A stretch of DNA of 64,000 nt from Cupriavidus sp. WGlv3 (GTDB taxonomy: Bacteria > Pseudomonadota > Gammaproteobacteria > Burkholderiales > Burkholderiaceae), in contig NZ_JALHRX010000010.1 in NCBI RefSeq assembly GCF_023952475.1, forward strand, positions 62,001 through 126,000. The letters run 5' to 3'. Below, one piece after another: positions 1 through 64,000 of the stretch. The notes below the pieces were generated by a model. It was not told the DNA's origin, ran no database searches, and was given only the letters and a program-made list of their open reading frames with translations. Within the stretch, counting starts at the first letter, position 1; each line of letters begins with the position of its first letter. The position numbers and the translations under genes were made by a program.

Positions 1-594
1 GACCTTGATCGGCGCCAGCCCCACGGCCTGCGCGGTCTCGATGCCGCGCAGCACGTCGGCGACGGCGAAGTCGACGTCATTCATGCGGCGGAAGGTGGCA
101 TCGTCGATCGCGTCCAGGCTGACGCTGACCCGCGTCAGGCCCGCGTCGCGCAGCGCGCGCGCCTTGCGCGCCAGCAGCGAGGCGTTGGTAGTCAGGGTCA
201 GGTCCAGCGGCTTGCCCGACACGGTCTCGATCTTCGCCAGCATCTCGACCAGGTGCTCGATGTTCTTGCGCAGCAGCGGCTCGCCGCCGGTCAGGCGAAT
301 CTTCTCGACGCCGTGGGCAACGAACAGGCGCGCGGTGCGCTCGATCTCCTCGAAGCTCAGCAGCTCGGAATGCGGCAGGAAGGTGTAGTCCTTGTCGAAC
401 ACTTCCTTCGGCATGCAGTAGACGCAGCGGAAGTTGCAGCGGTCCGTCACCGAGATGCGCAGGTCGTGCAGCGGCCGGCCGCGGCGGTCGGCCACCAGGC
501 CGGTCGGCGCAACCAGGTTGCCGGGAATGCTGGGCGTCATCGAACGGTAGCGATGGTCGCGCAGGTCGAAAATCGGGATGACGGATTCGGTCAT
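1..594 (-). CDS. moaA: GTP 3',8-cyclase MoaA, N-terminal part (cut by window edge)
   Basis: Radical-SAM enzyme of molybdenum cofactor synthesis that rearranges GTP to 3',8-cyclo-GTP. The frame runs off the left edge, so only the first 198 codons are present. The radical-SAM cluster motif CNFRCVYC lies at residues 53-60 and a GGEPL motif follows, with the barrel pattern expected of MoaA. Start taken at the ATG on - (position 594), which opens a protein beginning [19 protein letters not shown]. The C-terminal second iron-sulfur cluster region is outside the window. Family assignment is firm from the motif spacing; length and completeness cannot be judged. Confidence 0.93.
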
Positions 595-759
595 GGCCTG
601 TGGGTGGCACGGCTTCCGGGGAGCGGGGCGGCAACGCAAAAAGCGATGTGGCGCGGGCGCTCGGGGACCGGATGCATTCTGCTGCCATTCTAGCCGAGGC
701 CGGGGCGGGGCATCCGCATCCCGCGGTGATGACGGGGATTCACCCGGCGCGCGCCGCGC

Positions 760-790
760 AAAAAAAAGGGGACGGCCAGGCCGTCCCCTT
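760..790 (-). terminator. Rho-independent terminator of rne
   Basis: An 8-bp perfect stem (ggggacgg / ccgtcccc, 768-775 with 781-788) has a run of eight A on its left side, so the T tract is on the - strand. It lies about 30 bases after the rne stop codon. Confidence 0.85.
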
Positions 791-820
791 CTTGCTTTGG
801 CTGCAGCGCAGCGGCGTCGC

Positions 821-3800
821 TTACTGCTGCGATGCCATCTGCACTTCGCGGCTGCCGGTTTCCACCAGGATCATCGGGCCCTGGGGCAGCGGCGGCAGCG
901 GCTTGCGCTCGCGCGGCACGCGCGGGGCGGGCACGATGCGGGCGGCGGCTTCCTGGGCCGAGCGCAGCTTGTCGCTGTCGGTATGGACCCATTGCAGGCC
1001 GGCGGTAGCCAGCATCGGCTCCAGGTTTTCCAGCGACGCCGGTGCTGCGGCGGCCACCGCGGTCGATGCCGGTGCCTGGGCTACCGGCTCGGCCGCCGGA
1101 GCGGTTTGCGCGACCGGTGCCAGCACGGGCTCCGGTGCGGGTGCCGCGGCGGGGGCAGCGGCCGGCACGACCGGGGCAGCGGTTTCGACCGCGGCGCTGA
1201 CGACAGGCTCGGCGACGGCTTCGGCGGCAACGGCCTCCGTCACCGCCACCGTCACCGGCGTGACAGCTTCTCCAGGTTCGGCAGCTGGCGCGACCCCTGG
1301 CTCGGCCGCCGGCGTGGCTTCCGCCGCCGGGGCCGGCGTCATGTCTGCCGGCACGGCGATGCGGACGGCTTCAACGGCTTCGGGTGCGGCTTGCGCGGCC
1401 ACGGCCACCTGCGGGGCGGCCACGGCCGGCGCGCCGGCTTCGGCGCTGGCCGGGGCAAAGTCTTCGGCGGTGGCGCCTTCGCCTTCACCCGCCACGCCTT
1501 GCACCGACTCGTCGCGTTCGCGGCGATAGCGGTTGCGGCCACGGCGGTTGCGGCGGCGGCGTTCCTCGCCCTCGGCGGTCTCCGCGCTTTCGGCGATACC
1601 TTCGGCGACACCTTGGGCGCCTTCCTGCAGTTCGGCGCGGGCCTGGGTGTCTTCAGTCACGGCCTGAGGCAGCACGCCTAGGGCCTGGGCGGCAGCGATG
1701 GCTTCCGGCTGCGGCGCTTCACCGGCTTCGGCTTCGCGCAGTTCGCTGCGCTCGCGCTGGCGTTCGCGCTGGCGCTCGCGGCGTTCCTGGTTGCGGTCGC
1801 GGCGGCCTTCCTGGCGCGCCTCGGCGCGTTCGCCCTGGGTGCGCTCGGCGGGCACGGCCTCGGCCTGGCGCGCCACGGCCGGCGTGGCCTGGCCTTCACC
1901 TTGCTGGCGCGGCTGGCGGCCCTGGCGTTCGCCGCGGCCTTCGCGCTGCTCGCCGCGCTCTGCGGCCTGGCGTTCGCCGCGCTCGGCGCGTTCACCACGC
2001 TCGCCCCGTTCACCGCGCTGGCCGCGGCCCTGGCGCTCGCCACGTTCGCCGCGCTCGGCGCGTTCACCACGCTCGCTGCGTTCACCACGTTCGGCGCGCT
2101 CGCCACGCTGGCCGCGGCCTTCGCCACGCGGACCGCGCTCACGACGGCCATCGGCGCTGCGGGTTTCCGCGGCGGCGGCGGGCTTGGCCGGCTCCACCAC
2201 CGGCGGGGTGGCCGGGCGGGCACCGAACAGGCCCTTCAGCCAGGCGATAAAGCCGCCGGCTTCCACCGGCTTGGTGGCCGGCACGGGCGGGGCCACCGGA
2301 GCGGCTTCCGGGCGCGGTGCGCGCTCGGGGCGCGGCACCGAGACCGGGGCGGGCTGCTCGGGCGTAATGCCCTTGACCGCGGCTTCCTGGCGCGGCTTGG
2401 CTTCTTCCTTGCGGCGGCTGCTGTAGCTGGTGTCGGCTTCCAGTTCCTTGGCGGCAGCCTCGGCCATCTTGTAGCTGGCGGTGCTGTCTTCCAGGCGCGG
2501 GTCGTCGTGGCGCAGGCGCTCCAGCTTGTAGTGCGGCGTTTCCAGGTGCTTGTTGGGAATCAGCAGCACGTTGACCTTGAAGCGCAGCTCGATCAGGTTG
2601 ATCTCCTGGCGCTTCTCGTTCAGCAGGAAGGCGGCGACTTCCACCGGCACCTGGCAGTGGATGGCGGCGGTGTTTTCCTTCATCGCCTCTTCCTGGATGA
2701 TGCGCAGCACCTGCAGGGCGGACGATTCGGTATCGCGGATATGGCCGGTGCCGTTGCAGCGCGGGCAGGTGATGTGCGAGCCCTCGGACAGCGACGGGCG
2801 CAGGCGCTGGCGCGACAGCTCCATCAGGCCGAAGCGGCTGATCTTGCCCATCTGCACGCGCGCGCGGTCGTGGCGCAGCGCGTCCTTCAGGCGCGTTTCC
2901 ACGTCCTTCTGGGCCTTGCCCGACTCCATGTCGATGAAGTCGATCACGATCAGGCCGCCCAGGTCGCGCAGGCGCAGCTGGCGGGCGATCTCGTCGGCGG
3001 CCTCGAGGTTGGTGCGCAGCGCGGTTTCCTCGATGTCGGCGCCCTTGGTGGCGCGGGCCGAGTTCACGTCGACCGAGACCAGTGCCTCGGTGTGGTCGAT
3101 CACGATGGCGCCGCCCGACGGCAGCATCACCATGCGCGAGTAGGCCGATTCGATCTGGTGTTCGATCTGGAAGCGCGAGAACAGCGGTACGTCGTCGCGG
3201 TACTTCTTCACGCGGTTCATGTTGTCAGGCATCACCACGCTCATGAAGGCGCGGGCCTGTTCGTAGATCTCGTCGGTGTCGATCAGGATCTCACCGATAT
3301 CCGGCTGGAAGTAGTCGCGGATGGCGCGGATCACCAGGCTCGATTCCAGGTAGATCAGCAGCGGTGCCTTGTTGTCGCCGGCGGCGCCGTCGATGGCCTT
3401 CCACAGTTGCAGCAGGTAGTTCAGGTCCCACTGCAGTTCCTCGGCCGAGCGGCCGATGCCGGCGGTGCGGGCGATGATGCTCATGCCTTCCGGCACGGCC
3501 AGCTGCGCCATGGTCTCGCGCAGCTCCTGGCGGTCTTCGCCTTCGATGCGGCGCGACACGCCGCCGCCGCGCGGGTTGTTCGGCATCAGCACCAGGTAGC
3601 GGCCGGCCAGCGAGATGAAGGTGGTCAGGGCCGCGCCCTTGTTGCCGCGCTCTTCCTTCTCGACCTGGACGATCAGTTCCTGGCCTTCATGCAGGGCGTC
3701 CTGGATGCGCGCGTTGCGCACGTCGATGCCTTCCTTGAAGAAGGCGCGCGCGACTTCCTTGAACGGCAGGAAGCCGTGGCGCTCTTCGCCGTAGTTGACG

Positions 3801-3970
3801 AAGCAGGCTTCCAGCGAGGGTTCGATGCGGGTGATGACACCCTTGTAGATGTTGCCCTTGCGCTGTTCGCGCCCGGCAGTCTCGATGTCGATATCGATCA
3901 GTTTCTGACCGTCGACGATGGCGACGCGCAATTCCTCCTGTTGCGTCGCGTTGAACAGCATGCGTTTCAT
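821..3970 (-). CDS. rne: Ribonuclease E with long disordered C-terminal scaffold
   Basis: Essential endoribonuclease of mRNA turnover and rRNA/tRNA processing, and the scaffold of the RNA degradosome. 1049 residues. Residues about 1-500 are the catalytic half: RNase H-like/S1 fold near the start ([20 protein letters not shown]), the DNase I-like part with [11 protein letters not shown] and DFIDM carrying the metal-binding aspartates, and the Zn-link CPRCNGTG. The C-terminal half is low complexity: Pro/Ala linkers, a short amphipathic stretch ([12 protein letters not shown]) that looks like a membrane-targeting helix, then an Arg/Gly/Glu repeat region of about 100 residues and an Ala/Pro/Glu tail. 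The ATG at 3970 follows GAGGT at good spacing. The repeats make length polymorphism likely. Confidence 0.96.
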
Positions 3971-4758
3971 CGCAATACCTCACTCCAGTGTCGCGGGTGG
4001 CACCGTCTGGGCGGTGTCCGCGGCGATCCATGGAGCACGCGAGGGAGCGAGCGAGGCGCGAGAATTGCCGGAAAGCGCCGCTGCGCAAGACATGCGAGCG
4101 GCTGGGCGCGGGTGAAAGAGAGCGATGACGTCGGGGTAACGACCGCAGGGCAGGAGAGAACACCGGAGGCTGCTCTTGCGCAGACATCCGGCGCATTCCC
4201 ATACCGGAGGCGATGCTGGGCGCCGGCGCAACCAGCGCCGACGGCATCGCGGCCGGCCGCGGAAGGCCTAGACGCGTCAAAGAGCAAATTTTTCGGACAC
4301 GGCATGGTTGCCGTTGCTGCCTGACTTCTCCTGGCGGGCGCACCTACTACTTCTTGGAGTTCTGCGACCGGGCGCCGGTAACTTCCAGTCAGGCGGCAGG
4401 TCAACCTGCCGGCCGGCACCGTTTCCCGGTGCGGGCGGGACTTCTCTCACCGAAACGGATGCCGGCTGCGGCATCCGCCCTTAAATTCTGTTTTACCTGA
4501 ACACTCAGTTCCCACGTCACCGCCTGCCCGTGCCGAAGCCACCTTTGGGCGACTTCCTGCATGCCGGCGGCACCGTGCGTGCTGCTTTTTGCTGCCATTT
4601 GCCCGTCTGGCGCTTGGCGTAACGCGAATTGCGGGAGACGGGCGGGGTCGACGGCAACCCCAAGTGTAGAATGCGAAAAATCGAATAAAACTCGAAGATC
4701 CATCGCTTACACAGGTCTTACGCTGCCGGCCACGAGCCGGAACAGCGAGGAAATTATA
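3971..4758. promoter_or_regulatory. Long divergent intergenic region: rne leader and rluC promoter region
   Basis: Almost 790 bases separate the divergent rne and rluC starts, and I find no credible gene in them. Most probably this is the long rne 5' leader: RNase E mRNAs of other bacteria carry a structured leader used for autoregulation (family knowledge). Visible structures include a perfect 8-bp hairpin CGGCAGGT-CA-ACCTGCCG at 4394-4411 and a second GC-rich hairpin at about 4415-4432. A TAGAAT hexamer at 4667-4672 could be the -10 of rluC, but no good -35 precedes it. Confidence 0.5.
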
Positions 4759-4764
4759 TTGAAA

Positions 4765-5766
4765 ATGAATGAGTTACGCCATCAAATTGAAAAGGCTGCC
4801 GAAGCTGCGCCGGCCAGCCCACAGGTGGCGTATGTCACGATTGACGAAGGCTCCGAAGGTCAGCGCATCGACAACTTCCTGTTGAAGGTGGCCAAGGGGG
4901 TACCCAAGAGCCATATTTACCGGGTGCTCCGTTCGGGCGAGGTTCGGGTCAATAAGGGGCGTATCGACGCCACTTATCGGCTGCAGTCCGGCGATGTGGT
5001 GCGCATCCCGCCGATGCGTGTGGCGAATGCGGCGCAATCCGGCGCGGCTCCCGTGCCGGCCGGGGAATTCCCGGTGTTGTTCGAGGACGCCCACCTGCTG
5101 GTCATCAACAAGCCGGCCGGCGTCGCGGTGCATGGCGGCTCGGGCGTTGCCTTCGGAGTGATCGAGCAGCTGCGCCGGTCGCGGCCGCAGGCCAAGTTCC
5201 TGGAGCTGGTGCATCGGCTGGACCGCGAGACTTCCGGCATCCTGGTGCTGGCGAAGAAGCGCTCGGCGCTGGTCCACCTGCATGAGCAGATTCGCGGTAA
5301 CACCATGGACAAGCGTTATTTCGCCTGCGTCGCCGGCGAGTTTCTGAACGCCCGCCAGCACGTGAAGCTGCCGCTATATAAATACAGCACGCCGGACGGG
5401 GAGCGCCGGGTGCGGGTCCAGGCCGACGGACTGGCCTCGCATACCGTATTCAACCGGGTCGAGGCCTTCCCGGGCTTCACCCTGCTGGAAGCGGAACTGA
5501 AGACCGGCCGCACGCACCAGATCCGCGTCCACCTGGCGCACTCCGGTTTTCCCATCGTCGGCGACGAAAAATACGGCGATTTCACGCTGAACAAGTCGCT
5601 GGCGCGGTCCGGCGCCAAGCCGGGTATCAAGCGCATGTTTCTGCACGCGCACCGGCTGGTGTTTATCCACCCGGCCACCGGCGAGCCGCTGTCCGTGGAG
5701 GCGCCCCTGCCCGACGAATGCGTCGGATTCCTGCAACAATTGCGTGAACTGCACGCCCCGGAGTAG
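4765..5766 (+). CDS. rluC: 23S rRNA pseudouridine synthase RluC
   Basis: Converts uridines of 23S rRNA to pseudouridine (positions 955, 2504 and 2580 in E. coli). 333 residues, close to the family length. An S4 RNA-binding domain occupies about residues 33-95 (IDNFLLKVAKGVPKSHIYRV), followed by the RluA-type catalytic domain with HRLDRETSG, whose Asp153 is the catalytic residue. The gene sits divergent from rne, as in many proteobacteria. Start is uncertain: a TTG at 4759 has better spacing from the AGGA at 4748 than the ATG at 4765 chosen here. The open frame extends further upstream without similarity to the family, so longer starts are rejected. RluC rather than RluD is inferred partly from the rne neighbourhood. 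Confidence 0.9.
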   Translation: MNELRHQIEKAAEAAPASPQVAYVTIDEGSEGQRIDNFLLKVAKGVPKSHIYRVLRSGEVRVNKGRIDATYRLQSGDVVRIPPMRVANAAQSGAAPVPAGEFPVLFEDAHLLVINKPAGVAVHGGSGVAFGVIEQLRRSRPQAKFLELVHRLDRETSGILVLAKKRSALVHLHEQIRGNTMDKRYFACVAGEFLNARQHVKLPLYKYSTPDGERRVRVQADGLASHTVFNRVEAFPGFTLLEAELKTGRTHQIRVHLAHSGFPIVGDEKYGDFTLNKSLARSGAKPGIKRMFLHAHRLVFIHPATGEPLSVEAPLPDECVGFLQQLRELHAPE

Positions 5767-5796
5767 GGTAGTGCTTCAAAAGCCACAAGGACTTCC

Positions 5797-6456
5797 ATGG
5801 CCAGGCAACAATTTGACCTGATCGTTTTCGACTGGGACGGGACGCTGATGGACTCGACCCCGACCATCGCCAAGTGCATCCAGCTCGCCAGCCGGGACCT
5901 GGGCCTGCCGGTGCCGGACGACAGCGCCGCCAGCCACGTGATCGGGCTCGGGCTGAAGGATGCGCTGTCGTACGCGGTGCCGACGCTGGATCCCGCCGAC
6001 TATCCGCGGCTGGCCGAGCGCTACCGCTACCATTTCCTGACCCGCGACGCCGATCTCGTGCTGTTCGACGGTGTGCGCGAAATGCTCGAGACGCTGCGCG
6101 CGGAACACTATTTTCTCGGCGTGGCCACCGGCAAGACCCGCGTCGGCCTGCAGCGCGCGCTCGCAGCCAGCGGCCTGACCGCGCTGTTCGACGCCACCCG
6201 CTGTGCCGACGAGACCTTCTCCAAGCCGCACCCGGCCATGCTGCACGAACTGACGCGCGAACTGGGCCAGGACGTGGAGCGCACGGTGATGGTCGGCGAC
6301 ACCACCCATGACCTGCAGATGGCGGTCAACGCCGGCGCCAAGGGTCTGGGCGTCTGTTACGGGGCGCATCCGGCCGAGTCGCTGCGCGCCATGGCGCCGG
6401 TGCACTGCGCCAGTTCGATTTCGGACCTGACCGAGTGGCTGCTGGCCCATGCCTGA
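5797..6456 (+). CDS. HAD-superfamily phosphatase, phosphoglycolate phosphatase-like
   Basis: 219-residue haloacid dehalogenase family hydrolase. Motif I FDWDGTLMDS begins at residue 11, with nucleophile Asp12 and general acid Asp14. A helical cap (about 20-85) follows, then motif II in VATGKT, motif III near KPHP, and the metal-binding VGDTTHD. The layout fits Gph-like small-molecule phosphatases, but the substrate cannot be read from sequence. It starts 30 bases after rluC with AAGGA upstream, and its last codons overlap the Rieske gene by 8 bases, so the two are probably translationally coupled. Confidence 0.85.
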   Translation: MARQQFDLIVFDWDGTLMDSTPTIAKCIQLASRDLGLPVPDDSAASHVIGLGLKDALSYAVPTLDPADYPRLAERYRYHFLTRDADLVLFDGVREMLETLRAEHYFLGVATGKTRVGLQRALAASGLTALFDATRCADETFSKPHPAMLHELTRELGQDVERTVMVGDTTHDLQMAVNAGAKGLGVCYGAHPAESLRAMAPVHCASSISDLTEWLLAHA

Positions 6457-6847
6457 GGCGGCCTCCGGCCAGGCGCCGGTGCGGCTGTGCGCCGCCGATG
6501 CATTGCAGGAGGGTGGGCTCGGCGTGCGCTTCTCGGTGGCGCTCGACCAGCGCGAGATCGGCGCCTTTGTGGTGCGTTTCGACGGCGTTGCTCATGCCTA
6601 CCTGAACCGGTGCGCGCACGTGCCGATGGAGCTGGACTGGCAGGAGGGGCGGTTCTTCGATGCCTCGGGCCTATACTTGATGTGCGCCACTCATGGCGCG
6701 GTGTACGCGCCGGATAGCGGCGAGTGCGTCGGCGGTCCCTGCCGCGGGGCCGCGCTGGCCAAGCTGCAGGTCGAGGAACACGATGGCCAGGTCTACTGGC
6801 TGCCGCAGGCCCCGTACCGCGCGCCCGAGCCTTCCGGCGGCGCCTGA
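6449..6847 (+). CDS. Rieske [2Fe-2S] domain protein
   Basis: Single-domain ferredoxin-like protein of 132 residues. The Rieske ligands are complete: Cys55-x-His57 and Cys79-x2-His82 (CAH and CATH), 21 residues apart, which is the usual spacing for the soluble NirD/BphF type. There is no signal peptide or membrane segment, so it is cytoplasmic. It probably donates electrons to an unknown partner, since no oxygenase is encoded nearby. The start overlaps the end of the HAD gene, and the sppA-like gene follows 23 bases after its stop. This trio after rluC is a recurrent arrangement in the Burkholderiaceae. Confidence 0.85.
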   Translation: MPEAASGQAPVRLCAADALQEGGLGVRFSVALDQREIGAFVVRFDGVAHAYLNRCAHVPMELDWQEGRFFDASGLYLMCATHGAVYAPDSGECVGGPCRGAALAKLQVEEHDGQVYWLPQAPYRAPEPSGGA

Positions 6848-6870
6848 ATGGATTTCCACGAGCGATTTGC

Positions 6871-8079
6871 ATGACAGAACAACAGAAGCCGCCCTCGGAT
6901 GAACCCAACGACCCGGGGCAGCCGGACCCGCGCAAGCCCGCCGGCGAGGCCGGAGATGCCGGCGACGCCGGGCCCGCCCCCGTGCCCGAGTCCGAGCGCC
7001 TGGTGACTGCGCCGCGTGCCGATTTTCCGCTGGAGGATGAACTCCGCGCGGGCGATGACGCCGCGCGGCGCGAAGCGCGCGAGCGCAAGGCGCGTCTGGA
7101 AGGTGCCACCAGCGGTGGACGGGTGGGCGGACAAGCGAGCGGCGGCTGGGAGCGGGATGTGCTGGAAAAGGTGTTGACCGCCTCGCTGCGCGAGCAACGC
7201 GCGGCGCGGCGCTGGCGCATTTTCTTCCGCCTGGTGACCCTCGGCCTGCTGGCGCTGATCCTGTTTGCCGTCTTCGACTTCAAGGGCGATGGCGCCATCA
7301 GCGCTTCGGGCCGCCACACCGCGATGGTCACGCTGGAGGGCGAAATCGCCGCCGGCACGCCGGCAAGCGCCGAAGCGATCAACGCCTCGCTGCAGGCGGC
7401 CTTTGCCGACAGCAATGCTGCCGGGGTGATCCTGAAGATCAATTCGCCCGGCGGCTCGCCCGTGCAGGCAGGCATCATCAACGACGAGATCCACCGGCTG
7501 CGCGGCCTCTACCCGTCCAAGCCGCTGTATGTGGTGGTCGAGGAAATCTGTGCTTCCGGCGGCTATTACGTGGCGGCGGCGGCCGACAAGATCTATGTCG
7601 ACAAGGCCAGCATCGTCGGCTCGATCGGCGTGCTGATGGACGGCTTTGGCTTTACCGGACTGATGGACAAACTGGGCGTCGAGCGCCGGCTCTACACCTC
7701 GGGCGCCAACAAGGGCATGCTCGATCCGTTCTCGCCGCAGGTGCCGAAGCAGAAAGCCTTTGCCGAAGCCATGCTCAAGCAGATCCACCAGCAGTTCATC
7801 GACGTGGTCAAGGAAGGCCGCGGCGATCGGCTCAAGGACGACCCGGAGCTGTTCTCCGGCCTGTTCTGGTCGGGCGAGCGCAGCGTCGCGCTGGGGCTGG
7901 CCGACGGGCTGGGAAGTGCCGAGTACGTCGCGCGCGACCTGTTCAAGGCCGAGGACATCGTCGACTACACGGTCAAGGAGAACATCGCCGAACGCGTGGC
8001 CAAGCGCTTCGGCGCGGCCGTGGGCAGCGCGGCGATGAAAACGATGCTGTGGAGCACCGGCATGCAGGGCATGCGCTGA
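6871..8079 (+). CDS. sppA: Signal peptide peptidase SppA-type, S49 family
   Basis: Inner-membrane serine protease thought to degrade cleaved signal peptides. 402 residues with one S49 domain, the short form rather than the duplicated E. coli form. The N-terminal about 115 residues are charged and Pro-rich, one membrane helix spans about 117-136, and the catalytic domain faces the periplasm. Ser229 (in CASGG) and Lys281 (in ANKGM) are 52 residues apart, the same spacing as the Ser/Lys dyad of Bacillus SppA. The ATG at 6871 starts MTEQQKPPSD; the longer frame upstream overlaps the Rieske gene and is not needed. Confidence 0.88.
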   Translation: MTEQQKPPSDEPNDPGQPDPRKPAGEAGDAGDAGPAPVPESERLVTAPRADFPLEDELRAGDDAARREARERKARLEGATSGGRVGGQASGGWERDVLEKVLTASLREQRAARRWRIFFRLVTLGLLALILFAVFDFKGDGAISASGRHTAMVTLEGEIAAGTPASAEAINASLQAAFADSNAAGVILKINSPGGSPVQAGIINDEIHRLRGLYPSKPLYVVVEEICASGGYYVAAAADKIYVDKASIVGSIGVLMDGFGFTGLMDKLGVERRLYTSGANKGMLDPFSPQVPKQKAFAEAMLKQIHQQFIDVVKEGRGDRLKDDPELFSGLFWSGERSVALGLADGLGSAEYVARDLFKAEDIVDYTVKENIAERVAKRFGAAVGSAAMKTMLWSTGMQGMR

Positions 8080-8100
8080 AGCCTGCCGCGGGAGCAAGCG

Positions 8101-8127
8101 AAAAAAGGGGGCGCGAGCGCCCCTTTT
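8101..8127 (+). terminator. Rho-independent terminator between convergent genes
   Basis: Stem GGGGCG / CGCCCC with a CGAG loop, preceded by six A and followed by four T. It ends the rluC-to-sppA transcript. The A run could make it work for the convergent - strand gene as well. Confidence 0.8.
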
Positions 8128-8153
8128 GCATTTTCTGTCCCGCTGCTTAGCCC

Positions 8154-8885
8154 CTAGAGGGCGAGCAGCGAAAAGATCGCCGGGCGCTTGTGCAGCGCGA
8201 TCCGCTCGGGGCGCCAGTCCGACAACGGCAGCGTGACGATGGTCTCCCCGGGCAGGGTTAGGTCCACCGCCACGGACAGCAGCGTGGTGCCGGCACAGTG
8301 CTGGCGCATGGCCTCCAGCAGCGCGCCGTTGCGGTACGGCGTTTCGATGAAGACCTGGGTCTGGCTGGCCTTGCGCGAGCGCTGCTCCAGTTCACGCAGC
8401 CGCTGCGCGCGCTCATTGGCATCCACCGGCAGGTAGCCGTTGAAGGCAAAGCTCTGGCCGTTCAGGCCCGAGCCCATCACCGCCAGCAGGATCGAACTGG
8501 GCCCCACCAGCGGCCGCACGCGGATGCCGCGCGCATGCGCCAGCCGCACCAGGTCGGCGCCCGGGTCGGCCACCGCCGGCACGCCGGCCTCCGACAGCAG
8601 GCCGCCGTCGCGGCCGCCCTGCAGCGGCGCCAGCAGCGCGGCCAGGGCGTCGGTGCGCGTATTGACATTCAGTTCCTGGATCTCGATCTGCTGGATCGGG
8701 CGCGCCAGCGGCGTGGTTTCGCCCAGTTTCCTCAGGAAGGCGCGCGCGGTCTTGGCGTTCTCAGCGACGAGGTAGTCCAGCCCGGCCGCGATCTGCTGCA
8801 CGCCGGCCGGGATCACGTCGGCCAGAGGATCGGCTTCGTCGCGCTTGCCAAGGGTATTGGGGATCAGGTAGAGGGTGCCGCTCAT
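8154..8885 (-). CDS. SAM-dependent methyltransferase, tetrapyrrole methylase (RsmI-like) family
   Basis: 243 residues with the TP-methylase fold: N-terminal GTLYLIPNTLG, a glycine-rich LLSEAGVPAVADPGADLV loop, and the VGPSSILLAVMGSGL stretch that forms part of the SAM pocket. Related to RsmI, the 2'-O-methyltransferase of 16S rRNA C1402, but shorter and with a divergent start, so it may be a paralogue of unknown substrate. It is convergent with the sppA-like gene and followed on the same strand by the Maf gene, which ends 25 bases before it begins. Confidence 0.8.
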   Translation of the reverse strand: MSGTLYLIPNTLGKRDEADPLADVIPAGVQQIAAGLDYLVAENAKTARAFLRKLGETTPLARPIQQIEIQELNVNTRTDALAALLAPLQGGRDGGLLSEAGVPAVADPGADLVRLAHARGIRVRPLVGPSSILLAVMGSGLNGQSFAFNGYLPVDANERAQRLRELEQRSRKASQTQVFIETPYRNGALLEAMRQHCAGTTLLSVAVDLTLPGETIVTLPLSDWRPERIALHKRPAIFSLLAL

Positions 8886-8910
8886 CGTGGGTGGGTGCGG
8901 TAGGTGCGGT

Positions 8911-9510
8911 TCATGCGGAAAGGAGAGGGTAGCCGGCCTGGCGCAGCATGCCGGTCAGCGCGATCAGCGGCAGGCCGACCAGCGCGGTGGGATCATCGGA
9001 CTCGACCCGCGCCAGCAGCGTGATGCCGAGTCCCTCGGACTTGGCGCTGCCGGCCACGTCGTAGGGGCGCTCCAGCTGCAGGTAGGTCTCGATCTCGGCG
9101 TCGCTGAGGTCGCGCATCGTCACGCGGGTTTGCACGTCGGCCAGTTGCGCGGTCCCTGTGCGGGAATCCAGCAGGCACAGTGCCGAGTGAAAGGTGGCGG
9201 TGCGCCCGCGCATGCGGTGTAGCTGCGCCACCGCGTTGTCGTGCGTGCCAGGCTTGCCCATCTGGGCGCCGTCCAGCGTCAGCACCTGGTCGGAGCCGAT
9301 CACCAGGGCGCCGGGGTGGCGCGCCGCGATGGCCTCGGCCTTGCGCTGCGACAGCCGCAGCGCCGTGGCCTCGGGCGCTTCACCGGCCAGCGGGGTTTCG
9401 TCGATGTCCGGCACCGCGACTTCGAAAGGAATGCGCAGCCGCTCCAGCAGTTCGCGGCGGTAGGGCGAGCCGGAGCCAAGGATCAGCCGGGGGCGTGGGT
9501 CTGGGGACAT
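8911..9510 (-). CDS. Maf-family nucleotide pyrophosphatase (YceF-like, 7-methyl-GTP type)
   Basis: 199 residues. Maf proteins hydrolyse non-canonical nucleoside triphosphates to monophosphates; the YceF subgroup prefers 7-methyl-GTP. Visible hallmarks are GSGSPYRRELLERL at the start (nucleotide-binding loop), PDIDETPL, the catalytic IGSDQVLTLDG and the KPGTHDNA segment. The reading frame is open for another 34 codons upstream, but the ATG at 9510 gives the family N-terminus MSPDPRPRLILGSGS. It is divergent from yceD, whose promoter lies in the gap, and may be cotranscribed with the methylase gene downstream. Confidence 0.87.
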   Translation of the reverse strand: MSPDPRPRLILGSGSPYRRELLERLRIPFEVAVPDIDETPLAGEAPEATALRLSQRKAEAIAARHPGALVIGSDQVLTLDGAQMGKPGTHDNAVAQLHRMRGRTATFHSALCLLDSRTGTAQLADVQTRVTMRDLSDAEIETYLQLERPYDVAGSAKSEGLGITLLARVESDDPTALVGLPLIALTGMLRQAGYPLLSA

Positions 9511-9559
9511 AAGTAATAGAATCAGGGCACGAAGCCGTGTGGCTTCCGAAGCAAGGCCT

Positions 9560-9589
9560 TTGACCTCGGGAAGGTTTACACCGTATAAT
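9560..9589 (+). promoter_or_regulatory. Sigma-70 promoter of the yceD-rpmF-plsX-fab operon
   Basis: TTGACC (9560-9565) and TATAAT (9584-9589) are separated by 18 bases. This is the best match to the vegetative consensus in this part of the window, about 115 bases before the yceD start. Confidence 0.8.
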
Positions 9590-9704
9590 CGCGCGTTTAG
9601 CCGCATCCGCACCCGGGCGCAGTGCCGCCAATGTGCGCGGCCCGCAATCCGTCAGGTGAGGCATGTGGCGAACCCGTCATTGATTTGCGACAGGAGCCAC
9701 GCAC

Positions 9705-10295
9705 ATGACCCAGCCGATCGACCTGCGCGCGCTTGACCTCTTCGCCTTGTGCCGAAAGGGTGAAAGCCTGGCCGGCGACGTGGCGGTGCGGGATTTGCCG
9801 CGCATCTTAGCCGAGACCGCCGCGCAAGCGCCAGCCTCGGCACCCGATGAGAGCTTCGCCTATACGGCCACCGGCTTCATGCGCGAGGAGGCGGCCGAGC
9901 CCGGCGCCCCAGTGGCGCAGCGGCTGTTCCTCGACGTGACGGTGCAGGGCCGGATGTGGCTGGATTGCCAGCGCTGCCTGACGCCCTATGCCCAGCCGAT
10001 CGACACGGCGACGCGTTTCGAGGTGGTGGAAAGCGAAGAAGCGGCCGACGCCGCGCCGATGGACGACGACGAAGTCGACGTGATCGCCGGCTCGAAGCGG
10101 TTTTCGCTGCTGGAACTGATAGAAGATGAAGTGCTGCTGGCGTTGCCCGTGGCACCCAAGCATGACGTCTGCCCGGCCGTGCACGAAAGCCTCGTGACCG
10201 GATCGGACGGCGAGGCCCAGCCTGAAGCTGAGCCTGAGGAAGAAAAGCGGCCTTCGCCCTTCGCGGCGCTGGCCGGCCTGAAGACCCGGCACTGA
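9705..10295 (+). CDS. yceD: YceD/DUF177 protein, 23S rRNA accumulation family
   Basis: 196 residues. DUF177 proteins lie immediately before rpmF in most bacteria and are linked to 23S rRNA accumulation or ribosome assembly; the molecular activity is not settled. The sequence shows the typical LDCQRCLTPY motif (paired cysteines, about residues 86-95), a later single cysteine in KHDVCP, and an acidic C-terminal tail. The ATG at 9705 follows GGAG. First gene of the operon and 119 bases upstream of rpmF. Confidence 0.88.
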   Translation: MTQPIDLRALDLFALCRKGESLAGDVAVRDLPRILAETAAQAPASAPDESFAYTATGFMREEAAEPGAPVAQRLFLDVTVQGRMWLDCQRCLTPYAQPIDTATRFEVVESEEAADAAPMDDDEVDVIAGSKRFSLLELIEDEVLLALPVAPKHDVCPAVHESLVTGSDGEAQPEAEPEEEKRPSPFAALAGLKTRH

Positions 10296-10414
10296 AGCCG
10301 CCAGCGCGCGGCCTGCAGGGTCTTGCAGGTGAATCTGAAGCATCCGGCCGGGCCCCGGCTACGCCTTGGGCGGGATGCGTGTGTTAATATTGCAAAATTC
10401 TCGAAGGAGTCATC

Positions 10415-10594
10415 ATGGCTGTTCAACAGAACAAGAAGTCGCCGTCCAAGCGCGGCATGCACCGTTCGCACGACCACCTGTCGGCCGCGCCGCTGGCCGT
10501 CGAGCCGACCACCGGCGAAACCCACCTGCGCCACCACGTGAGCCCGAACGGCTACTACCGTGGCCGCAAGGTCATCAAGACCAAGAACGACTGA
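10415..10594 (+). CDS. rpmF: 50S ribosomal protein L32
   Basis: 59-residue, very basic protein beginning [20 protein letters not shown], the standard L32 N-terminus, and ending [11 protein letters not shown]. It lacks the zinc-binding cysteines seen in some L32 proteins, as is usual for proteobacterial L32. A strong Shine-Dalgarno AAGGAG lies at 10404-10409. A strong intrinsic terminator follows 70 bases after the stop, which separates this highly expressed gene from plsX. Confidence 0.97.
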
Positions 10595-10664
10595 TAGCTT
10601 CGCTAGGCGTGACGTTGCGTCTCGCTCGCGCATGCCTGTGGGTCGGACAATAATCGGTCAGACA

Positions 10665-10698
10665 CAAAAAAGCGGCAAGATCGTTGCCGCTTTTTTGT
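10665..10698 (+). terminator. Intrinsic terminator between rpmF and plsX
   Basis: Perfect stem GCGGCAA-GATCG-TTGCCGC followed by six T and preceded by six A. It stands inside what is otherwise a continuous yceD-to-fabF operon, so it should attenuate rather than fully stop transcription unless plsX has its own promoter. I see no convincing promoter in the 60 bases before plsX. Confidence 0.88.
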
Positions 10699-10759
10699 TG
10701 GGCGCTCGGGATTCCCGCCGGGCGTGGCGTGCGCCGCCGCGCTATCCGTACCAGGAACA

Positions 10760-11839
10760 ATGACGATCAAAATCGCTATCGACTGCATGGGCGGCGATCA
10801 CGGAGTGTCCGTGACGGTGCCCGCGGCGATCAGTTTTCTTTCCCGCCACGACGATGCCGAGATGGTGCTGGTCGGCTTGCCCGACGCCATCCGGGCGCAG
10901 CTGAAAAAGCTGCACGCGCTGGACCATCCGCGCGTCAGCATCGTCGAGGCCACCGAAGTCATCACCATGGATGACCCGGTCGAAGTGGCACTGCGCAAGA
11001 AGCGCGACTCCTCGATGCGCGTTGCCGTCGCCCAGGTCAAGGAAGGCCTCGCCGGCGCCTGCATCTCGGCCGGCAACACCGGCGCGCTGATGGCGGTATC
11101 GCGCTACGTGCTGAAGACGCTCGAAGGCATCGAGCGGCCGGCCATCGCCACCACCATCCCCAACCAACAGGGCTGGGGCACCACGGTGCTCGACCTGGGC
11201 GCCAACGCCGACTGCGAGCCCGAGCACCTGCTGCAGTTCGCGCGCATGGCCGAGGCCATGGTGGCCGTCGTCGACCACAAGGAACACCCTACGGTGGGCC
11301 TGCTGAACATCGGCGAGGAAGTCATCAAGGGCAACGAGGTGGTCAAGCGCGCCGGCGAACTGCTGCGCGCCTCGGAGCTGAACTTCTACGGCAACGTGGA
11401 AGGCAACGACATCTTCAAGGGCACCACCGACATCGTGGTCTGCGACGGCTTCGTCGGCAATGTGGCGCTCAAGAGCACCGAGGGCCTGGCCAAGATGATC
11501 GGCAGCATGATCAAGGAAGAATTCACCCGCTCGTGGTTTACCAAGCTGCTGGCCGCGGTCGCCATGCCGGTGCTGTCGCGCCTGGCCAAGCGGCTCGACC
11601 CGGCGCGCTACAACGGCGCGTCGCTGCTGGGCCTGCGCGGGCTGGTGATCAAGAGCCACGGCTCGGCCGATGCCCATTCTTTTGAGTGGGCCATCAAACG
11701 CGGGTATGATGCCGCCAAGAATGGCGTGATCGCCCGCATCACCCGGGCCTTTGCCGATAAATCCATCGCCGCAGGCGGTGCCCAGGCCGCCCCGGAGACA
11801 GAGGCGCCTGGCGCGCATCCCAGCACCCACGTCGCCTGA
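10760..11839 (+). CDS. plsX: Phosphate acyltransferase PlsX
   Basis: Makes acyl-phosphate from acyl-ACP for phospholipid synthesis. 359 residues starting [15 protein letters not shown], the family N-terminus. Other landmarks are [19 protein letters not shown] and [12 protein letters not shown], matching the substrate cleft of PlsX. The ATG at 10760 is preceded by AGGAA. It peripherally associates with the membrane in other bacteria (family knowledge). fabH follows after 52 bases, so lipid initiation and fatty-acid initiation are co-ordered. Confidence 0.96.
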
Positions 11840-11891
11840 ACGCCACGCGCGCCGGTCGAGCGTGCCGGCGGGCCATACGATCCGACAATAC

Positions 11892-12872
11892 ATGACCAAG
11901 TACGCAAAAATCATCGGTACCGGGAGCTACCTGCCTCCGCGGCGCGTGACCAACCATGAGCTGGCCGCGCAGCTTGCCGAGAAAGGCATCGAGACCAGCG
12001 ACGAGTGGATCGTCTCCCGCAGCGGCATCTCGGCGCGCCACTGGGCCGAGCCCGATGTGACCAGCAGCGCGCTGGCGGTCAAGGCCGCCGAGCAGGCTAT
12101 CGAGGCCGCCGGCATCGACCGCCAGGACATCGACCTGATCATCGTCGCTACCTCGACGCCGGACTTCGTGTTCCCCAGCACCGCCTGCATCGTGCAGGAA
12201 AAGCTGGGCATCACCAATCATTGCCCGGCCTTCGACCTGCAGGCGGTGTGCTCCGGCTTTGTGTACGCACTGGCCACCGCCGACAAGTTCATCCGCAGCG
12301 GCTCGCACCGCAATGTGCTGGTGATCGGCACCGAAGTGTTCTCGCGCATCCTCGACTTCAACGACCGCACCACCTGCGTGCTGTTCGGCGACGGTGCCGG
12401 TGCGGTGGTGCTGTCGGCGTCCGACGAGCCGGGCATCCTGTCCAGCGCCATGCACTCGGACGGCAGCCAGGTCGACATCCTGTGCGTGCCGGGCAACGTA
12501 GCCGGCGGCAATATCACCGGCAACCCGTTCCTGCACATGGATGGCCAGGCAGTGTTCAAGCTCGCCGTCAACGTGCTCGACAAGGTGGCGCGCGAAGCCA
12601 TGGAAGCCGCCAGCGTGTCGCCCGACCAGGTCGACTGGCTGATTCCGCACCAGGCCAATATCCGCATCATGCAGGGCACGGCGAAGAAGCTGGGACTGCC
12701 GGCCGAGCGCATGGTCGCCACCGTGCACGAGCACGGCAACACCTCGGCCGCCTCGATCCCGCTGGCGCTCGACGTCGCCGTGCGCGACGGCCGCATCCGG
12801 CCGGGCCACACGGTGCTGATGGAAGGCGTGGGCGGCGGCTTCACCTGGGGCGCGGTGCTGCTGCGCATGTGA
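11892..12872 (+). CDS. fabH: 3-oxoacyl-ACP synthase III FabH
   Basis: Initiating condensing enzyme of type II fatty-acid synthesis, joining acetyl-CoA and malonyl-ACP. 326 residues. The catalytic triad is present: Cys120 in AVCSG, His in PHQANIRIM (about 253) and Asn in [10 protein letters not shown] (about 283). The C-terminal [13 protein letters not shown] is the family signature. Start ATG at 11892 gives [18 protein letters not shown] large hairpin lies in the 83-base gap before fabD. Confidence 0.97.
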
Positions 12873-12877
12873 TACGC

Positions 12878-12927
12878 GGCCGGCGCCCGGGCGTGCCGCG
12901 CAGGCGCGACCTGCCGCGGCGCCGGCC
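12878..12927 (+). repeat. Large GC-rich inverted repeat between fabH and fabD
   Basis: GGCCGGCGCC (12878-12887) and GGCGCCGGCC (12918-12927) are perfect 10-base arms around a 30-base GC-rich loop that can itself pair. No T tract follows directly. It could be an mRNA-stabilising or attenuating hairpin; no function is shown. Confidence 0.6.
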
Positions 12928-12955
12928 CCCGATTTCTTGTTAGGGTTTCCATCCG

Positions 12956-13885
12956 ATGAAATTCGCTTTCGTATTTCCCGGCCAGGGTTCGCAGTCGGTC
13001 GGCATGCTCAATGCCTTCGCCGACAACGCCGTGGTGCGCGCCACCGTGGCAGAAGCCTCGGCCGCGCTCGGCCAGGATCTCGGCCGCCTGATTGCCGAAG
13101 GCCCTGCCGAAGAACTGAACCTGACCACCAATACGCAGCCGGTGATGCTGACCGCCGCAGTGGCGATCTACCGTGCCTGGCTCGATGCCGGTGGCCCGGC
13201 GCCGGCGCTGGTGGCCGGCCACAGCCTGGGCGAGTACTCCGCGCTGGTGGCCGCGGGAGTGATTCCGTTCGCCGACGCCGTACCGCTGGTGCGTTTCCGC
13301 GCGCAGGCCATGCAGGAAGCCGTGCCGGTGGGCGAGGGCGGCATGGCCGCGATCCTTGGCCTGTCGGATGACGACGTGCGCGCCGCGTGCGCCGAAGCGT
13401 CGGCCGCGGGCGTGGTCGAGGCCGTCAACTTCAACGCGCCGTCGCAGGTAGTGATCGCCGGACACAAGGGCGCGGTCGAGAAGGCCTGCGAAATCGCCAA
13501 GGCCAAGGGCGCCAAGCGCGCGCTGCCGCTGCCGGTGTCGGCGCCATTCCACTCGTCGCTGCTCAAGCCGGCTTCCGACCGGCTGCGCGAGCGCATGGCC
13601 GGCCTGGCTTTTTCGACTCCGTCGATTCCGCTGGTGAACAACGTCGACGTCGCCATCGTCAGCGATCCGGAGGCGATCAAGGATGCGCTGGTGCGCCAGG
13701 CCGCCGCGCCGGTGCGCTGGGTCGAGTGCGTGCAGAAGATGGCCGCCGAAGGCATCACCCACGTGATCGAATGCGGTCCGGGCAAGGTGCTGGCCGGCAT
13801 GACCAAGCGCATCGACGGCAACCTGAGCGGTGGCGCGGTCTTCGATCCGGCCTCGCTGCAGGACACGCTGGCACTGCTGAAATAA
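12956..13885 (+). CDS. fabD: Malonyl-CoA:ACP transacylase FabD
   Basis: Transfers malonyl from CoA to ACP for fatty-acid elongation. 309 residues. N-terminal FVFPGQGSQSVGM, the nucleophile elbow GHSLGEYSALVAAG with Ser90, and the later active-site His in APFHSSLL are all present. QPVMLTAAV and IECGPGKVLAGM are family landmarks. Start ATG 12956 gives MKFAFVFPGQG. fabG follows after 16 bases. Confidence 0.97.
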   Translation: MKFAFVFPGQGSQSVGMLNAFADNAVVRATVAEASAALGQDLGRLIAEGPAEELNLTTNTQPVMLTAAVAIYRAWLDAGGPAPALVAGHSLGEYSALVAAGVIPFADAVPLVRFRAQAMQEAVPVGEGGMAAILGLSDDDVRAACAEASAAGVVEAVNFNAPSQVVIAGHKGAVEKACEIAKAKGAKRALPLPVSAPFHSSLLKPASDRLRERMAGLAFSTPSIPLVNNVDVAIVSDPEAIKDALVRQAAAPVRWVECVQKMAAEGITHVIECGPGKVLAGMTKRIDGNLSGGAVFDPASLQDTLALLK

Positions 13886-13901
13886 GCAACAGGACATCCG
13901 C

Positions 13902-14651
13902 ATGACCAAACTACTCGACAACCAGGTTGCGCTGGTTACCGGCGCCTCGCGCGGCATCGGCCGAGCCATCGCGCTGGAACTGGCCCGGCAGGGCGCCACC
14001 GTGATCGGCACCGCCACCAGCGAAGCCGGCGCGGCCGGCATCACCGACTACCTCGGCGCCGAAGGCCTGAAGGGCAAGGGCGCCGTGCTCAACGTCAACG
14101 ACGCCGCTGCCTGCGACGCGCTCATCGACGAGATCGTCAAGAGTCACGGCGGCATCGGCGTGCTGGTCAACAATGCCGGCATTACCCAGGACCAGCTGGC
14201 GATGCGCATGAAGGACGAGGACTGGCTGGCCGTGATCCAGACCAACCTGACTTCGGTGTTCCGCCTGTCGCGCGCGGTGCTGCGCCCGATGATGAAGGCG
14301 CGCCAGGGCCGCATCATCAACATCACGTCGGTGGTGGGCTCGGTCGGCAATCCCGGCCAGATGAACTACTCCGCGGCCAAGGCCGGCGTGGCCGGCATGA
14401 CCCGCTCGCTGGCCGCCGAAATCGGCAGCCGCAACGTGACCGTCAACTGCGTCGCGCCGGGCTTTATCGATACCGACATGACCAAGGCGCTGTCGGAAGA
14501 GCAGCATGCTTCCCTCAAGACGCAGATCCCGCTGGGCCGCCTGGGGCAGCCCGAGGATATCGCCAACGCGGTCGCTTTCCTGGCCGGTCCGCAAGCCGCC
14601 TACATCACCGGCACCACGCTGCATGTGAACGGCGGCATGTACATGAATTAA
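13902..14651 (+). CDS. fabG: 3-oxoacyl-ACP reductase FabG
   Basis: NADPH-dependent reductase of the elongation cycle, short-chain dehydrogenase fold, 249 residues. The TGASRGIG cofactor loop is at residues about 14-21, NNAG follows, and the Ser/Tyr/Lys catalytic set lies in ITSVVG and YSAAKAG. The C-terminus GTTLHVNGGMYMN is typical. An AACAGGACATCC leader precedes the ATG at 13902. The 169-base gap downstream holds the acpP promoter. Confidence 0.97.
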   Translation: MTKLLDNQVALVTGASRGIGRAIALELARQGATVIGTATSEAGAAGITDYLGAEGLKGKGAVLNVNDAAACDALIDEIVKSHGGIGVLVNNAGITQDQLAMRMKDEDWLAVIQTNLTSVFRLSRAVLRPMMKARQGRIINITSVVGSVGNPGQMNYSAAKAGVAGMTRSLAAEIGSRNVTVNCVAPGFIDTDMTKALSEEQHASLKTQIPLGRLGQPEDIANAVAFLAGPQAAYITGTTLHVNGGMYMN

Positions 14652-14775
14652 TGGTTTTCCGGCGCGGTTTTTCGGCCAGGAAGCCGGAAGAAGCTGCCGG
14701 AAGTCGTAGTTTTCCGAACCAATCGGGCGCGATTCTTGCAAAGCTTGGCAGGCAGCATTTCTGTTGTCCCAAACC

Positions 14776-14784
14776 TGCTAAAAT
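14776..14784 (+). promoter_or_regulatory. Probable acpP promoter with extended -10
   Basis: TGCTAAAAT fits an extended -10 (TGn-TAAAAT). The -35 about 18 bases upstream is poor. A separate promoter here would let acyl carrier protein, a very abundant protein, be made in excess over its operon neighbours. Confidence 0.5.
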
Positions 14785-14820
14785 GCGCCCACTTTTTGTC
14801 GAACTTCCCTGGAGGGTTAC

Positions 14821-15060
14821 ATGGACAATATCGAACAACGCGTCAAGAAAATCGTGGCAGAACAGCTTGGCGTGGCCGAGGCAGACATCAAGAACGAATC
14901 CTCGTTCGTGAACGACCTCGGTGCGGACTCGCTGGACACGGTTGAACTCGTGATGGCGTTGGAAGATGAATTCGGCATGGAAATTCCTGATGAGGAAGCC
15001 GAAAAGATCACGACCGTGCAACAGGCTATCGACTACGCCACCGCGCACGTCAAGGCCTAA
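14821..15060 (+). CDS. acpP: Acyl carrier protein
   Basis: 79-residue acidic four-helix protein that carries the growing acyl chain on phosphopantetheine. The attachment site is Ser37 in [11 protein letters not shown], the universal motif. Holo-ACP is formed by AcpS, encoded at 28.4 kb. A strong Shine-Dalgarno (TGGAGGG) precedes the ATG at 14821. It has its own putative promoter and is followed by a long hairpin before fabF, consistent with expression well above that of its neighbours. Confidence 0.98.
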
Positions 15061-15082
15061 GCCCGTCGTCTCTGCATTCCGA

Positions 15083-15138
15083 GCCACAGAAGGCAGGTGG
15101 GCGGGCCGTTGCGGCCGCGCCTTGCTGTTTTCTGTGGC
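15083..15138 (+). promoter_or_regulatory. Long hairpin between acpP and fabF, candidate attenuator or 3' stabiliser
   Basis: GCCACAGAA (15083-15091) pairs with TTCTGTGGC (15130-15138), and the interior continues as an imperfect stem closing on GGCCG-TTG-CGGCC. It is followed by CTTTCGTCTGTT, a weak U tract. The position right after acpP suggests partial termination or protection of the acpP mRNA 3' end. Confidence 0.6.
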
Positions 15139-15250
15139 TTTCGTCTGTTCGAAGAAGCAGAATGGAATGAGCTTCGCCGCACGGCCAACAGGGCCGGCGG
15201 CGGACAACTCCGCGTTCCGTTCCCGTTTCACGCACCCGTAGGAAAACATA

Positions 15251-16483
15251 GTGAGCCGTCGTCGCGTCGTCGTCACTGGGCTTGGCCTTGTGTCTCCGGT
15301 CGGAAACACGGTTGCCGAAGGCTGGGCCAACCTGGTAGCCGGCAAGTCCGGCATCGCCACCATCACCAAATTCGATCACTCCGCGCTGTCCGTGCACTTT
15401 GCCGGCGAGGTGAAGGGTTTCAATGCCGAGGACTACATCCCGGCCAAGGAAGCCCGCAACATGGATACGTTTATCCATTACGGCATCGCGGCCGGGACCC
15501 AGGCGCTGAAGGACAGCGGCCTGGAAGTGACCGAAGCCAATGCCGAGCGCATCGGCGTGCTGGTCGGCTCGGGCATCGGTGGCCTGCCGATGATCGAGGA
15601 TACCCACGCCGTGCTGAGCGAGCGGGGTCCGCGTCGGATTTCGCCGTTCTTCGTGCCCGGCTCGATCATCAACATGATCGCCGGCCACCTGTCGATCATC
15701 CACGGCATCAAGGGCCCGAACCTGGCCGCCGTGACGGCGTGCACGACCGGCCTGCACAGCATCGGCCTGGCCGCCCGCCTGATCCAGGCCGGCGATGCCG
15801 ACGCCATGCTGGCGGGCGGCGCCGAATCGACCGTGTCGCCGCTGGGCATCGGTGGCTTCGCCGCCGCGCGCGCGCTGTCGACCCGCAACGACGATCCGGC
15901 AGCGGCCTCGCGTCCGTGGGACAAGGACCGCGACGGCTTCGTGCTGGGCGAGGGCGCCGGCGTGATGATGCTGGAAGAGTACGAGTCGGCCAAGGCGCGC
16001 GGCGCCCGCATCTATGCCGAGCTGATCGGCTTCGGCATGAGCGGCGACGCCTACCACATGACCGCACCGAACATGGACGGCCCGCGCCGCTGCATGGTCA
16101 ATGCGCTCAAGGATGCCGGCATCAACACCGACCAGGTGCACTACCTGAACGCGCACGGCACTTCCACGCCGCTGGGCGACAAGAATGAGTCCGATGCGAT
16201 CAAGGCGGCGTTCGGCGACCAGGCCTACAAGATGGTGGTGAACTCAACCAAGTCGATGACCGGCCACCTGCTGGGCGGCGCCGGTGGTCTGGAATCGGTC
16301 TTCACCGTGCTGGCGCTGCACAATCAGGTCTCGCCGCCGACGATCAACATCGACAACCAGGATCCCGAGTGCGACCTGGACTACGTGGCCAACACGGCGC
16401 GCGAGATGAAGATCGACGTGGCGGTGAAGAACAACTTCGGTTTCGGCGGCACCAACGGCACGCTTGTTTTCCGCCGCGCCTGA
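15251..16483 (+). CDS. fabF: 3-oxoacyl-ACP synthase II FabF
   Basis: Elongating condensing enzyme, 410 residues. Catalytic Cys164 lies in [10 protein letters not shown], and the two histidines in NAHGTST and [11 protein letters not shown] complete the triad. The C-terminal [14 protein letters not shown] is the family ending. The start is GTG at 15251, preceded by TAGGAAAACATA, and gives [20 protein letters not shown]. Last gene of the fatty-acid operon; a hypothetical membrane protein frame overlaps or abuts its end. Confidence 0.97.
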
Positions 16484-17084
16484 TCCGTGGTTGAGGCGGG
16501 CCCTTAAGGGGTCTCTTAAGGGATTCCATAAGGGGCTGCGCCATGGCAGGGTCCACCCGCTGGGGTGGACCCTGTTCGTGTTTTGTGCCGGCGAATTGCT
16601 GGCGCTGGCGCTGCTGGCGCGGACGTTGGCCGACGCCATCGCCGGCAACCAGGCCGGATTCCTGTGGTGGCACCTCGCCGCGGGCATGGGCCTCGCACTG
16701 GCCGCCGCGGCGACACTGCGCGCGTGGCCGGCATGGTGGCGCGGCCTGCGCTGGACCTGTGCGGCCGTGCAGGACGCCGACGCCGAAGGACCCCTGCGTG
16801 TCTGGCTGGAAGCGCCAGGCGGTGCGCGGCGCGAGGCCGTCGTGCGGCAGTGCTGGCAGATCGGAGGCGCAACGGTGGTGTGTCTTGCATCCGGCGGCCC
16901 TGCGATGCCCGTTGTCATTCTGCTCCCCTGGCAGGCCGCCGGCCCCGAACTGGCGCGATGGCTGCGACGGTCCGCGCGAGTTGCACTGCGGGTGCAACCT
17001 GATGGCCGGACAGGGAACGATTTTGTTAGCTTGCGGTCACAGGATGCGCGTTGCTTCACCGGGCGGGCTGAGAATCGTAGGTAA
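16464..17084 (+). CDS. Hypothetical small membrane protein between fabF and rpoE (possibly YgfX-like)
   Basis: Open frame of up to 206 residues. Two adjacent hydrophobic helices (about 33-52 and 67-85) are followed by a Trp-rich soluble region, an arrangement reminiscent of the YgfX family, though I cannot confirm membership. The start is unclear: TTG at 16464 overlaps the fabF end, TTG at 16491 and GTG at 16578 are alternatives, and no ribosome site is convincing. The first about 35 codons contain three copies of a TTAAGGG/ATAAGGG motif and a perfect 10-bp hairpin, so that part may be untranslated. It lies directly before the rpoE promoter region. Confidence 0.55.
16549..16572 (+). repeat. 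Perfect 10-bp hairpin downstream of fabF
   Basis: GGGTCCACCC and GGGTGGACCC flank a GCTG tetraloop. It lies about 65 bases after the fabF stop and may end or stabilise the fab transcript, although the T tract (TGTTCGTGTTTTG) is poor. It lies inside the frame proposed for the next gene. Confidence 0.55.
17014..17041 (+). promoter_or_regulatory. Candidate RpoE-dependent autoregulatory promoter
   Basis: GGAACGA at 17014-17020 and GTCACA at 17036-17041 are separated by 15 bases, resembling the GGAACTT / GTCAAA-type sites recognised by envelope-stress sigma factors. It lies 100 bases before the rpoE start, where autoregulation is usual for this family. Based on resemblance only. Confidence 0.4.
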
Positions 17085-17140
17085 AATACAACGTTTGTCG
17101 TGACGACCAAACCAAGAGATACACTGCAGGTGAGCCATAC

Positions 17141-17740
17141 GTGAGCGAACGCGAAGCCGATCAGCTCCTAGTTGAACGCGTCCAGCAGGGCGACAAGCGG
17201 GCCTTTGAACTTCTGGTGACCAAATACCATCGGAAGATCATTCGCCTGATTTCGCGCCTGGTCAGGGATCCCGCTGAAGTCGAGGATGTGGCGCAGGATG
17301 CCTTCATCAAGGCATACCGCGCCTTGCCTCAGTTCCGCGGGGAGTCGGCCTTCTACACGTGGCTGTACCGGATCGCCGTGAACACCGCCAAGAACTACCT
17401 GGCCACCCAGGGCCGCCGCCCGGAAGCGTCCAGCGATATCGATGCGGAAGAGGCTGAAACTTTTGCGGACGGTGAACAACTAAGGGATATCAATACGCCG
17501 GAGTCGATGCTCCACACGCGGCAAGTCGCCGAGACGGTGAACCGCGCGATGGAAGCACTTCCGGAAGAATTGCGGACTGCCATCACGCTGCGCGAGATCG
17601 AGGGCCTCAGCTACGAGGAAATCGCGGAAGCGATGGGATGCCCGATCGGCACGGTGCGCTCGCGGATCTTCCGTGCGCGCGAGGCGATTGCCGAACGATT
17701 GCGCCCGCTGCTGGGAACGGCAGAGGGCAAGCGGTGGTAA
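17141..17740 (+). CDS. rpoE: RNA polymerase sigma factor RpoE (AlgU-type ECF)
   Basis: Envelope-stress sigma factor of 199 residues. Region 2 covers about residues 25-90 (YHRKIIRLISRLVRDPAEVE, then DVAQDAFIKAYRALP), and region 4 about 130-185 with a helix-turn-helix in LSYEEIAEAMGCPIGTVRSR. The start is GTG at 17141 after TGCAGGTGAGC, giving MSEREADQLLVERVQQGD. It is followed by its anti-sigma factor and the periplasmic MucB and MucD, the classic rpoE-rseA-mucB-mucD order, which implies release by regulated proteolysis of RseA. Confidence 0.96.
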   Translation: MSEREADQLLVERVQQGDKRAFELLVTKYHRKIIRLISRLVRDPAEVEDVAQDAFIKAYRALPQFRGESAFYTWLYRIAVNTAKNYLATQGRRPEASSDIDAEEAETFADGEQLRDINTPESMLHTRQVAETVNRAMEALPEELRTAITLREIEGLSYEEIAEAMGCPIGTVRSRIFRAREAIAERLRPLLGTAEGKRW

Positions 17741-17860
17741 GTGGCGGTCCAGGTGGTAGAGAAGAATGTCGTGCGGCCAGCGTTGCAGCCTATTCCTGCA
17801 TCGATAAGCGACAGCAGTAACGGGATTATCGGTGTTCAATGGAATGTCTTGGGGTGGGAA

Positions 17861-18490
17861 ATGGGTCAGGCTCATAAGCAGTCGGTTCATGTAGTGGAAG
17901 CAGCGGAGCAGATCTCCGTATTTATGGATGGCGAACTGGCGCCGCACGAAGTCGATGCCGTGCTGGATCTCGCGAAGAGCGAGGCCGGCATTTCCGACTG
18001 GACCGCATACCAGTTGATCGGCGACGCACTGCGGTCAGAAGACCTGACGCAGGCGGGCTCCACCGCCGATTTCCTCTCGCGTTTCTCCGCGCGCCTGGAA
18101 GCCGAGCCGCACGTGCTGGTGCCGGCGGTGGCGCAGGCCCGCGCCCGCCATCGCCTGCTGGTCAGGCCGTCGTGGGTGCGCCGCGTGATGCCGGGCACCG
18201 CCATCGCCGCCGCCGTGGCCGCGGTCAGCTGGGTGGTGGTGCCGCAGATGCGCGGCCCGGCCACGCTCGGAACGCCTGACGCCGTGGTGGCCCGTGCCGA
18301 GCAGCCGGCCGCCGGCCAGGCCGCCGGCATCGTCACGGTCGCCGCGGACGCGCCGCAGATGATCCGCGACCCGCGCCTGGACGAATACCTGCGTGCGCAT
18401 CGCACTTCAGTGGCAACGGATGCTTTCGTGCCGACCATGCGCACGGTTGCCAACGGTGCAAACTTCACTCAGGAAAATACGCAGGAATAA
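17861..18490 (+). CDS. rseA: Anti-sigma factor RseA/MucA family
   Basis: Inner-membrane protein that holds RpoE inactive. 209 residues from the ATG at 17861. The N-terminal cytoplasmic domain shows the family pattern EQISVFMDGELAPHEVD and WTAYQLIGDALR. A single membrane helix (about residues 110-125) and a periplasmic tail follow. The frame is open back to a GTG at 17741 touching the rpoE stop, but the extra 40 residues are not family-like and the ATG gives the expected N-terminus. The stop overlaps the next start (TAATG). Confidence 0.88.
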   Translation: MGQAHKQSVHVVEAAEQISVFMDGELAPHEVDAVLDLAKSEAGISDWTAYQLIGDALRSEDLTQAGSTADFLSRFSARLEAEPHVLVPAVAQARARHRLLVRPSWVRRVMPGTAIAAAVAAVSWVVVPQMRGPATLGTPDAVVARAEQPAAGQAAGIVTVAADAPQMIRDPRLDEYLRAHRTSVATDAFVPTMRTVANGANFTQENTQE

Positions 18491-19578
18491 TGCCGGACAT
18501 GCATAAAGGAGGTTCGTCCGCCTACGTAGCGGGCGCGCAGAGAATTAGGGCCCTGCGTAGGTCCTTTTTTCTGGCCTTGTGTCTGAGCGCTGCCGCGGCC
18601 ACCGCGCAGCCTTCGGACAGTACGCTGAACCGACGCGACGCCACTGCCTGGCTCAACAAGATCCATAAAGCCGCACAGCGCGAGAACTATGTCGGCACGC
18701 TGATCTATCAGCGCGGCAGCGTCATGCACGCCTCGCGTATCCAGCATTACAGCGACCTCGTTCACAACGAATACGAGCGGCTGGAAACCCTCGACGGCAA
18801 GCCGCGCGAAGTGCTGCGCCAAAACGACGTGGTCCACAGCCTGATCCCTGAAGCCAAGCTGGTGGTGGTGGAAAAGCAGGAAGCCAAGGACCGCTTCCCG
18901 GCGCTGCTCGCCACCAACAAGAACGATGTGCTGGATCTGTACGACATGCGCAAGATGCCCGCCGAGCGCGTGGCCGGCATGGAGTGCGAGGTCTTCGCGC
19001 TGGAGCCGCACGATGCCGCGCGCTACGCGGTGCGGCTGTGGGCAGAGAAAAACTCCGGCCTGCTGATGCGCGCGCAGACCATCGGCGACGGCGGCAAGGT
19101 GCTGGAGCAGGTGGCGTTCTCGCAGGTGCAGATCGGCGTCCCGTCCGAGAAACAGCGCATCCTTGGCGCGATCAAGAATTCCAGCAGCTGGAATCAATAT
19201 GAGGTGACCTACCAGCCGACCAACATCGCCGACGAGGGTTGGTCGATCGCGGTGCCGCTCAAGGGGTTCCAGAAGATCCGCGAGGTTCGCCGCCCGCTCG
19301 GCGAGTTGCGCGCGCCGAACCCGGGCAATGCCCGCGGGCAGGTGTTCGAAGTGCTGCAGGTCGTCTACAGCGACGGGCTGACCGGCCTGTCGGTCTTTAT
19401 TGAGCCGGTTTCCGAGCAACGCGTGCGCCGCGAAGGCGTGGCCGCGCTCGGCGCGACCCAAGTCGTGGTGCGCCGGGTTGCCGATTTCTGGATCACCGTG
19501 GTGGGCGAGGTGCCGGCGAGCACCGTGCGCCAGTTTGCGACGGCCGTAGAGTACCGTCCGCCCAAGACGGTACACTGA
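18490..19578 (+). CDS. mucB: Periplasmic negative regulator MucB/RseB
   Basis: Binds the periplasmic tail of RseA/MucA and protects it from cleavage; it also resembles lipoprotein-binding folds. 362 residues with a signal peptide (hydrophobic core LALCLSAAAATA, about residues 27-40). The N-terminal RseB domain contains the conserved NYVGTLIYQRG and HEYERL-type pattern (here HNEYERLETLDG), and the C-terminal domain ends with VVGEVPASTVRQFA. The start ATG at 18490 overlaps the rseA stop, indicating coupled translation. Confidence 0.92.
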   Translation: MPDMHKGGSSAYVAGAQRIRALRRSFFLALCLSAAAATAQPSDSTLNRRDATAWLNKIHKAAQRENYVGTLIYQRGSVMHASRIQHYSDLVHNEYERLETLDGKPREVLRQNDVVHSLIPEAKLVVVEKQEAKDRFPALLATNKNDVLDLYDMRKMPAERVAGMECEVFALEPHDAARYAVRLWAEKNSGLLMRAQTIGDGGKVLEQVAFSQVQIGVPSEKQRILGAIKNSSSWNQYEVTYQPTNIADEGWSIAVPLKGFQKIREVRRPLGELRAPNPGNARGQVFEVLQVVYSDGLTGLSVFIEPVSEQRVRREGVAALGATQVVVRRVADFWITVVGEVPASTVRQFATAVEYRPPKTVH

Positions 19579-19708
19579 GCGTGAGCAGGTGCAGCCGGCG
19601 TCCGGATTTCGTCCGGGGCCGGCCCCATGAAACCTGCCCAGGGGTCCCCCGTCACGGGATCACATCCAGTCGGTTTTTCTTCTTTTCGCTGAATCCCGGG
19701 AGTTGTCG

Positions 19709-21196
19709 ATGATGTTCAGATCTCCAGCCCTGGCGCGGGCCGTGGTCATGGCTGCCATGGTGCTGCTCGGCCCGACCGTTGCCGAAGTCAGCCACGCCCA
19801 GGCCGCTGCCTCCAATTACAACCTGCCCGACTTCACTGACCTGGTGGAGAAGGCCAGCCCGGCCGTGGTCAATATCCGCACCACCGAACTGGTGCGCCAG
19901 CGCGGCGTGCCGGGCGGCGACGACGAGATGGCCGAATTCTTCCGCCGCTTCTTCGGCGTGCCGATGCCCGGCGCCCCGGCGCCCGGCACCCCGCCGCGCC
20001 GCGGTCAGCCGCCGCAGCAGGAAGAGCAGAGCCGCGGCGTGGGCTCGGGCTTCATCATCAGCCAGGATGGCTATGTGATGACCAACGCGCACGTGGTCGC
20101 CGACGCCGAGACCATCTACGTGACGCTGCCGGACAAGCGCGAGTTCAAGGCCAAGCTCATCGGTTCCGACAAGCGCACCGACGTGGCGCTGCTCAAGGTC
20201 GAGGCCAGCGGGCTGCCGCGCCTGCCGCTGGGCGATTCCAACAAGGTCCGCGCCGGCGAGTGGGTGCTGGCGATCGGCTCGCCGTTCGGTCTGGACAACA
20301 GCGTGACCGCCGGCATCGTCTCGGCCAAGGGCCGCGACACCGGCGACTACCTGCCGTTCATCCAGACCGACGTCGCGGTCAATCCCGGCAATTCCGGCGG
20401 GCCGCTGATCAACCTGCGCGGCGAAGTGATCGGCATCAACTCGCAGATCTACAGCCGCAGCGGCGGCTACATGGGGATTTCGTTCGCGATCCCGATCGAC
20501 GAGGCCATGCGCGTGTCGGAGCAGCTCAAGTCTTCCGGGCGCGTGACGCGCGGCCGCATTGCCGTGGCAATCGGCGACGTCACCAAGGAAGTTGCCGATT
20601 CGCTGGGCCTGGGCCGCGCGCGCGGTGCGCTGGTCGGCAGCGTCGAGCCGGGCGGTCCCGCCGAGAAAGCGGGCATCGAGGCGGGCGACATCATCCTGAA
20701 GTTCAATGGCCGCGATATCGAGCGGGCCTCGGACCTGCCGCGCATGGTTGGCGAGACCAAGCCCGGCACGCGCGTGCCGCTGCAGCTGTGGCGCAAGGGC
20801 GCGACCCGGGAGGTCAGCATCACCGTCACCGAGCTGGAGCCGGACGGCAAGGCCCGCGCCCGCAGCGGGGCGGCGCCCAAGGACGACAGCGCGCCGCAGG
20901 CCGGCAAGCCCAACGCGCTGGGCCTGGTGGTCAGCGACCTGCCCGAGGCGCGCCTGAAAGAGCTCAAGCTCAAGTCCGGCGTCGAGGTCGAAGTGGCCGA
21001 CGGCCCGGCGTTGCGTGCCGGCATCCGTCCGGGCGACATCATCCTGCGCCTGGGCGACACCGACGTGGCCAACGCGCGCCAGTTCAACGAGCTGGTGCGC
21101 GGCCTGGACAAGAGTCGGATCGCCGCAGTGTTCGTGCGGCGCGGCGACGCCACCCAGGTGCTGACGCTGCGCCCCGGCGCCGCCTCGGCGCGCTGA
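19709..21196 (+). CDS. mucD: Periplasmic serine protease MucD/DegP family (Do)
   Basis: HtrA-type protease/chaperone of envelope stress, 495 residues. A signal peptide (about 1-32) is followed by a linker rich in Pro and Gln and the trypsin-like domain with His128 (NAHVV), Asp158 (RTDVALLKV) and Ser229 (NPGNSGGPL). Two PDZ domains follow at about 270-370 and 400-490. The GGGAG at 19697-19702 fits the ATG at 19709; a TTG at 19703 is also possible. Completes the rpoE-rseA-mucB-mucD module. Confidence 0.95.
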   Translation: MMFRSPALARAVVMAAMVLLGPTVAEVSHAQAAASNYNLPDFTDLVEKASPAVVNIRTTELVRQRGVPGGDDEMAEFFRRFFGVPMPGAPAPGTPPRRGQPPQQEEQSRGVGSGFIISQDGYVMTNAHVVADAETIYVTLPDKREFKAKLIGSDKRTDVALLKVEASGLPRLPLGDSNKVRAGEWVLAIGSPFGLDNSVTAGIVSAKGRDTGDYLPFIQTDVAVNPGNSGGPLINLRGEVIGINSQIYSRSGGYMGISFAIPIDEAMRVSEQLKSSGRVTRGRIAVAIGDVTKEVADSLGLGRARGALVGSVEPGGPAEKAGIEAGDIILKFNGRDIERASDLPRMVGETKPGTRVPLQLWRKGATREVSITVTELEPDGKARARSGAAPKDDSAPQAGKPNALGLVVSDLPEARLKELKLKSGVEVEVADGPALRAGIRPGDIILRLGDTDVANARQFNELVRGLDKSRIAAVFVRRGDATQVLTLRPGAASAR

Positions 21197-21208
21197 TCTC
21201 GCCTCGCC

Positions 21209-21514
21209 ATGGCCGCTACGCCCGCGCTGACGCTGTACGGCCGGGCGTACTGCCACCTTTGCGAAGACATGAAAGTCGCGCTGGAGCCGCTCCGGCGCGA
21301 TTTTTCTTTCATCCTTCATGAAGTCGATGTCGACGCCGATGTCGCGCTGGAGGCGCGCTTTGGCGAGCTGGTACCGGTGCTGATGCCCGGCACGCCGGCG
21401 GACTTGTCGGCAGACTCGTCGGCAAATGCCGAGCCGCTTTGTCACTATTTCCTGGACGAGGCGGCGACGAGGGTATGGCTTGCCGCACATGGCGCCGCGC
21501 GCACCGACCGCTGA
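21209..21514 (+). CDS. Glutaredoxin family protein (thioredoxin fold, CHLC)
   Basis: 101-residue small thiol protein with the redox motif YCHLC at residues about 14-18, in the position of CPYC in glutaredoxins, a cis-proline region VPVLMPG, and a C-terminal helix ending in a basic tail. It matches the DUF836/glutaredoxin-like group usually found between mucD and lepA in betaproteobacteria. The start ATG at 21209 is 12 bases after the mucD stop. Partner and substrate unknown. The LSADSSANAE insertion after the proline loop is less usual. Confidence 0.8.
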   Translation: MAATPALTLYGRAYCHLCEDMKVALEPLRRDFSFILHEVDVDADVALEARFGELVPVLMPGTPADLSADSSANAEPLCHYFLDEAATRVWLAAHGAARTDR

Positions 21515-21707
21515 GCGCCGCCGGCATCCGTGCCACGTCACCATTTGACGACCCGGAAGTCATTGAAAATCCGGTAAAATTGCGGATTGGCGCAAAAATT
21601 GCACCCCCGAACCCGCGGTATGCCCGCGCACGCCTTGCGGCGCGCGGCGCCCGGCCGCTCACGCTTGTTGCCGCCCGGGCTTTCAGCCGGCGCTTCCTGA
21701 ACACTAG

Positions 21708-23501
21708 ATGGACCATATCCGTAATTTCTCGATCATTGCCCACATCGACCATGGGAAGTCCACCCTGGCCGACCGGATCATTCAGCTTTGTGGAGGGCTG
21801 TCGGATCGGGAGATGGAAGCGCAGGTTCTCGACTCGATGGATATCGAGAAAGAGCGCGGCATCACCATCAAGGCGCAGACCGCCGCGCTGAGCTACAAGG
21901 CGCGCGACGGCAAGATTTATAACCTGAACCTGATCGACACCCCGGGACACGTCGACTTCAGCTATGAAGTCAGCCGCTCGCTGTCCGCCTGCGAAGGCGC
22001 GCTGCTGGTGGTCGACGCCTCGCAGGGGGTTGAGGCGCAGACCGTCGCCAACTGCTACACCGCGATCGAACTGGGCGTGGAAGTGGTGCCGGTGCTGAAC
22101 AAGATCGACCTGCCGCAGGCCGACCCGGACAACGCGATCCAGGAGATCGAGGACGTCATCGGCATCGACGCGCAGGATGCCACGCCGTGCTCGGCCAAGA
22201 CCGGGCAGGGCGTGCAGGACGTGATCGAGGCGCTGATCGCCAAGGTGCCGCCGCCCAAGGGCGATGCCGACGCGCCGCTGCAGGCGCTGATCATCGACTC
22301 GTGGTTCGACAACTACGTCGGCGTGGTAATGCTGGTGCGCGTGGTCAACGGCACGCTGCGCACCAAGGACAAAGTGCTGCTGATGGCTACCGGCGCGCAG
22401 CACCTGGTCGAGCAGGTGGGCGTGTTCACGCCCAAGTCGATCCAGCGCGACGCGCTGACCGCCGGGCAGGTGGGCTTTGTCATTGCCGGCATCAAGGAAC
22501 TGAAGGCGGCCAAGGTCGGCGACACCATCACCACCGTGCAGCGCAAGGCCGAAGCGCCGCTGCCGGGCTTCAAGGAAGTCAAGCCGCAGGTGTTTGCCGG
22601 CCTGTATCCGGTGGAAGCCAACCAATACGAGGCGCTGCGTGAATCGCTGGAAAAGCTGCGCCTGAACGACGCTTCGCTGATGTTCGAGCCGGAGGTGTCG
22701 CAGGCGCTCGGCTTTGGCTTCCGCTGCGGCTTCCTTGGCCTGCTGCACATGGAAATCGTGCAGGAGCGCCTGGAGCGCGAGTTCGACATGGACCTGATCA
22801 CGACCGCGCCGACGGTGGTGTACCAGGTCGAGATGCGCGACGGCACCATGATGACCGTCGAAAATCCGGCGAAGATGCCCGACCCGAGCAAGATCGAGGC
22901 GATCCTGGAGCCGATTGTCACCGTTAACCTGTATATGCCGCAGGAATATGTCGGCTCGGTGATCACGCTTTGCACGCAAAAGCGCGGCTCGCAAATCAAT
23001 ATGAGCTACCACGGCAAGCAGGTGCAGCTGACCTACGAGATCCCGATGGCGGAGATCGTGATGGATTTCTTCGATCGCCTTAAGTCGGTGTCGCGCGGCT
23101 ATGCGTCGATGGACTACGAGTTCAAGGAATATCGGCCGTCCGACGTGGTCAAGGTCGATATCCTGATCAACAGCGACAAGGTCGACGCGCTGTCGGTGAT
23201 CGTGCACCGCTCCAATTCGCAATACCGCGGGCGCGAAGTCGCGGCGAAGATGCGTGAGATCATTCCGCGCCAGATGTATGACGTGGCGATCCAGGCCGCC
23301 ATCGGCTCCAACATCATCGCGCGCGAAAACGTCAAGGCGCTGCGCAAGAACGTGCTGGCCAAGTGCTACGGCGGCGATATCTCGCGCAAGAAGAAGCTGC
23401 TGGAAAAGCAGAAGGCAGGCAAGAAGCGGATGAAGCAGGTCGGTACCGTCGAGATTCCGCAAGAGGCCTTCCTGGCCATCCTGCAAGTCGACGACAAGTA
23501 A
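21708..23501 (+). CDS. lepA: Elongation factor 4 (LepA)
   Basis: Ribosome-associated GTPase linked to initiation and back-translocation, 597 residues, the usual length. G1 [14 protein letters not shown]2 region [11 protein letters not shown]3 DTPGHVDF, G4 NKIDLP and G5 CSAKTG are all intact. Domains II and III follow, and the LepA-specific C-terminal domain contains [19 protein letters not shown]. The ATG at 21708 opens [17 protein letters not shown] 100-base gap leads to lepB; lepA-lepB is a conserved pair. Confidence 0.97.
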
Positions 23502-23600
23502 ATTGCCGCGGCCAGGGCAGTGGCAGGACGACGTCCGGCACCCTTGCTGGCGTGGTGACAGAACAGGCTGTACCAGGATTTCCAAGAACCAGAAGCCGTC

Positions 23601-24500
23601 ATGAATTTTGCACTGATCCTTTTTGTGCTGGTGGTGATTACGGGCGTGGCGTGGGTGGCCGACAAGCTCGTGTTCGAGCGGCAGCGCCGCTCTTCGGCGC
23701 GGCTCGCGCTGGCCGAGTTTGATACGCAGCAGGGCCGTCTGCAAGGCAGCTTCGGCGCCGCAGATGCCGATGCCACGCGCAAGCGCCTGGCCGAAGAAAA
23801 ACTGCGCCAGCCGTGGTGGCTGGAGTATTCGGCCAGTTTCTTCCCGGTGATTCTGGCGGTGTTCGTGCTGCGCTCCTTCGTCGTCGAGCCGTTCAAGATC
23901 CCGTCCGGCTCGATGATCCCGACGCTGCTGATCGGCGACTTCATCCTCGTCAACAAGTACGAGTACGGCATCCGCCTGCCGGTGGTGAACAAGAAGGTCA
24001 TGGACATGGGCGAGCCCCAGCGCGGCGACGTGATGGTGTTCCGCTACCCGAAGGACCCGTCGCTCGACTACATCAAGCGCGTGATCGGCGTGCCCGGCGA
24101 TGTGGTGCAGTACGCCAACAAGCGGCTGACCATCAACGGCAAGCCGGCCGAGTACACCACGTTGCCCGACTTCCTCGACGAGGAGCGCCTGGCCTATTCG
24201 CGGCATTTCCGCGAAAAGCTCCCGGGCGGCGTCGATCATGGCATCCTGAACGACGCTGATCGGCCCGCCTTTATCGCCGGCGCGGATCCGGATTTTCCAT
24301 ACCGCGACAACTGCACCTACAATCAACAGGGTGTGACTTGCAAGGTACCTGCAGGTCACTATTTCGTCATGGGCGACAACCGCGACAACAGCCTCGACTC
24401 CCGTTACTGGGGCTTCGTGCCGGACCAAAACATTGTCGGCAAGGCGTTCGTGATCTGGATGAACCTGGGCAATTTCGGACGCGTGGGATCGTTTAAATAA
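23601..24500 (+). CDS. lepB: Signal peptidase I
   Basis: Membrane protease that cleaves signal peptides of exported proteins. 299 residues. Two membrane helices (about 3-20 and 79-93) are joined by a charged loop, the usual LepB topology. The nucleophile is Ser104 (KIPSGSMIPTLL) and the general base Lys159 (YIKRVIGVPGD); the GDNRDNSLDSRYWG box E is near residue 255. The start ATG at 23601 gives MNFALILFVLVVITG. A DUF4845 gene and rnc follow in the same direction. Confidence 0.96.
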   Translation: MNFALILFVLVVITGVAWVADKLVFERQRRSSARLALAEFDTQQGRLQGSFGAADADATRKRLAEEKLRQPWWLEYSASFFPVILAVFVLRSFVVEPFKIPSGSMIPTLLIGDFILVNKYEYGIRLPVVNKKVMDMGEPQRGDVMVFRYPKDPSLDYIKRVIGVPGDVVQYANKRLTINGKPAEYTTLPDFLDEERLAYSRHFREKLPGGVDHGILNDADRPAFIAGADPDFPYRDNCTYNQQGVTCKVPAGHYFVMGDNRDNSLDSRYWGFVPDQNIVGKAFVIWMNLGNFGRVGSFK

Positions 24501-24546
24501 GTATCTCCGCGGCGCAAGAACACTCAACAAAAAGAGGGCAGGCGCG

Positions 24547-24942
24547 ATGGGTCGATTTGGGAAGGTGGGGGCAGGGAACCGTCCGGCACGGCGCCGGGTT
24601 GGCGCCGGCGGGTTTTCCGTGTGGACGCTGCTGGTGATCGTGGTGTTCGTGGTCGGCGTGGCCTTGCCGGCGCTGCGCGCGATCCCGAGCCTGGTGGAAT
24701 ATTTTTCGGTCAAGCGCGCCGCCGGCTATGCCAAGCAGCGCGCCGCCAATAAACGTGAAGTGGTCGAATTCTTCGAGAAGCAGGCCGCCATCGACCGCAT
24801 TACCGCGGTCAAGGGCGAAGACCTGCTGATCCGGGAAGACGATAACGGCACCATCCAGTCGGTCGATTTCTCGTACCGCACCGAGGTGCCTGTCTACGGA
24901 CCCCTGAGCCTGTTGATTACCTATTCAGGAACGCAGCATTGA
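24547..24942 (+). CDS. DUF4845 membrane protein
   Basis: 131 residues with one N-terminal membrane helix (about residues 23-45, [19 protein letters not shown]) after a basic cytoplasmic segment, then a small extracytoplasmic domain. Members of this family sit between lepB and rnc in many beta- and gammaproteobacteria; function is unknown. The stop codon is one base before the rnc start, so translation is probably coupled. The alternating polar/hydrophobic [18 protein letters not shown] region is typical of the family. Confidence 0.8.
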
Positions 24943-24943
24943 T

Positions 24944-25714
24944 ATGAACCTCGACGCCTTGCAGCAACGACTCGGCTACCGATTCAGCAAGCCCGAATTG
25001 CTGCAACAGGCGCTGACGCACCGCAGCCACAGCGCCCAGCACAATGAACGCCTGGAGTTCCTCGGCGACTCGGTGCTCAACTGCGCCGTGGCCGACATGC
25101 TCTATGGCATGTTCGGCAAGCTCGACGAGGGCGACCTGTCGCGGGTGCGGGCCAACCTGGTCAAGCAGCAGGCGCTGTACGAGATCGCCCAGATGCTGCA
25201 GTTGTCCGATACCCTGCGTCTGGGCGAGGGCGAGCTGAAGAGCGGCGGTTTTCGCCGCCCCTCGATCCTGGCCGATGCGCTCGAAGCCATCGTCGGCGCG
25301 GTATTCCTCGACGCCGGCTTCGATGCCGCGCGGGCGCTGATCCGCAAGCTCTATATCCCGATCCTGGAGCAGGTGGACCCGCGCACGCTGGGCAAGGACG
25401 CCAAGACCCTGCTGCAGGAATATTTGCAGGGCCACAAGATTGCCCTGCCGCAATATAACGTAATCGCCACACACGGTGCCGCGCACAGCCAGCAGTTTGA
25501 AGTCGAGTGCACCGTGCCTAAACTGGAAGTCCGGGTGTTCGGCACCGGCGCGTCGCGGCGCGCCGCCGAGCAGGCCGCCGCCAAGCTGGCGCTGGATGAA
25601 GTCCAGAAGCTGGTGCCGCAGCTGCTCAAGCGCAGCCGCGCCGAGCGTACCGGCAAGACCCGCAAGCAACCCCAGCCGCAGGACCCGCAGCTGTCTCTCA
25701 GGTTGAAGGAATGA
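24944..25714 (+). CDS. rnc: Ribonuclease III
   Basis: Double-strand-specific RNase processing rRNA precursors and mRNAs, 256 residues. The signature [16 protein letters not shown] (about 34-49) holds the metal-binding acidic residues, with the second set around [15 protein letters not shown]. The C-terminal dsRNA-binding domain covers about 155-225 ([10 protein letters not shown] through [14 protein letters not shown]). A short basic, Gln/Pro-rich extension follows. It overlaps era by 4 bases (ATGA), the common rnc-era coupling. Confidence 0.97.
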
Positions 25715-26646
25715 CCGAATCTACCCATCCGCAGCAAGACGCGGCGAATACCCCGGCCGCGGCGTTCCGCTGCGGCACCGTGGCCATCGTCGGCCGCCCC
25801 AACGTGGGCAAGTCCACGCTGATGAACGCGCTGGTCGGCCAGAAGATCAGCATCACCTCGCGCAAGGCGCAGACCACGCGGCATCGCATCGTCGGCATCC
25901 AGACCACCGATGACGCGCAGTACGTGTTCGTCGACACGCCGGGCTTCCAGACCCGCCACGCCAGCGCGCTGAACCGTTCGCTGAACCGGGCGGTCACGTC
26001 CACGCTGTCGTCGGTGGACCTGGTGCTGTTCGTGGTCGAGGCCGGTTACTACGGCGCCGACGACGAGAAGGTGCTGTCGCTGCTGCCGAAGAACACGCCG
26101 GTGCTGCTGGTGACCAACAAGCTCGACCGCATCGGCGAGAACCGCTCGGAAGTGATGATGCCCTTCCTGGAGAAGATGGGGCAGCTGTTCCCGTTCCGCG
26201 AAGTGGTGCCGATGTCGGCCAAGACCCGCGACCATATCGCGCGGCTGTTCGAGATCATCCGGCCTTACCTGCCGGAAGGCGAGCCGATGTACGACGCCGA
26301 CGCCATGACCGATCGCAGCGAGCGCTTCCTGGCATCGGAAATCATCCGCGAGAAGGTGTTCCGCTGGACCGGCGACGAGCTGCCGTACACCAGCACCGTA
26401 ATCATCGACAAGTTCGAGACCGAAGGCCGCCTGCGCCGGGTTTTTGCCACCATCCTGGTCGAGCGCGATGCGCACAAGGCCATGATCATCGGCAACAAGG
26501 GCAGCAAGCTCAAGCAGATCTCGACCGAGGCGCGCCTCGACATGGAAAAGCTGTTCGACGGCAAGGTCTACCTGGAAATGTGGATCAAGGTGAAGAGCGG
26601 CTGGGCCGACAACGAAGCCGGCCTGCGCGCATACGGCTACGAGTGA
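25711..26646 (+). CDS. era: GTPase Era
   Basis: Essential GTPase that binds the 3' end of 16S rRNA during 30S assembly. 311 residues. G1 [14 protein letters not shown] (about 30-43), G2 TTRHRIVG, G3 DTPGF, G4 TNKLD and a SAKT motif near 168 are present. The KH domain lies in the C-terminal third with [13 protein letters not shown]. There is an N-terminal extension of about 20 residues before the GTPase domain. recO begins 54 bases downstream, completing rnc-era-recO. Confidence 0.97.
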
Positions 26647-26700
26647 GCCTGGCAACGATCCCGACGCCCAACCCGACAGCGAGCCCCCAGCGAGCGCCCC

Positions 26701-27588
26701 GTGAGCAAGACCGCTGACATCGCGCGCGCGCCCGCGCCCAAGGCCCGGCGCGCCGACCCCGTGGTCGACGAGGCCGCCGAACTGCTCGACAGCGGCGCGC
26801 TGCCCGGCATGGCCGACGCCGCCGCGCGCGCGATGATGGATCGCGCCATGCGCATCGTGCCGGCGCGGCCCGAATCGCGCGTGGCCGAGCAGCCCGGCTT
26901 CGTGCTGCACGCCTGGCCGTACCGCGAGACCAGCTTGATCCTGGACCTGTTCACGCGCGACTACGGCCGCATCTCGATGGTGGCCAAGGGCGCCAAGCGC
27001 CCGCACTCGGCGCTGCGCGCGGTGCTGCAGCACTTCCATCCGGTCTCGGTGTCATGGAGCGGCCGCGGCGAGGTCAAGACCCTGACCAAGGCAGAGTGGG
27101 TCGGCGGCATGCCGCCGCTGGCCGGCGACGCGCTGCTGTCGGCGTTCTACCTGAACGAACTGCTGATGCGCTTCTGCCCGCGCGAGGACGCGCATCCGGT
27201 GCTGTTCCGCCATTACCTGTCGACGCTGACGCGACTGGCGCATGGCGAGCCTGCCGGCCTGGTGCTGCGCAGCTTCGAGCGCGTGCTGCTGCAGGAAACC
27301 GGTTTTGCGGGGGCGTTCGATCAGTGCCTGAGCACCGGCGAGCGGGTGCTGCCGGGCCTCGACTATGTCTACCAGCCCGAGCGCGGCGTGCGCCGCGCCC
27401 AGCCGAGCGATCCGTCGACGTGGCCGGTGGTCTCGGGCCAGACCCTGCTGGACATGGCGCAGGACGACTACAGCCGCGCCCAGACCGCCGCGCAAAGCCG
27501 CGCGCTGATGCGGTTCCTGCTGCATTATTATCTGCAAGGCGCGCCGCTGAAGACGCGCCAGATACTGATCGACCTGCAGTATCTCTGA
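26701..27588 (+). CDS. recO: DNA repair protein RecO
   Basis: Recombination mediator that helps load RecA at gaps, 295 residues with start GTG at 26701. The first about 60 residues are an Ala-rich extension; the OB fold begins near [20 protein letters not shown], followed by [18 protein letters not shown] and the helical C-terminal domain. The zinc cysteines of some RecO proteins are absent, as often in this class. A start at an internal ATG near residue 39 or 43 would remove the extension; the long form is kept because recO of related genera also has an N-terminal extension. Confidence 0.88.
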
Positions 27589-27626
27589 CCGACAAAAACC
27601 TCCGACTTACTCCTGCACCTGCTCGC

Positions 27627-28409
27627 ATGATCTTCCACGCAAATCCGGGCGTCATCGACCTTGGCGTCAATATCGACCACGTGGCCACGCTGCGCAACGC
27701 GCGCGGCACGGTGTACCCCGATCCCATTCGCGCCGCGCTGCTGGCGGAGCAGGCCGGCGCCGACCTGATCACGCTGCACCTGCGCGAAGACCGCCGCCAT
27801 ATCCGCGATGCCGACGTGCGCGCGCTGCGCCCGCAACTGGCCACGCGCATGAACCTGGAGTGCGCGATCACGCAGGAGATGCTCGACATCGCCTGCGAGA
27901 TCCGCCCGCAGGACGTGTGCCTGGTGCCGGAGCGCCGCGAAGAGGTGACCACCGAGGGCGGGCTGGACGTGGCCGGCCGCTTCGAGCAGGTCAAGGCTGC
28001 GTGCGCGCAGCTGGCCGGTGCCGGCATCCGCGTGTCGCTGTTCATCGATCCCGACGTGGACCAGATCGCCGCGGCCGCGGCCTGCGGTGCACCGGTGATC
28101 GAGCTGCATACCGGCCGCTATGCCGACGCGCATGCGCCTGACGAACAGGCGACCGAGTTCCGCCGCATCGCCGACGGCGCCGATGCCGGCCAGAAGCATG
28201 GCTTGGTGGTCAATGCCGGACACGGGCTGCACTACACCAACGTGCAGCCGATTGCGGCGCTGCCGGGCATCAAGGAGCTGAACATCGGCCATGCCATCGT
28301 CGCGCACGCGGTATTCGCGGGCTGGGAGAACGCCGTGCGCGAGATGAAGGCGATCATGGTGGCCGCGCGCCTGGGCACGCAATATCCGGCCGGGGGCACC
28401 CCGGCGTGA
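27627..28409 (+). CDS. pdxJ: Pyridoxine 5'-phosphate synthase PdxJ
   Basis: Last step of DXP-dependent vitamin B6 synthesis, condensing 1-deoxyxylulose 5-phosphate with 3-amino-2-oxopropyl phosphate. 260 residues from the ATG at 27627. The N-terminal [17 protein letters not shown] is the family signature, and [14 protein letters not shown] and the [11 protein letters not shown] phosphate-binding loop follow. Its last bases overlap the acpS GTG start (GTGA), so the two are coupled, the usual pdxJ-acpS pair. Confidence 0.96.
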
Positions 28410-28828
28410 TTTACGGCATCGGCACCGACATCATCCAGATCGCGCGCGTGCAGGGCGTGATGACGCGCACCAACGGCCGTTTCGCCGAAAAGGTGCTGGG
28501 CCCCGACGAGCTGGCCAAGTACCACGCCCGCAAGGCGCGTTCGGAAAAGCGCGGCCTGGCATTCCTGGCGACGCGCTTCGCGGCCAAGGAGGCGTTCTCC
28601 AAGGCGATCGGCCTGGGCATGCGCTGGCCGATGACGTGGCGCGCGATGGAACTGATGAACCTGCCTTCCGGCGAGCCCACCGCGGTGTGCCATGGCGAGC
28701 TGGCTGCGTGGCTGGCGGAACGCGGGCTGGTCGTGCGGGTCAGTGTCAGTGACGAACATGATTATGCAGTCGCCTTCGCCATTGCCGAGCGCAGCGGCGC
28801 GGCGGCGTCTCAACCTACAGCCTTGTGA
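28406..28828 (+). CDS. acpS: Holo-[acyl-carrier-protein] synthase
   Basis: Transfers 4'-phosphopantetheine from CoA to Ser37 of AcpP. 140 residues with start GTG at 28406. The magnesium-binding [15 protein letters not shown]-terminus and the [13 protein letters not shown] motif near residue 55 are complete. It lies between pdxJ and nagZ, both overlapped or nearly so, in a pdxJ-acpS-nagZ operon. It functionally links this block to the fab operon at 10-16 kb. Confidence 0.95.
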
Positions 28829-28842
28829 ACCCAACCCCTTCC

Positions 28843-29892
28843 ATGTCCAAGAAGAATTCCGGCAAGCGGCCGGGCCCGGTGGTCCTCGATGTCGTCGGCA
28901 AGCAGGTCGACGCGGAAGACGCGCGCCGCATCGCGCATCCGCTCACCGGCGGCGTGATCCTGTTCGCGCGCAATTTCGAATCGCGCGCCCAACTGCAGGC
29001 GCTGACGCGCGCGATCCGCGCGGTGCGCGACGACGTGCTGATCTGCATCGACCATGAAGGCGGCCGCGTGCAGCGCTGCAAGACCGACGGCTTTACCCAC
29101 CTGCCGGCGATGCACCGCCTGGGCGAACTATGGGAACGCGATGTGCTGGCCGCGACCAAGGCCGCGGTCGCCTGCGGCTACGTGCTGGCCGCCGAGCTGC
29201 GCGCCTGCGATATCGACCTGAGCTTCACCCCGGTGCTGGACCTCGACTACGGCCGCAGCGCCGTGATCGGCGACCGCGCCTTCCACGCCGACCCGCGCGT
29301 GGTGTCGATGCTGGCCGGCCACCTGAACCACGGCCTGCTGCTGGCGGGCATGAGCAACTGCGGCAAGCATTTTCCCGGCCACGGCTACGTCGAGGCGGAT
29401 TCGCACGTGGCGATCCCGGTCGACGAACGCACGCTGGACCAGATCCTGGGCCAGGACGCGCGCCCGTATGAATGGCTGGGCCTGTCGCTGTCATCGGTGA
29501 TGCCGGCGCACGTGATCTACCCCAAGGTCGACCCCAGCCCGGCCGGCTTCTCGCGCTACTGGCTGCAGGACGTGCTGCGCGCGCAGCTGGGCTTCGAGGG
29601 CGTGATCTTCAGCGACGACCTCAGCATGGAAGGCGCCAGCGTCGCCGGCACCGTCACCGAGGCCGCGCGCGCCGCGCTGGGCGCGGGCTGCGACATGGTG
29701 CTGATCTGCAACCACCCGGACCGCGCCGACCAGTTGCTGAGCGAGCTCGACGTCGAGATCGGCAAGGCCTCGCAGCGCCGCATCCGCAAGCTGTTCGCGC
29801 GCCGCAAGCCGCTCGACTGGAACAAGCTGCAGCAGGAAGGTGAGTACCGCGCCGCGCTGCGCACGCTGAAGGAACACGAGCTGATCGCCTGA
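28843..29892 (+). CDS. nagZ: Beta-N-acetylhexosaminidase NagZ
   Basis: Cytoplasmic GH3 enzyme of peptidoglycan recycling that removes GlcNAc from anhydro-muropeptides. 349 residues from the ATG at 28843; a GTG at 28825 overlapping the acpS stop would add six residues. ICIDHEGGRVQR, the KHFPGHG loop with the catalytic histidine, and FSDDLSMEGA with the aspartate nucleophile are visible. There is no signal peptide, as expected. A strong bidirectional terminator follows before the convergent efp. Confidence 0.94.
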   Translation: MSKKNSGKRPGPVVLDVVGKQVDAEDARRIAHPLTGGVILFARNFESRAQLQALTRAIRAVRDDVLICIDHEGGRVQRCKTDGFTHLPAMHRLGELWERDVLAATKAAVACGYVLAAELRACDIDLSFTPVLDLDYGRSAVIGDRAFHADPRVVSMLAGHLNHGLLLAGMSNCGKHFPGHGYVEADSHVAIPVDERTLDQILGQDARPYEWLGLSLSSVMPAHVIYPKVDPSPAGFSRYWLQDVLRAQLGFEGVIFSDDLSMEGASVAGTVTEAARAALGAGCDMVLICNHPDRADQLLSELDVEIGKASQRRIRKLFARRKPLDWNKLQQEGEYRAALRTLKEHELIA

Positions 29893-29907
29893 ACGGCGTG
29901 AAGTGCG

Positions 29908-29945
29908 CAAACAAAAATGGCAGCCTCGGCTGCCATTTTTGTTTG
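29908..29945. terminator. Bidirectional terminator between nagZ and efp
   Basis: Palindrome with a 15-base stem around TCG (core AAAATGGCAGCC / GGCTGCCATTTT), A-rich on one side and T-rich on the other, so it can end both convergent transcripts. Confidence 0.88.
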
Positions 29946-29980
29946 CCCGCCCCGCGTTGAAGCGGGGCCAGACCAGCGCC

Positions 29981-30541
29981 TTAGTTGGCGCGGCTGCGGT
30001 ATTCGCCGGTGCGGGTGTCGATTTCGATCTTGTCGCCGATGTTGCAGAACAGCGGCACTTGCAGTTCGAAGCCGGTGTTGATCTTGGCGCCCTTGAGCAC
30101 CTTGCCCGACGAGGTGTCGCCCTTGACGGCCGGCTCGGTGTAGACGATCTCGCGGACCAGCGTGGTCGGCATTTCGACCGAGATGGCCTTGTCGTTGTAG
30201 AACACGACTTCAACGTTCATGCCGTCCTCGAGGTAGTTCAGCGAGTCACCCATGCTGTCCTGCTCGACTTCGTACTGGTTGTAGTCGGCGTCCATGAACA
30301 CGTACATCGGGTCAGCGAAGTACGAGTAGGTGCATTCGCGGCGCTCGAGCACCACCACTTCGAACTTGTCGTCGGCCTTGAACACCGACTCGCCCGGTGC
30401 GTCCGTCAGCAGGTTCTTGTACTTCATCTTGACCACAGCGGCGTTGCGGCCCGACTTGTTGTACTCGGCCTTCTGCACGACCATCGGATCGCCGCCGATC
30501 ATGAACACGTTACCGACGCGGAGTTCCTGTGCGATTTTCAT
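29981..30541 (-). CDS. efp: Elongation factor P, arginine-32 type
   Basis: Relieves ribosome stalling at polyproline. 186 residues with the three-barrel EF-P architecture. The loop that enters the ribosome reads KSGRNAA with Arg at position 32 rather than Lys, the type that is rhamnosylated by EarP in beta- and some gammaproteobacteria. The earP gene is adjacent upstream on the same strand, which supports this. The ATG at 30541 lies about 10 bases downstream of CAGGAAATC. About 200 bases separate it from earP, so it may have its own promoter. Confidence 0.97.
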
Positions 30542-30745
30542 CTGAACTGATTTCCTGAAAAATAAAGTCTAGGAATTTGGAATGGCGAAGGCGCGCTGCC
30601 GGCGTGCCCGCGGTAAGCCCGCGAGAGCCCGGATCCACGCGCTCGCGACCCCGTGCCCAGCTTGCTTTAGGTCATTGCCCCGCGTGGTGGTTCACGCCCG
30701 GCAAGACCCTGGTTCTCCGGCCCGGTCGCCATTTGGATCAACCGG

Positions 30746-31909
30746 TTATTTTACCTGATTTTCGCAAAACGCCACCAGGTTGGCGGCAAGGTCGCCGGGA
30801 TGCTGCAAACGTCGCTCCCAGCGCGGCGCGATCCCCGCAAGTGCCGGCAGCTGCGCCCTCAGCCGCGGCCAGTCGGGCGCATTGCCGTAGCCGTTCCAGG
30901 CGTGCCAGAAATCGGCCAGCGCGGCGGCGGCTGCCGGCGCCACGCCGCTCTTCGAGAAGAGCCCCAGCCAGGCATCGAGCTTGACCCGGTGGGCCTCGTC
31001 GTCCTGCGGATAAATGTGCCAGATCAGCGGCCGCGCCGCCCACTGCGCGCGCACGAAGGAGTCTTCGCCGCGCACGAAATTGAGGTCGCAGGCCCACAGC
31101 AGTTCGTCATAGTGTTCCTGCCGCACGAACGGGATGGCCTGCACGCACAGACTGCCGCGCGCGACCGGTCGGCCCGGCTCCAGCGGGGCTCCCAGCCACT
31201 CTGCCACCTGGCCTGCCGCCAGGCCGGCCGGCACCAGGCAATGGACGGCCTCGCTGCCGTCGCGCCATTGCTCCAGCAGCGCCGGCAGCGCGGGGTTGCG
31301 GTAGGCGAACAGGCTGACGCGCAGCGCGTCGGTCAGCGGCGTCGCGCCCAGTCGGTGCCATAGTGATGCCTGTGCCGCCGCGCCGTCGAGGAACGAGGCG
31401 CGTTGCGCGCCCAGCATCGATTCACGCAGCAGCCCGCCGGTGCCGGGCTCGAAGCCGGGGAAGAAGAAGTGCTTGACCAGTGGCAGGCGTGGGTGGGGCG
31501 AGGGCATCGCGTGATGTTCGCGCACCCACGCTTCGGCGCTCAGGTACTCCAGGTTGATCCATGCGGGTTTGGACGCGCGCGCCGCCATGCGCTCGAGGAA
31601 CGCCGGCGGCAGGTGGCAGGCGAAGGCTTCGATGACGGCATCGTTCGGGACGGCCTCGGCGGTGCCGTCGGCTTCGCCGGCCGCGGCGGCCGGATGCCAG
31701 GGCCGAATTTCCACGCCGGCAAGGTGCTGGACCGCCGCGGCGGTGTCCAGCTCCGGCGCCAGCCGGGTGAAGCTGGCCAGGTCGTCGACCCACAGCCGCA
31801 CCGCGTGCCCGTGCTCCTGCGCCAGCTGGCGGGCCAGCCGCCAGCAGACGCCGATGTCGCCGAAGTTGTCGATCACGGTGCAGAAGATGTCCCAGGAGCG
31901 GATAGGCAT
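30746..31909 (-). CDS. earP: Protein-arginine rhamnosyltransferase EarP
   Basis: Transfers rhamnose from dTDP-beta-L-rhamnose to Arg32 of EF-P, activating it. 387 residues, GT-B fold. The N-terminal TVIDNFGDIGVCWRLARQLA (residues 11-30) carries the family's catalytic aspartates (DNFGDIG). The C-terminal half has NFVRGEDSFVRAQW and WHIYPQDDEAHRVKLDAWL, the donor-binding segment. It lies upstream of efp on the same strand and is divergent from uvrC. The Arg32 substrate encoded next door makes the assignment strong. Confidence 0.95.
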   Translation of the reverse strand: MPIRSWDIFCTVIDNFGDIGVCWRLARQLAQEHGHAVRLWVDDLASFTRLAPELDTAAAVQHLAGVEIRPWHPAAAAGEADGTAEAVPNDAVIEAFACHLPPAFLERMAARASKPAWINLEYLSAEAWVREHHAMPSPHPRLPLVKHFFFPGFEPGTGGLLRESMLGAQRASFLDGAAAQASLWHRLGATPLTDALRVSLFAYRNPALPALLEQWRDGSEAVHCLVPAGLAAGQVAEWLGAPLEPGRPVARGSLCVQAIPFVRQEHYDELLWACDLNFVRGEDSFVRAQWAARPLIWHIYPQDDEAHRVKLDAWLGLFSKSGVAPAAAAALADFWHAWNGYGNAPDWPRLRAQLPALAGIAPRWERRLQHPGDLAANLVAFCENQVK

Positions 31910-32015
31910 GAGAGGTGGAGGGCAGCGGGGCGCGCGGTTGAATTGCTCTAAACTTGCGATTTTAGAGGCCGCGCGGCATTGACGTGCGCCGGTCCGCAGC
32001 GGTCATCGTCCCCAC

Positions 32016-34112
32016 ATGTCAGACCAGCAACCCGATTCTCAGAAACCCGCCGACGAGGTACCGGCCGAGACGCACGCCGAGATGCCTTCCGCTGCGCCAG
32101 CCGAAACGCAGGCTGAAGCGCCGGCTGAAGCCCTGGCCGAGGCTCCGGCCGAGCCCTTTGACGCCCGCCCGGTCATCTCGCGCCTGCCCGGCCTGCCCGG
32201 CGTCTACCGCTATTTCGACGCGAACGGCAACGTGCTCTATGTGGGCAAGGCGCGCGACCTGAAGAAGCGGGTGTCGAGCTACTTCAACAAGACCCAGCTG
32301 TCGCCGCGCATCGCGATGATGGTGTCGCGCATCACGCGCATCGAGACCACGGTGGTGCGCACCGAGGCCGAGGCGCTGCTGCTCGAGAACAACCTGATCA
32401 AGGCGCTGGCGCCGCGCTACAACATCCTGTTCCGCGACGACAAGTCGTACCCGTTCCTGAAGCTGACCGGGCACCGCTTCCCGCGCATGGCTTACTACCG
32501 CGGCGCGACCGACCGCAAGCACCAGTATTTCGGCCCGTTCCCTAGTGCCTACGCGGTGCGCGAGAGCATGCAGATCCTGCAGAAGGTGTTCCAGCTGCGC
32601 ACCTGCGAGGACACCGTCTTCAACAACCGCACGCGGCCGTGCCTGCTGCACCAGATCCACCGCTGTACCGGGCCGTGCGTCAACGCCATCAGCGAGGACG
32701 ACTACGCGCGCGATGTCGCCAACGCGGCGCGCTTCCTGCAAGGGCGCCAGAGCGAGGTGCTGGAAGGCCTGCAGGGCAAGATGGAGCAGCACGCCGAGCG
32801 CCTGGAATTCGAGCAGGCGGCGGCGGTGCGCGACCAGATCGCGGCGCTGTCGACCGTGCTCAAGCGCCAGGCGGTGGAAGAGGTGGGCGGTCAGGCGCGC
32901 GACATCGACGTGCTGGCGGTTGCGGTCGAGGGTGGCCGCGCCTGCGTCAACCTGGCGATGGTGCGCGGCGGGCGCCACCTGGGCGACAAGGCCTACTTCC
33001 CGGCCCATGCGGACGAGGCGGCGATGATCGTCGAGGATGCCGACGAGCGCGCCGAGGAGAACACCGACGAGTCCGGCGCCCCGGACGCAACACTGCCGCT
33101 GACGGTGGACCGCATTGCCACGCGCGTGCTGTCGGCCTTCATGGTGCAGCACTACCTGGAGCAGCCGGCGCCGCCCATCGTCGTGGTCAGCCATGTGCCG
33201 GACGATGGCGCGGTGCTCGAGGCGCTGGCGCTGCACGCCGGGCGCAAGGTCGCGCTGGTGCGGCAGCCGCAGGGCCAGCGCAAGATCTGGCTGGAAATGG
33301 CGCAGCAGGGCGCGGCGCTGGCGCTGTCGCGCCGCCTGGCCGAACAGGGCAGCCAGGAAGCGCGTACGCGCGCGCTGGCGGAAACCATCGGGCTGGACCT
33401 GGAAGACCTGGCGCTGCTGCGCGTCGAATGCTTCGACATCAGCCATACCGCCGGCGAGGCCACGCAGGCGTCGTGCGTGGTCTACCACCACCACGACATG
33501 CAGAACAGCGAATACCGTCGCTATAACATCCAGGACATCATCCCGGGCGACGACTACGCGGCGATGCGACAGGTGCTGACGCGGCGCTACCAGAAGCTGG
33601 TCGAACAGATCCAGGAAGACGGCGGCACGGAAGGTGGCATGGAAGGCGGCAGCGAAGTCGCGGCGCTGGTGCCGCAGATCGTGTTGATCGACGGCGGCAA
33701 GGGCCAGGTCGAGGTGGCGCGGCAGGTGTTCGAGGAGCTGGGTCTGGACATCGGCCTGCTGGTCGGCGTCGCCAAGGGCGAGGGCCGCAAGGTGGGCCTG
33801 GAAACGCTGGTGTTTGCCGATGGCCGCCCCGCGCTGGAACTGGGCCAGGGCAGTGCCGCACTGATGCTGGTGGCGCAGATCCGCGACGAGGCGCACCGCT
33901 TTGCCATCACCGGCATGCGCGCGCGCCGCGCCAAAACGCGTACTACCTCGCGGCTGGAAGAGATCGAGGGCATCGGCGCGCGCCGGCGTCAGAAGCTTCT
34001 GACCCGCTTCGGTGGCCTGCGCGGCGTGATGGCCGCGAGCATCGACGAACTGGCCAGCGTCGAGGGCATTTCGCGCGGCCTTGCCGAGGAAATCTACCGG
34101 CAGCTGCACTGA
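32016..34112 (+). CDS. uvrC: Excinuclease ABC subunit C
   Basis: Nuclease of nucleotide-excision repair making the 3' and 5' incisions. 698 residues, longer than the about 610 of E. coli. Residues 1-48 are a Pro/Ala/Glu extension with repeated PAE(A/T) units; the GIY-YIG domain follows ([20 protein letters not shown]), then UvrB-binding residues in [15 protein letters not shown], the RNase H-like domain ([16 protein letters not shown]) and two helix-hairpin-helix motifs at the end. Two acidic or Gly-rich insertions (about 345 and 530) account for the rest of the extra length. pgsA follows. Confidence 0.96.
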
Positions 34113-34227
34113 CCGCGCCCGCCGTGACCGGCGGCGGGCCGGCACGCCAATCGCCGGAAATGCTCGATTGCCCCGAAATCGGCGACAATCGCAGGATTGG
34201 TTACCGTCCCCCCGCCGTCCGAGTTCC

Positions 34228-34827
34228 ATGCCCTTCAATATCCCGATCCTGCTGACCTGGCTTCGCGTCGCCATGATTCCACTGGTGGTGGGGGTCTTCT
34301 ACCTGCCCGACGCCTGGCTGCCGATGCACACCAAGAACCTGACTGCGGCGGCGTTCTTCATCATCGCGGCGGTGACGGACTGGCTGGACGGCTTCCTCGC
34401 GCGGCGCTGGAACCAGACCTCGTCGTTCGGCGCATTCCTGGACCCGGTTGCCGACAAGCTGATGGTGACCGCGGCGCTGCTGTCGCTGCTGGCGCTGGAC
34501 CGCGTCACCGATCTGATCGCGCTGGTCATCATCGGGCGCGAGATCACGATTTCGGCGCTGCGCGAGTGGATGGCGCAGATCGGCGCCTCCAAGAGCGTCG
34601 CGGTGAATTTCCTCGGCAAGCTCAAGACCACGGCGCAGATGGTGGCGATTCCGCTGCTGTTGTTCAGCGACCGCCTGTTCGGCTTCGATGCCCATCTGCT
34701 CGGCACCTGGATGATTTACGTGGCGGCGGTGCTGACGTTGTGGTCGATGATCTACTACATGAAGCTGGCGTGGCCGCAGATCCGCGAACGCAGCAACATG
34801 GTGGCGCGCGCAGGCGCGCCGAAATGA
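34228..34827 (+). CDS. pgsA: CDP-diacylglycerol--glycerol-3-phosphate 3-phosphatidyltransferase
   Basis: Committed step of phosphatidylglycerol synthesis in the inner membrane. 199 residues with about five membrane helices. The CDP-alcohol phosphotransferase motif is complete: DG-x2-AR-x8-G-x3-D-x3-D runs from DWLDGFLARR through FGAFLDPVADK. Start ATG at 34228 gives MPFNIPILLTWLRV; the frame upstream of it is not family-like. uvrC-pgsA adjacency is common, and tRNA genes follow. Confidence 0.95.
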   Translation: MPFNIPILLTWLRVAMIPLVVGVFYLPDAWLPMHTKNLTAAAFFIIAAVTDWLDGFLARRWNQTSSFGAFLDPVADKLMVTAALLSLLALDRVTDLIALVIIGREITISALREWMAQIGASKSVAVNFLGKLKTTAQMVAIPLLLFSDRLFGFDAHLLGTWMIYVAAVLTLWSMIYYMKLAWPQIRERSNMVARAGAPK

Positions 34828-34847
34828 AAAGAAAATCGAAAAAGTGG

Positions 34848-34876
34848 TTGACGGGGAGGGCAGTTCTTTGCATAAT
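34848..34876 (+). promoter_or_regulatory. tRNA operon promoter
   Basis: TTGACG (34848-34853), 17-base spacer, CATAAT (34871-34876). A leader of about 115 bases precedes the first tRNA-Gly. Confidence 0.75.
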
Positions 34877-34998
34877 CTCATTCTCGTTGCTGACGACGCA
34901 AGCGAAAGCAGCGAGATAAGGTGGGTTTAGCGCAAGATGTTGTGAGATATCTGCGTTTTGCGGCATAAAACGCCTTGATTCGATTTTAGTAGTGCCCT

Positions 34999-35074
34999 GC
35001 GGGAGTAGCTCAGTTGGTAGAGCGCAACCTTGCCAAGGTTGAGGTCGCGAGTTCGAGACTCGTCTCCCGCTCCA
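34999..35074 (+). tRNA. tRNA-Gly(GCC), copy 1
   Basis: 76-nt cloverleaf with GCGGGAG acceptor pairing with CTCCCGC, D-arm AGCTCAGTTGGTAGAGC, anticodon loop TTGCCAA (GCC), T-arm GTTCGAGA and encoded CCA. Identical in sequence to the second copy 60 bases downstream. Confidence 0.97.
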
Positions 35075-35134
35075 GGTCAAGTCAGGTCCGGCAGCGTGGT
35101 CATCGCGGTGCGGGGCTGGCAGTCAAAGTTGTAT

Positions 35135-35210
35135 GCGGGAGTAGCTCAGTTGGTAGAGCGCAACCTTGCCAAGGTTGAGGTCGCGAGTTCGAGACTCGTC
35201 TCCCGCTCCA
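35135..35210 (+). tRNA. tRNA-Gly(GCC), copy 2
   Basis: Exact 76-nt duplicate of the preceding tRNA-Gly, with encoded CCA. The spacers are unrelated, so the duplicated unit is the tRNA itself. An intrinsic terminator-like hairpin follows within 10 bases. Confidence 0.97.
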
Positions 35211-35216
35211 ATCCCC

Positions 35217-35246
35217 AAAGGGAAGCCACGCTTCCCTTTTTGTTTG
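35217..35246 (+). terminator. Terminator-like hairpin after tRNA-Gly
   Basis: AAGGGAAGC-CAC-GCTTCCCTT followed by TTTTGTTT. It may end part of the transcripts before tRNA-Cys. Confidence 0.75.
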
Positions 35247-35309
35247 GGTTGATCGCCGCACTGCGGCAGCCGCGGCTGAATGCGGATACAATCCAGCAGC
35301 ACGTCACCT

Positions 35310-35383
35310 GGCGGGGTGGCAGAGTGGTTATGCAGCGGCCTGCAAAGCCGTGTACGCCGGTTCGATTCCGACCTCCGCCTCCA
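35310..35383 (+). tRNA. tRNA-Cys(GCA)
   Basis: 74-nt cloverleaf with acceptor GGCGGGG pairing with the CCTCCGCC side, anticodon loop CTGCAAA (GCA), T-arm GGTTCGATTCC and encoded CCA. It lies in the same orientation after the two tRNA-Gly genes. Confidence 0.96.
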
Positions 35384-35394
35384 GTTGCAAGCAG

Positions 35395-35423
35395 AACGGC
35401 GCCTTTGGGCGCCGTTTTTGTTT
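35395..35423 (+). terminator. Terminator of the tRNA cluster
   Basis: AACGGCGCC-TTTG-GGCGCCGTT followed by a T run, 12 bases after tRNA-Cys. Confidence 0.85.
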
Positions 35424-35743
35424 CCCCGGGCCGCTTTCATGAACCGGCTGCACCGCCCGGACGTGGCGGGCATGTTACATTACTTCCGTCGTACGCTTTT
35501 CGGGGGGCTCCGCGGCTTGGTCGCGGGGCAGCATGTCAATCGCCATCCCCGATCCGTGACGCGCCGCCGGCGTGTCCGGGGCCGCTGCGGCATTTCCCGT
35601 TCTTCCCCGTTCCGATGCTGCTGCCGATGGTTGCGGCGATTGTCCCGCGCTGACCGCCGGTGCGCGCCGGATGCGCTGTGCCACTTGCCAGGGCAAGGGA
35701 GCGGGTTAGCCGTTCAGCCCCTGACACGAGGAATCCCGCACGC
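35424..35743. other. Gap without a recognisable gene before the antiporter
   Basis: About 320 bases. Several open frames cross it, but none has a ribosome site or protein-like composition, and I see no clear promoter, repeat or RNA. It presumably holds the antiporter promoter and leader; CACGAGGAATCC near 35725 lies too far from the ATG to be its ribosome site. Confidence 0.4.
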
Positions 35744-36976
35744 ATGCATCACGCCACCCCGCTTATCAGTACCATCGTCGGCGGTATCGTCCTGGCCTTT
35801 ATCCTTGGCGCGGTCGCCAGCCGGCTGCGCCTGCCGCCGTTGATCGGCTACCTGTGCGCGGGCATCGTGGTAGGGCCGCATACCCCCGGCTACACCGCCG
35901 ACCAGGCCCTGGCGCCGGAACTGGCCGAGCTGGGCGTGATCCTGCTGATGTTCGGCGTGGGCCTGCATTTCTCGATCAAGGACCTGATGGCAGTCAAGCG
36001 CATCGCAATCCCGGGCGCGGTGGTGCAGATCGGCATCGCCACGCTGATGGGCATGCTGGTGTCGTGGGGCTTCGGCTGGTCGTGGGGGCAGGGGCTGGTG
36101 TACGGGCTGGCGCTATCGGTGGCCAGCACCGTGGTGCTGCTCAAGGCCTTGCAGGAGCGCGACCTGGTGGAATCGCCGCAGGGACGCATCGCCGTAGGCT
36201 GGCTGATCGTCGAAGACCTGGCGATGGTGCTGGCGCTGGTGCTGCTGCCGGCGATGGCGGGGCTGCTGGCCGGCGCGGGCACGGCTTCCGGCGACGCCGG
36301 CCCGGGCACGGGCGAGGTGGTGCTGGCGATCTTCGCCACGCTGGGCAAGGTGGCGGCGTTCGTCGCGGTGATGCTGGTGATCGGCCGCCGCTTTATCCCG
36401 TGGATGCTCGAGCGCATCGTCTGGACCGGCAACCGCGAGATGTTCCGTCTGGGGGTGCTGGCGACGGCGCTGGGCGTGGCCTATGGCGCCTATGCGCTGT
36501 TCGGCGTGTCGTTTGCGCTGGGCGCCTTCTTCGCGGGCATGGTGCTGGCGGAATCCGAATTCAGCCATCGCGCGGCCGAGGAATCGCTGCCGCTGCGTGA
36601 CGCCTTCGCGGTGCTGTTCTTCGTTTCCGTGGGCATGCTGTTCGACCCGATGGTGCTGGTGAACGACCCCTGGGGCGTGCTGGCGACGGTGTTTATCATC
36701 GTGGTCGGCAAGTCGCTGGCGGCGCTGGGCATCGTGCGCGCCTTCGGGCATTCGGGGCAGACCGGCATGACCATTGCCGTCAGCCTGGCGCAGATCGGCG
36801 AGTTTTCGTTCATCCTCGCCAGCCTGGGCGTCTATCTGAAGATCCTGCCGGAGCGCGGCCAGGCGCTGATTCTGGCCGGCGCGCTGCTATCGATCATGCT
36901 CAATCCCGTGCTGTTCCACATGCTCGACCTGTACACCGCGCGCCGCGGCCGGGGCGCGGATCCCCAGCCGGCCTGA
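35744..36976 (+). CDS. CPA2-family monovalent cation:proton antiporter (no RCK domain)
   Basis: 410-residue polytopic membrane protein with about 12 helices, related to the KefB/YbaL/RosB antiporters. Family patterns include PLIGYLCAGIVVGPHTPG, LAELGVILLMFGVGLHFS, the ALSVASTVVLLKAL region and FFAGMVLAESEFSHR. Unlike KefB and YbaL it stops directly after the membrane domain (DLYTARRGRGADPQPA), so the cytosolic TrkA-N/RCK nucleotide-binding module is missing. It may be unregulated by nucleotide or glutathione, or controlled by another subunit. The cation is not predictable. Start ATG at 35744. Confidence 0.85.
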   Translation: MHHATPLISTIVGGIVLAFILGAVASRLRLPPLIGYLCAGIVVGPHTPGYTADQALAPELAELGVILLMFGVGLHFSIKDLMAVKRIAIPGAVVQIGIATLMGMLVSWGFGWSWGQGLVYGLALSVASTVVLLKALQERDLVESPQGRIAVGWLIVEDLAMVLALVLLPAMAGLLAGAGTASGDAGPGTGEVVLAIFATLGKVAAFVAVMLVIGRRFIPWMLERIVWTGNREMFRLGVLATALGVAYGAYALFGVSFALGAFFAGMVLAESEFSHRAAEESLPLRDAFAVLFFVSVGMLFDPMVLVNDPWGVLATVFIIVVGKSLAALGIVRAFGHSGQTGMTIAVSLAQIGEFSFILASLGVYLKILPERGQALILAGALLSIMLNPVLFHMLDLYTARRGRGADPQPA

Positions 36977-36998
36977 GGGGCTTCCTGAGCGGCTTCCT

Positions 36999-37940
36999 TC
37001 AGGCGCCGATGCGCGGCGCCATGGTGCGCAGGTATTCGGTGAACGCCAGCAGACCCTGGGTCGGGAACTTGTCCTGGTGCACCACCAGTTGCAGGGGCCG
37101 GACGATGCGTGGCAGGCCGTCGCGGATCGCCACCAGCGTGCCGCGCTCGAGTTCGTCGCGCACTACGTGCAGCGACAGGCAGCTGACGCCAAAGCCGCTC
37201 ATCACCGCGCGCTTGATGGCCTCGGCATTGCCCAGTTCCAGCGCGAAGCGCAGTTCGCCCAGCAGCGGCACCAGCCGTTCCTCGATCACCTCGCGCGTGC
37301 CCGAGCCGGGCTCGCGCACGATCCACTCGGCATCGCGCAAGGCCACCAGGTCATGGGGCGCCGCGGCCAGCGGATGCGAGGGGCCGACGATCACCACCAT
37401 CTCGTCGTCGCACCAGCGCACGCTGCGCAGGTCGCGTTCATGGCTGGCGCCCTCGACCAGGCCGATATCGGCTTCGAACTGCAACAGCGACTGCAGCACC
37501 TCGCGGGTGTTGCCGATGCGCAGGTCGAGCGTGCATGGCCCGCTGCGCGAGTGGCGGAAACCCGCCAGCAGCGGCGGCAGCATATAGCTGCCGATGGTGT
37601 TGCTGGCGGCGATGCGCAACTGGACCCCGGTCTGGCCGGCAAAGCGCTCCAGCTCTTGCGCCTGGTCAAGCAGCGACAGCGCGCGCGGGAAAAACTGCCG
37701 ACCGGTCTCATTGATGCTGAGACGGCGCGCGATGCGGTCGAACAACGGGCTGTCCAGCGCGCGCTCCAGCTCCGCCAGCGAGGCGCTGACGGCGGACTGC
37801 GACATCGCCAGCGCCTGGGCCGCCGCCATGGTGCTGCCGTGCTGGGCCACCGCCACGAAGACGGACAACTGGCGCAGCGTCAGCCGCAGCGGGCGCTGCT
37901 CCGGCCGCGGCGCGGCAGGCGGGTGAGGGTGTAGGTCCAT
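36999..37940 (-). CDS. LysR-type regulator (YeiE-like), divergent to a YeiH-type transporter
   Basis: 313 residues. The winged helix-turn-helix is near residues 20-80 (LTLRQLSVFVAVAQHGSTMA, then SQSAVSASLAELE), followed by a periplasmic-binding-like effector domain beginning LRIAASNTIGSYMLPPLLAG. The pairing with a divergent YeiH-family gene 100 bases away matches E. coli yeiE/yeiH, so it probably controls that gene and itself. The shared intergenic region has AT-rich stretches (ATATCGAAAATATCAATAAC) suited to LysR boxes. Effector unknown; YeiE of enterics responds to sulfite (family knowledge). Confidence 0.85.
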   Translation of the reverse strand: MDLHPHPPAAPRPEQRPLRLTLRQLSVFVAVAQHGSTMAAAQALAMSQSAVSASLAELERALDSPLFDRIARRLSINETGRQFFPRALSLLDQAQELERFAGQTGVQLRIAASNTIGSYMLPPLLAGFRHSRSGPCTLDLRIGNTREVLQSLLQFEADIGLVEGASHERDLRSVRWCDDEMVVIVGPSHPLAAAPHDLVALRDAEWIVREPGSGTREVIEERLVPLLGELRFALELGNAEAIKRAVMSGFGVSCLSLHVVRDELERGTLVAIRDGLPRIVRPLQLVVHQDKFPTQGLLAFTEYLRTMAPRIGA

Positions 37941-38039
37941 ATCGAAAATATCAATAACGCATAACGATATTACCCGTTTTACGGGTTAGGTGGGCGCCAT
38001 TACGCTTGAGTCACTAAAGCACACCAACCCGAGCCTGCC

Positions 38040-39146
38040 ATGTCTTCCGTCTCCAGCCCCCGCACCACTCCGACCGCCGCGCCAGTCGCCGCGCCGGCCC
38101 TGCCGCCGCCCTGGTCCCAGCGCTTGCTGACGCTGCTGCCGCTGGGCGGCATTGCGTGGCTGGCGATTGCGCTGGCCGAGCATCCGGCGGTATCGCGCTA
38201 CGGGCTCAGCGCGCTGACGCTGGCCATGTGCGCCGGCATGGTTGCGGCCAATACGCTGCCGCGCCATTGGCTGGCGCCGCTGGCTCCCGGCATGCAGGTG
38301 GCGCGGCACTACCTGCTGCGGCTGGGCGTGGCGCTGTACGGGCTGCGCCTGACCTTCGCCTCGATCGTCGCGCTGGGCCTGCCGGGCATCGCCGTGCCGC
38401 TGACCATGCTGGTCGCCACGCTGCTGTTCGGCACCTGGGTCGGCACGGCCTTCTTCGGCCTGAGCCGCCGCGAGGCGATCCTGGTCAGTTCCGGCAGCGC
38501 CATCTGCGGCGCGGCCGCGGCCATCGCGGTGTCGTCGGTGGTGCGCACCGACGACAAGCAGACTGCCGTGGCGGTGGCGACGGTGGTGCTGTTCGGTACC
38601 GTCGGCATGCTGCTCTATCCCTACCTGTACGAACTGGCCACCGGCCACTGGCACTGGGCCGTGACCGAGCGCATGTTCGGCATCTTCACCGGGGCGACGC
38701 TGCACGAGGTGGCGCAGGTGATCGCCGCCGGCAAGATGATCAGCGAGCCGACCGCCGACGCCGCCGTGGTGGCCAAGATGGTGCGCGTGCTGGCCCTGGG
38801 CCCGCTGCTGCTGGTGATGGCGCTGTGGCCGCAGGGTGGGTCGCAAGCGGCCCAGTCCGGCGCCGGGGCCGGACGCCTGCGCGGCATCATGAAGTCGGTG
38901 CCGTGGTTCGCGGTGGGCTTTGTCGCGGTGATGGCGGTCAACTCGGCCGGGGCCGTGCCCGCTGCCTGGAAGGCGCCGCTGATCGCGCTGGACAACTGGC
39001 TGCTGGCCTGCGCGATGCTGGCGATCGGCCTGCACACCCGCATCGGCGACCTGGTGCGCGCCGGCCGCAAGCCGCTGGCACTGGCCGGGGTGCTGTTTGT
39101 GTTCCTGATGGGGGTGGGGGCGCTGATGTGCTACGCGATGGCGTGA
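38040..39146 (+). CDS. YeiH family membrane protein (putative sulfate/sulfite exporter)
   Basis: 368 residues with about ten membrane helices, of the family annotated as conserved hypothetical 698 / YeiH. Typical segments are YLLRLGVALYGLRLTFASI, SSGSAICGAAAAIA and FTGATLHEVAQVIAAGKM. The substrate has not been settled for the family; sulfonate or sulfite export is suspected. It starts at the ATG at 38040, divergent from the LysR gene and likely under its control, and is followed by an intrinsic terminator at 39168. Confidence 0.82.
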   Translation: MSSVSSPRTTPTAAPVAAPALPPPWSQRLLTLLPLGGIAWLAIALAEHPAVSRYGLSALTLAMCAGMVAANTLPRHWLAPLAPGMQVARHYLLRLGVALYGLRLTFASIVALGLPGIAVPLTMLVATLLFGTWVGTAFFGLSRREAILVSSGSAICGAAAAIAVSSVVRTDDKQTAVAVATVVLFGTVGMLLYPYLYELATGHWHWAVTERMFGIFTGATLHEVAQVIAAGKMISEPTADAAVVAKMVRVLALGPLLLVMALWPQGGSQAAQSGAGAGRLRGIMKSVPWFAVGFVAVMAVNSAGAVPAAWKAPLIALDNWLLACAMLAIGLHTRIGDLVRAGRKPLALAGVLFVFLMGVGALMCYAMA

Positions 39147-39167
39147 CGGCGCCGTCCGGAGTCAGGC

Positions 39168-39193
39168 AAAAAAGGGGCGAAGGCCCCTTTTTT
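39168..39193. terminator. Bidirectional terminator between yeiH-like gene and tRNA-Leu
   Basis: Six A, stem GGGGC-GAAG-GCCCC, six T. It serves the + strand transporter gene and, read on -, the tRNA-Leu transcript. Confidence 0.85.
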
Positions 39194-39278
39194 GTTTTGC
39201 TGCGAGTTCTTGCGGCCGCCAGTAGTGACCAGCGATCCGCAGCATGTCGCCGCCACGGAAATGGCGGCCACTGTGGAT

Positions 39279-39586
39279 TGGTGCCCGAGGCCGGAATCGA
39301 ACCGGCACGCCTTGCGGCGAGGGATTTTCTTCCCACTTCGGCTTTCGCCGCCAGCGCGGACGCTGTTCGTGGTCTGGAGCACGCCTTCACCATAGCCTTG
39401 CGGCCGTAGGTGCCCGCCGTCTGCTCTCTACACCTTCCCGACCATGCGATCGGGCTTGGCTCGGCGTTGGCTCGGATGCCATGCATCCAGGGCGTTCGCC
39501 GACTTTGACGGGCGTCACTTCGGGCGTTTCCCCCCGAAGGCTCAAATTTTCAAGTCCCTTGTGTCTACCGATTTCACCACTCGGGC
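39279..39586 (-). tRNA. tRNA-Leu(UAA) interrupted by a group I intron
   Basis: Read on -, the 5' exon (39586-39552, 35 nt) contains acceptor GCCCGAG, a D-arm and the 5' half of the anticodon arm ending AGGGACTT. The 3' exon (39328-39279, 50 nt) begins AAAATCCCT, has a variable arm CGCCGCAAGGCG, T-arm GCCGGTTCGATTCCGGC, acceptor CTCGGGC and encoded CCA. Joined, they form a perfect cloverleaf with loop CTTAAAA and anticodon TAA. The intervening 223 nt are inserted after U34. Standard ORF-based annotation leaves this region empty, and a scanner without group I support may miss the gene. Confidence 0.92.
39329..39551 (-). other. Group I intron (223 nt) in tRNA-Leu(UAA)
   Basis: On the - strand the intron starts GAAAATTTGAGCC and ends in G (terminal omega-G). 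The 5' exon end ACTT can pair with the internal guide GAG through a U-G wobble at the splice site. Core-like segments AGAGAGCAGACGGCGGGCAC (39410-39429) and GCCGAGCCAAGCCC (39453-39466) resemble the P7/P3 and P6 strands of cyanobacterial tRNA-Leu introns, which use the same U34/A35 insertion point. There is no endonuclease ORF. Subgroup assignment would need folding. Confidence 0.87.
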
Positions 39587-39658
39587 GCGAGCGCTGTGTC
39601 AGTTTCCGGTTTGGCGCCAGACGGGCTCCGGTTGCTGCCAGCGCGCGGCAAGCCCGAT

Positions 39659-39687
39659 ATTGTGGTGGCTCCGCATCCCGGATGCAA
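39659..39687 (-). promoter_or_regulatory. Probable tRNA-Leu promoter
   Basis: On the - strand TTGCAT (39687-39682), 17-base spacer, CACAAT (39664-39659). This leaves a leader of about 65 bases before the 5' exon. Confidence 0.6.
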
Positions 39688-39758
39688 GCTGCGGCTAAGA
39701 CGAAAGGGCAGGTCGCGAGCGCGCCGACACCTCAGACCAGCCTTGAGCGAAAAGTGAC

Positions 39759-39785
39759 GACACTGTTACGGCTGGTAACAATGTC
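39759..39785. promoter_or_regulatory. 11-base inverted repeat, candidate operator
   Basis: GACACTGTTAC and GTAACAATGTC flank GGCTG, with one mismatch in the arms. It lies just upstream of the -35 of the YYGPP protein gene, the place for an activator or repressor site. The GTTAC/GTAAC cores recall direct or inverted sites of OmpR-type regulators, but no specific regulator can be named. Confidence 0.5.
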
Positions 39786-39795
39786 GTGTGCGCCG

Positions 39796-39826
39796 TTGCA
39801 CCTGGAAATTTCCGAACCCCTACAAT
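39796..39826 (+). promoter_or_regulatory. Promoter of the YYGPP-repeat protein gene
   Basis: TTGCAC (39796-39801) and TACAAT (39821-39826) with a 19-base spacer. The inverted repeat lies 10 bases upstream. Confidence 0.55.
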
Positions 39827-39862
39827 ATCAGTTACGAGAAATCCCACTTTTGAGAGGCGGAT

Positions 39863-40219
39863 ATGAAACGTTGGTGGCTTGCAGCATTTGGTATTGCCGC
39901 CGGGTTGGCGTCTGGCGCAGCCATGGCCCATGTGAGCGTTGGCGTGTCCGTCGGCGTTCCGGGCGTGGTGATCGGTGCGCCGGCGTATTATCCGCCCGCT
40001 CCGGCCTACTATGGCCCGCCGCCCGTCGTGGTGGCGCCGGCTCCGGTCTATTATGGTCCGCCGCCCGTGGTGGTTCGGCCGCGTCCGGTCTACTACGGTC
40101 CTGGCTATTACGGTCCGCCCCGCTATTACGGCGGTCATCGCGGCTACTATGGCCCGCCGGGCTATCACCGCGGCCATCGCCACGGGCATGGTCACGGTCA
40201 CGGCAGGTGGCGCGATTAA
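39863..40219 (+). CDS. Small secreted Tyr/Pro/Gly-rich repeat protein with His-rich tail
   Basis: 118 residues. A signal peptide (MKRWWLAAFGIAAGLASGAA, about 1-22) precedes a repeat-rich mature part with multiple YYGPP/VVV units and then a basic His/Gly tail (HRHGHGHGHG). The composition suggests an exported metal-binding or surface-coating protein, similar to uncharacterised proteins common in Burkholderiaceae. No enzyme motif is seen. GAGAGGCGGAT precedes the ATG, and a terminator follows 30 bases after the stop, so it forms a single-gene unit, possibly governed by the inverted repeat at 39759-39785. Confidence 0.75.
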   Translation: MKRWWLAAFGIAAGLASGAAMAHVSVGVSVGVPGVVIGAPAYYPPAPAYYGPPPVVVAPAPVYYGPPPVVVRPRPVYYGPGYYGPPRYYGGHRGYYGPPGYHRGHRHGHGHGHGRWRD

Positions 40220-40248
40220 GCGCGGTCTACGATCCACTTGTCCTGAAG

Positions 40249-40275
40249 ACAGGGCCCGATTGCGGGCCCTTTCCT
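40249..40275 (+). terminator. Terminator of the YYGPP protein gene
   Basis: AGGGCCCG-ATTG-CGGGCCCT followed by TTCCTTTT. Confidence 0.8.
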
Positions 40276-40334
40276 TTTGGGCGCTGCATTGCGACATAAC
40301 GGTGCCGGGCTGGTTCCAGGATGACTGACGCAAT

Positions 40335-40348
40335 TTGATCGAGGTCAA
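40335..40348. promoter_or_regulatory. FNR/ANR-type box
   Basis: TTGATCGAGGTCAA is a 5-4-5 dyad matching the Crp/Fnr consensus TTGAT-N4-ATCAA with one change. It lies 137 bases before the tandem-repeat protein start, so that gene may respond to low oxygen. Confidence 0.6.
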
Positions 40349-40484
40349 AATATTTGAACGGACTGCTCAAAGCATCACCTGCATCAGAATAAGGGTTTTC
40401 CCTAAACTACTTATGTGACATCGCGATGACGCTGGTTCATCTGGCGTGCGATGCCGTGACCAACCAAGAAGCAAGGGGAATCTC

Positions 40485-40742
40485 ATGAAGATCAAACAAG
40501 CCGTGATTGCCGCCGCCGCACTGGCGTTCCTGGGCACTGCGTCCACCGCCTCGTTCGCTGCGGTCGGCAAGGTCGACCCGTATCTCGACGGCGCCAAGGT
40601 CGGCGCAGTCGACCCGTACACCGATGGCGCCAAGATCGGCAAGCCGGATCCGTTCACCGATGGCGCGCGTGTCGGCAAGACCGACCCGTACACCGACGGC
40701 GCCAGGCTGGGCAAGCCCGATCCGTTCACCGACGGCGCCTGA
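40485..40742 (+). CDS. Secreted 85-residue protein of five tandem 11-12-residue repeats
   Basis: A signal peptide (about residues 1-25, cleavage near ASFA) is followed almost entirely by five repeats of the form (V/I/L)GKxDP(Y/F)TDGA(K/R). Each repeat carries D-P-aromatic-T-D-G, two aspartates and a glycine. I do not recognise a named family. The acidic DPxTDG units could bind calcium or another cation, or repeat as a structural solenoid; this is inference. The ATG at 40485 has AAGGGGA seven bases upstream. An FNR-like box lies upstream and a terminator 30 bases downstream, so it is a stand-alone unit. Confidence 0.8.
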   Translation: MKIKQAVIAAAALAFLGTASTASFAAVGKVDPYLDGAKVGAVDPYTDGAKIGKPDPFTDGARVGKTDPYTDGARLGKPDPFTDGA

Positions 40743-40768
40743 CCGCGCCGCTGCAGTGCTCGCATGAC

Positions 40769-40793
40769 CAATGGCCCGCTCGCGGGCCATTTT
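40769..40793 (+). terminator. Terminator of the tandem-repeat protein gene
   Basis: ATGGCCCG-CTCG-CGGGCCAT followed by TTT. Confidence 0.75.
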
Positions 40794-40903
40794 GCCGTGG
40801 TGCGCACGGTGGGCGGGCAGGGCGCAGGCCGGCTGCCATGACGGTGGCGCAGGTGCGGCGCTATACTTCGGCCTCTATCCAAATCAATGACCAGGAGAGT
40901 GGC

Positions 40904-41311
40904 ATGCAGCAAAAGACGGTTCTGACGGCAGACGATGTGAAGAAGATCATGGCCGCAGCGGAAACCGAGGCAAAGAACCATCACTGGGCCGTGTCGATCG
41001 TCGTGGTCGACGACGGCGGCCATATGCTGGCCATGCAGCGCCTGGACGGCGCCGCGCCGATCTCGGCCTATATCGCCGGCGAAAAGGCCCGTACCTCGGC
41101 GCTGGGCCGGCGTGAGTCGAAGGTCTACGAAGACATGATCAACAACGGCCGCTACTCGTTCATGACGGCGCCGGTGCTGCAGGGCATGCTGGAGGGCGGC
41201 GTGCCCATCGTCTGCAACGAGCAGGTGGTAGGCGCGGTCGGCGTGTCGGGCGTGAAGTCGACCGAGGACGCGCAGGTCGCGCGTGCCGGCATCGCCGCGC
41301 TGGGCCTGTAA
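40904..41311 (+). CDS. GlcG/HbpS family heme- or cobalamin-binding-like protein (DUF336)
   Basis: 135 residues. The fold family includes GlcG, HbpS and PduO C-terminal domains. Seen here: ADDVKKIMAAAETEAK (N-terminal helix), WAVSIVVVDDGGHMLAMQRLDGA (core strand and loop), SAYIAGEKARTSAL and the VGAVGVSGVKSTEDAQVA turn near the end. No signal peptide, so cytoplasmic. Ligand unknown; related proteins bind heme or cobalamin or are glycolate-operon accessories. The CAGGAGAG ribosome site fits the ATG at 40904; the longer frame upstream is ignored. Confidence 0.82.
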   Translation: MQQKTVLTADDVKKIMAAAETEAKNHHWAVSIVVVDDGGHMLAMQRLDGAAPISAYIAGEKARTSALGRRESKVYEDMINNGRYSFMTAPVLQGMLEGGVPIVCNEQVVGAVGVSGVKSTEDAQVARAGIAALGL

Positions 41312-41341
41312 GGCACGCGCCGGCGCTGGCGCCGGCGCATG

Positions 41342-41371
41342 AAAAAGCCCCGCAGGCAAGGCCTGCGGGGC
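41342..41371 (-). terminator. Rho-independent terminator on the - strand, 3' of hemP
   Basis: GCCCCGCAGGC-AAG-GCCTGCGGGGC with an A run on the left, which reads as a T run on -. It lies about 210 bases beyond the hemP stop, so the hemP transcript would carry a long 3' tail. Confidence 0.85.
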
Positions 41372-41410
41372 GGCATAAAAGAGGGCATGGCTGGGTAGGG
41401 CCGGCCTGGC

Positions 41411-41483
41411 GTGGGGTCTGACTCCCGCCCGCGGCACGCATACCTGGCTACTGCCCAACACCTCGTTCCGAGGTGGTCCCCAC
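41411..41483 (-). ncRNA. Structured region in the hemP 3' tail, candidate small RNA
   Basis: The ends GTGGGG and CCCCAC can close a 73-nt domain that contains a perfect 7-bp hairpin (CACCTCG-TTC-CGAGGTG, 41459-41475) and a weaker inner stem. It lies between the hemP stop and the terminator at 41342, on a transcript predicted to be Fur-controlled. It is not a known RNA to me. Not a protein-coding stretch. Confidence 0.35.
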
Positions 41484-41579
41484 AAAAGTCTTTGCTGCCA
41501 CGTTCGTGGCGTCCGCGCCTGGCGCGGGTTTCGAATGGCTTCCCTGGCTGTCTTCCTGCGGAATCGCCGTGGAGCTGCA

Positions 41580-41912
41580 TCATTTGGTCAGGATCAGCTT
41601 CCCATAGCGCGTCACGCGCAGCGTGTAGACCTCGCCGTTGTGCAGGATCGGCAGCGTGCTGGCACCGCGCATGATGGCTTCCAGCGCCACCGGCTCGCCG
41701 ACGGGCGCCGAGCTCAGGCTGTCGCGCACCAGCGCTTCCAGGCGCGCGGGCAGGGCGGCCACCGCGGATTTGACCGAGGCGATCGCCGACGGGGCGGTCT
41801 TGGCGCCGGCATCCCGGCGCGGCTGCGCGACCACGTCGACGCGGCGCAGCGACAAGCGGCGGCGGGTGACTTCACGGGGTTGCGACAGCGGCAGGGATAG
41901 TGTGCTCATCAT
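41580..41912 (-). CDS. hemP: Hemin uptake protein HemP
   Basis: Small protein whose C-terminus PILHNGEVYTLRVTRYGKLI is the HemP family signature (PILHNGE...YxLRxTRxGKLILTK). 110 residues, longer than most HemP because of an Arg/Ala-rich N-terminal part. HemP is needed for heme use in several betaproteobacteria, where it has been proposed to act as a regulator of heme-uptake genes. Two adjacent ATG codons (41912, 41909) follow GGAG. The promoter directly upstream carries a Fur-type box, so iron limitation should induce it. Confidence 0.88.
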   Translation of the reverse strand: MMSTLSLPLSQPREVTRRRLSLRRVDVVAQPRRDAGAKTAPSAIASVKSAVAALPARLEALVRDSLSSAPVGEPVALEAIMRGASTLPILHNGEVYTLRVTRYGKLILTK

Positions 41913-41994
41913 CTGGCTCCGGTTCTGCGATAGGAGAGTAAGGGGAGTGCAATCAGGGGGCAGTCGTGCCGCGCCCGTCGCAGTCAATGAAAGA

Positions 41995-42023
41995 ATATTA
42001 AATGAGAATTGTTATCATTACAA
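41995..42023 (-). promoter_or_regulatory. hemP promoter
   Basis: On - strand TTGTAA (42023-42018), 17-base spacer, TAATAT (42000-41995). The spacer is almost exactly occupied by the Fur-type box. Confidence 0.75.
42001..42019. promoter_or_regulatory. Fur-type box at the hemP promoter
   Basis: AATGAGAATTGTTATCATT is an imperfect palindrome resembling the 19-bp Fur consensus GATAATGATAATCATTATC; it overlaps the promoter and would block it when iron is plentiful. Confidence 0.75.
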
Positions 42024-42106
42024 TAGCCTCTCGCTAAGATTCGGGCAATAGCTACCGCTGGTGTCGCGGCACCAGCGGCAACTGCGAGCAAGCTGTCGGC
42101 ACCATG

Positions 42107-42133
42107 ACAAAAGGGCACCCGAAGGTGCCCTTT
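42107..42133 (-). terminator. Terminator of tonB-exbB-exbD
   Basis: AAAGGGCACC-CGAA-GGTGCCCTTT with an A run on the left side, 30 bases beyond the exbD stop. Confidence 0.82.
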
Positions 42134-42162
42134 GTCGTTAGAAGGCGCCGGCAGGCGCCGGC

Positions 42163-42576
<414 letters not shown>

Positions 42577-42597
42577 GATGACTTCCTTGCTAGCGGT

Positions 42598-43326
42598 TTA
42601 GCGCTGTGCCGTGGCCAGGCGCACGGTGCCGTCCTCGGCGCGGGCGCCGGTGGGGCGCACGCGCGCACCGGTGACGAAGTAGGCGTGCAGGTCGTGGGCA
42701 AAGCGGTTGAGCTTCGAGATCACCGACTTGTTGCCGCGGGTGAGGGCGTTATAGCCCAGCACGGCAGGGATTGCCACGGCCAGGCCGAAGGCGGTCATGA
42801 TCAGCGCCTCGCCCACCGGGCCGGCAACCTTGTCGATGGTCGGGACGCCCGAGGCGCCGATGCCGATCAGCGCGTGGTAGATGCCCCACACGGTGCCGAA
42901 CAGGCCGACGAACGGCGCGGTCGAGCCCACCGATGCCAGCACGGCCAGGCCCGACTGCATCCGCGCCACCGATTCATCGATGGAGCTCTTCAGCGAGCGG
43001 GTCAGCCAGTCGGAGATATCCATCACGTCGTGCAGTTGCGGCTGGCTGGCGCGATGGTGCTGGGCAGCTTCCTTGCCGGCGATGGCCAGCGTGCGGAACG
43101 GGTTCGAATCGCCGGCGCCCAGGGTTTCCAGCGCGTGGTCGAAGTCGTCCGAGTGCCAGAAGCGCTTTTCCGCGCCTTGCGCCATCTTCTTCAGGCGCAC
43201 CAGATCCCACGCCTTGGTCAGGATCACGATCCATGAGGCGAGCGACATGATCAGCAGAATGATGGCGGTCGCACGCATGACGAAGTCGCCTTGCGACCAG
43301 AGGTGGGTGAGTCCGAGGTCCTGCAT
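42598..43326 (-). CDS. exbB: Biopolymer transport protein ExbB (MotA/TolQ/ExbB family)
   Basis: 242 residues with three membrane helices: about residues 15-40, a second near 125-150 in the GLAVLASVGSTAPFVGLFGT region, and a third near 170-195 in EALIMTAFGLAVAIPAVLGY. The large cytoplasmic loop between helices 1 and 2 is typical. Forms the pentameric channel of the TonB energy complex. Start ATG at 43326; 63 bases separate it from tonB upstream in the same operon. Confidence 0.93.
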   Translation of the reverse strand: MQDLGLTHLWSQGDFVMRATAIILLIMSLASWIVILTKAWDLVRLKKMAQGAEKRFWHSDDFDHALETLGAGDSNPFRTLAIAGKEAAQHHRASQPQLHDVMDISDWLTRSLKSSIDESVARMQSGLAVLASVGSTAPFVGLFGTVWGIYHALIGIGASGVPTIDKVAGPVGEALIMTAFGLAVAIPAVLGYNALTRGNKSVISKLNRFAHDLHAYFVTGARVRPTGARAEDGTVRLATAQR

Positions 43327-43389
43327 GTGTTGGTTTCCTGGTGAGTTCGCTGGGTTTAGGTCAGATCAGAGATCGGAAATCTGGGGTGT

Positions 43390-44046
43390 TCAGTTCAGCT
43401 CGAAGCCGATCGGCTGTTGCGCCGTGACGGCGACGGCGCGGCCGTTGTCCATATAGGGCTTGCAGCGCATGGCCTGCACGGCTTCCACCGCGGCCTGGTC
43501 AAGGCGCGACGAGCCGCTCGACGACACCACGGCGGTCTTGACGACCTTGCCGCTTTCATCGGTGGTCAGCCGCACCACGGTCTTGCCGGTCTCGCCCATG
43601 CGGCGCGACTGGGAAGGATACTTCGGTTGCGGCGGCGTGCACTGGATCTCGCCGATGCCGACAGCACGCGGCGCGGCCGAAACCGGTGCCGGGGCGGGCT
43701 CGGGCGGTGCCGGGGGCGCCGGCGGGGCGGGCGGCGCTTCAGGCGCCGAAGGCGTCGGCGGCAGGTCGGCGACCGGCTGCGGTGCCGGCTTGGGCTGCGG
43801 CGGCGTCGGCTTGGGCGTGGTCACCTTGACCTGCTTGGGCGGTGTTTCCTGCTTGGGCTTCGGCTTGGGCGGCTCCGGCGGGGCCTCCTGCTTGGGCGGT
43901 TCGAGCGGAATGATGCGCGCAATGATTTCCGGCGCGATCACGGCCTCGGTGAGCTTGCGGCCCAGGCCGCTCTGGATCAGGTAAAGCAGGCCGACGTGGA
44001 ACAGCAGGACGGCGAGCGTAATCTTCAAGAAGCGTTGGTCGAACAT
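43390..44046 (-). CDS. tonB: Energy transducer TonB
   Basis: 218 residues. One membrane anchor (LAVLLFHVGLLYLIQSGLG, about 10-28) is followed by a Pro/Lys/Glu-rich periplasmic rod (PEPPKPKPKQETPPKQ-type repeats, about 50-130) and the TonB C-terminal domain (about 135-215) with PQPKYPSQSRRMGETGKTV and YMDNGRAVAV. It spans the periplasm to reach TonB-dependent receptors. It heads the exbB-exbD operon, with a Fur-type site about 190 bases upstream and a 21-residue ORF in between. Confidence 0.94.
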   Translation of the reverse strand: MFDQRFLKITLAVLLFHVGLLYLIQSGLGRKLTEAVIAPEIIARIIPLEPPKQEAPPEPPKPKPKQETPPKQVKVTTPKPTPPQPKPAPQPVADLPPTPSAPEAPPAPPAPPAPPEPAPAPVSAAPRAVGIGEIQCTPPQPKYPSQSRRMGETGKTVVRLTTDESGKVVKTAVVSSSGSSRLDQAAVEAVQAMRCKPYMDNGRAVAVTAQQPIGFELN

Positions 44047-44097
44047 GTGTCAACAACAAAAGTCTGCCGGCGGCGGCACCTCGGCGGCCGTGCGCCG

Positions 44098-44163
44098 TCA
44101 CTTGCGGTAGAACAGGATCAGCGAGATGCCGCAACCGACCAGCAGGCTAAGCAGCAATTCCAT
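44098..44163 (-). CDS. 21-residue membrane micro-ORF at the head of the tonB operon
   Basis: Too short for normal gene calling. The ATG at 44163 is preceded by GAAGGAG at an 8-base spacing, the best ribosome site in this operon. The frame encodes MELLLSLLVGCGISLILFYR and Lys then stop: one complete hydrophobic helix with a Cys in the middle and a basic C-terminal anchor. It ends 51 bases before tonB and lies after the Fur-type site, so it would be the first translated product of the iron-regulated transcript. Not recognised by me; it could be a genuine small membrane protein or a leader peptide that sets tonB translation. Confidence 0.6.
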   Translation of the reverse strand: MELLLSLLVGCGISLILFYRK

Positions 44164-44236
44164 GATAAACGCTCCTTCAACTGGGTTGCCGTGGGAGCGC
44201 CACTCTGGGGCAGCGTGTCAGCTGCTGAGTATAAAC

Positions 44237-44255
44237 GATAATGATTCTTATTTGT
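44237..44255. promoter_or_regulatory. Fur-type box of the tonB operon
   Basis: GATAATGATTCTTATTTGT matches the left half of the Fur consensus perfectly and the right half in part. A TATACT hexamer on - (44232-44227) just downstream could be the -10. The remaining bases to the + strand ATPase gene (to 44533) hold no recognisable feature. Confidence 0.65.
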
Positions 44256-44533
44256 TGTGATTTGTGCGCCGCAACTGGAATTTTCTCCCTGCGCGCGTTA
44301 TACCGGCAAGTCCCGGCGGCAAATCGGAAGGGGGCAATACGGTTGAATCATGCGCGCTGGCACGCCATCGCACCGCGCCGCGTTTCGGTGCCCCAGGCCA
44401 CCATGGCCGGCGCCGACCGCGCACGGGCGCGCCCGCAGGGCGGGAAAGCGCGCTAGCATAGAAAGACACTGCAGACGTGGCGGTGCGCCTGTCGCGGCCC
44501 GCCATTGCGCATCGCGCGCTCGGGGACCCGTCC

Positions 44534-46846
44534 ATGGACTTCACACGTTTTGCTGAAGATGACCGATCGACGCTGCTGCGCTCCATGCCCGGCGCCTCGT
44601 CCAGTTCGGCGCTGGACTGGATGTGCGCGCAGTTTGCCTTGCGCGTGGTCTGCGCGCTGGGGCCGCGCTTCAACCTGCGCAGCAATATCAACGATGTCCT
44701 GACCGTCAGCGCGCAGGAGATGGTGTGGCCGTACGGCGTGGTGCTGCGCGTGCAGCGCTTCCTGGCCGCGCGCTGCGCCGACATGCCCGCCTGGAAGGGC
44801 ACGGCACGCCTGACCCCTGAAGAATTCCTCGACCGCCACGGCCAGTGGAACAGCGCCTTCGACGAAAGCGCGCTGTTTTATTACCTCGACGAGTACGTCA
44901 AGCACCACGCCAAGGACATGTTCGCGGTGTTCGACGCATCGGCCGCGGCGATCGCCCAGCGGCTCGAGGGCGAGCGCGTGCTGCTGGTGCGCAATATCGA
45001 CATGCTCAGCCACGTGCTGGACCTGCCCGACCACGAGCGCAAGCTGCTGCTGTATGCCGCGCTGGCCAAGTACAAGCGCGACCTGCGCGCGGTGATGGTC
45101 GACTGCAAGGTGGCGCACAGCCAGGAGGCGTTCCAGATCCTCGCCGGCCTGACCGGCGCCGGCGCGGCCGACGTGGCGGCGTCGCTGCGGCCCGGCTCGC
45201 GGCTGGAAACGCTGAACCTGATCGAGCAGCCGCTGCCGGAAAACAGCGTGACCGACCTGGGCGACCTGATGCGGCTGTCGGACCGGCTGCTGCATGTGCT
45301 GCTCGGCAACTACGCCAACGAGGCCGAGATGATGGCGGTCTTCACCCGCCCGGCCGCGCCGCCCACGCTGACCACCGCCGACTATCCGCATGTGGAGACC
45401 GACGCGCGCTACCTGCGCGCCATGCTGGCCAATGCCACGCGCCAGCACGCCAGCGGCGTCAACGTGCTGATCTACGGCCCGCCCGGCACCGGCAAGACCG
45501 AATTCGCGCGGCTGCTGGCGCGCGAGGCCGGCTGCGAACTGTATGAGGTCGATTGCCTCGATCGCGACGGCAACAGCCTGTCGGGCAAGGACCGCTACCG
45601 CTCGCTGCAGGTGTCGCAGGCGTTCCTGCGCGGGCGTGCCCATACCGCGCTGCTGTTCGATGAAGTCGAAGACGTGTTCCCGGGCAGCGCGCGCGAGCTG
45701 ATGAGCCTCTTCGGCCAGGAGGACACGCGCGCCTCGGTCAACGGCAAGGCCTGGGTCAACCAGACGCTGGAGCAGAACCCGGTGCCGGTGATCTGGATTT
45801 CCAATTCGATCCGGCAGATCGACCCGGCCTACCTGCGCCGCTTCCAGTTCCACCTGGAGCTGAAGATCCCGCCGCCACTGGTGCGCGAGAACATCATCCG
45901 CAAGCACCTGGGCGGGCTCGACGTTAGCGATGCCTTTATCGCCGGGCTGGCCGCGCGCAAGACACTGACGCCGGCGCAGGTGCAGTCGGCGGCGCGCTTT
46001 GTCGAACTGGCGCGGCCGAATCTGGAAGACCCGGTGGAAGAACCGGTGGAGGCGCTGATCCTGCGCCAGCTCGAACATGCCGACCGCGCCATGGGCCTGC
46101 GCCCCGAGGCCGAGGCGCGCCCGGTGGTGACGCACTACCGGCTCGAGAACCTGCACCTCGAGACCCGCTACGACGTGGTCAAGATCGTCGACGCGCTGCG
46201 CGTGCGCCAGCGCGGCACGTTGTGCTTCTATGGCCCGCCCGGCACGGGCAAGACCGCGCTGGCCGAGCATATCGCGGCCGGGCTGGACCTGCCGCTGATG
46301 ATCCGGCGCGCCTCGGACCTGATGAGCAAGTACGTGGGCGAGACCGAGCAGCAGATCGCCGCGATGTTCGCGCGCGCGGAAGAGGACGGCGCGGTGCTGC
46401 TGCTGGACGAGGCCGACAGCTTCATGCAGAGCCGCCAGCAGGCGGTGCGCAACTACGAGATCTCCGAGGTCAACGAGATGCTGCAGGGCATGGAGCGCTT
46501 CAACGGCATCTTCATCTGCACCACCAACCTGTTCGACCGCATCGACGAGGCCGCGCTGCGTCGCTTCTCGTTCAAGATCCGCTTCCTGGCGCTGAAGCCC
46601 GCGCAACGCGTGGCGATGTTTGTCGACGAGGCGCTCGAGGGCGAGGCCGCCGGCCTGACCAACGTCATGCGCGCGGACCTGGATGCGATGGACTGCCTGA
46701 CGCCCGGCGACTTTGCCACGGTCAAGCGCCAATGCGTGCTGCTGGGCGAGGCGCTGACGCCCGACGAATTCCTGGCGCAGCTGCGCCAGGAGCATGCGAT
46801 CAAGCCCGAGGTGCGCGAGCACCGGCCGCTGGGCTTCCTGCGCTGA
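44534..46846 (+). CDS. Protein with two AAA+ ATPase domains, function unknown
   Basis: 770 residues from the ATG at 44534 (a GTG at 44477 would add 19). Residues 1-290 have no motif I know. AAA1: Walker A GPPGTGKTEFA at 315, Walker B ALLFDEVEDVF near 370, sensor-1 IWISNS and the RRFQF box. AAA2: Walker A GPPGTGKTALA at 567, Walker B AVLLLDEADSFM near 620, FICTTN and the RRFSFKI box. Both sites look active, as in Cdc48- or Clp-like two-ring machines, yet no protease or partner is encoded beside it. The flanking genes (tonB system, murI) give no clue. Probably a remodelling ATPase. Confidence 0.85.
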   Translation: MDFTRFAEDDRSTLLRSMPGASSSSALDWMCAQFALRVVCALGPRFNLRSNINDVLTVSAQEMVWPYGVVLRVQRFLAARCADMPAWKGTARLTPEEFLDRHGQWNSAFDESALFYYLDEYVKHHAKDMFAVFDASAAAIAQRLEGERVLLVRNIDMLSHVLDLPDHERKLLLYAALAKYKRDLRAVMVDCKVAHSQEAFQILAGLTGAGAADVAASLRPGSRLETLNLIEQPLPENSVTDLGDLMRLSDRLLHVLLGNYANEAEMMAVFTRPAAPPTLTTADYPHVETDARYLRAMLANATRQHASGVNVLIYGPPGTGKTEFARLLAREAGCELYEVDCLDRDGNSLSGKDRYRSLQVSQAFLRGRAHTALLFDEVEDVFPGSARELMSLFGQEDTRASVNGKAWVNQTLEQNPVPVIWISNSIRQIDPAYLRRFQFHLELKIPPPLVRENIIRKHLGGLDVSDAFIAGLAARKTLTPAQVQSAARFVELARPNLEDPVEEPVEALILRQLEHADRAMGLRPEAEARPVVTHYRLENLHLETRYDVVKIVDALRVRQRGTLCFYGPPGTGKTALAEHIAAGLDLPLMIRRASDLMSKYVGETEQQIAAMFARAEEDGAVLLLDEADSFMQSRQQAVRNYEISEVNEMLQGMERFNGIFICTTNLFDRIDEAALRRFSFKIRFLALKPAQRVAMFVDEALEGEAAGLTNVMRADLDAMDCLTPGDFATVKRQCVLLGEALTPDEFLAQLRQEHAIKPEVREHRPLGFLR

Positions 46847-46871
46847 CCGAAGGGGTAACCGAGGGCGCCGG

Positions 46872-47681
46872 TCAGAACGCCGGCGCCGGCTCGATCACCA
46901 CGGTCTCCGCATCGGCTTGCAACTGCAGCAGCGCGGCCACCATCGCGCGCAGGTGCGCGGCGTCCTTGGTGGAGAGAAAGCGGTCACGCCCCGCGGCATC
47001 GGGCGGCGCGGCCAGCGCATGCTCGTCGAGCTTGCGCGCCAGCTGGCGCGCGACCGCGCTGCCGGTATCGACCAGCGCCAGCTGATCGCCGGCGGTGGCG
47101 CGGATCGCGCCTGCCAGGAAGGGGTAGTGGGTGCAGCCCAGCACCAGGGTATCGGCGCCGGCGTCAAGCATCGGCGCGAGGTAGGCCTCCAGGCGCTCGC
47201 GCACGGCGGGCCCGTCGGTCTGGCCTTGCTCGACCAGCGTCACCAAGCCCAGCCCCGCCTGGCACAGGAAGCGGCTTTCACCGTCCAGCGATGCCAGCAG
47301 CCGCGCGAACTTCGCGCTCTTGAGCGTATTCGCGGTCGCCAGCACGCCGACCACCTTGCTGCGGCTGGCCGCGGCGGCGGGCTTCAGGCCGGGTTCGACG
47401 CCGATGATCGGCACCGGCAACCGCTCGCGCAGCAACGCCACGGCATGGCCCGTAGCCGTGTTGCAGGCGATCACCAGCGCCTTGCAGCCCTGGCCGATCA
47501 TCCACTCGCAGGCCTGCAGCGTGCGCGCTTCGACAAAACGTTCGGGCTTTTCGCCGTAGGGCGCGTATTTCGAGTCGGCAAGGTACAGCAGTGGCTCGTG
47601 CGGCAGCAGGGCGCGGATCTCGCGCAGCACCGACAGGCCGCCGAGGCCGGAATCGAAGACGCCGATGGGTGCGGGGTTCAC
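46872..47681 (-). CDS. murI: Glutamate racemase
   Basis: Supplies D-glutamate for peptidoglycan. 269 residues from the GTG at 47681. IGVFDSGLGGLSVLREI (N-terminal signature), the catalytic Cys in IACNTATGHA, and the second Cys in LVLGCTHYPFL are all present. The open frame extends 38 codons further upstream, across the terminator hairpin of fumarase, which excludes that start. Convergent with the AAA+ gene (25 bases between stops) and downstream of fumA on the same strand, separated by a terminator. Confidence 0.94.
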   Translation of the reverse strand: MNPAPIGVFDSGLGGLSVLREIRALLPHEPLLYLADSKYAPYGEKPERFVEARTLQACEWMIGQGCKALVIACNTATGHAVALLRERLPVPIIGVEPGLKPAAAASRSKVVGVLATANTLKSAKFARLLASLDGESRFLCQAGLGLVTLVEQGQTDGPAVRERLEAYLAPMLDAGADTLVLGCTHYPFLAGAIRATAGDQLALVDTGSAVARQLARKLDEHALAAPPDAAGRDRFLSTKDAAHLRAMVAALLQLQADAETVVIEPAPAF

Positions 47682-47710
47682 GGGGATGCCAGGATGACAG
47701 GAAACAGTGC

Positions 47711-47741
47711 AGAAAAAAGCCGGGTCGGAACCCGGCTTTTC
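47711..47741 (-). terminator. Terminator between fumarase and murI
   Basis: AAAAAAGCCGGGT-CGGA-ACCCGGCTTTT, with the A run giving T on -. It follows the fumA stop by about 40 bases. Confidence 0.85.
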
Positions 47742-47781
47742 GAGTGCGACGGCAGATTCTACCGTCTCGGCGCGTGGCTGC

Positions 47782-49305
47782 TTACAGCGCGGCAACCGGA
47801 ATCTTGCCGATCTTGGCCTGCCATTCCGCCGGGCCGGTCTTGTGCACCGAAGTGCCTTCGCTGTCCACGGCCACCGTCACCGGCATGTCCTTGACGTCGA
47901 ACTCGTAGATTGCTTCCATGCCCAGGTCTTCGAAACCGACCACCCTGGCTTCCTTGATCGCCTTGGCCACCAGGTAGGCGGCGCCGCCCACGGCCATCAG
48001 GTAGGCCGACTTGTGCTTCTTGATGGCCTCGATCGCCACCGGGCCGCGCTCGGCCTTGCCGATCATCGAGATCAGGCCGGTCTCGACCAGCATCATCTCG
48101 GTGAACTTGTCCATGCGCGTGGCGGTGGTGGGGCCGGCCGGGCCGACCGCCTCGTCGCGCACCGGATCGACCGGACCGACGTAGTAGATCACGCGGTTCT
48201 TGAAGTCCACCGGCAGCTTCTCGCCCTTGGCCAGCATGTCGGCAATGCGCTTGTGCGCGGCGTCGCGGCCGGTCAGCATCTTGCCGTTGAGCAGCAGGGT
48301 CTGGCCCGGCTTCCACGAGGCAACTTCTTCCGGCGTCAGCGTGTTCAGGTCGACGCGCTTGGAGGTCTCGGTGTTCGGCGCCCACTCGACCTTCGGCCAT
48401 TGCGACAGGTCCGGCGCTTCCAGCCTGGCCGGGCCGCTGCCGTCCAGCGTGAAGTGCACGTGACGGGTGGCGGCACAGTTGGGGATCATCGCCACCGGCT
48501 TGGACGCGGCGTGCGTCGGGCAGGCCATGATCTTGACGTCCAGCACGGTGGCCAGGCCGCCCAGGCCCTGCGCGCCGATACCGAGCGCGTTGACCTTCTC
48601 GTACAGCTCGACGCGCAGTTCCTCAACCCAGTCCTTCGGGCCGCGCGCGATGATGTCCTGGATGTCGATGGATTCCATCAGCGATTCCTTGGCCATCACC
48701 ATTGCCTTTTCGGCGGTGCCGCCGATGCCGATGCCCAGCATGCCCGGCGGGCACCAGCCGGCGCCCATGGTCGGCACGGTCTTCAGCACCCAGTCGACGA
48801 TCGAGTCCGACGGGTTCAGCATCACGAACTTGGACTTGTTCTCCGAGCCGCCGCCCTTGGCCGCGACCTGGATATCGACGGTGTTGCCCGGCACCACTTC
48901 ATAGTGGATCACCGCCGGGGTGTTGTCCTTGGTGTTCTTGCGGCCGCCTTCGGGCGGGCTGACGATCGAGGCGCGCAGCACGTTGTCGGGGTGCGTGTAG
49001 CCGCGGCGCACACCCTCGTTGATCATGTCGGTCAGGCCCATGGTGGCACCGTCCCAGCGCACGTCCATGCCCACCTTGACGAAGACCGTGACGATGCCGG
49101 TGTCCTGGCAGATCGGGCGCTTGCCCTCCGCGCACATGCGGCTGTTGGTCAGGATCTGCGCGATCGCGTCCTTGGCCGCCGGGCTCTGCTCCAGCTCATA
49201 GGCGCGGCCCAGGCTGGTGATGTAGTCCATCGGGTGGTAGTAGCTGATGTACTGCAGGGAGTCGGCGACGCTCTGGATGAGGTCTTCTTGCTTGATGACG
49301 GTCAT
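47782..49305 (-). CDS. fumA: Class I fumarate hydratase (iron-sulfur)
   Basis: Converts fumarate to L-malate in the citric acid cycle using an oxygen-sensitive [4Fe-4S] cluster. 507 residues, the single-chain form with N-terminal alpha and C-terminal beta domains. Candidate cluster cysteines are in KRPICQDTGIV (about 76), GAGWCPPGMLGIG (about 193) and IMACPTHAASKPVA (about 256). GGTAEKAMVMAKESLM and PVDPVRDEAVGPAGPTTATRM are family landmarks. Start ATG at 49305 gives MTVIKQEDLIQSVADSLQYI; no strong ribosome site is seen. Confidence 0.94.
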   Translation of the reverse strand: MTVIKQEDLIQSVADSLQYISYYHPMDYITSLGRAYELEQSPAAKDAIAQILTNSRMCAEGKRPICQDTGIVTVFVKVGMDVRWDGATMGLTDMINEGVRRGYTHPDNVLRASIVSPPEGGRKNTKDNTPAVIHYEVVPGNTVDIQVAAKGGGSENKSKFVMLNPSDSIVDWVLKTVPTMGAGWCPPGMLGIGIGGTAEKAMVMAKESLMESIDIQDIIARGPKDWVEELRVELYEKVNALGIGAQGLGGLATVLDVKIMACPTHAASKPVAMIPNCAATRHVHFTLDGSGPARLEAPDLSQWPKVEWAPNTETSKRVDLNTLTPEEVASWKPGQTLLLNGKMLTGRDAAHKRIADMLAKGEKLPVDFKNRVIYYVGPVDPVRDEAVGPAGPTTATRMDKFTEMMLVETGLISMIGKAERGPVAIEAIKKHKSAYLMAVGGAAYLVAKAIKEARVVGFEDLGMEAIYEFDVKDMPVTVAVDSEGTSVHKTGPAEWQAKIGKIPVAAL

Positions 49306-49441
49306 TTTGTGGGGTGGGCAGCGGTGAAACACAGCCCGAAATCATACACTGAGCGGCGCCGCTCTGCCCGTCTGCATACATCCGTCCACAGCCGGTAATG
49401 TGCAGCAAAAGCCGCTGCCGGCGACCGCGCCCGCCCAAAAG

Positions 49442-49470
49442 CAAAAACCGCGGCACATGGCCGCGGTCGT
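49442..49470 (-). terminator. Terminator of the UPF0114 gene
   Basis: ACCGCGGC-ACAT-GGCCGCGGT with an A run on the left (T on -), 36 bases beyond the stop. Confidence 0.78.
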
Positions 49471-49505
49471 TGGCGAAGCAAGCAGGTCGGCCCTGCGGGC
49501 CGCTT

Positions 49506-50054
49506 TCAATGCTTGGCGTGCGCGCCGGCAGGGTGAGTGACCATCCGGTCCACCCATGCCATCGCCACTGCCGACAGCAGGAACGCCAGGTGGATCGCCA
49601 CCTGCCACATGATGGTATGGGTCGAGCGCTGTTCTGCGTCGATAAAGGTCTTGAGCAGGTGGATGGACGAGATCCCGATCAGCGCCATCGACAATTTGAC
49701 CTTCAGCACGCCCGCGTTGACGTGGTCGAGCCATTCGGGCTCGTCGGGATGGTTGTCGATGCCAAGCCGCGAGACGAAGGTCTCGTAGCCGCCCACGATC
49801 ACCATGATCAGCAGGTTGGAGATCATCACCACGTCGATCAGCCCGAGCACCACCAGCATGATCTTGTTCTCGTCGAACTCGGTCACATGGGCGAGCAGAT
49901 GCCAGACCTCGATCAGGAAATGGTAGACGTAGACGCCCTGGGCCACGATCAGGCCCAGGTACAGCGGCAGTTGCAGCCAGCGCGACGCGAAGATGATGCT
50001 CGGGATCGGCCGCAGGGTTTGGGGCTGCTGCTCGGGAATCGGGTTGGAAGCCAT
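49506..50054 (-). CDS. UPF0114 (YqhA-like) membrane protein
   Basis: 182 residues with four membrane helices. The family pattern [20 protein letters not shown], then [20 protein letters not shown], and [21 protein letters not shown] identify UPF0114/TIGR00645; no molecular function is established. A Gln/Pro-rich cytoplasmic start ([16 protein letters not shown]) precedes the first helix, and the tail ends HPAGAHAKH. Start ATG at 50054. The DMT transporter gene lies upstream on the same strand with about 100 bases between. Confidence 0.85.
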
Positions 50055-50155
50055 GGCGGGGCGGGGGTCGGCGGAGTTGAAAATCGGCGTGGATTGTACC
50101 AAGCGACCATGGCAACGCTGTGTTACCAGCGGTAACCGCTGCCACGCCGCAGCGC

Positions 50156-51115
50156 TCAGGCCCGCGCCCCCGGCTCGGCGCCGGCCGTCTTGCCGCGCCA
50201 CGCGCCACGCGTGATCCGGCCCGGCCAGCTGGCCAGCACGATCCCGGCCAGCACGCACGCCAGCGCCACGCCGTGCGGCCAGCCCGGCTGCTCGCCCAGG
50301 AAGACGATGCCGTAGGTGGCCGCGGCCACCGGCAGCACCGAGGTAAAGACCCCGGCCAGCTGCGCCGGTACATGGCGGATGCCCTTCATCCACAGCCAGA
50401 ACGAGAACACGCTGGCCGACAGCGCGTACCACAGCACCATCAGCCAGGTCTGGGCCGGCACCGCGGCGGCGTCGAAGTTCAGCAGCGGCACCAGTCCCAG
50501 CGGCAGCATCAGCAGCCCGCCGATCAGGTGCGTGTAGGCGCAGATCTCGATCGCGGCCAGTGTCTGCGTGAGCCGGCGCGACAGGATCACGTAGATCGAT
50601 TCGCACACCACCGCGCCCATGATCATCAGGTTGCCCAGCCACGCCTGGCTGCCTGCGCCGGCGCCGTGGGCACCGCCGCGCGCGATGTTGAGCACGGCGA
50701 TGCCGGCCACCGCCAGCAGCACCGACACCATCGTGCGCCGCGACAGCCGTTCGCGCAGCAGCAGCCAGGACAGCAGCGCCACGGTGGCCGGGATGGTGCT
50801 GGTGATCACGCCCGCGGCCATGGCGCTGGTCAGGCGCACGCCGTTGAGCATCAGCAGCGTAAACAGGAAGGTGCCAAAGAACGCCTGCAGGAACAGGTTG
50901 AGCCATTCGCCGCGCGAGACCCGGCGCATGCGGGCGGGGCGGTACCACGGTGCCAGGCAGACGATGGCGATGACAAAGCGCAGCAGCGCGAACAGCAGCA
51001 CCGGTACATGCGCGATGATCGACTTGCCGAGTCCGACGTTGCTGCCGACCAGCGCCATCGAGGCGATCAGGAACAGCACGTAGACGGGAGCGAAGACAGG
51101 AGCGTTGGCGGGCAC
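50156..51115 (-). CDS. DMT-family (EamA) transporter
   Basis: 319 residues, ten predicted membrane helices in two EamA repeats (about 10-140 and 165-290). Typical features are the [20 protein letters not shown] start, [20 protein letters not shown] ending helix 4, and [20 protein letters not shown] in the second repeat. Such proteins usually export amino acids or other metabolites; the substrate is not predictable. The GTG at 51115 is preceded by AAGG and starts just before the first helix; the longer frame contains non-helical Pro/Cys-rich sequence. Divergent from acs. Confidence 0.82.
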
Positions 51116-51423
51116 GGGTACTTGCCTTGGGGATTCCGGTCGACAGGCCGGCGGGGTGCACGGGCACGTGTCCGCGCTGGGCGGTGCGGCGCCGCGCGGC
51201 AAGGGCCGGCGTCGCATTCAGGTATCAGGCTCGGGGCATTATAGCTGTGCTAGCCTAATGGAGAAGGCTGCACTTTCGCGGCGCGCCCCCCGATTCTTCC
51301 CGCTGCAATGCAACACGTTGCAGCGCCTGATCCTGCCGGCTGCAGGGATTTATCGTCAGGTTTAAGTAAGCCGTCGGGCGTAACGTGGCAGCCAAAGCCA
51401 GTCCAAAATCAGGAGACCAGTCC
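51116..51423. promoter_or_regulatory. Divergent region upstream of acs with a palindrome
   Basis: 308 bases between the divergent exporter and acs genes. The clearest structure is CGCTGCAA (51301-51308) and TTGCAGCG (51318-51325), perfect 8-base arms nine apart, with a nested TGCAAC-AC-GTTGCA. It is a plausible operator of acs. I could not place a convincing promoter. Confidence 0.45.
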
Positions 51424-53406
<1,983 letters not shown>

Positions 53407-53442
53407 CCCGCTGGTGATCCGGCAAGCCGGAGCCGAAACCTG

Positions 53443-53480
53443 AACCCGCCGCCGCGCACCCGCGCGCCGGCGGGTTTGTT
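53443..53480 (+). terminator. Terminator of acs
   Basis: AACCCGCCG and CGGCGGGTTT pair around a GC-rich loop, followed by TGTT. Confidence 0.7.
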
Positions 53481-53514
53481 ACGATAGCTTCCCACCGACA
53501 CGGACTGTCCCCTC

Positions 53515-55566
53515 ATGCCCGAAGCCCAGTCGCGCTTTCGCCGACGGTTGCTGCTCTACTACGGCCTGTTCACGCTGGGGCTGTTCGGCTTCGTGGGGAT
53601 GATGGGATTGCTGGAACGCTCCAATGCCGATGCGCTGTGGCTGGGCTACGTCTTCCTGTTCATCACCATCGCGATCTACGCCTGCATCGGCCTGATCTGC
53701 CGCACCTCGGACCTCAACGAATACTACGTCGCGTCGCGGCGCGTGCCGGCGATGTTCAATGGCATGGCGATTGCGGCCGACTGGATGAGCGCGGCATCGT
53801 TCATCGGCCTGGCCGGCATCCTGTTTTCCTCTGGCTACGAAGGGCTGGCCTATGTGATGGGGTGGACCGGCGGCTATTGCCTGGTCGCCTTCCTGCTGGC
53901 GCCGTACCTGCGCAAGTACGGCGGCTACACCATCCCCGACTTCCTCGCCGCGCGCTACGGCAACGGCAAGCCCGGCGGCAACCTGCCGGTGCGCGCGATC
54001 GCGGTGCTGGCTGCCTCGCTTTGCTCGTTCGTCTACCTGGTGGCGCAGATCCAGGGCGTGGGGCTGGTGGTGACGCGCTTCATCGGCGTCGAGTTTGCCG
54101 TCGGCATCTTCTTCGGGCTGGCGGGCATCCTGGTCTGCTCGTTCCTGGGCGGCATGCGCGCGGTCACGTGGACGCAGGTGGCGCAGTACATCATGATGAT
54201 CGTGGCGTTCCTGGTCACGGTGTCGATGATCGCGTGGAAGCACCACCAGGAACCGCTGCCGCAACTGAGCTACGGCACGCTGCTGACGCAGCTGGATGCC
54301 CGGGAACAGCAGCTGGAGCGCGAGCCCGCCGAACAGGCGGTGCGCGACTACTACCGGCAGCAGGCCATCCTGCTGCAGGAACGCATCGCCCGCCTGCCCG
54401 AGTCCTTCGCGCAGGAACGCGACGCGCTCGACGCGCGCCTGCAGGACCTGCGCACGCGCAATGCGCCGCTGCGCGAGATCAAGGCGCTCGAGCGTGAACG
54501 GCTCGAGTTCCCGCGCGACGCCGCCGCCGCGCAGCAGCAGTGGCACCAGCAACGCGAAGACGCGCTGGCGCGCAGCCGCCATTCGATGTCGTCCACCGAA
54601 CCGTATCCCGCGGCATCCGAGCAGGAGCGCAAGACCAAGCGGCTCAATTTCGTGCTGCTGGTGTTCTGCCTGATGGTGGGCACCGCCAGCCTGCCGCACA
54701 TCCTGACGCGGCTCTACACCACGCCTTCGGTCAGGGAAACGCGCAATTCCGTAGCGTGGGCCGTGTTCTGCATCGCCTTGCTCTATGTCTCGGCACCCAC
54801 GCTCGCGGCGCTGGTGAAATACGAGTTCTTCGAGCACCTGGTCGGCACCCCGTATGCCGAACTGCCGCAGTGGGTGGTGCAATGGCGCAAGGTCGATCCA
54901 CCGGTGTTCGGCATTCGCGACGTCAACGGCGATGGCATCGTGCAATGGGCCGAAATCCTGCTGCAACCCGACATGATCGTGCTGGCCGCCCCGGAAATCG
55001 CCGGCCTGCCGTACGTCATCTCGGGGCTGATCGCCGCCGGCGCACTGGCCGCCGCACTGTCGACCGCCGACGGCCTGCTGCTGACCATCGCCAACGCGCT
55101 CTCGCACGACGTTTTCTATCACATGGTCGACCGCCAGGCGAGCCACCAGCGGCGCGTCACCACCGCCAAGATCGTGCTGCTGGCCGTCGCACTGTTCGCC
55201 TCGTACGTCACATCGCTGCGCCCCGGCAATATCCTGTTCCTGGTCGGAGCCGCCTTCTCGCTGGCGGCCTCCAGCTTCTTCCCGGTCTTGATCCTCGGCA
55301 TCTTCTGGCGCCGCACCACCGCCGCCGGCGCCTTCGCCGGCATGGTCGCCGGGCTCGGCGTGGCGGTGTACTACATCTTCGTCAACTATCCCTTCTTCAC
55401 CCGCATGACCGGCATCTTCGGCAACCGCTGGTTCGGCGTCGACCCCATCGCCTCCGGCGCCTTCGGGGTCCCGGCCGGCTTCGCGGTCGCGATCGTGGTC
55501 AGCCTGCTGACGCCGCGCAACGCGCCGGTGATCGACCGGCTGGTGACCTACCTGCGCAAGGGGTAG
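53515..55566 (+). CDS. Sodium:solute symporter (VC_2705-like) with coiled-coil insert and EF-hand-like loop
   Basis: 683-residue SSS-family transporter, longer than the about 550 of ActP. The first seven helices (to about residue 250) show FNGMAIAADWMSAASFIGLA, typical of acetate/carboxylate symporters. A charged, Glu/Arg/Gln-rich helical insert of about 110 residues (262-372) predicts a coiled coil. After further helices, residues 469-480 read DVNGDGIVQWAE, a canonical 12-residue EF-hand calcium loop, in an extramembrane segment. The C-terminal helices finish near 680. It is next to acs, suggesting uptake of acetate or another short acid. No bc-type regulatory partner is nearby. Confidence 0.88.
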   Translation: MPEAQSRFRRRLLLYYGLFTLGLFGFVGMMGLLERSNADALWLGYVFLFITIAIYACIGLICRTSDLNEYYVASRRVPAMFNGMAIAADWMSAASFIGLAGILFSSGYEGLAYVMGWTGGYCLVAFLLAPYLRKYGGYTIPDFLAARYGNGKPGGNLPVRAIAVLAASLCSFVYLVAQIQGVGLVVTRFIGVEFAVGIFFGLAGILVCSFLGGMRAVTWTQVAQYIMMIVAFLVTVSMIAWKHHQEPLPQLSYGTLLTQLDAREQQLEREPAEQAVRDYYRQQAILLQERIARLPESFAQERDALDARLQDLRTRNAPLREIKALERERLEFPRDAAAAQQQWHQQREDALARSRHSMSSTEPYPAASEQERKTKRLNFVLLVFCLMVGTASLPHILTRLYTTPSVRETRNSVAWAVFCIALLYVSAPTLAALVKYEFFEHLVGTPYAELPQWVVQWRKVDPPVFGIRDVNGDGIVQWAEILLQPDMIVLAAPEIAGLPYVISGLIAAGALAAALSTADGLLLTIANALSHDVFYHMVDRQASHQRRVTTAKIVLLAVALFASYVTSLRPGNILFLVGAAFSLAASSFFPVLILGIFWRRTTAAGAFAGMVAGLGVAVYYIFVNYPFFTRMTGIFGNRWFGVDPIASGAFGVPAGFAVAIVVSLLTPRNAPVIDRLVTYLRKG

Positions 55567-55586
55567 GGGAGGGCGGTGACGAGGTA

Positions 55587-55615
55587 CTGGATTCGACGGG
55601 CAACTCTGCTATAAT
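55587..55615 (+). promoter_or_regulatory. tRNA-Ser promoter
   Basis: TATAAT at 55610-55615 with an extended -10 TGC in front; the -35 (CTGGAT, 17 bases upstream) is weak. Confidence 0.6.
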
Positions 55616-55627
55616 CGCGGACTTCCC

Positions 55628-55718
55628 GGAGAGATGGATGAGTGGTTTAAGTCGCACGCCTGGAAAGCGTGTATGGGTTAATAGCCCATCGGGGGTTCGA
55701 ATCCCCCTCTCTCCGCCA
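55628..55718 (+). tRNA. tRNA-Ser(GGA)
   Basis: 91-nt class II tRNA: acceptor GGAGAGA pairs with TCTCTCC, anticodon loop CTGGAAA (GGA), long variable arm TATGGGTTAATAGCCCATC, T-arm GGGGGTTCGAATCCCCC, and encoded CCA. A terminator follows 25 bases later. Confidence 0.97.
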
Positions 55719-55742
55719 GAACACTGCGCAAGACCATGCAAA

Positions 55743-55768
55743 GCCGCCCGTTTTACGGGCGGCTTTTT
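55743..55768 (+). terminator. Terminator of tRNA-Ser
   Basis: GCCGCCCG-TTTTA-CGGGCGGC followed by TTTTT. Confidence 0.88.
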
Positions 55769-55848
55769 CGTTTCCGGTCGGTCAGCGGCTTCGAGCCAGT
55801 CTGCGCAAGGGCTGCCGATTCATCCCGTCCCGGTTATGCTCTCGGCCC

Positions 55849-56340
55849 ATGACCGAACTCACCCCCCATTTCGAAATTCGCCCCGCCTTGCCCTCGGACG
55901 CGCAAGCCGTGGAAGCTATCCTCGTCGACACTTACCTCGGCACCTGGAAGCCGCAACTGACGCCGGGCGCCGCCGCCGCCTTCGAGCAGCAAGGCAAGAC
56001 CCGCAGTTACGTTGAAGTACGTTTGCAGGAATTCCATGTTGCCTGCGTGAGCGGCGTGCCGGCCGCCATGGTGGATTGGGAAAACAATTTCATCTGGGCG
56101 CTGCATGTCGGCCGGGCATGGCAGCGGATGGGATTGGGCGCGGCGCTGCTGGCGCATGCGGAAGCCGAGATTGCCCGCGCCGGGCATCGCGAGGCGAGGC
56201 TGGAGACGGATACGTTCAACCAGCAGAGTCGCGCCTTCTATCGACGCCAGGGCTATGCCGAGATCGATTTCTATCCCGATGAGAGCTGGGATAGCGGCTT
56301 TACCACCGTGCTGCTGTCCAAAGCGCTGGCGCCAGTCTGA
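55849..56340 (+). CDS. GNAT-family N-acetyltransferase
   Basis: 163 residues. The core acetyl-CoA loop is AWQRMGLGAALLAHAEAEI (motif A, Q/R-x-x-G-x-G/A) near residue 90, preceded by IWALHV and followed by NQQSRAFYRRQGYAEIDFY, the motif B helix seen in many GNATs. The substrate cannot be deduced. ATG at 55849 starts MTELTPHFEIRPALPSD, the usual GNAT opening; the frame upstream overlaps tRNA-Ser and is not coding. It stands alone between the tRNA and the aminotransferase gene. Confidence 0.82.
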   Translation: MTELTPHFEIRPALPSDAQAVEAILVDTYLGTWKPQLTPGAAAAFEQQGKTRSYVEVRLQEFHVACVSGVPAAMVDWENNFIWALHVGRAWQRMGLGAALLAHAEAEIARAGHREARLETDTFNQQSRAFYRRQGYAEIDFYPDESWDSGFTTVLLSKALAPV

Positions 56341-56444
56341 AAAAAGCGACGGGCGCCTTGCCGTCTTCATGCGTAGATTGCATGAACTTGCCGGGCCGCC
56401 CGTGAAAGAATCGGGCATCTCTTTTGAACTGCCCCATGCATCCC

Positions 56445-57293
56445 ATGTCCGAGCCCATCGTCCACCTCAACGGCACCCTGACCCCGCTCTCCGAGGCCCG
56501 CATCCCCGTGCTGGATCGCGGCTTTATCTTCGGCGACGGCATCTATGAGGTGATCCCGTACTACCACGGCAAGCCTTTCCGCGGCGCGCAGCACCTGGCG
56601 CGGCTGCACCGGAGCCTGGAGGGCATCGGCATTCCCGATCCGTACAGTGCGGCGCAGTGGCTGGAGCGTGTCGGCGAGGTGGTCAAGGCCAATGGCCTGT
56701 CGGATCAGCTGGTCTATATCCAGGTAACCCGTGGCGTGGCCAAGCGCACCCATGCCTTTCCGAAGGAAATGCTGCCGACGGTGCTGATCATGACCAATCC
56801 GATGGCGCTGCCGTCGGCGCAGATGATCGAGCAGGGGGTCGCGTGCGTGACCATGGAGGACCGGCGCTGGCTGAATTGCCAGATCAAGTCGACCTCGCTG
56901 CTCGGCAACGTGCTGGCGGCGCAGCACGCGGTGGAGCAGGGCGTGACCGAGGCGATCCAGTTCCGCGACGGCTGGCTGACCGAGGCGTCGGCGTCCAATG
57001 TGTGGGTGGTGCGCGATGGCCGCGTGTCGGCCCCGCCCAAGGATAACCTGATCCTGGAGGGCATCCGCTACGGCTTCATGGAGGAAATCTGCGAGGCGAT
57101 GGGGATTGCACTGGAGTCGCGCCGGATCGCCAGGGACGAGGTGTTTGCCGCCGACGAGGTGCTGCTGTCGTCGGCCAGCAAGGAGTTGCTGCCGGTGGTC
57201 AGCATCGATGGCCGTCCGATCGGCAAGGGCGTGCCGGGACCGGTGTTCGCGCGCCTGTACGCGGCTTACCAGGCGGCCAAGGCGGCATTGTAA
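56445..57293 (+). CDS. dat: D-amino-acid transaminase-like class IV aminotransferase
   Basis: 282 residues. The fold-IV PLP lysine is Lys148 in NCQIKSTSLLGNV, and EASASNVWVV and VLLSSASKELLPV (PLP phosphate and substrate pocket) match the D-alanine transaminase/branched-chain family. The N-terminal RGFIFGDGIYEVIPYY pattern fits the D-amino-acid subgroup. Would interconvert D-alanine, D-glutamate and keto acids, with a possible link to peptidoglycan precursors. Start uncertain: ATG 56445 is chosen, 56436 is equally open. BCAT or aminodeoxychorismate lyase activity cannot be excluded. Confidence 0.82.
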   Translation: MSEPIVHLNGTLTPLSEARIPVLDRGFIFGDGIYEVIPYYHGKPFRGAQHLARLHRSLEGIGIPDPYSAAQWLERVGEVVKANGLSDQLVYIQVTRGVAKRTHAFPKEMLPTVLIMTNPMALPSAQMIEQGVACVTMEDRRWLNCQIKSTSLLGNVLAAQHAVEQGVTEAIQFRDGWLTEASASNVWVVRDGRVSAPPKDNLILEGIRYGFMEEICEAMGIALESRRIARDEVFAADEVLLSSASKELLPVVSIDGRPIGKGVPGPVFARLYAAYQAAKAAL

Positions 57294-57354
57294 GTGCCTG
57301 CAGGGCTTCCCCGACGCGTGCTAGCATGCGTTGGGATTCAGCCAGGAGTCAGTC

Positions 57355-57627
57355 ATGGCCAAGCGTGAGCGCGGCCGGCGTGCCTTGCAGGACGAGGTCA
57401 GCCGGCGTATCCAGCAGATCGATGAAATCGGCGAAGACGGTGCCCGGATCCGCGTGCCGGCCCCGCAGCCCCATCCGCGCGACGCGCGCGGCCGCAACTG
57501 GGACATGGCCTTCGACAATCTGCACGGCTATGCCGCCAGTGTGCGCGCGGTAGTCGACAAGGTGCGCGACGAGTTCGACCTGAACGAGGCGCTGGAGAAT
57601 CGCGCGCCCAATCCCTTCGGTGACTGA
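57355..57627 (+). CDS. Hypothetical small cytoplasmic protein
   Basis: 90 residues from the ATG at 57355, with a good AGGAG ribosome site. Basic N-terminus (MAKRERGRRALQDEVSRRIQ), a loop, then two helices (GYAASVRAVVDKVRDEFDLN). No signal peptide, cysteine or recognised motif. The single-gene setting between the aminotransferase and the convergent YfiN gene gives no functional hint. Composition and codon use are like its neighbours, so it is probably a real gene. Confidence 0.65.
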   Translation: MAKRERGRRALQDEVSRRIQQIDEIGEDGARIRVPAPQPHPRDARGRNWDMAFDNLHGYAASVRAVVDKVRDEFDLNEALENRAPNPFGD

Positions 57628-57691
57628 GCCGGCGCGCTAGTCCACCGGAATCTGTGATCGGTCAGGGGACGGCTTGCCAGCATGAAGGTTC

Positions 57692-58957
57692 TCACTGCGT
57701 AACGTCCAGGCGCGGCTCGGCACTTTGCCAGATGCCGCCGGAGCGCCGCTTGGCGCCGTACATGGCGGCGTCGGCGGCATGCAGCAGGGCCTGGCTGCCT
57801 TGCGCGTGGACCGGGAAGACCGCCAGCCCGATGCTGAGCGAGGCCTGCACCGAGCTGCCGTCGGGCAGGTCGATCGGGCGAGCCATCGCCTGCAGGACAT
57901 GTTCGGCGATCTGGATGGCATCGGCCGGCGCGCGCAGCGCGGTGGCCAGCACCGCGAATTCGTCGCCGCCAATGCGCGCCACGGTGTCGCGGCCGCGCAG
58001 GCTGGCGCGGATGCGCTGGGCCACCGCGACCAGCACCGCGTCGCCGGCGGCATGGCCGTGGCGGTCGTTGACGTGCTTGAAATCGTCGCTGTCCAGATAC
58101 AGCACCGCGGCATATTCGTCGTTGGCGGCGGCGTGGCGCACCGCATGCTCCAGCGCTTCGACGAAGGCGGCGCGGTTCAGCAGCCCGGTCAGGGCATCGT
58201 GGTTGGCGCGGTGGGCGAGCGAGCGGTTTTCGTGCTGCATCTGGTTCTGCCAGGTCTGCAGCTCGTCGAGCAGGCCGTTGAAGTCCTCGCTGAGGGCATT
58301 GAGCTCGGCGATGCTGGCCGGCGGCGTGCGCTGCGCGAAATCGCGCTGCGAACGCACCGCATGGGCCACCCGCATCAGGTTGCGCAACGGCTCGATGATC
58401 TGCACCAGCAGCCGGCTGGCCAGGTAGTGCGCGCCGACCGCGGTCAGCAGCAGGCAGGCCAGCAGCCCCAGCGCGCCCTGCAGCAGGAAGTGCAGCAGGT
58501 TGCGCGGGTCGCCGCTGACGCGCAGCATGCCGACCTGCTGCGCCTGGTGCAGGATGGGCTGCTCGACCGCATCGGTACCCAGCCATTCGATCAGCGCGTG
58601 GCGCAGGCCGGTCAGCGGGGCCTGGCCGGGGCGCTGCCACACCGCCAGCACGTGGCGGTCGCGGTCATAGACAGTGGCGCGGGCGATGTCTTCCGAGGCC
58701 GCGATCGCGGCCAGCGTTTCGGCGGTGGCCGCCTGGTCGCGGAACACCACCGGCGCTTCCAGCGTGTAGGCGATCGAGCGGGCCACCAGCCGCACGTTGT
58801 GGTCGGCGTAGACGCGCAGCGCGGTGACGCCGATCGCGGTCAGCGCCAGGCCCGCGGTGCAAACCGCGATCAGCGCCACGCCCAGGTGGATGCGGCGCAG
58901 CACGCTGTAGAGGGTAGGGCGCGCGCCTTGCCCGCGCACCGGCTGGCGCTGGCTCAT
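57692..58957 (-). CDS. yfiN: Membrane diguanylate cyclase, YfiN/TpbB-like
   Basis: Makes cyclic di-GMP. 421 residues: first helix about 22-46, periplasmic CHASE-type sensor about 47-155, second helix about 156-180, HAMP about 181-235, GGDEF domain from about 250. The active site GGDEF is at 330-334, and an inhibitory I-site RGRD lies at 321-324, five residues before it, so product inhibition is expected. Its start overlaps the yfiR stop (ATGA), a coupled pair in which YfiR normally represses YfiN. A YfiB-like third gene is not present at this site. Confidence 0.9.
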   Translation of the reverse strand: MSQRQPVRGQGARPTLYSVLRRIHLGVALIAVCTAGLALTAIGVTALRVYADHNVRLVARSIAYTLEAPVVFRDQAATAETLAAIAASEDIARATVYDRDRHVLAVWQRPGQAPLTGLRHALIEWLGTDAVEQPILHQAQQVGMLRVSGDPRNLLHFLLQGALGLLACLLLTAVGAHYLASRLLVQIIEPLRNLMRVAHAVRSQRDFAQRTPPASIAELNALSEDFNGLLDELQTWQNQMQHENRSLAHRANHDALTGLLNRAAFVEALEHAVRHAAANDEYAAVLYLDSDDFKHVNDRHGHAAGDAVLVAVAQRIRASLRGRDTVARIGGDEFAVLATALRAPADAIQIAEHVLQAMARPIDLPDGSSVQASLSIGLAVFPVHAQGSQALLHAADAAMYGAKRRSGGIWQSAEPRLDVTQ

Positions 58958-59547
58958 GACGGCGCTCCCTTGCGGCGGCCGAGCTGCAGCACGCCGGGGT
59001 GCATATGCACGCCGCTGCGGGCGAGGGTATCGAGGTTGACGCGGAACGAGACCTGGTTGTCGCGGATGTTGAGGCAGAACATGCTGCCCACCTCGCACTC
59101 GAAGTCTTCCTCGGCGATCACCAGCACCGGGCGCCCGGTCAGCTCGGCCGACAGGCGCTTGCGGCGCGGCTCATTCATGGTGCCCACGTACAGCGCATCG
59201 CACGCCGGATGCAGCATGTCGGCCAGCACGTCGACCTGGCGGGTCTGCACGGTGCGGCCATTGGCGAGCGTGCCGCCTTCCTTCAACCGGGCCGCATAGC
59301 GGCTGGCGTGATCGACGCACAGCCGCACGGGATCGCGCTCCACCGGCCAGCGCGCGTAGCCGAGCAGGCTGATGACCACGCGCGCGACCAGGTCGGCCCG
59401 CTGCGGGGCAGGCTGCGCGGTGACCGCGGGCGGCAGCATGGCCGGCAGCACCGCCAGCGTCACGGCCAGCAGCAGCACGGTCAGGGCGCGGCGCAGCAGC
59501 GGTCGTGCGGGCGGGGTCGGCGGGGGGCTGGCTGGGGCAGGCGCCAT
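58954..59547 (-). CDS. yfiR: YfiR-family periplasmic repressor of YfiN
   Basis: 197 residues. A Pro-rich cytoplasmic start and a signal or anchor helix (about 18-43) precede the YfiR domain. The four cysteines of the family are conserved: Cys77, Cys116, Cys151 and Cys158, the last two seven residues apart as in the Pseudomonas protein, where they form two disulfides and redox-sense the periplasm. It binds the sensor part of YfiN to silence it. It is translated just ahead of yfiN with a 4-base overlap. Confidence 0.87.
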   Translation of the reverse strand: MAPAPASPPPTPPARPLLRRALTVLLLAVTLAVLPAMLPPAVTAQPAPQRADLVARVVISLLGYARWPVERDPVRLCVDHASRYAARLKEGGTLANGRTVQTRQVDVLADMLHPACDALYVGTMNEPRRKRLSAELTGRPVLVIAEEDFECEVGSMFCLNIRDNQVSFRVNLDTLARSGVHMHPGVLQLGRRKGAPS

Positions 59548-59740
59548 GGTCTGAAGCGAAGGGGGCGGGCGGAGCGGCCGGTTGCGGTGTTGTGGTCTGG
59601 CCGCGCGTATTGTCTGGGGCCGGCTTCCGGGCGGTCAAGCGACCGGCCTTGCGGTGGATCGGGCGTGATACGAAATGTTTATCGGCCCCGCTGTTGTTTT
59701 CCTGAACCCCGCCGTGACCGCTGTTGCGCGCATGCCAGGC

Positions 59741-59769
59741 TTCGCCGTGGCGGACACAACACTTAGAAT
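59741..59769 (+). promoter_or_regulatory. Promoter of the CopD-like gene
   Basis: TTCGCC (59741-59746), 17-base spacer, TAGAAT (59764-59769). It implies initiation near 59776, which supports the ATG at 59810 rather than one at 59768. The rest of the gap back to yfiR (59548) shows no further feature. Confidence 0.55.
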
Positions 59770-59809
59770 GTGGCCATCGCCCCAACTCGTCCAACTGCCC
59801 CCTGCCGCC

Positions 59810-60271
59810 ATGATCGCCGATCCGCTTCTCCGCCTGCTGCACCTGACCGGCGTCGCCGTCTGGGTCGGCGGCATGTTCTTCGCCTACCTGTGCCTGCGGC
59901 CGGTGGCCGGCAGCCTGCTGGAGCCGCCGCCGCGCCTGCGCCTGTGGCGCGGCGTGTTTGCCCGGTTCTTTCCATGGGTGTGGGCCTCGGTGGTGGCGAT
60001 CCTGCTGAGCGGTGGCGCGATGATGGCGGCAACGGGCATGGCGGGCGCACCACGCAACTGGCATCTGATGCTGGGCATCGGCGTCGTCATGGCCGGCATC
60101 TTCTGCTACGTCTGGTTCGGCCCCTACCGGGTGCTGGGCCGGGCCGTGGATGCGCAGGACTGGCCAGCCGCCGGTGCCGCCCTGAACCGCATCCGGCAGG
60201 CGGTAGGAACCAACCTCGTGCTGGGGCTGGTCAATATCGCCGTGGCCACCCTGGGCCGCTGGCTGGCCTGA
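59810..60271 (+). CDS. CopD-family small membrane protein
   Basis: 153 residues with four membrane helices: about 5-25, 45-65, 80-100 and 130-150. HLTGVAVWVGGMFFAY with a leading His, and the WGxxF-like pattern LWRGVFARFFPWVW, resemble CopD/YafQ-like copper-resistance or heme-linked membrane proteins. A direct copper role is not shown and no copA or copC is near. Start ATG at 59810 gives MIADPLLRLLHLTGV; the longer open frame would put a promoter inside the coding region. Confidence 0.7.
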   Translation: MIADPLLRLLHLTGVAVWVGGMFFAYLCLRPVAGSLLEPPPRLRLWRGVFARFFPWVWASVVAILLSGGAMMAATGMAGAPRNWHLMLGIGVVMAGIFCYVWFGPYRVLGRAVDAQDWPAAGAALNRIRQAVGTNLVLGLVNIAVATLGRWLA

Positions 60272-60332
60272 GCGCGCCGCGCAGCGCCAGGCCTGGCTCG
60301 TCGTGTCACAACCACGAAAACGGAGAGCTGCT

Positions 60333-60740
60333 ATGCACGTCCTCGCATGTGTTGCCGTCGTCGGTCTGGCGGTGGCGGCCATCCCCCCCGCCGCCGCGGC
60401 GGCAAATGGCGGCCTGAGCGCCGACTATGAGCGCTGCGTGGGCAAGGCCGTATCGACCGCCGACATGCTCAGCTGCGCCGCGCTGGAGTCGCGGGTCCAG
60501 GATACGGCGTTGAACAGCGCTTACCAGTCGCTGCTGCGGCGGCTGGAGGCGCCGCGCACCGGGCAGTTGCGGGTGGCGCAGCGGGCCTGGCTCGAGTACC
60601 GCCAGGCCAATTGCGCTTATGTCTCCAACCCGGCCGGTGGCAGCGCGGCGCGCGTGGCGGGCGCGTCCTGCCGGCTGGAGATGACCGCCGCGCGCGTGCG
60701 CGAATTGCGCGCGTTCGCCACCGAGGCCGCCGGCCGGTGA
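60333..60740 (+). CDS. LprI/DUF1311-type secreted protein
   Basis: 135 residues with a signal peptide (about 1-26). The mature part matches the LprI N-terminal (DUF1311) pattern: CVGKAVSTADMLSCAALE, LNSAYQSLLRRL, LRVAQRAWLEYRQANCAY, and a final CRLEMTAARVRELR; four cysteines probably form disulfides. Family members can inhibit lysozymes. CGGAGAG precedes the ATG at 60333. The open frame starts ten codons earlier, but that extension lacks a ribosome site. Confidence 0.75.
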   Translation: MHVLACVAVVGLAVAAIPPAAAAANGGLSADYERCVGKAVSTADMLSCAALESRVQDTALNSAYQSLLRRLEAPRTGQLRVAQRAWLEYRQANCAYVSNPAGGSAARVAGASCRLEMTAARVRELRAFATEAAGR

Positions 60741-60807
60741 GCTTGCAGGCCTTGTGCTAGAGTTGCCTGACCCCTGTGCTGCGGCACGTCTCAACCGGAG
60801 ATGGATC

Positions 60808-61011
60808 ATGGCAACCGAATCGCGCCACAACCTGAAGGCTTTCGTGCAGACCGCACCCCAGTCGGGGCGCTATGTGTGGGTCATCGCGCTGGTGGACTTC
60901 AGCGCGCAGCAGGTCAGGCGCGCGATCGTGTCCGACGATACCTTCACCACCTCCGATGCCGCGCGCGTTGCCGGCGAGGCCCAGCTCAAGGCGATGGCCG
61001 AGGATCACTAG
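60808..61011 (+). CDS. Hypothetical 67-residue protein
   Basis: ATG at 60808 with CCGGAG upstream. The sequence (ending DAARVAGEAQLKAMAEDH) has a beta-rich first half, SGRYVWVIALVDFSAQQVRR, and a helical end. No signal peptide or known motif. I do not recognise the family. It sits alone between two secreted-protein genes. Confidence 0.6.
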   Translation: MATESRHNLKAFVQTAPQSGRYVWVIALVDFSAQQVRRAIVSDDTFTTSDAARVAGEAQLKAMAEDH

Positions 61012-61149
61012 CCCCGAGTGCGCGCCAGCGGGGCTTGCACTGGCGTGTTGCGCGCCGGCATCCATGGCTGGCCGATATCGATTCTTGGCTTGCCGGCGGC
61101 TCACGGCGCACTAGACTATGGGCATGTTCCTCCACAAGAAAGGCCTCCC

Positions 61150-61581
61150 ATGACGGATTGCGCGCTTCGCCCGGCCAGGGCCTTGCTGCTGGCCGCGTTG
61201 CTCGGTTCGGGCCTGACCCTCAGTGCGGGGTCGCTGGCCCAGGTCTCGGTCAACATTGCCATTGGCGTGCCGCCGCCGGCGCCGATCTACGAGGCCGTGC
61301 CCGCGCCGCGCGCCGGCTATGTCTGGATGCCAGGCTACTGGGACTGGGACGATCACCACCGCAAGCACGCCTGGAAGAAGGGCCGCTGGGAGCATGAGCG
61401 CCCGGGTTATGTCTATGAGTCGCCGCGCTGGATCCAGTCGCGCGACGGCTGGGTGATGGTGCCGGGCCGCTGGGACCAGGGCGGGTACAAGGACAAGGGC
61501 AAGGACAAGGGCAACAGCAATAAGGGCAACAACAAGGGCAACCATTGCCCGCCCGGCCAGGCCAAGAAGGGCGAGTGCTGA
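61150..61581 (+). CDS. Secreted YXWGXW-repeat protein with Lys/Gly/Asn-rich tail
   Basis: 143 residues. A signal peptide (about 1-30) is followed by repeats of the YxWxxGYW kind: GYVWMPGYWDWDD, KKGRWEHERPGYV and DGWVMVPGRWDQGG. The tail repeats KDKGN and KGN units and ends in two cysteines (CPPGQAKKGEC). YXWGXW-repeat proteins are common in Burkholderiaceae, without known function. Probably periplasmic or outer-surface. Start ATG at 61150; AAGAAAGG lies just upstream. Confidence 0.75.
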   Translation: MTDCALRPARALLLAALLGSGLTLSAGSLAQVSVNIAIGVPPPAPIYEAVPAPRAGYVWMPGYWDWDDHHRKHAWKKGRWEHERPGYVYESPRWIQSRDGWVMVPGRWDQGGYKDKGKDKGNSNKGNNKGNHCPPGQAKKGEC

Positions 61582-61699
61582 CCAGGCCAGCCCGCTGGCC
61601 GGGGCCGCACGGTGACGCCGGCCGCCCCTGCCATGCTACGATCCCCGCCATGACACCCGCGCCCGCGCGGCGCATCGGCAGCGGATTCCGGAGGTAGCG

Positions 61700-61924
61700 A
61701 TGGCAAGGCACGTCTTCACGCGCGCGCAGTATCTCGACATCCTCAACGACAGCCTGCGCAAGCATCCCGGCTGGCAACCGGGCATGGCCTTTGTGTTCCT
61801 GCCGCCCGGCGCCGATGCCAGCCAGGCGACGGCGGTGGGCTGCACCGGTCCGATGGACGCGATACCGGTCTATGCGGAAATCCAGCGGGTGGCAGCCGAG
61901 CTGATCGAAGTCAGCGACGAATAA
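61700..61924 (+). CDS. Hypothetical 74-residue protein
   Basis: Strong ribosome site GGAGG at 61689-61693. Small soluble protein with no cysteine pair or signal peptide, MARHVFTRAQYLDILNDSLR at the start, and an acidic end ELIEVSDE. Not recognised. It lies between the YXWGXW gene and a possible ribbon-helix-helix gene, same strand. Confidence 0.6.
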   Translation: MARHVFTRAQYLDILNDSLRKHPGWQPGMAFVFLPPGADASQATAVGCTGPMDAIPVYAEIQRVAAELIEVSDE

Positions 61925-62012
61925 ACAGCAACGGACCCCGCCACCGTAGCGCCGGCCGGCGGGTCACGCGGGTGCGTACAATACCGCCCTCTACAGACTT
62001 TCGGATATTGCC

Positions 62013-62297
62013 GTGAAGAAAACGGACCTGGAAAAAAACAAGGGCCTGAAGATCGCCAACAGCCTGAAGCAGGCGGCGGCGGGGCGGGGCGGCATTCCCG
62101 GCGCCGCGGCGCGTCCGGACCGGCGCGAGCAGCGCCGGCTGGACCAGGAGCAAGGCCTGGTGCCGTTCGCGTGCAAGCTCGACGGCACGCTGGTGAAGCG
62201 CCTGCAGGCGCTGGCCGCCGATCATCCGGGCGGCATGACCGGGTTGCTCAATGAAGTGCTGGCCGGCGCGCTGCCGCCGGAACCGGGCCAGGCCTGA
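62013..62297 (+). CDS. Hypothetical protein with possible ribbon-helix-helix C-terminus
   Basis: 94 residues with start GTG at 62013. The basic N-terminal half (KKTDLEKNKGLKIANSLKQA) is followed by VPFACKLDGTLVKRLQALAA and MTGLLNEVLAGAL, a strand-helix-helix pattern like ribbon-helix-helix DNA-binding proteins. If so it may be an antitoxin-like or local regulator, but no toxin gene is adjacent. Confidence in the gene is moderate and in the fold low. Confidence 0.5.
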   Translation: MKKTDLEKNKGLKIANSLKQAAAGRGGIPGAAARPDRREQRRLDQEQGLVPFACKLDGTLVKRLQALAADHPGGMTGLLNEVLAGALPPEPGQA

Positions 62298-62340
62298 GCG
62301 TAGCGCGGCGGTCACGCCGCCGCTGGCCCAGGGTTTCGCC

Positions 62341-62721
62341 TCAGTCCTCTTCCTCGTCGTCGAGGAACTCGCGGCGCAGCATCCAGTTGGCGATGGCCTC
62401 GTCGCAGATGCGCTTGAATTTCTGCTTGTCCGGCATCTTGTCGAACAGCTGGAAATTGACCAGCGCCATGCCGGCATCGGTGATGTAGAACATGCGGCTC
62501 GGGTCGTCATCGTGGACGATGCGGCCGTCGATGGCGTCTTCTTCGCTTTCGGCGGGCATGTCTTCAAGCTCGACCACGCGGCAGGTGAAGCGCGGGCTGC
62601 GGGTGTGGGTCAGGTACTCGAATTCATCGTGCATGACCTCGCCGCCCTTGCCTGCGATCACGGCGAAGCCCCAGATAAAGCGGGGCATCGGCAGATCGGA
62701 CAGATCTTCAATCTCGTCCAT
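62341..62721 (-). CDS. Hypothetical acidic protein
   Basis: 126 residues, strongly acidic at both ends (MDEIEDLSDLP... and FLDDEEED). The middle has RSPRFTCRVVELEDMPAESE and WMLRREF; no known family comes to mind. No signal peptide. Start ATG at 62721 with GGGAGAA upstream on -. Divergent from nothing on its left; the MliC-like gene lies upstream on the same strand, about 90 bases away. Confidence 0.6.
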   Translation of the reverse strand: MDEIEDLSDLPMPRFIWGFAVIAGKGGEVMHDEFEYLTHTRSPRFTCRVVELEDMPAESEEDAIDGRIVHDDDPSRMFYITDAGMALVNFQLFDKMPDKQKFKRICDEAIANWMLRREFLDDEEED

Positions 62722-62812
62722 GGTGTTCTCCCTGATTCAATCCCCGCATTATCGCCCGGAACGCCGCAGCTTCAAAAGGTGGCGCGGCACCGCCGTGCCG
62801 CCGCCGTGCCCG

Positions 62813-63190
62813 TTACGACCCTGCGTGGCAGTTGGCGAGCACCGGTGCGGCGTTTTCCGCCTGCATCAGGTCGCGCAGCGTGCCTGACTCGCCCTTGGTC
62901 CACCATTCGTAGCGGCCGCCCACATAGCGCGCGCCGGACGCCGCCACCGTGCTGACCGCCAGCACCGGCTTGCCCTCGATGCGGAACACCGCGGCCTGGT
63001 TGTCCTGGCTGTTGAAATAGCGCACCGTCAGCGTCTTGCCGCCGTCGCACTGGTAGCGCATGGTGCGCACTTCGGGAAAGCGCACGCCGTCGATGCCGGG
63101 CGCGCGGGCGGCCTGGGCCGTGGCGCTGGCGCAGAGGAAGGTCAGCAGGGCGACGATGCGGGTGCGGGAAAGTATCAGGCGATCGGGCAT
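62813..63190 (-). CDS. MliC-family C-type lysozyme inhibitor
   Basis: 125 residues from the ATG at 63190. A signal peptide (LALL-type core IVALLTFLCASATAQA) precedes a beta-barrel domain whose pattern YQCDGGKTLTVRYFNSQD, ASGARYVGGRYEWWTKG and final C match MliC/PliC proteins, which block C-type lysozyme in the periplasm. There is no clear lipobox, so it is probably soluble periplasmic. A DUF1311-type protein 2.3 kb away may share a role in defending the wall. A start at 63208 would add six residues. Confidence 0.8.
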   Translation of the reverse strand: MPDRLILSRTRIVALLTFLCASATAQAARAPGIDGVRFPEVRTMRYQCDGGKTLTVRYFNSQDNQAAVFRIEGKPVLAVSTVAASGARYVGGRYEWWTKGESGTLRDLMQAENAAPVLANCHAGS

Positions 63191-63261
63191 GGCTTGGTCC
63201 GGTTGCAAGTTGGTGTCGGGTTGACGGAGCCGGATCGAGGCCGCCCCGCTGCGCCAGGCAA

Positions 63262-64000
63262 TCAGCCAAGCATGTAGCCGGCCGCGAGCGTGCGGAAGCT
63301 TTCCACCTCGCGGGCCTGCCAGGCTTCATCCTCGCCAAGTTCTTCGGCCAGGATCGCGGCCACCGCCGGTGCCGCCTCGACGGCCGCGCGGGCGTCCAGG
63401 AACAGCGCGCGATTGCGGCGCGCCAGCACGTCCTCGACCCGCCGCGCCAGCTCATGCCGGGCGGCAAAGCGCACATGGGCTTCGGTCAGCCCCGACGCGC
63501 CGGCGAGCATCCGGTCTTTTCCGGGCAGCGCGCGCAGCAGGCCCAGCTCGTTGCCGTAGTAGCGGTCCGGTGAGCCCGAATCCGGCGGCGGCAGGTCGGC
63601 CGGCAAGCCGGCGGCGCCATGCAGCGGCAGCTCCGCGGTCACGCACGGCGCCGCGCGCACCATCTGGCGCTGGATCGCGGTCTCGATCACGTCTTCGGCC
63701 ATCTTGCGGTAGGTGGTCCATTTGCCGCCGGTGACGGTAATCAGCCCGGCCCTGGACACCAGGATCGTATGCTCGCGCGACAGCGACGCGGTGGAGGCTT
63801 CGCCGGTGGCCCGCACCAGCGGCCGCAGGCCGGCCCAGACGCTGGTGACGTCGGTGCGGGTGGGGTCCTTGGCCAGGTAGCGCGACGCCGTTTCCAGGAT
63901 GAAATCGACATCGTCGGCGCCGGCGTCGGGCTCCAGCGGCAGGTCGCGGCGCGGCGTGTCGGTGGTGCCGACGATGGTGTGCCCGTTCCACGGCACCACG
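63262..64000 (-). CDS. glpD: Glycerol-3-phosphate dehydrogenase GlpD, C-terminal part (cut by window edge)
   Basis: FAD-dependent membrane-associated oxidase of glycerol 3-phosphate feeding electrons to the respiratory chain. Only the 3' part lies in the window: 245 codons plus one base. VPWNGHTIVGTTDTP, SVWAGLRPLVRATGEASTAS and ITVTGGKWTTYRKMAEDVIE are the GlpD substrate and flavin-pocket landmarks; the C-terminal helical cap follows and ends FRTLAAGYMLG. The 5' part lies beyond position 64000. Confidence 0.92.
   Translation of the reverse strand, partial: VVPWNGHTIVGTTDTPRRDLPLEPDAGADDVDFILETASRYLAKDPTRTDVTSVWAGLRPLVRATGEASTASLSREHTILVSRAGLITVTGGKWTTYRKMAEDVIETAIQRQMVRAAPCVTAELPLHGAAGLPADLPPPDSGSPDRYYGNELGLLRALPGKDRMLAGASGLTEAHVRFAARHELARRVEDVLARRNRALFLDARAAVEAAPAVAAILAEELGEDEAWQAREVESFRTLAAGYMLG

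Follow-up and report, generated by a model that had tools for sequence, protein, structure and literature searches.

The window, a stretch of 64,000 nucleotides from Cupriavidus sp. WGlv3, carries a tRNA-Leu(UAA) gene (39586-39279, minus strand) that is interrupted by a group I intron after U34, the first base of the anticodon. We consider it probable, at roughly 70%, that this gene is a rescue tRNA left behind by an ICE-like element that splits the tRNA gene of its host, and that the intron hides the attachment core of that element; on this reading, the window copy would descend from the element, the intron would have a protective role and the transcript would be spliced. The argument draws on sequence comparison, covering the intron core, the search for further copies of the gene, the synteny of the locus, and the split resident genes and layout of elements in relatives.

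The split tRNA-Leu(UAA) gene and its core

The gene consists of three parts, all on the minus strand, of which the exons were delimited by reading, in-silico splicing and ARAGORN, and the intron by sequence reading, alignment and ARAGORN.

39552-39586, minus strand: 5' exon of tRNA-Leu(UAA), 35 nt, ending ..GGGACUU, with U34 as its last base
39329-39551, minus strand: group I intron of 223 nt that begins and ends with G
39279-39328, minus strand: 3' exon of tRNA-Leu(UAA), 50 nt with CCA, AAAAUCCCUC...CACCA

With introns permitted, ARAGORN reported a tRNA-Leu(taa) whose limits are precisely 39279-39586 and whose intron measures 223 nt, a result that, together with in-silico splicing, confirmed a sequence-only reading that had placed a split tRNA-Leu(UAA) with an intron of this length at the same coordinates on the minus strand; the insertion after U34 and the terminal G described by that reading are likewise borne out by the window sequence. 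The region is absent from the default ARAGORN output, which gives four tRNAs in the window. When exons were joined in silico, 91 of 91 intron genes (the window gene and 90 relatives, with introns of at most 300 nt) were typed as tRNA-Leu(taa). The fold of the 308-nt gene exceeded 100 of 100 shuffled sequences in stability (z -2.47), a fold alone being unable to reveal a pseudoknot. The split tRNA and the group I intron in the window are real, and their kind is already known.

The core was traced to the following segments, with helices numbered in the usual group I scheme (P1-P9).

39541-39543, minus strand: GAG, the internal guide, which forms P1 with the exon bases CUU (39554-39552), with U.G at the splice site
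39507-39513, minus strand: 5' strand of P3, GCCCGUC, partner 39418-39412
39412-39418, minus strand: 3' strand of P3, GGCGGGC
39422-39426, minus strand: 5' strand of P7, GAGCA, partner 39381-39377
39377-39381, minus strand: 3' strand of P7, UGCUC

An alignment of 68 of the 69 non-redundant introns with their exon edges (L144 was omitted) showed the named pseudoknotted core of 34 pairs to be paired in 96.9% of cells, with double changes in 22 pairs, among them all seven pairs of P3 and three of the five pairs of P7. Covariation in the core amounted to 0.405, compared with at most 0.080 for slid partners and a shuffle mean of 0.150; the measure counting further pair types, which was matched by 21 of 500 shuffles, is less clear. 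In 47 of the 68 introns the outermost pair of P3 does not form, and P7 occurs as GACTA/TAGTC (31 introns), GAGCA/TGCTC (19, the type of the window), GACTT/AAGTC (14) and other variants (4). The P7/P3-like core of the sequence-only reading is thus borne out by covariation, and the U-G wobble that it had described between exon and guide at the 5' splice site is present in the window. P1 (CUU-GAG with U.G at the splice site) was invariant in 68 of 68 introns, an outcome built into the search pattern; in five related genes detected independently of that pattern, the splice-site pair is U.G in four cases (L003, L004, L005 and L320) and C-G in one (L322). The intron-final G was observed in the window and in L003-L005, and was imposed by the script in the relatives found by pattern.

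Rfam returned neither a tRNA nor Intron_gpI (RF00028) at 39279-39586, even at E<=10, in a listing that does not display two lower-scoring overlaps of the tmRNA/tRNA clan. Since RF00028 also misses or under-scores homologues (45 bits for L006 and 29 bits for L019 against a cut-off of 50, with L060, L114 and L188 unlisted), its negative result is weak counter-evidence; it reflects a limit of the model, recognition by which is no defining feature of a group I intron. The covariance-model check proposed with the sequence-only reading was negative with Rfam. The weight is carried by the comparative test on 68 introns, which supports a P3/P7 core and, with it, the assignment of the window intron to group I. 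Elsewhere in the window, Rfam gave a match to the Burkholderia sRNA BTH_s39 at 41374-41488 (minus strand; 56.3 bits, below the gathering score of 77).

The genome of the window (6.75 Mb in 162 contigs, rated 100% complete) contains one full copy of the intron gene by BLAST. A second intact tRNA-Leu(UAA), which the sequence-only reading had named as the mark of a pseudogene, was not found in this genome by BLAST, by intact-gene patterns or among the 56 tRNA-model matches, where typing covered the 13 that were long or scored lowest (Leu CAG three times, UAG, CAA and GAG; Ser four times; Tyr, Met and Cys). If UUA codons are read, the window gene would therefore have to splice, and we take it to be a working tRNA-Leu(UAA), the only UUA-reading tRNA found in the genome. 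As default tRNA search and Rfam both miss intron genes, genomes of this type seem to be devoid of tRNA-Leu(UAA). The same double miss could be read as the sign of a pseudogene or unspliced fossil, an explanation that we find scarcely credible for a gene with complete exons and a conserved core that occurs in nine related species, in a genome of full rated completeness with no other tRNA-Leu(UAA) found.

Replacement of the resident gene in Cupriavidus

Two features of the window anchor the comparison of this locus across the genus.

39647-39667, minus strand: motif CACCACAATATCGGGCTTGCC, found directly 5' of the intron-less resident tRNA-Leu(UAA) in other Cupriavidus, retained here although that gene is gone
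38040-39146, plus strand: conserved membrane-protein gene, presumably YeiH-like, flanking the tRNA-Leu(UAA) locus in the compared Cupriavidus loci and used as synteny anchor

Among 60 Cupriavidus genomes, the intron gene was found in 12 and the intact-type pattern in 48, with none of that type in the window genome. The 48 include two genomes with broken genes (G020 and G021) and G049, whose foreign-looking intact gene (L323) lies on a 3.6-kb contig of an assembly rated 78% complete and is probably a contamination; G012 (54% complete), G029 and G048 gave a match to neither the intron nor the intact-type pattern. Of the 48, 30 genomes had their intact-type sequences inspected (L287-L316), and L321 and L323 were inspected as well. 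The anticodon stem of the resident gene differs from that in our first intact-gene pattern, which missed this gene.

In the loci compared, the intron-less Cupriavidus tRNA-Leu(UAA) is quite a different gene at the same locus, with the same motif upstream and the same membrane-protein gene downstream, so that the whole gene was replaced rather than merely invaded by an intron. The origins put forward by the sequence-only reading, a transfer of cyanobacterial type or old inheritance, do not accommodate this replacement of a different resident gene, exons included, and overlook that in relatives the intron gene travels on integrative elements that split tRNA genes. In a tree of the flanking gene (41 rows; L298 was dropped, its flank gene being off the contig, and for L289 and L295 the right-hand loci of their genomes were used instead), the nine intron-bearing species with clean flanks form one group with support of 93/89, nested among intron-less species, whereas the two ICE-bearing genomes are placed separately, as are the two genomes with intron-less rescue genes. 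The shared group could be taken to indicate that the intron homed into the resident tRNA gene, or that it has descended vertically from the ancestor of Cupriavidus, yet we hold both to be very improbable: the exons of intron-bearing and intron-less genes are quite different, which already contradicts simple homing, the 223-nt intron leaves no room for a homing endonuclease, and the group is nested among intron-less species. Vertical descent holds only within the nine-species group.

Around the gene, approximately 3.3 kb of the window align unbroken with eight other species of the clade, and the window shows no recognisable trace of an element or att site. An integrase of the G021 type was also not found in the window genome when 12 genomes were searched; matches of 91-100% identity were restricted to G020 and G021, and matches of 66-68% occurred in G014 and G021. 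The lack of a remnant in the window and the unbroken alignment would fit ordinary homologous replacement, for example by transformation with DNA of a related bacterium, instead of the loss of an element. We regard such an event as unlikely, considering that the upstream motif of the resident gene was kept while the gene itself is gone, that elements in G020 and G021 bring related genes (90% and 92% identity) to the same locus, and that a decayed half of the resident gene persists in G006. There, the decayed 5' half (a 20-nt match followed by weaker likeness) lies 5' of the intron gene, and before the flank is reached there is a further stretch of 22 kb with other genes; G006 thus represents an intermediate stage, with the decayed resident half still beside the intron gene.

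Further tRNA-Leu genes were encountered in the genus. The megaplasmid of G030 (G030:C4), a genome that a 100% match to NC_015727.1 identifies as C. necator N-1, carries a truncated fragment of the intron gene (L320 15466-15650) and a second intact, intron-less tRNA-Leu(UAA) (L321 7013), and a second intron-containing tRNA-Leu in G021 (L322 9661-9338, contig C41) has a 5' exon ending in CTC, which would give a spliced anticodon CAA and a C-G pair at the splice site.

Elements that split tRNA-Leu(UAA) at the anticodon loop

In G021, the resident gene is divided in its anticodon loop into a 5' part (C33:18615-18654) and a 3' part (C33:80440-80495, followed by the usual flank) with 61.8 kb between them, and the intron gene begins a short way in from the left end of the element, at C33:18812. 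G020 shows the same layout with the two ends on separate contigs. The junctions in both genomes share a 9-nt core, CTTAAAATC, that comprises the anticodon loop and two further bases, and it is inside this core, between CTT and AAAATC, that the intron is positioned. An integrase (Pfam Phage_integrase) lies at the right end of both elements, and in G020 TrbI and further transfer genes adjoin the intron gene; these transfer genes had a match in 252 plasmid records, 223 of them typed as conjugative. With integrase, TrbI and TrbE (Pfam) and further trb/traG-like genes, the elements are ICE-like in gene content. The G021 element also contains adjacent genes for a UvrD-helicase and an OLD-like TOPRIM ATPase (L317 4323-8533, Pfam), a pair which, as we take it, resembles the Gabija defence pair.

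We propose that a tyrosine integrase would recombine attP with the anticodon-loop core of tRNA-Leu(UAA), the 9 nt CTTAAAATC, and that integration would halve the resident gene without restoring it. The host would then die for want of tRNA-Leu(UAA), a need suggested by the lack of another copy as checked in the window genome only, and would survive because the element brings its own tRNA-Leu(UAA), which, being on the same strand, about 160-195 bp in from the left end and downstream of the host tRNA promoter, could replace the broken gene. As the intron falls exactly within the core, the rescue gene could not itself become an attachment site, while splicing of its transcript would still yield a normal tRNA. 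In the lineage of the window, the element would later have been lost and the broken resident gene would have decayed, with the intron gene staying behind.

The same site is used by elements of another make. An 18-kb element in G029 splits the resident gene at an 11-nt core, GACTTAAAATC, and one end of such an element is seen in G048; the two carry a foreign, intron-less tRNA-Leu(UAA) (L335 18727-18812 and L336 1692-1776) with the loop region GACTTAAAATT. In these elements the rescue falls to a tRNA without an intron, so an intron is not required for it. This would favour a passenger intron, carried by a gene that already had it when the element took it up, in which case any divergent tRNA-Leu(UAA) would rescue the host and the intron would bring no benefit; consistent with such a course, intron genes often occur with no element in sight (57 of 66 among the matches listed), and U34 is, as we take it, also the intron site of cyanobacterial and plastid tRNA-Leu genes, unconnected with any element. 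A passenger is quite possible, though on balance we doubt it: the intron interrupts precisely the 9-nt core, the G029 and G048 rescue tRNAs differ from the 11-nt core in its last base (GACTTAAAATT versus GACTTAAAATC), as if a change there were needed, and a second tRNA type, described below, likewise pairs a split resident with an intron-bearing copy.

A pattern scan of named genomes yielded at least 119 stretches, 66 with a complete intron gene and 53 without; among the matches listed, 41 of the latter are intact tRNA-Leu(UAA) genes and 12 did not resolve, and the hosts named belong to the alpha-, beta- and gammaproteobacteria. A strict pattern detected the intron gene in at least 16 of 398 sampled Pseudomonadota genomes and in 12 of 212 genera (the reversed control gave 0), a count that includes the window genome and one congener. 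Both results, the former being 66 of 119 loci among the matches listed, fail to support the statement in the sequence-only reading that tRNA-Leu cases are few. Longer tRNA-Leu(UAA) introns were met as well, 12 of them of about 600-800 nt and thus of a size for an ORF, such as that of a homing endonuclease (L059, L064, L071, L103, L113, L177, L210, L217, L239, L264, L270 and L274), and two of about 400 nt (L082 and L142). In Devosia sp. 66-14 (L149), an intact intron-less tRNA-Leu(UAA) lies about 1.5 kb 5' of the intron-bearing one.

Among the matches listed, a broken resident 5' half was found within 300 nt upstream of 7 of the 66 intron loci and of none of the 53 intron-less loci (62 and 49 of which, respectively, had 300 nt upstream available), and within 3 kb upstream of 9 of 66 versus 1 of 53. 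The remaining 57 intron genes have no split resident within that distance, suggesting that many of those listed are now ordinary resident genes. All seven upstream halves are on the same strand as the intron gene, which begins 159-194 nt beyond the end of the core. By eye and alignment, the left end is clearly homologous to that in Cupriavidus in four of the seven (a Lysobacterales MAG, Hydrogenophaga, Variovorax WDL1 and Lysobacter concretionis), partly so in Pseudomonas jinjuensis and a Rhodanobacter MAG, and not in the alphaproteobacterium L086, and the resident halves at homologous left ends vary by host.

The integrase of G021 has counterparts of 100% identity in Variovorax, 93% in Lysobacter, 93% in P. 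jinjuensis and 91% in Hydrogenophaga; the same integrase was not found in the other three of the seven genomes with split residents, where the best matches have 24-36% identity. In these four genera and the two Cupriavidus genomes, the integrase is adjoined by CTTAAAATC and then a tRNA 3' half ending in CCA, and among the eight loci scanned two with more distant integrases (65% and 36%) lack a tRNA-Leu 3' half. When the 5' and 3' halves of the same host were put together, the acceptor stem paired at 7 of 7 positions in all six, and the anticodon stem at 5 of 5 in five and at 4 of 5 in Variovorax; full pairing of both stems was thus obtained in five of the six own combinations, but in none of the 28 that crossed hosts. 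The two ends share a contig in G021, in Lysobacter (~41 kb apart) and in P. jinjuensis (~66 kb), and are on separate contigs in Hydrogenophaga, Variovorax and G020. The elements of G020, G021 and the four other genera are therefore integrated at a short core within a tRNA gene that is not restored, and a tyrosine integrase stands beside the attachment site in these elements.

In an unrooted tree of 35 hand-picked intron genes, with bootstrap values not settled, the window group (which includes L013) lies near element-borne copies from several families; the tree is weakly supported inside and cannot order the events. A Lautropia gene without visible element also groups near the window clade in this tree, so that an element could equally have taken the gene from a chromosome.

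The second tRNA type comes from one alphaproteobacterial MAG (G106; L358 and L380), in which an element of ~12 kb splits a tRNA-Lys(CUU)-like gene and contains an intron-bearing copy of it. On contig C12, the 5' half, ending in CTCTTAA, is at ~179.2 kb and the 3' half, starting with CTCTTAATC, at ~191.6 kb; the integrase is 36% identical, and ARAGORN types the gene as tRNA-Arg. Returning to the reading of the window intron as the mask of an attachment core, we tentatively extend it, with a chance just short of even, to small anticodon-loop group I introns at least in Pseudomonadota: these may act as erasers of attachment sites in rescue tRNAs, invisible to the integrase in DNA and removed in RNA, and spread of elements followed by their loss could account for the patchy occurrence of ORF-less introns in tRNA-Leu and tRNA-Lys-like genes in the absence of homing.

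Known systems, phages and plasmids

To our knowledge, it is an open question how ORF-less group I introns in essential tRNA genes spread without a homing endonuclease. The relatives of the window offer a concrete route, in which the intron rides in a rescue tRNA borne by an element that disrupts the host's own tRNA gene, and the position of the intron in the attachment core suggests a function. A search of the open-access literature found no link between group I tRNA introns and rescue genes of ICEs; what is new is the setting, namely the rescue tRNA of tRNA-splitting elements with an intron within the attachment core.

The introns of cyanobacterial and plastid tRNA-Leu(UAA) genes are similar to that of the window in their small size, the U.G of P1, P3/P7, the final G and, as we understand it, the insertion site, whereas the window intron resides in Pseudomonadota, has exons foreign to the genus and is tied to mobile elements that split tRNA genes. 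The group I intron of Azoarcus (subclass IC3) shares the small size, the U.G of P1, P3/P7 and the final G, and lies in tRNA-Ile and not in tRNA-Leu. A tRNA-Leu(UAA) intron in a gammaproteobacterium was reportedly found by Vepritskiy and co-workers in about 2002. The cyanobacterial and plastid family is described in passages of a review, which place bacterial tRNA introns mostly in cyanobacteria and in few alpha- and betaproteobacteria (PMC4033280), and the text of a 2014 review of bacterial group I introns contains neither 'tRNA-Leu' nor 'proteobacteri' (PMC3984707). Group I introns that tRNA finders miss have been noted in tRNA-Ile2 of Acidovorax and Burkholderia (tRNAscan-SE 2.0, PMC8450103); they concern another tRNA, and the pertinent section of that paper states no link to mobile elements.

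In its working, the closest system considered is the tRNA-dependent lysogeny of actinobacteriophages (Guerrero-Bustamante and Hatfull 2024, PMC10865867), in which, as in the elements described here, a tyrosine integrase uses a short core (~10 bp) in a tRNA that is not rebuilt. The present elements differ in being ICE-like elements of Pseudomonadota rather than phages and in carrying a rescue tRNA with a group I intron in the core; in the excerpted text of that study the phage rescue tRNAs are not mentioned as bearing introns, and the need for rescue, which we deduce from sequence, was demonstrated there (PMC10865867). Our observations would widen tRNA-dependent lysogeny beyond actinobacteriophages, bringing in ICE-like elements of Pseudomonadota. 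They would also provide bacterial evidence for an idea argued for the tRNA introns of archaea, which are cut by a protein endonuclease. This idea, the closest to ours in the material consulted, is that a tRNA intron, maybe itself derived from a mobile element, protects against integration (Randau and Soll 2008, as cited in Sugahara et al. 2012, PMC3293823), and it shares with the window the notion of an intron in an attachment site that blocks integration. In the present case, by contrast, the intron is a bacterial group I intron, and resident halves are seen at both ends of the element.

Phages as spreaders of the intron gene were considered and set aside. Among the viral pattern loci listed, 21 of 120 carry the intron gene, and an integrase lies near an intron-bearing tRNA-Leu in viral L187, L188 and L219 and in bacterial L139, with 24-28% identity to the integrase of G029; judging from sequence, the three viral loci resemble prophages inserted where an intron-bearing tRNA-Leu has its 3' end, which the intron would thus not shield.

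The intron gene matched 1288 plasmid records, 13 of them over at least 80% of the query (Bradyrhizobium and Mycetohabitans), and nearly all other matches viewed end at the 3' exon. They say nothing about the origin of the window gene. That these matches are truncated genes was rejected, as L003 (3995-4294, NZ_CP015086.1) and L004 (1111-1410, CP033563.1) are complete intron-containing tRNA-Leu genes with a different 3' exon, with the anticodon UAA as read and tRNA-Stop as the ARAGORN type. Most of the 1288 records show similar matches, and plasmid hosts of such genes include Escherichia, Klebsiella, Salmonella and Acinetobacter (two records were read, the others seen as match rows), and in L004 the intron-containing tRNA-Leu lies ~1.2 kb from a predicted aac(3)-IId gene.
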